Part shown: one piece after another, positions 1-12,502 of the stretch
How the letters are laid out: each line of letters starts with the position of its first letter
Numbering within the stretch: the first letter of the stretch is position 1
Origin: Thermomicrobiaceae bacterium
Lineage (GTDB): Bacteria > Chloroflexota > Chloroflexia > Thermomicrobiales > Thermomicrobiaceae
Assembly (NCBI GenBank): GCA_007123655.1
Contig: SKKR01000181.1
Span: 1 to 12,502, forward strand
Direction of reading: 5' to 3'
Length of the DNA: 12,502 nucleotides
The notes under the pieces: generated by a model
What the model saw: only the letters and a program-made list of their open reading frames with translations
What the model was told of the DNA's origin: nothing
Database searches by the model: none
Translations under genes and position numbers: made by a program

Positions 1-167
1 ACCGGGTTGACCGCGCCCGGACCCGGGCGCTCGGCGGAAGCGGGATCGGACTGTCTATCGCGAAGGCACTGGTCGAGGTTCAGGGCGGTGAAATCCGGGC
101 CCAGAGTCCCGGCCCGGATCAGGGTAGTACATTCTGGTTTACGCTATCTGTAGCCGATGACCACTAG
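1..167 (+). CDS. Sensor histidine kinase, C-terminal end (partial)
   Basis: This is the last 55 codons of a gene that begins before the window; the reading frame starts at base 3 and ends at TAG 165-167. The translation contains the G2 glycine box of the HATPase_c fold (GGSGIGLSIAK, about residues 11-21 of the visible part), followed by the usual tail ALVEVQGGEI and a final beta strand GSTFWFTLSV. This is the ATP-binding end of a two-component sensor kinase, which phosphorylates itself on a His outside the window and passes the phosphate to a response regulator, presumably encoded upstream. Its input signal cannot be seen. The secreted protein and DUF305 lipoprotein that follow on the same strand could be part of its regulon, but a 380-base gap and a candidate promoter separate them. 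The family call is confident. Confidence 0.88.
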   Translation, partial: RVDRARTRALGGSGIGLSIAKALVEVQGGEIRAQSPGPDQGSTFWFTLSVADDH

Positions 168-547
168 TCGGGCCTTTCGTTGATTCACTTGCGGAATGAC
201 TCGCACCATCGTGACGATCTGGCTCAGGAACACGTTCCAGAGTACGCCCCCGATACGTTCGATCGCGGGGTAGTTTTCTCCGACCAAGAAGATCACGAGA
301 AACACACGGTTTGGGACATCACACGATGAACCTGAACGGAGTTAACGTTCGGTCCATACAGACACGGACTAATCGGTCCGTTGCACGTGCACGCGCATAA
401 GATGAACCGCGTTCGACAGGGCCTGAATTATCGCTGATAACTTTCATGCTCAGGAAGTCAACGAGAGCGAAAGGTCTGGCTGAGTGGAACTTGGCGGGTT
501 CTCACACCGGTGGTATATTCATGAGCATGATGCTGAGAGAATCCCGA
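168..547. other. Intergenic regulatory region, no convincing gene
   Basis: This 380-base stretch lies between the kinase stop and the small secreted protein. I see no convincing gene in it. It holds a cluster of dyads: GAACG-N7-CGTTC (334-350), ACGGAC-N6-GTCCGT (364-381), the palindrome TGCACGTGCA (382-391) and TTATC-N3-GATAA (428-440). CGGTCC recurs at 350-355 and 374-379. A candidate promoter lies at 413-441. The likeliest role is control of the downstream gene pair, possibly by the response regulator partnered with the upstream kinase (inference). Confidence 0.5.
413..441 (+). promoter_or_regulatory. Candidate sigma70-like promoter with overlapping dyad
   Basis: The -35 candidate TCGACA (413-418, 5 of 6 to TTGACA) is separated by 17 bases from the -10 candidate GATAAC (436-441, 4 of 6 to TATAAT). 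The expected start of transcription is near 448, which favours translation from an ATG further downstream (548) rather than one near 446. The dyad TTATC-GCT-GATAA (428-440) overlaps the spacer and -10 and could be an operator. The call rests on motif matching only. Confidence 0.3.
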
Positions 548-919
548 ATGCGACTTTGTTGTTTCGGTAACCGACTGGCAGTACTGTTGCCGGTGCTCGT
601 GGTGCTTCATCTGGGACTTGCCCACGCTGGCCATGTTTCTCTTGGAGAGCTTGATCAATCTAACTTCGGAAATACCGGCGCGAGCCATCACGTCTCAGTC
701 GCCAATACAGACTCCCAACAACCAGCGGAAACCTGCCCGGTGCCATCCGTCACCGCTCGCGCGGATCTTTCCGAAGTCGACGTCGCTCCTCAAGCTTCCC
801 CGGTCATAGAGGTAATTCGGCTCTCCGAGCCTTCCGTATCTGTTATCGAAACCAGTGTTATCCCTAAACGCCTAGACGGCCCGAACCGCCAGGCACTCCT
901 CGAGCGCTTCTTGCTGTGA
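548..919 (+). CDS. Small secreted protein of unknown function
   Basis: This is a 123-aa protein that I do not recognise. I chose ATG 548 because GAGAGA (535-540) sits seven bases upstream and because translation then begins directly with a classic Sec signal peptide: MRLCCFGNR, a hydrophobic core of about residues 10-22, and a likely cleavage after AHA (about residue 26). In-frame ATGs at 521, 527 and 530 would add 6-9 residues; an even earlier one near 446 would precede the predicted transcript start. The mature part is polar and low in complexity (Ser, Val, Pro, Glu), with one Cys in ETCPVPS and a basic, hydrophobic end (PNRQALLERFLL). It has no enzyme motif. It lies 87 bases upstream of the DUF305 lipoprotein on the same strand and may be cotranscribed with it. 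A periplasmic role in metal or envelope stress would fit but is unproven. Confidence 0.6.
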   Translation: MRLCCFGNRLAVLLPVLVVLHLGLAHAGHVSLGELDQSNFGNTGASHHVSVANTDSQQPAETCPVPSVTARADLSEVDVAPQASPVIEVIRLSEPSVSVIETSVIPKRLDGPNRQALLERFLL

Positions 920-927
920 TCCTCCAG

Positions 928-949
928 GGTTAGCCAGAAATCGCTAACC
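928..949 (+). repeat. Small inverted repeat between two genes
   Basis: GGTTAGC (928-934) and GCTAACC (943-949) form a perfect 7-bp stem with an 8-base loop, starting nine bases after the stop of the secreted protein. No T-run follows, so it is a weak attenuator, an mRNA-processing hairpin or an operator rather than a clear terminator. Confidence 0.4.
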
Positions 950-1006
950 AACACCTCGAATACCTCACTACTGAAAATAGAACGATGGAACTCGAGAGGA
1001 TCAACG

Positions 1007-1711
1007 ATGCGACTTCTCTTTACACTCCTTCTTGCATCGCTCGTTGCGGTGCTGGCGGCATGTGCCGATGATGCGGATGACCAGGACGATGCTGTCGACG
1101 CTGATGATCAGACTGAAGTGATCGACGACGCGGCCGAGGAAGAAGCTGATGCGATTGAAGAAGATGATGATGATATCGCGGCAGTAGCCGAAGACAACGA
1201 TGATCATGGCGCGATGGAAGACGACGACGACATGGAGGCCGACGATCACGCCGGCATGGCAATGGAACTCGATGACGAGACCTTTCTTGCCGCGATGATC
1301 GAGCACCATGAGGGCGCCGTGGATATGGCCAAGGTCGCGCTGGAGCGGGCCGAACGTGAGGAACTGCGCGAGATGGCGCAGGAAATCATAGATGCCCAGG
1401 AAACTGAAATCGACCAGATGCAGGCGTGGCTCGACGAATGGTTTGAGGGCGGCCACGTAGACCACGGGATCACCCATGAAGAAATGGGCATGGATATGGA
1501 TATGGACGAGTTCCGGGAGGCGGAGCCGTTCGATCTGGCATTCATCGACGAAATGATCGTTCACCACGAGGGCGCAATCGACATGGCTCGAGCCATACTC
1601 GAAACGACGGGGCGAGACGAGCTGCGGAAGATGGCCGAGGAGATCATCGTGGTTCAGGAGACGGAAATTCAACAAATGCGCGAGTGGCGTGCGGAGTGGT
1701 TCGCTAGCTAG
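1007..1711 (+). CDS. DUF305 family acidic lipoprotein (CopM-like)
   Basis: This is a 234-aa exported lipoprotein. The start ATG 1007 has GAGAGG (994-999) seven bases upstream. Residues 1-19 are a lipoprotein signal with lipobox L-A-A-C (Cys19). Residues 20-90 are extremely rich in Asp and Glu and contain some His and Met. Two homologous DUF305 halves follow: about 88-146 and 174-232, each with the F-x3-M-I-x-H-H-E-G-A-x-D-M-A signature (His100/101 and His186/187), then an ELR-x-MA-x-EII helix and QETEI-x-QM-x-W. The link between them is Met/His-rich (HVDHGITHEEMGMDMDM). DUF305 proteins are ferritin-like four-helix proteins, and some (cyanobacterial CopM) bind copper. Periplasmic metal binding is therefore plausible, with the conserved His/Met as ligands. 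The acidic segment may be a halophilic adaptation or part of the metal site. The family is certain; the metal is inferred. Confidence 0.9.
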   Translation: MRLLFTLLLASLVAVLAACADDADDQDDAVDADDQTEVIDDAAEEEADAIEEDDDDIAAVAEDNDDHGAMEDDDDMEADDHAGMAMELDDETFLAAMIEHHEGAVDMAKVALERAEREELREMAQEIIDAQETEIDQMQAWLDEWFEGGHVDHGITHEEMGMDMDMDEFREAEPFDLAFIDEMIVHHEGAIDMARAILETTGRDELRKMAEEIIVVQETEIQQMREWRAEWFAS

Positions 1712-1726
1712 CAAGTAAAGGCAACC

Positions 1727-1753
1727 CGGGTGGGACATCTCGGGTCCCGCCCG
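1727..1753 (+). terminator. Strong hairpin after the DUF305 gene
   Basis: CGGGTGGGAC (1727-1736) pairs with GTCCCGCCCG (1744-1753) over 10 bp with one G-T wobble and a 7-base loop, beginning 16 bases after the stop codon. No T-tract follows on the + strand. On the - strand a short pyrimidine stretch (TTGCCTTT) follows. It is probably a transcription end or an mRNA 3' stabiliser, perhaps used from both directions. Confidence 0.5.
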
Positions 1754-1916
1754 CGCTGTATCGCACGTCGTTTAGAACTGGAAACGGACGGCGGTTGACA
1801 ACATGCCGTGATGACGCCGTGGCTGGCCCGGCGTGTTAGTAACGGTACTGCTCCCTGGCTCGATCGACGTTTAGGTGATCTGGCCGAGACTGTCCCAGTC
1901 GGGCGGATTTTCATAA

Positions 1917-1941
1917 CCGCTGCGCGGTACTTGCGCTGCGG
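1917..1941 (-). terminator. Possible hairpin at the end of the respiratory operon
   Basis: CCGC-T-GCGC (1917-1925) and GCGC-T-GCGG (1933-1941) form an 8-bp stem with one T-T mismatch and a 7-base loop, about 20 bases beyond the stop of the last - strand gene. The - strand continues with TTATGAAAA, which is a poor U-tract. It overlaps the 12-bp palindrome at 1939-1950. It may end the nine-gene transcript. Confidence 0.35.
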
Positions 1942-1950
1942 TAATTACCG
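1939..1950. repeat. Perfect 12-bp palindrome CGGTAATTACCG
   Basis: CGGTAATTACCG equals its own reverse complement. It lies 12 bases beyond the last gene of the operon, between that gene and the DUF305 hairpin. It could be a protein-binding site or part of a transcription-end structure; it is not near any gene start. Confidence 0.35.
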
Positions 1951-1961
1951 AGGACTCTTCG

Positions 1962-2276
1962 CTACTCGGGCCCAGGTACTTCGCGCGACCACTGTAACGC
2001 GGCAATCATGCGGGGGAATCCGATAGTGGTCAGGCTGAGAAGAATCGCGTGCTCGACCTCTTGCCGGCTCAATCCCGCGTCAAAGGCCTTTCGCACGTGT
2101 GAACGCACTCCGCCTTCAGACTCTGCTCCAACTGCGATTCCCAGCTTCACCAGGCAGCGGGATCGCTCATCGAGTGGACCGGCAGCATGGATAGCTTCCC
2201 CCAGCCGGGAATAGGCATCAGTAACGGACTCGAAATCGTCTACGAACGACTCGTAAATCTCTGGCAGGCGTTTCAT
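1962..2276 (-). CDS. Carboxymuconolactone decarboxylase-like protein lacking the Cys pair
   Basis: This 104-aa protein has the all-helical AhpD/CMD fold: an N-terminal helix (PEIYESFVDDFESV), then DERSRCLVKLGIAVGAESEGGVRSHVRKAFDAGLSRQEVEHAILLS in short conserved blocks, and a C-terminal TTIGFPRMIAALQW helix. In redox-active AhpD relatives a C-x2-C-x3-H motif occupies the region of GAESEGGVRSH; here both Cys are replaced (Ser and Gly) and only the His remains. A peroxidase or thiol-redox role is therefore unlikely. To my knowledge a Cys-less branch of the family with the TTIGFP ending exists, without a defined reaction. Start ATG 2276 is preceded by GGAGAG. It is the last gene of the operon, 38 bases after a small membrane protein, so an accessory role for the respiratory enzyme is possible. 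Confidence 0.82.
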   Translation of the reverse strand: MKRLPEIYESFVDDFESVTDAYSRLGEAIHAAGPLDERSRCLVKLGIAVGAESEGGVRSHVRKAFDAGLSRQEVEHAILLSLTTIGFPRMIAALQWSREVPGPE

Positions 2277-2314
2277 GACATCTCTCCAATCGAGTTATGG
2301 CGCATGAGTACAAG

Positions 2315-2548
2315 CTAGGTCTTTTCACGTGCGACGATCCACAACCACTGATTCAGGACGAGGGCAATGAGGCTCACCAGCAATATCGACGCCGCCCATC
2401 CAGCGACTGTTCCTAACAAGGACGCCACCAATGCGTACGTGGAGGCTGTCAGGAGGATAAGAAACGGAGTCAAGAACGCAAGCAACAGCAGCTTGGCACC
2501 GATCGAGGCAAGCATCCGCAAAACGGCCTTGGAATCGATCTCCGGCAT
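2315..2548 (-). CDS. Small two-helix membrane protein, unknown function
   Basis: This is a 77-aa protein with a short N-terminal cytoplasmic stretch (MPEIDSKAVLRML) and two closely spaced hydrophobic segments, about residues 17-40 and 46-70, ending in a charged tail (REKT). I do not recognise a family. ATG 2548 has an excellent Shine-Dalgarno (GGAAAGGAG) a few bases upstream, which together with the clean frame supports a real gene. It lies 66 bases after the large iron-sulfur protein and 38 bases before the CMD-like gene, all on the same strand. It may be an assembly or anchor factor of the respiratory complex (inference from position). Confidence 0.7.
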   Translation of the reverse strand: MPEIDSKAVLRMLASIGAKLLLLAFLTPFLILLTASTYALVASLLGTVAGWAASILLVSLIALVLNQWLWIVAREKT

Positions 2549-2614
2549 GACGTTCTCCTTTCCGAAGCACGCCAGCCACCCAACACAATTGATTACTGCC
2601 GGTTGCGGAACTGC

Positions 2615-4195
2615 TCAACCAGAGATCCCCCGGCAATTAGTGCAGAACCGGCTGATAACGTTGAGCGTTGCCGCGTGTTCCGCTCCCAGTAGTTCCGCAA
2701 TCCGACCCATCATCTTGTCCGTTGAAATCGGCTTGCCGCATCGCTCGCAGAGGCTGACGGTATCGTGATGAAGGGTTGTCCGGCCCTCCACAAGCAGAGC
2801 AAGGTCTGTCGTTCGGTCGACATGCAGGACATCGCTCTCCGGACACGCCGGCAGGCACTGCTCACAGATCACGCATCGTCGTGCATCGAAGGTAAGTGTT
2901 GTCCCGGCAGCGTCGTCGCTGAAGATCTGCAATGCGTCCGCCGGGCAGGCGTCAGCACACGAACCACATAACGTGCATCCGTCAGTGGCCCGGACGCTGG
3001 CAAATGGAGATGCCGGATGCGTAATCGACCAATCAAGGCCGGCGCCATCTGCAGCTGCGACATCGACGACCACGTCCATCCGTGCGTCGTACCGAAAGGC
3101 GCTGTCTGGCTCGTCTTCGAACGCGTAGCCGGCAAATGCGATTTCGTCCGCCAGAAATGCCCGCAATCCAGCCTCCGACGTCGGTGCCAACTGCACCGCC
3201 TCCGGCATTTCCCATGTTTCTCGCAGCAACGCCTGGCAATAGCCGACTCGCTGGCGCATCTGATCAATCTTCCCGGAACGGCAGTTATCAATGCAGGGAA
3301 CAAGGCCAACCGCGCCGGCACCGAGTCGTAACGGCGCCAGAAGCCATTGAACGGTCAACATCCCGAGGCACGGCACTTCCACCGGCAACCAGCCGGGAGA
3401 GAGGTCGAAATCCCTGGCAGCGAGATTCCGCATCGTGTTTGGGCAAACGAACAGGATTCCCCGCGCATCCGGTCCGCCCGTGTCCTCGTCGAGCAAGCAC
3501 GTCACCTGCTCGTCTATCTCCGCTGGCATCGCTGTCGGAAAATTGATCGCCTCGTTCGGGCAAGCAGACAAGCAAATCCCACAACTGGTGCAGTCCTTCT
3601 TCCGGAGTCGCACCTGTCCATCTACGATTCGGAGCGCATTGTGCGGGCATCCATCGACGCACTCACGGCAACCCTTCGATGCCCGGCAGCGATCACGGCG
3701 GACGGTCGGGGCGGGCCGATACTCCAGTTCCGGAAGAGAAAAGAGTGATTCAAGTCCGCCGCTCGACGGACGTTCCGGCCGCAGGTTCTGTTGGCGGCTC
3801 CCGCGATACGCGCGAGCTCGCTGGACAACGCCGAGGATGGTCAAGATTGCGTGTGTCAGTCGATCCTCTGGGTCCGGAACTCGACAGCTGAGCGTTCCCA
3901 GCTCAACTGGCCAGACTCCGAACTGATCGATTCCGGCATCACGCGCAGCCTGCTGAAAATCGGCGACGCTTAGTTGCTGACCAGGCAATCCAACGACGAC
4001 GCGGCGGGCGGCCGTGTCGATAACCGCGTCACTGAGCGCACGTGAGTCGGCCTCCAATCCGTCAACAATCTTGATGCGCAATGAAGCGTCGCTATCGGAC
4101 AGGCGTCCGGCAAGCTCTACCGGATCCAGCCGATAGCCACTGGCGCTCAATTGCCTGTCGAGCAGGACCGCGACCGTTCGGTTCCCGTCAGGCAT
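2615..4195 (-). CDS. Multidomain iron-sulfur protein: two 2[4Fe-4S] domains and an MvhD-like segment
   Basis: This 526-aa protein has no signal peptide and is probably cytoplasmic. An N-terminal region without Cys motifs (1-165) is followed by a 2[4Fe-4S] ferredoxin domain (Cys170-x5-Cys176-x2-Cys179-x3-Cys183 and Cys202/205/208/212). Residues about 247-325 resemble the hydrogenase delta / MvhD domain (FVCPNT, VPCLGML, VPCIDNCRSGK; Cys251, 276, 301, 305). A second 2[4Fe-4S] domain follows (Cys407/410/413/417 and 441/444/447/451), then a C-terminal C-x2-C pair of pairs (Cys483/486, 518/521) like a zinc or rubredoxin knuckle. MvhD passes electrons between hydrogenase and heterodisulfide reductase in methanogens, so a soluble electron-transfer role is likely. 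ATG 4195 is chosen because AAGGTGG lies upstream and the start overlaps the TorD stop by 8 bases (ATGCCTGA); GTG 4207 is an alternative. Substrate and partners are unknown. Confidence 0.85.
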   Translation of the reverse strand: MPDGNRTVAVLLDRQLSASGYRLDPVELAGRLSDSDASLRIKIVDGLEADSRALSDAVIDTAARRVVVGLPGQQLSVADFQQAARDAGIDQFGVWPVELGTLSCRVPDPEDRLTHAILTILGVVQRARAYRGSRQQNLRPERPSSGGLESLFSLPELEYRPAPTVRRDRCRASKGCRECVDGCPHNALRIVDGQVRLRKKDCTSCGICLSACPNEAINFPTAMPAEIDEQVTCLLDEDTGGPDARGILFVCPNTMRNLAARDFDLSPGWLPVEVPCLGMLTVQWLLAPLRLGAGAVGLVPCIDNCRSGKIDQMRQRVGYCQALLRETWEMPEAVQLAPTSEAGLRAFLADEIAFAGYAFEDEPDSAFRYDARMDVVVDVAAADGAGLDWSITHPASPFASVRATDGCTLCGSCADACPADALQIFSDDAAGTTLTFDARRCVICEQCLPACPESDVLHVDRTTDLALLVEGRTTLHHDTVSLCERCGKPISTDKMMGRIAELLGAEHAATLNVISRFCTNCRGISG

Positions 4196-4928
4196 CTCTG
4201 GAGCCACCTTCTGGCGCCGGAGTTTGTTCGCAAATCTGAATGATCATATCCAGTAAGTCCCGTTCGTGGTGAATGAACTCCGTGACTGCCCGGGCTGCTC
4301 TGAGGTAAAAGGAGTCCGGAGCTGTCAGCGAAACGTGATGTTCCAGCCCGGGAAGCCACCAGCAGAGATGTTTGCGTAGATGGGCTCGGTTCAGCCGGAG
4401 CGCTCGCAGCGCCTGTCCTGGTTCCGCGTTGTGCCAGCCAGTCGCTTCGGCGTCGCATAAGACGGCCAGATACTCAAGCTGAACCGTGATGTGGTCTGCG
4501 GGCGCTGGTGATTGTGCACCGACACTCAACCCGGCGTTGACATACCGGTTGACCAGATCGCGAGTAATGTCCGCACGATCCTGTTCCTCGCCTGTGCGAT
4601 GCAGTGACTCCTGCAACAGGTTTCCAGGATTCCCGCTTGCTCGAGAAAACGCGGTATTGTACAGATGATGAATACCAGGAATCATTTGATGCGCGATTTC
4701 CTCAACGCCGAGGAGAAACTCCTGCCAGGCAGGAAAGTATGGAAAGCGTGCCGCGATCGGATCGTCAATGATTTCCCGAGACATCGTGACGATGGCATCA
4801 ACCTGCTCAGTCGTTGGAGGCAGGAATGCCATTGCGAGCACGCGATACGCAACGTATCGGGTGCTGGCGAGTTCGAGCATTTGCGCGTGCTCTGATTGAG
4901 ATTCTCGACCCACTAATTGCTGAACCAT
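4188..4928 (-). CDS. TorD/DmsD-family molybdoenzyme chaperone
   Basis: This 246-aa protein is helical throughout and fits the TorD family, which holds the apo-catalytic subunit, binds its Tat signal and assists cofactor insertion before export. The family signature is clear: YNTAFSRA (about 90-97) and, above all, the P-x-DHI-x-V-x-LEYLAVL helix (about 143-157), followed by an H-L-x-WW-x-P region (187-193). ATG 4928 is preferred because GGGGAAGAG lies immediately upstream; TTG 4946, which overlaps the previous stop (TTGA), would add six residues and cannot be excluded. It is coupled to the iron-sulfur protein downstream. Its most likely client is the Tat-exported molybdopterin subunit at 8758-11319, the only twin-arginine protein in the window. 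Confidence 0.87.
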   Translation of the reverse strand: MVQQLVGRESQSEHAQMLELASTRYVAYRVLAMAFLPPTTEQVDAIVTMSREIIDDPIAARFPYFPAWQEFLLGVEEIAHQMIPGIHHLYNTAFSRASGNPGNLLQESLHRTGEEQDRADITRDLVNRYVNAGLSVGAQSPAPADHITVQLEYLAVLCDAEATGWHNAEPGQALRALRLNRAHLRKHLCWWLPGLEHHVSLTAPDSFYLRAARAVTEFIHHERDLLDMIIQICEQTPAPEGGSRDA

Positions 4929-4942
4929 CTCTTCCCCAGAGG

Positions 4943-5170
4943 TCAAGCTTCGGATCTCCGACTCGGCAAGACTTCGTAGAGTATCCCCGCTATGAACACG
5001 AGCATGACTCCTGCGATGAAGATCAGCGGCGCAAACGGCAGCACGGGATCAGAGTGCTCCGGGCTAGACGGAGGGAATCCCCACGGTGCCGCCAGGAACA
5101 GGAAACTGACGAACTGAATCACGAACCCGATGACTGCGAGTCCCACCGCCAGTGCACCTCGAGATGTCAT
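4943..5170 (-). CDS. Small two-helix membrane protein, unknown function
   Basis: This is a 75-aa protein with two hydrophobic segments, about residues 5-29 and 44-66, joined by a short Pro/Ser loop (APWGFPPSSPEHSDP) and ending in a basic tail (LPSRRSEA). I recognise no family. Its ATG (5170) overlaps the stop of the NrfD-like gene as ATGA, and the chaperone gene starts at or just after its own stop, so translation is coupled on both sides. The position between the quinone-interacting subunit and the chaperone suggests a small accessory subunit of the membrane complex. This is inferred from context only. Confidence 0.75.
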   Translation of the reverse strand: MTSRGALAVGLAVIGFVIQFVSFLFLAAPWGFPPSSPEHSDPVLPFAPLIFIAGVMLVFIAGILYEVLPSRRSEA

Positions 5171-6468
5171 GTGCGTTCTCCTTCCGGGGAATCCTGGCTG
5201 ACTTCCATGATCGGGAATACCTTCATAAAGAGCAGGAACGCGAGGATCCCAAGCCCAACAAGCCCGATGATTAACCCGTATTCGATCAGGCTCGGCGAAT
5301 ACGTTCCCTGTGGGTAGGGCAGAAGTTGGCCGTGCGTCTGCGAAGGAACAACCAGCAGAAATCGCTTCAGAACCGCACCGATCTGCACCAGCAAACCGGC
5401 GGCAACGATGAGGCCGATGCTCCAGCGACCGGTGTATGCCTGCCATATCAGCAGGGCAACAGCCAGCAGCAGCGATCCCACGGTCAACCAGTATTGCCAG
5501 GCAAAGTCACCCCAGAGCATCGCCTCGAAGATAATCTGCTCGTGATGTTCCGCGGCATAAACCGCGGTGATGACCTCGACCGCCATCAGGTAGAGATACA
5601 CCAGCGTGAGAATCATCAGACCCTTGCCCAGGAACTTGAACATGTCCAGCGTGAGCGTTTGTTGTGTGCCGAGCGCTCGCCGGACGAGCGCGACGATCAC
5701 CGCAAGCAATCCAATGCCCGACACTCCGGCGAGTATGACGAACCCTGGCGCCTGAATCGCACTGAACCAGCCCGGCCGACCGACCTGCAGGCCGAAGACG
5801 AAGCCGAGAGTCGAGTGCGCGGTGATCAGCAACGGAACGATCGCGATTGCGAGCCAGAAACTGGCGCGATAGTGTCGCTGCTGTTCCTCCTCAGTATCCT
5901 GGTATCCAGCTGCCCACCAGCGGTGGAACTTCTGTAGGCGGCCTGGCACCTTCGCACAGGCAGCTGCATCCCGCCTGGCATCAAGATAGAAGTACACCAG
6001 ACTTGCGAACAGGTAACCCGCGATCACCAGGGTGAATGTGCCGAAGAACGGTGATTGCGGGCGGGCATACATGGGCAGGTAAAGTAGCCCCCGCAGTGAC
6101 TGGCCGAGATCGGCGATGATGGCAATCGCGGCAAGTATCAGCGAAATGATGGTCAACAGCTCGGCGATGCGCGCGACTGGTTTCAGGTAGTCCCAGTTGA
6201 GTACGCGAATCAGTGCAGCGACGGTGATTCCTGCAAAGCTGACTCCAACGAAGTAGACGACGAACGTGATATAGAGTCCCCAGGTTGCTCCGCCCATAGT
6301 GCCAACGTTGCGCATACCGGTGGCGATCAATCCCTGCTGACTCTCGATCGCGAACGCAACTACTCCAACGACCGTTAGCGCGAGGGCAATAAGAACCAGC
6401 ACGAGCCACTGTCCTGTTACCCGACCAACTCCGTAGGGCAGGCGTTCTGTGCGAGGCGCCGTCGACAT
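5167..6468 (-). CDS. NrfD/PsrC-family membrane subunit (quinone-interacting)
   Basis: This 433-aa protein has about nine or ten hydrophobic helices, from VTGQWLVLVLIALALTVVGV near the N-terminus to LIIGLVGLGILAFLLF near the end. It fits the NrfD/PsrC family, which docks the four-cluster ferredoxin subunit and exchanges electrons with quinones without its own heme. The PLLITAHSTLGFVFGLQ segment matches the family's conserved HS-x-x-GF helix, and the length is typical. An internal soluble loop (about 175-200, KFHRWWAAGYQDTEEEQQRHYR) lies between helices. ATG 6468 starts one base after the stop of the FeS subunit (TGATATG), with GAGGA as Shine-Dalgarno. Together with that subunit and the molybdopterin protein it should form a periplasm-facing quinone oxidoreductase complex; the direction of electron flow cannot be read from sequence. 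Confidence 0.92.
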   Translation of the reverse strand: MSTAPRTERLPYGVGRVTGQWLVLVLIALALTVVGVVAFAIESQQGLIATGMRNVGTMGGATWGLYITFVVYFVGVSFAGITVAALIRVLNWDYLKPVARIAELLTIISLILAAIAIIADLGQSLRGLLYLPMYARPQSPFFGTFTLVIAGYLFASLVYFYLDARRDAAACAKVPGRLQKFHRWWAAGYQDTEEEQQRHYRASFWLAIAIVPLLITAHSTLGFVFGLQVGRPGWFSAIQAPGFVILAGVSGIGLLAVIVALVRRALGTQQTLTLDMFKFLGKGLMILTLVYLYLMAVEVITAVYAAEHHEQIIFEAMLWGDFAWQYWLTVGSLLLAVALLIWQAYTGRWSIGLIVAAGLLVQIGAVLKRFLLVVPSQTHGQLLPYPQGTYSPSLIEYGLIIGLVGLGILAFLLFMKVFPIMEVSQDSPEGERT

Positions 6469-6469
6469 A

Positions 6470-7210
6470 TCAGATCCTCGCTTTCATATCATCGACTGAA
6501 CGCACATCGCCGCTCGGAGCACGACCACCAACATAGTGCACGCGCGGCTGGGCGTCGGTCTCTTCCAGCAACCTGAACGACGACTTCTGGGCCAGGATGC
6601 GGGATACCACACTCTTATCGTCATCGAGATCACCGAAATGGAGCGCATACTGCGGGCACATGTCCACACAGGCCGGAACGAGATTGTTCTCCACCCGGTG
6701 TGTACAGAAGGTGCACTTCTCGATGACACCTTTCTCACGCCCGCCGCCGGCCGTTCGTCGGTCCTCTTCGCCGTAGCGCTCGTCGAGGCGCGGATTGTCC
6801 CACGGCGGCATCGGCCTGTCGTTGCCCTGCATGTCTTCTGGATAGACCCAGTCGTCGCGGTACTGTCCATCGCTGGGGGCCTGCCAGTTGAAGTAGTTGA
6901 CACCGTAGGGGCAGGCCACCTCACAGTAGCGACACCCGATGCAGCGCTGCCAGTCCGTTGCAACGATCCCGTCTTCCCGCTTGAAGCGGGCGCCGACGGG
7001 GCAGACCTTCACACACGGTGCGTTGTCGCAGTGCATGCACGGCCGCGGCATGAACCAGACTTTGGTGTTGGGATACGTATTCTCCTCGAACCGGAACACG
7101 TGCATCCAGAACACACCTTCCGGCGTCTTATTCTCGACTTTGCATGCTTCCAGACATGCCCGGCAGCCGATACAGCGATCCAGATCGATGACCATTCCAT
7201 ATCTCGGCAT
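6470..7210 (-). CDS. Four-cluster ferredoxin subunit (DmsB/PsrB/NrfC type)
   Basis: This 246-aa protein has sixteen Cys in four groups as in DmsB/PsrB electron-transfer subunits: Cys13/16/19/23, 58/61/66/70, 90/93/96/100 and 166/169/181/185, enough for four [4Fe-4S] clusters. The last group has the family's C-x2-C-x11-C-x3-C spacing. It starts MPRYGMVIDLDRCIGC; ATG 7210 has a perfect GGGGGAG five bases upstream, so a longer in-frame extension to 7270 is not needed. No signal peptide is present, so it is probably carried out with the Tat-exported catalytic subunit. A proline- and charge-rich loop (about 110-160) lies between the third and fourth groups. It should pass electrons between the molybdopterin subunit and the NrfD-like membrane subunit. 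Confidence 0.94.
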   Translation of the reverse strand: MPRYGMVIDLDRCIGCRACLEACKVENKTPEGVFWMHVFRFEENTYPNTKVWFMPRPCMHCDNAPCVKVCPVGARFKREDGIVATDWQRCIGCRYCEVACPYGVNYFNWQAPSDGQYRDDWVYPEDMQGNDRPMPPWDNPRLDERYGEEDRRTAGGGREKGVIEKCTFCTHRVENNLVPACVDMCPQYALHFGDLDDDKSVVSRILAQKSSFRLLEETDAQPRVHYVGGRAPSGDVRSVDDMKARI

Positions 7211-7220
7211 CTGCTCCCCC

Positions 7221-8750
7221 TTAATCCTGTTCGTCCAGCGGAACGGCCACGATGTCGGCTTCCGCCCCAATGCCGAGGGTCACCGGGAACGACACGTGGT
7301 GGAATCGATTGCCGACGTGATCGTCGAATACGGCAAGCCCGATGTGATAAGTGCGGCCAGGGACCATCGCGTGATCATCCGGGTTTCCGGTGTCGAGTTC
7401 CCGGCGCATCACGACCACCCAGCGCCCGTCTTCCCACCGGCTGTAGGCCAGAATGTCGCCCCGGCTGCCTTCCGGTTCGCGGAGGACGCGACGGGGGATG
7501 ATGTCACCTTCCTGGAATTCGTGGTCCTCGTCGAACTCGATCGCGTTTTCGCCAGGGATCAGGGGGAAGTCAAGTATGTGTTCTTCAAACTCCTCCTCTG
7601 GAATGGCATAGAAGCCGGTGACATCCGGATCGAACATGTAGTCGAACGGAGGTCCCTGGCTGGAAAAGGCGCTCGAGCCTTCGTCCCCGAACCGGCTCTC
7701 CAGCACATAGATGTCATCTGCGAAGCCGAGTGGCCCGCCGCGGGAGCCGCGCCACATCCACATATCCAGGAACTGACCGCTGTGGATCATGGAATCCAGC
7801 TCGTCTTCGGATTTCACCGCATCCCAGGCGCCTGGTTCGCCGGACTCATCGACGTTTCGCGAGTTCAGCAGGTACTTTGCGATCTCTTCTGCGTCGATCC
7901 CATCGACCCCGAGGTACGGATGAGCGTCGACGTCCTCTTCCGGCACCTCATCAGGCATGTTTACCTGACTGTCGTGGCACCCGACGTAGCAGCCAACGCT
8001 TCCGAAGTTTGCTGATGAACCGTCATGCGCCGGAATGTCGCCGTCCGCGACGTTGATCGCGATTCGATCTTCGAAACTTGCGATCTGATCCTCATCGCGG
8101 TCCGCGTCTGGTTTCGGTTGAGACCAGCGCTCCCACTCTTCTCCGTTGTACCGGAACAGGTCGTGGGTGATTCCAGGTCGTTCCGACTCCCATTCCATAC
8201 GGATGTACATGTACTCATCATCGTACGCGGCCCGAACGTCTACATCGATATGCCCGGCTTTGTACCCCGGTCCAAACTCTCCAGCGAACTCCCGGTTGGC
8301 CAGGCTCTGGCCGAGTTCTCGCACGTCACGTTCGAGACCGCCGTGGCATGCAATGCATCCCCCACTCTGGTAGTGATCAACCGGGGGACCATCGAACCCG
8401 TATACGGTTGTTTGATCATCGATCGCATTACCGTGACATGCGGCGCAAGACGTCCCTGCCTCGACACTTTCACTGCCAGGATGCGCGTCACGGATCATCC
8501 GTTGCCACGATGTCTGTAGCGGATAGGTTGTGATCACGGTTGTACCCTGGATGTCATCCCAGGTGCCGGGAAACTCGAAGAGCTGCGGGGACTCATACGC
8601 CGGATACGGACTTTGAACCGATTCCCCATCACGTTCGTCATCATCGGACGCCAGCACAGCGAATGCGGCGAGCCCAATCACCAGAACGCTTAGAGATAGC
8701 GCTAATGCGATCGTCCTTGGCCTGCGGAGTTGAGGTCTTATTCTAGCCAT
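7221..8750 (-). CDS. Membrane-anchored c-type cytochrome with ethylbenzene-dehydrogenase-type heme domain
   Basis: This is a 509-aa exported protein. Residues 13-34 are a signal or membrane anchor after a basic N-terminus. Two classical heme c sites follow, CAACH (102-106) and CIACH (132-136), and a third, CYVGCH (254-259), has three residues between the Cys. The C-terminal half matches the EB_dh / cytochrome c-552 haem-binding domain: WRGSRGGPLGFADD (333-346), then DGRWVVVMRREL (441-452) and a PGRTYHIGLAVFDDHVGNRFHHVSF strand pair (464-488). EB_dh gamma subunits normally bind one b heme and are about 200 aa; here the domain is joined to a c-type region. ATG 8750 follows AGGGGA and lies seven bases after the catalytic subunit stop, so the two are coupled. 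It is probably a periplasmic electron acceptor or donor for the molybdoenzyme. The protein is very acidic. Confidence 0.88.
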   Translation of the reverse strand: MARIRPQLRRPRTIALALSLSVLVIGLAAFAVLASDDDERDGESVQSPYPAYESPQLFEFPGTWDDIQGTTVITTYPLQTSWQRMIRDAHPGSESVEAGTSCAACHGNAIDDQTTVYGFDGPPVDHYQSGGCIACHGGLERDVRELGQSLANREFAGEFGPGYKAGHIDVDVRAAYDDEYMYIRMEWESERPGITHDLFRYNGEEWERWSQPKPDADRDEDQIASFEDRIAINVADGDIPAHDGSSANFGSVGCYVGCHDSQVNMPDEVPEEDVDAHPYLGVDGIDAEEIAKYLLNSRNVDESGEPGAWDAVKSEDELDSMIHSGQFLDMWMWRGSRGGPLGFADDIYVLESRFGDEGSSAFSSQGPPFDYMFDPDVTGFYAIPEEEFEEHILDFPLIPGENAIEFDEDHEFQEGDIIPRRVLREPEGSRGDILAYSRWEDGRWVVVMRRELDTGNPDDHAMVPGRTYHIGLAVFDDHVGNRFHHVSFPVTLGIGAEADIVAVPLDEQD

Positions 8751-8757
8751 CGTTCCC

Positions 8758-11319
8758 CTACTTCCACACTCTGACTTTGACGTGTGAGAACCAGGCGCCG
8801 CCGATGTCCCAGAAGCCGTCACTGAACAACAGCAGTTGATTCGCGCTTGGCTGATCCGGTTTGTTTACATGGTGGGTAATTGCCGCACTGTCCGGCCGAA
8901 TCGCCTCAGTGGTTCTGACGAAGGTTTGAAGCTGCCGGGTTTCACCGGTGATTGGGTTCTGCGATTCAACCGTGACCTCGTCACCATCCTCGAGATCACG
9001 TTCCTCGGCCGTTCTTGGGTTCAGAAGGACCGGGTTATCCGGCATAATCTCGTCGAGCAACGGGTGACTCTTATTAGTTCGCGTGTTTTTGTGCTCGATC
9101 CGCTTGAAATCGACCAGATAGAGGTCAAATTCCGAATCGGCCTCTTCCATCGGTTGATCTGTCCATGTCGGGTATCCCGAATACCTGCTCCAGAGACTTT
9201 CCGGAACATCCCGCTCTCGCATTTCCTCGCGAAGCCGTTCAAAGGCTTCGACATAGAATGCAGCACGAACGCCATCGAATGGTTCGTCCCAAACCGATAG
9301 ATAAAGCTCCTCAGTTGGTATAGGAGAGGACACAACCCCTGCCCGCTGAATTGTTGCCATGTCGGTACCGATACTTTCCATCCAGTTGGACAGTATCGTC
9401 TGCGTGTCCGGTTTTTCATCCAGTGGCAGCGCCAAATTGTCCTCGAGTCCGATGTTCTGGTTGATCAGGTCGATGAATCCGTCCTCGCCGTAGAGGACGC
9501 CCATCTTGTCACAGAGATCCATGTAGATCTCAGTTTCGCCCTTCGAATCGCCCATCGGTTCCATGAGGGGCTGCCGGACCGTCTGCGCCTGGTGGTAGAG
9601 CGTCCGGACGTTCAATGGCCCTTCCCACTTGTCGAGCGTCCCGCAGGGAAGAACGACATCACCGACGTACTCGGCGGTCGCATTCATTTCTGGGGTGACG
9701 ACTGCGACGAACCCGAATCGGCTCCAGGCTTCCATGACTTTGTCCATCGGCCGCGAGCTCATGATTGGGTTGACGAAATGGACCCAGACCGCCATATCTT
9801 CAGGCTGATACGGGATGTTGTATTCCTCTGGGTTGTTCACGGTGTTTGGGAATTGCAGGTATCCGGACGAGCCCATCGGGAACCACTTGGTACCGCCGAG
9901 ATCGAGCCGATCCGGTTCTTCATTCTCTACCGCATCGAGCCAACCTTGATGCGCCTCGGTTGGATCGCCGACTGCTTTGTTCCAGAAATGCGGCCCGCCG
10001 GCCGCTTCCACCGCGCCCAGTACCATGAACGAAAGCAGAATCGCGCGATTGGTCTGGACTGAACTGTGGAATTTAACTGCTGTGCCGTGCATCCCGAATG
10101 CGACCGGTCGATACGGGACCTCGACGCCGTCGATCATCGTCGTGCTGCCGATCCGCGCCTCCTGGCCGAGCTCCCGGGCGATACGCCGGATTTGCTCGGC
10201 AGGAACGCTAGCGACGCTTGATGCCCACTCGGGCGAATACTGACCAACATGATCCAGCAAGTGCTGAAGCGCGGGCTGGACCGTCTCGTCGTTAACCGAG
10301 AATCGGCCGAACAGCGCGGGCTCAATATCGTCGCTGTAGGAGACCGCTTCTTCTTCCTCCGGATCCCAGACGAGCTCGTCCTCCCCGTCACGAAGAAGCG
10401 AACCGTCTTCCCGCACGAGCGAGGGAGCGTTCGTGTGTTGTCGCAAGAACGGCTCGTCAATGAACCCTTCGTTAAGAAGGACATGCAAGACGGCGAGCCA
10501 GAATGTCATGTCGGTGCCCGGCTTGATCGGAACCCACTCGTCGGCCTGGTTTGCGACCGACCGGGCGTACGGATCGATGGATACAACCTTCATGCCCTTC
10601 TCCCGGGCGTTGGCAACCTCGCGAGGGTAGGTGATCTGACACATGCTGGGTCCGCCGGCCTGCGTCAGGTTCCAGTAGCAGATGAGGTAGTTGCATTGCC
10701 GCAGGTCCGGAAGCATGACACCACGATCCCCCCAGGTTGCGAGTACGGCGTCCTGGTGGGCGCCGCCACAGTCGTTACCCCGGCGCCCATAGGAATACGG
10801 CATTCCGGTCGCGCCCCTGAAGGCGTCGTTGTAAATTGATCCGACTTTGTTGCGTCCAGAAACGTAGGCGGTAAGTCTTGGATCAGTGTCCAACGCCTGC
10901 TGGAACCGCTCGGCGACTAGCTCCAGAGCTTCATCCCAGGAAGCATCGCGCCACTCGCCGGGGACGCCCTTTTCATTAGTGCGAATCTTGGGTGTCGTTA
11001 CGCGAGTGGGGTCGTAGAGTGTGGTGATCTGCGCGACCCCCTTCGGGCAAAGCCGCCCCAGGTTCCGCGGGTGTCGATCGTTGCCCTCCAGCTTCACCAC
11101 GCGACCGTTCACGCGGTGGGCAGTCATTCCACAATCCTGTTTGCCGATCCAGCAGGTCGTCTGGACAGTATCCTCGACGATCTCCTCCTGGCTTTGCACC
11201 GATGAAGAAACGAGGGTGTCAAGTTGCGAGAAGCGGCTGCCGGGCCACTGGCTCGCGAGCAGACCGCCACCGGTAACTGCGGCTGTTCCCTTGAGAAATG
11301 TTCGACGACTGACGGCCAT
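8758..11319 (-). CDS. Tat-exported molybdopterin oxidoreductase, catalytic subunit (DMSO reductase superfamily)
   Basis: This is an 853-aa protein. ATG 11319 has GGGGGAAG upstream and gives a twin-arginine signal at once (SRRTFLKG, residues 4-11). The N-terminal iron-sulfur domain reads Cys56-x2-Gly59-x3-Cys63-x27-Cys91, with CPKG after the last Cys as usual, but Gly replaces the second Cys. Molybdopterin-binding blocks follow: SGRNKVGS (154-161), YGRRGNDCGGAHQD (177-190, Cys184 a candidate metal ligand), VVSIDPYARSVANQADEWVPIKPGTD in two blocks (245-270), and GDVVLPCGTLDKWEG. The C-terminal cofactor-binding domain begins near residue 731 (DLYLVDFKR) and carries HHVNKPDQPSANQLL. Length and layout fit the superfamily; I cannot assign a subfamily or substrate. 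The companions (EB_dh cytochrome, four-cluster ferredoxin, NrfD, TorD) mark it as a periplasmic respiratory enzyme. Confidence 0.93.
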   Translation of the reverse strand: MAVSRRTFLKGTAAVTGGGLLASQWPGSRFSQLDTLVSSSVQSQEEIVEDTVQTTCWIGKQDCGMTAHRVNGRVVKLEGNDRHPRNLGRLCPKGVAQITTLYDPTRVTTPKIRTNEKGVPGEWRDASWDEALELVAERFQQALDTDPRLTAYVSGRNKVGSIYNDAFRGATGMPYSYGRRGNDCGGAHQDAVLATWGDRGVMLPDLRQCNYLICYWNLTQAGGPSMCQITYPREVANAREKGMKVVSIDPYARSVANQADEWVPIKPGTDMTFWLAVLHVLLNEGFIDEPFLRQHTNAPSLVREDGSLLRDGEDELVWDPEEEEAVSYSDDIEPALFGRFSVNDETVQPALQHLLDHVGQYSPEWASSVASVPAEQIRRIARELGQEARIGSTTMIDGVEVPYRPVAFGMHGTAVKFHSSVQTNRAILLSFMVLGAVEAAGGPHFWNKAVGDPTEAHQGWLDAVENEEPDRLDLGGTKWFPMGSSGYLQFPNTVNNPEEYNIPYQPEDMAVWVHFVNPIMSSRPMDKVMEAWSRFGFVAVVTPEMNATAEYVGDVVLPCGTLDKWEGPLNVRTLYHQAQTVRQPLMEPMGDSKGETEIYMDLCDKMGVLYGEDGFIDLINQNIGLEDNLALPLDEKPDTQTILSNWMESIGTDMATIQRAGVVSSPIPTEELYLSVWDEPFDGVRAAFYVEAFERLREEMRERDVPESLWSRYSGYPTWTDQPMEEADSEFDLYLVDFKRIEHKNTRTNKSHPLLDEIMPDNPVLLNPRTAEERDLEDGDEVTVESQNPITGETRQLQTFVRTTEAIRPDSAAITHHVNKPDQPSANQLLLFSDGFWDIGGAWFSHVKVRVWK

Positions 11320-11400
11320 AGACTTCCCCCGTATCCTCAAGCTCGCGCAACTACGCCATGGTTGCTTACGCTGCTGCCAAGCTATTCCAACACCGGTTAC

Positions 11401-11414
11401 ACTGTGATGACAGT
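11401..11414. promoter_or_regulatory. Inverted repeat ACTGT-N4-ACAGT, candidate operator
   Basis: ACTGT (11401-11405) and ACAGT (11410-11414) are exact reverse complements around GATG, a 5-4-5 layout like sites bound by CRP/FNR-type dimers, although the sequence is not the FNR consensus. It lies 82-95 bases upstream of the catalytic subunit start and about 30 bases downstream of the predicted transcript start, which would suit a repressor. Confidence 0.35.
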
Positions 11415-11449
11415 CCGGTCACTGGCATTACAGGATCGTGACACAACGC

Positions 11450-11478
11450 ACAATATCGCCTGCTCTGCAATGGATCAA
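11450..11478 (-). promoter_or_regulatory. Candidate promoter of the respiratory operon
   Basis: On the - strand the -35 TTGATC (11478-11473, 4 of 6 to TTGACA) and the -10 TATTGT (11455-11450, 4 of 6 to TATAAT) are separated by 17 bases. The predicted start near 11443 gives a leader of about 120 bases that contains the 11401-11414 dyad. No other pair in the region is as good, but the match is modest. Confidence 0.35.
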
Positions 11479-11682
11479 GTCCCCCTGGAATTGCTTTGCG
11501 TACACAATCACGTTGGTCACTGCCCGTCAACGCCTCGGAGCACACGACGCGCGCTCGGCATCCTGGAGCTGGGATGAGCCGACGATAACCTCGCTCCCTT
11601 TGCGGGCTCCGGGACAGGACAGAGACTTCACCACCCTGGTGCGTCCAGCTGCGGCGTCCATCCGGATCCTGGCCATTACCCT

Positions 11683-11698
11683 GTTACGGAACTGTAAC
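11683..11698. promoter_or_regulatory. Inverted repeat GTTAC-N6-GTAAC, candidate operator
   Basis: GTTAC (11683-11687) and GTAAC (11694-11698) are exact reverse complements around GGAACT, a 16-base dyad about 160 bases upstream of the radical SAM gene. The size and placement suit a dimeric regulator. No known consensus matches it well. Confidence 0.35.
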
Positions 11699-11854
11699 CT
11701 CGATCGCCATTCGTTAATCTTCTGTCGACTGTTCGGCGTCTAACCTCCCCAACATGACGCGGCGACCGATGATGCCCGCGCAACGCTCGCACGTTTGTCC
11801 TGACGTGCAGCCAGCGCGAATCGGGCCATCACTCCATGTGGAAGGTAGACAGGA

Positions 11855-12502
11855 ATGGTGAGGGAGCTCTCGCATCCAATCCCGGCGACACCACGCGGTT
11901 TCGTATTTGATGAAGCGCCCTGGCTCGTGTACTGGGAGATTACGCGGGCGTGCAACCTGGTTTGCCGCCACTGCAGGGCGAACGCTCAGTGTAACCACGA
12001 TCCGAACGAGCTCACGTACGACCAAGGCATCGAGTTGCTGCGAGCGATCCGCCGCTTCGGCGAGCCACCGCCACACCTGGTTATCACTGGTGGAGATCCC
12101 CTCAAACGGCACGATCTGTTTGAGCTGATCGCTGAAGCGACGGGGCTACGGATACCGGTGTCATTGGCGCCGAGCGTGACGGATCTGATGGATGATACGC
12201 TGTTCCCTATCCTCCGTGGATTGGGGGTCAGTGCGATTTCGCTGAGCCTGGACGGCGTTACAGCCGACAATCAGGACGGCATCCGTGGCGTTCCAGGCTG
12301 TTTCGATCGAACGCTTGAAATGGCCAGGGCGGCCGTCGCATGTGGACTGGTGGTCCAGATCAACACGCTTGTCACGGCGGAAACGCGTGCAGACCTGGAG
12401 CAGATGTCGCGGCTTATGTCCGACCTGGGAATCACCCGATGGAGCCTCTTCTTTCTGATTCAGGTAGGACGCGGCAGTTTGCTCCCACAGTTATCGCCGG
12501 AT
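11855..12502 (+). CDS. Radical SAM protein, TIGR04053 (BA_1875)-like, partial at 3' end
   Basis: The first 216 codons are visible and the frame is open to the end of the window. An in-frame TAG at 11846-11848 fixes the start region; ATG 11855 has AGGA directly before it and GAAGG (11841-11845) nine bases upstream, with GTG 11858 as the next choice. The product begins with a short leader, then LVYWEITRACNLVCRHCRA with the radical SAM triad Cys33-x3-Cys37-x2-Cys40, which binds the SAM-cleaving [4Fe-4S] cluster. ITGGDPLKR (about 76-84) supplies the GGD-type SAM-binding motif, followed by SLAPS and ISLSLDG strands and INTLVT. This pattern, especially YWE-x-TRAC and GGDPLKR, resembles the TIGR04053 radical SAM/SPASM family, related in sequence to heme-biosynthesis AhbD/NirJ enzymes. 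The SPASM end is outside the window and the reaction is unknown. It is divergent from the molybdoenzyme operon. Confidence 0.85.
   Translation, partial: MVRELSHPIPATPRGFVFDEAPWLVYWEITRACNLVCRHCRANAQCNHDPNELTYDQGIELLRAIRRFGEPPPHLVITGGDPLKRHDLFELIAEATGLRIPVSLAPSVTDLMDDTLFPILRGLGVSAISLSLDGVTADNQDGIRGVPGCFDRTLEMARAAVACGLVVQINTLVTAETRADLEQMSRLMSDLGITRWSLFFLIQVGRGSLLPQLSPD

Follow-up and report, generated by a model that had tools for sequence, protein, structure and literature searches.

A conserved six-gene molybdoenzyme core with a branch-specific multihaem cytochrome in a member of the Thermomicrobiaceae

Introduction

Molybdoenzyme complexes with an NrfD membrane subunit are able to run in either direction, and type II molybdoenzymes use an aspartate as the molybdenum ligand. 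Of the X-type sensors, AioX has a known binding cysteine and ArrX is tied by name to arsenate respiration. The Arx-type operons of Sulfuricella pSCD and Cereibacter ORIO, which we take to be Arx from their gene order and neighbors rather than from the gene names in the records, have the order XSR-B'-A-B-NrfD-TorD, and the gene order of the locus described here is similar. This locus occupies most of a 12,502-nucleotide stretch of DNA (the window) in the genome of a Thermomicrobiaceae bacterium (2.93 Mb in 594 contigs, 70.6% complete). The system is real and conserved, carries an addition specific to one branch, and belongs to the complex iron-sulfur molybdoenzymes.

Organization of the Locus

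A sequence-only reading of the window had described nine genes on one strand, mostly coupled, and the coordinates, gaps and Pfam matches bear this out. All nine lie on the - strand, in 1962..11319, and their names are backed by Pfam and NCBIfam as follows:

8758..11319, - strand: catalytic Mo-bisPGD subunit, 853 aa, with a Tat signal (Pfam, NCBIfam, alignment)
7221..8750, - strand: EB_dh-domain cytochrome c, 509 aa, with an N-terminal hydrophobic anchor (Pfam, haem motifs, model)
6470..7210, - strand: ArrB/DsrO/PsrB-type electron-transfer subunit (16 cysteines, four 4Fe-4S motifs)
5167..6468, - strand: NrfD/PsrC-type integral membrane quinone-site subunit, 433 aa (Pfam, NCBIfam)
4943..5170, - strand: small membrane protein, 75 aa, between NrfD and TorD (position conserved in relatives)
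4188..4946, - strand: TorD/DMSO-reductase-type maturation chaperone (Pfam Nitrate_red_del)
2615..4207, - strand: cytoplasmic FlpD/MvhD-type protein with four 4Fe-4S motifs (Pfam FlpD/MvhD and Fer4); alternative ATG start at 4195
2315..2548, - strand: small membrane protein, 77 aa (by eye)
1962..2276, - strand: CMD-fold protein without CxxC (Pfam CMD)

The gaps between the first seven genes are 7, 10, 1, -4, -4 and -8 bases, and the last two genes are preceded by gaps of 66 and 38 bases. The Tat signal match on the catalytic subunit, at 22.1 bits, falls just below the cut-off of 22.7. The 75-aa and 77-aa proteins look like membrane proteins when judged by eye, and neither has a match in Pfam, the former having been scanned within a longer frame. 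The CMD protein, previously read as lacking cysteine, contains one; it is the CxxC motif that is absent.

Two other genes flank the operon. Divergently oriented upstream of the catalytic gene is a TIGR04053-family radical SAM/SPASM gene (11855-12502, + strand), which runs off the window and scores 239 bits over the part present against a cut-off of 395. Convergent with the operon end, a DUF305 protein rich in Asp, Glu and Met is encoded at 1007-1711 (+ strand); it has no match at 1e-4 among the 80 related loci described below. Elsewhere in the genome (contigs C467 and C398) are two adjacent NrfD genes and a formate-dehydrogenase-like molybdenum subunit; as a guess, the NrfD pair may belong to an alternative complex III.

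A Conserved Six-Gene Core

A protein search with the catalytic subunit returned 1419 matches, the best 120 of which comprise 28 at 52-91% identity and 92 at 40-46%. Scanning species genomes, we confirmed 96 relatives; the best 80 loci, which were kept, are distributed across the Chloroflexi, Actinobacteria/Acidimicrobiia, Armatimonadota, Rokubacteria, Methylomirabilis, Nitrospinae, haloarchaea and other archaea, among others; a marine SAR202 MAG (L079) is one of the carriers. The conserved core consists of the catalytic subunit, the four-cluster ferredoxin, NrfD, a small membrane protein, TorD and the FlpD-type ferredoxin. Testable loci, those in which 5.5 kb or more is available beyond the end of the catalytic gene, number 45 of these 80, and 35 of them keep the order FeS-NrfD-small membrane protein-TorD-FlpD. 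Eight more have the first four of these genes and apparently lack FlpD; in loci of this kind the FlpD model matched the ferredoxin instead. Two of the 45 are without NrfD. A protein with two CxxCH motifs takes the NrfD position in L016, L019 and L020, and in L037 and L076 the position is empty; the electron outlet therefore varies between lineages.

The 77-aa protein has no match at 1e-4 in the 80 loci, and CMD relatives are patchy, occurring in six (L019, L040, L063, L072, L074 and L083), in one case about 9 kb away. The sequence-only reading had called the operon a hybrid and proposed looking for all nine genes in other genomes. The operon is real and its six-gene core is conserved beside the catalytic gene, but the mixture is uneven: to this widespread core are added the EB_dh cytochrome and the 77-aa protein, which fall outside the conserved set and are special to the close kin of the window, and the patchily distributed CMD gene.

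Other genes were observed near the core in particular loci. A TtrA-like molybdoenzyme operon stands in tandem with it in an Armatimonadota MAG (L013, 7055-10624) and a Nitrososphaeria MAG (L050, 9993-13151), and an FmdE-type protein is encoded nearby in L030 (by Pfam) and in L056, L062 and L081 (by clustering).

The Catalytic Subunit

The catalytic subunit falls in a well-supported core clade (100/99) that excludes the reference rows of ArxA, ArrA, PhsA, one SoeA-like enzyme and the TtrA-like enzymes. Arx and Arr form a separate clade (100/99), and a second tree agrees. Placement in such a tree had been proposed as a check on the novelty of the enzyme, and in neither tree does it cluster with a characterized reference enzyme; the wider core family is seemingly uncharacterized.

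The FS0 motif of the subunit is C-x2-G-x3-C-x27-C. Its second cysteine is a glycine in 20 of 20 core rows and a cysteine in all 14 other rows, and the replacement extends to all 121 family members compared, making the absent cysteine a simple family-wide marker that predicts an unusual cluster. Of the 121 rows, 120 have a cysteine as molybdenum ligand, and it aligns with the ligand cysteines of ArrA and PsrA. Membership in the type II family of Ebd, Ddh, Ser and Clr, considered in view of the EB_dh partner, is ruled out because the ligand is a cysteine.

The family, or the branch of the window alone, could instead act on a sulfur compound; it might then be an exported oxidoreductase akin to Psr, Phs or Soe, with sulfite, thiosulfate or polysulfide as its substrate. 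Among the best 120 of the 1419 matches, JGI names eight of the 28 nearest proteins SoeA, which counts against an arsenic enzyme, and the top structural neighbor of the subunit is 2vpw, although it is tied with others and the substrate cannot be told from a shared fold. Against a sulfur substrate, the subunit scores 239 bits with the curated PhsA model, far under the cut-off of 694 (with the TtrA model, 32 bits against 1750), and neither the PhsA row nor the sole SoeA-like row, assumed to be such from its position next to xsc, joins the core clade. The sensors resembling ArrX and AioX and the ars genes that neighbor some relatives (see below) also argue against it, and we regard a sulfur-compound enzyme as unlikely.

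The EB_dh Cytochrome

The second gene encodes a protein with an EB_dh domain (PF09459, E 6e-43) and three haem motifs, two CxxCH (CAACH, CIACH) and one CxxxCH (CYVGCH); its structural model is most like EbdC and NxrC. We considered EB_dh as a member of the conserved core and rejected it, since the only loci found to pair it with the core are the window and one near relative (L006). Three other core-bearing genomes (L111, L112, L113) and G037 (L114) also encode EB_dh relatives; in these cases no core gene lies on the stretch fetched, and the relative in L111 runs off its contig. Contigs matching in length and source, those of P0002/P0127 (6955 bases) and P0016/P0132 (4273 bases), likely carry the catalytic and EB_dh genes together.

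Between the window and L006 the catalytic subunits are 95% identical, whereas the first 89 residues of EB_dh are only 63% identical (L006 segment 2777-3046, compared with the window at 8750), a gap hinting at recombination or relaxed constraint.

The Branch of the Window

In the 121-row alignment the window belongs to a branch of 29 rows. Its closest named relative is the Thermomicrobiaceae MAG isolate CSSed165cm_354, with a catalytic subunit 95% identical, which we take to belong to a Chloroflexota series from soda-lake sediment; one genome showing this 95% match is placed in the genus of the window. Further genomes of the branch were looked for by class: five of 158 genomes in the class of the window match at 1e-100, two of them in the branch, and two of 29 match in the class of the L007 genome, one in the branch. 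In the class of G517, 10 of 345 genomes match (17 of 395 in another scan), and the matches listed are 41-46% identical, placing none in the branch.

A pocket histidine kept in 91 of the other 92 rows is absent from all 29 rows of the branch, so its substrate may have changed. A C-S-D motif is likewise absent from all 29. Compared with the broad group (91 rows, one misaligned row having been dropped), 39 positions are fixed differently, 11 of them within residues 153-224, around the molybdenum ligand, and the stem of the branch carries 0.68 changes per column. Together with the resemblance of the EB_dh model to EbdC and NxrC, these differences would fit a branch that has left arsenic for another substrate and passes its electrons mainly to cytochrome c via EB_dh, as in Ebd, Ddh and Nxr. 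Yet the window retains NrfD and every core gene, and with them seemingly the quinone route; pocket changes do not by themselves demonstrate a new substrate, and branches with arsenic neighbors join that of the window at an unresolved fork of the tree. We consider such a departure unlikely.

Arsenic Genes near the Core

We counted neighboring genes in the 80 loci, on a fetched stretch of up to 10 kb on each side. PhnD-like X-type sensors resembling ArrX and AioX occur in 21, ACR3-like genes in four and ArsD-ArsA in one, all outside the branch of the window, and ArsR-like genes in six, one of them weak. The majority of the loci show neither X nor an ars gene, a result due in part to the shortness of many contigs. 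In Natronorubrum bangense the core is flanked by ArsR and ArsD-ArsA, and a nearby phosphatase matches arsenate reductase models below cut-off. Across 165 Mb from 50 core-bearing genomes, ACR3 was found above cut-off 20 times; in 0.89 Mb of core loci two were observed versus 0.11 expected (P = 0.005), or three versus 0.15 when weaker matches are included (P = 0.0005).

A profile of the X proteins (18 sequences) scores 304 bits with ArrX and 200 with AioX, ahead of PtxB (130) and of the highest-scoring phosphonate-binding chain (118). Of the 21 members, 20 retain one particular cysteine; the remaining member is a fragment. In the class of G517, 11 of 345 genomes carry X; seven of the 11 genes lie within 3 kb of a core catalytic gene, two beside a TtrA-like operon and two at contig ends. 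This count is biased towards the core, as the profile derives from core neighbors, and five of the seven core-adjacent genes come from DNA that the set of 80 loci already contains (L023, L040, L071, L082, L084), leaving only L105 and L136 as new. A chance figure of 3.6e-15 for X beside the core was discarded as circular for the same reason. In L131 and L132 the sensor, a kinase and a response regulator adjoin a TtrA-like operon and not the core; X is therefore not a marker of the core enzyme alone, and this placement suggests that the TtrA-like enzyme may also act on arsenic.

That ArrX is the best sensor match, together with the general reversibility of NrfD complexes, could mean that the enzyme is not an oxidase but works in the reducing direction, perhaps on arsenate. 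The Arx-like gene order, the match of the profile to the X proteins of two Arx-type operons as well, and the added EB_dh cytochrome, which fits an electron outlet, point towards oxidation, each indecisively; we judge a reductase distinctly unlikely.

No arsenic gene or X sensor was recognized in the window. Its 71%-complete genome gave no X match, although a blank search of this kind carries no weight without a positive control, and no ACR3, which a genome of the same genus (G109) does carry. In L007, the sole other branch member with readable upstream DNA, there are a kinase and a response regulator and no X. The substrate had earlier been left as unknown; clues now exist, in that some relatives outside the branch adjoin arsenic sensors and resistance genes.

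Proposed Function

The reading we favor, which falls somewhat short of probable, is that the operon encodes an exported, membrane-anchored, Arx-like respiratory molybdoenzyme derived from arsenic metabolism, and that in the branch of the window this complex has gained another exit for electrons and an altered pocket. The sequences establish the gene content and order, the clade, the absent FS0 cysteine and pocket histidine, the haem motifs and the arsenic neighbors of some relatives, whereas the substrate, the direction and the double exit are inferred. The catalytic subunit would be matured with TorD, exported by Tat and trade electrons with its substrate outside the membrane. Judging from what is known of the family, electrons would pass from the three-cysteine FS0 cluster through the four-cluster subunit and NrfD to the (mena)quinone pool, as in Arx and Psr, and the FlpD-type ferredoxin and small membrane protein would perhaps serve assembly or cytoplasmic electron transfer, replacing ArxB'. 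For the core family the substrate would most likely be arsenic, probably with arsenite being oxidized. In the branch of the window, the three-haem EB_dh cytochrome would have been inserted after the catalytic gene and the pocket altered; anchored N-terminally on the same side, EB_dh could pass electrons to or from a soluble or membrane cytochrome c. Across the whole family, arsenic is the substrate with the best support; it is less sure for the branch of the window, because no X or ars gene was seen in the window and the pocket is changed.

More speculatively, although it is a real possibility, the family could add one more lineage to the molybdoenzymes of arsenic respiration, alongside Aio, Arx and Arr, and be present in Chloroflexota, Actinomycetota, Armatimonadota, Methylomirabilota, haloarchaea and other archaea. 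Its members would have a three-cysteine FS0 and swappable outlets (either NrfD or a two-haem cytochrome, or else NrfD together with the three-haem EB_dh), and the branch of the window, its pocket remodeled for a new substrate, could supply quinone and cytochrome c alike. If the core does act on arsenic, arsenic respiration would extend across this broad lineage, marine SAR202 MAGs included, and surveys based on Aio, Arx and Arr genes would probably overlook it. The branch would then show a complex gaining a second electron outlet along with an altered pocket, and the related groups could be compared by expression.

Comparison with Known Systems

Arx and the core share a Tat-type molybdenum subunit, a four-cluster subunit, NrfD, TorD and an extra ferredoxin, and the X sensor of Arx has its counterpart in those 21 of the 80 relatives. 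They differ in that the core catalytic subunit belongs to another clade and has glycine for the second FS0 cysteine; in that the core ends with an FlpD-type ferredoxin, whereas B' stands at the start of the Arx operon; and in the extra small membrane protein of the core, to which the branch of the window adds EB_dh. Psr and Phs resemble the core in the cysteine ligand and in the tied structural match to 2vpw, but the score under the PhsA cut-off, the position of PhsA outside the clade and the FS0 motif set them apart. With Ebd, Ddh and Nxr the window shares the EB_dh domain; these type II enzymes have the aspartate ligand in place of its cysteine, the window has NrfD, and its gamma-like EB_dh protein, unlike their gamma subunits, carries c-type haem motifs. 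The TtrA-like operons (L131, L132, L013, L050) have a molybdenum subunit, ferredoxin and NrfD as in the core, with an FlpD-like protein and the same X sensor adjacent in L131 and L132; yet their catalytic rows, from three of the four loci, form a separate clade (100/100) with normal FS0 cysteines. The pairing of EB_dh with NrfD, singled out by the sequence-only reading, does set the locus apart from the Arx, Phs, Soe-like and type II systems with which it was compared.
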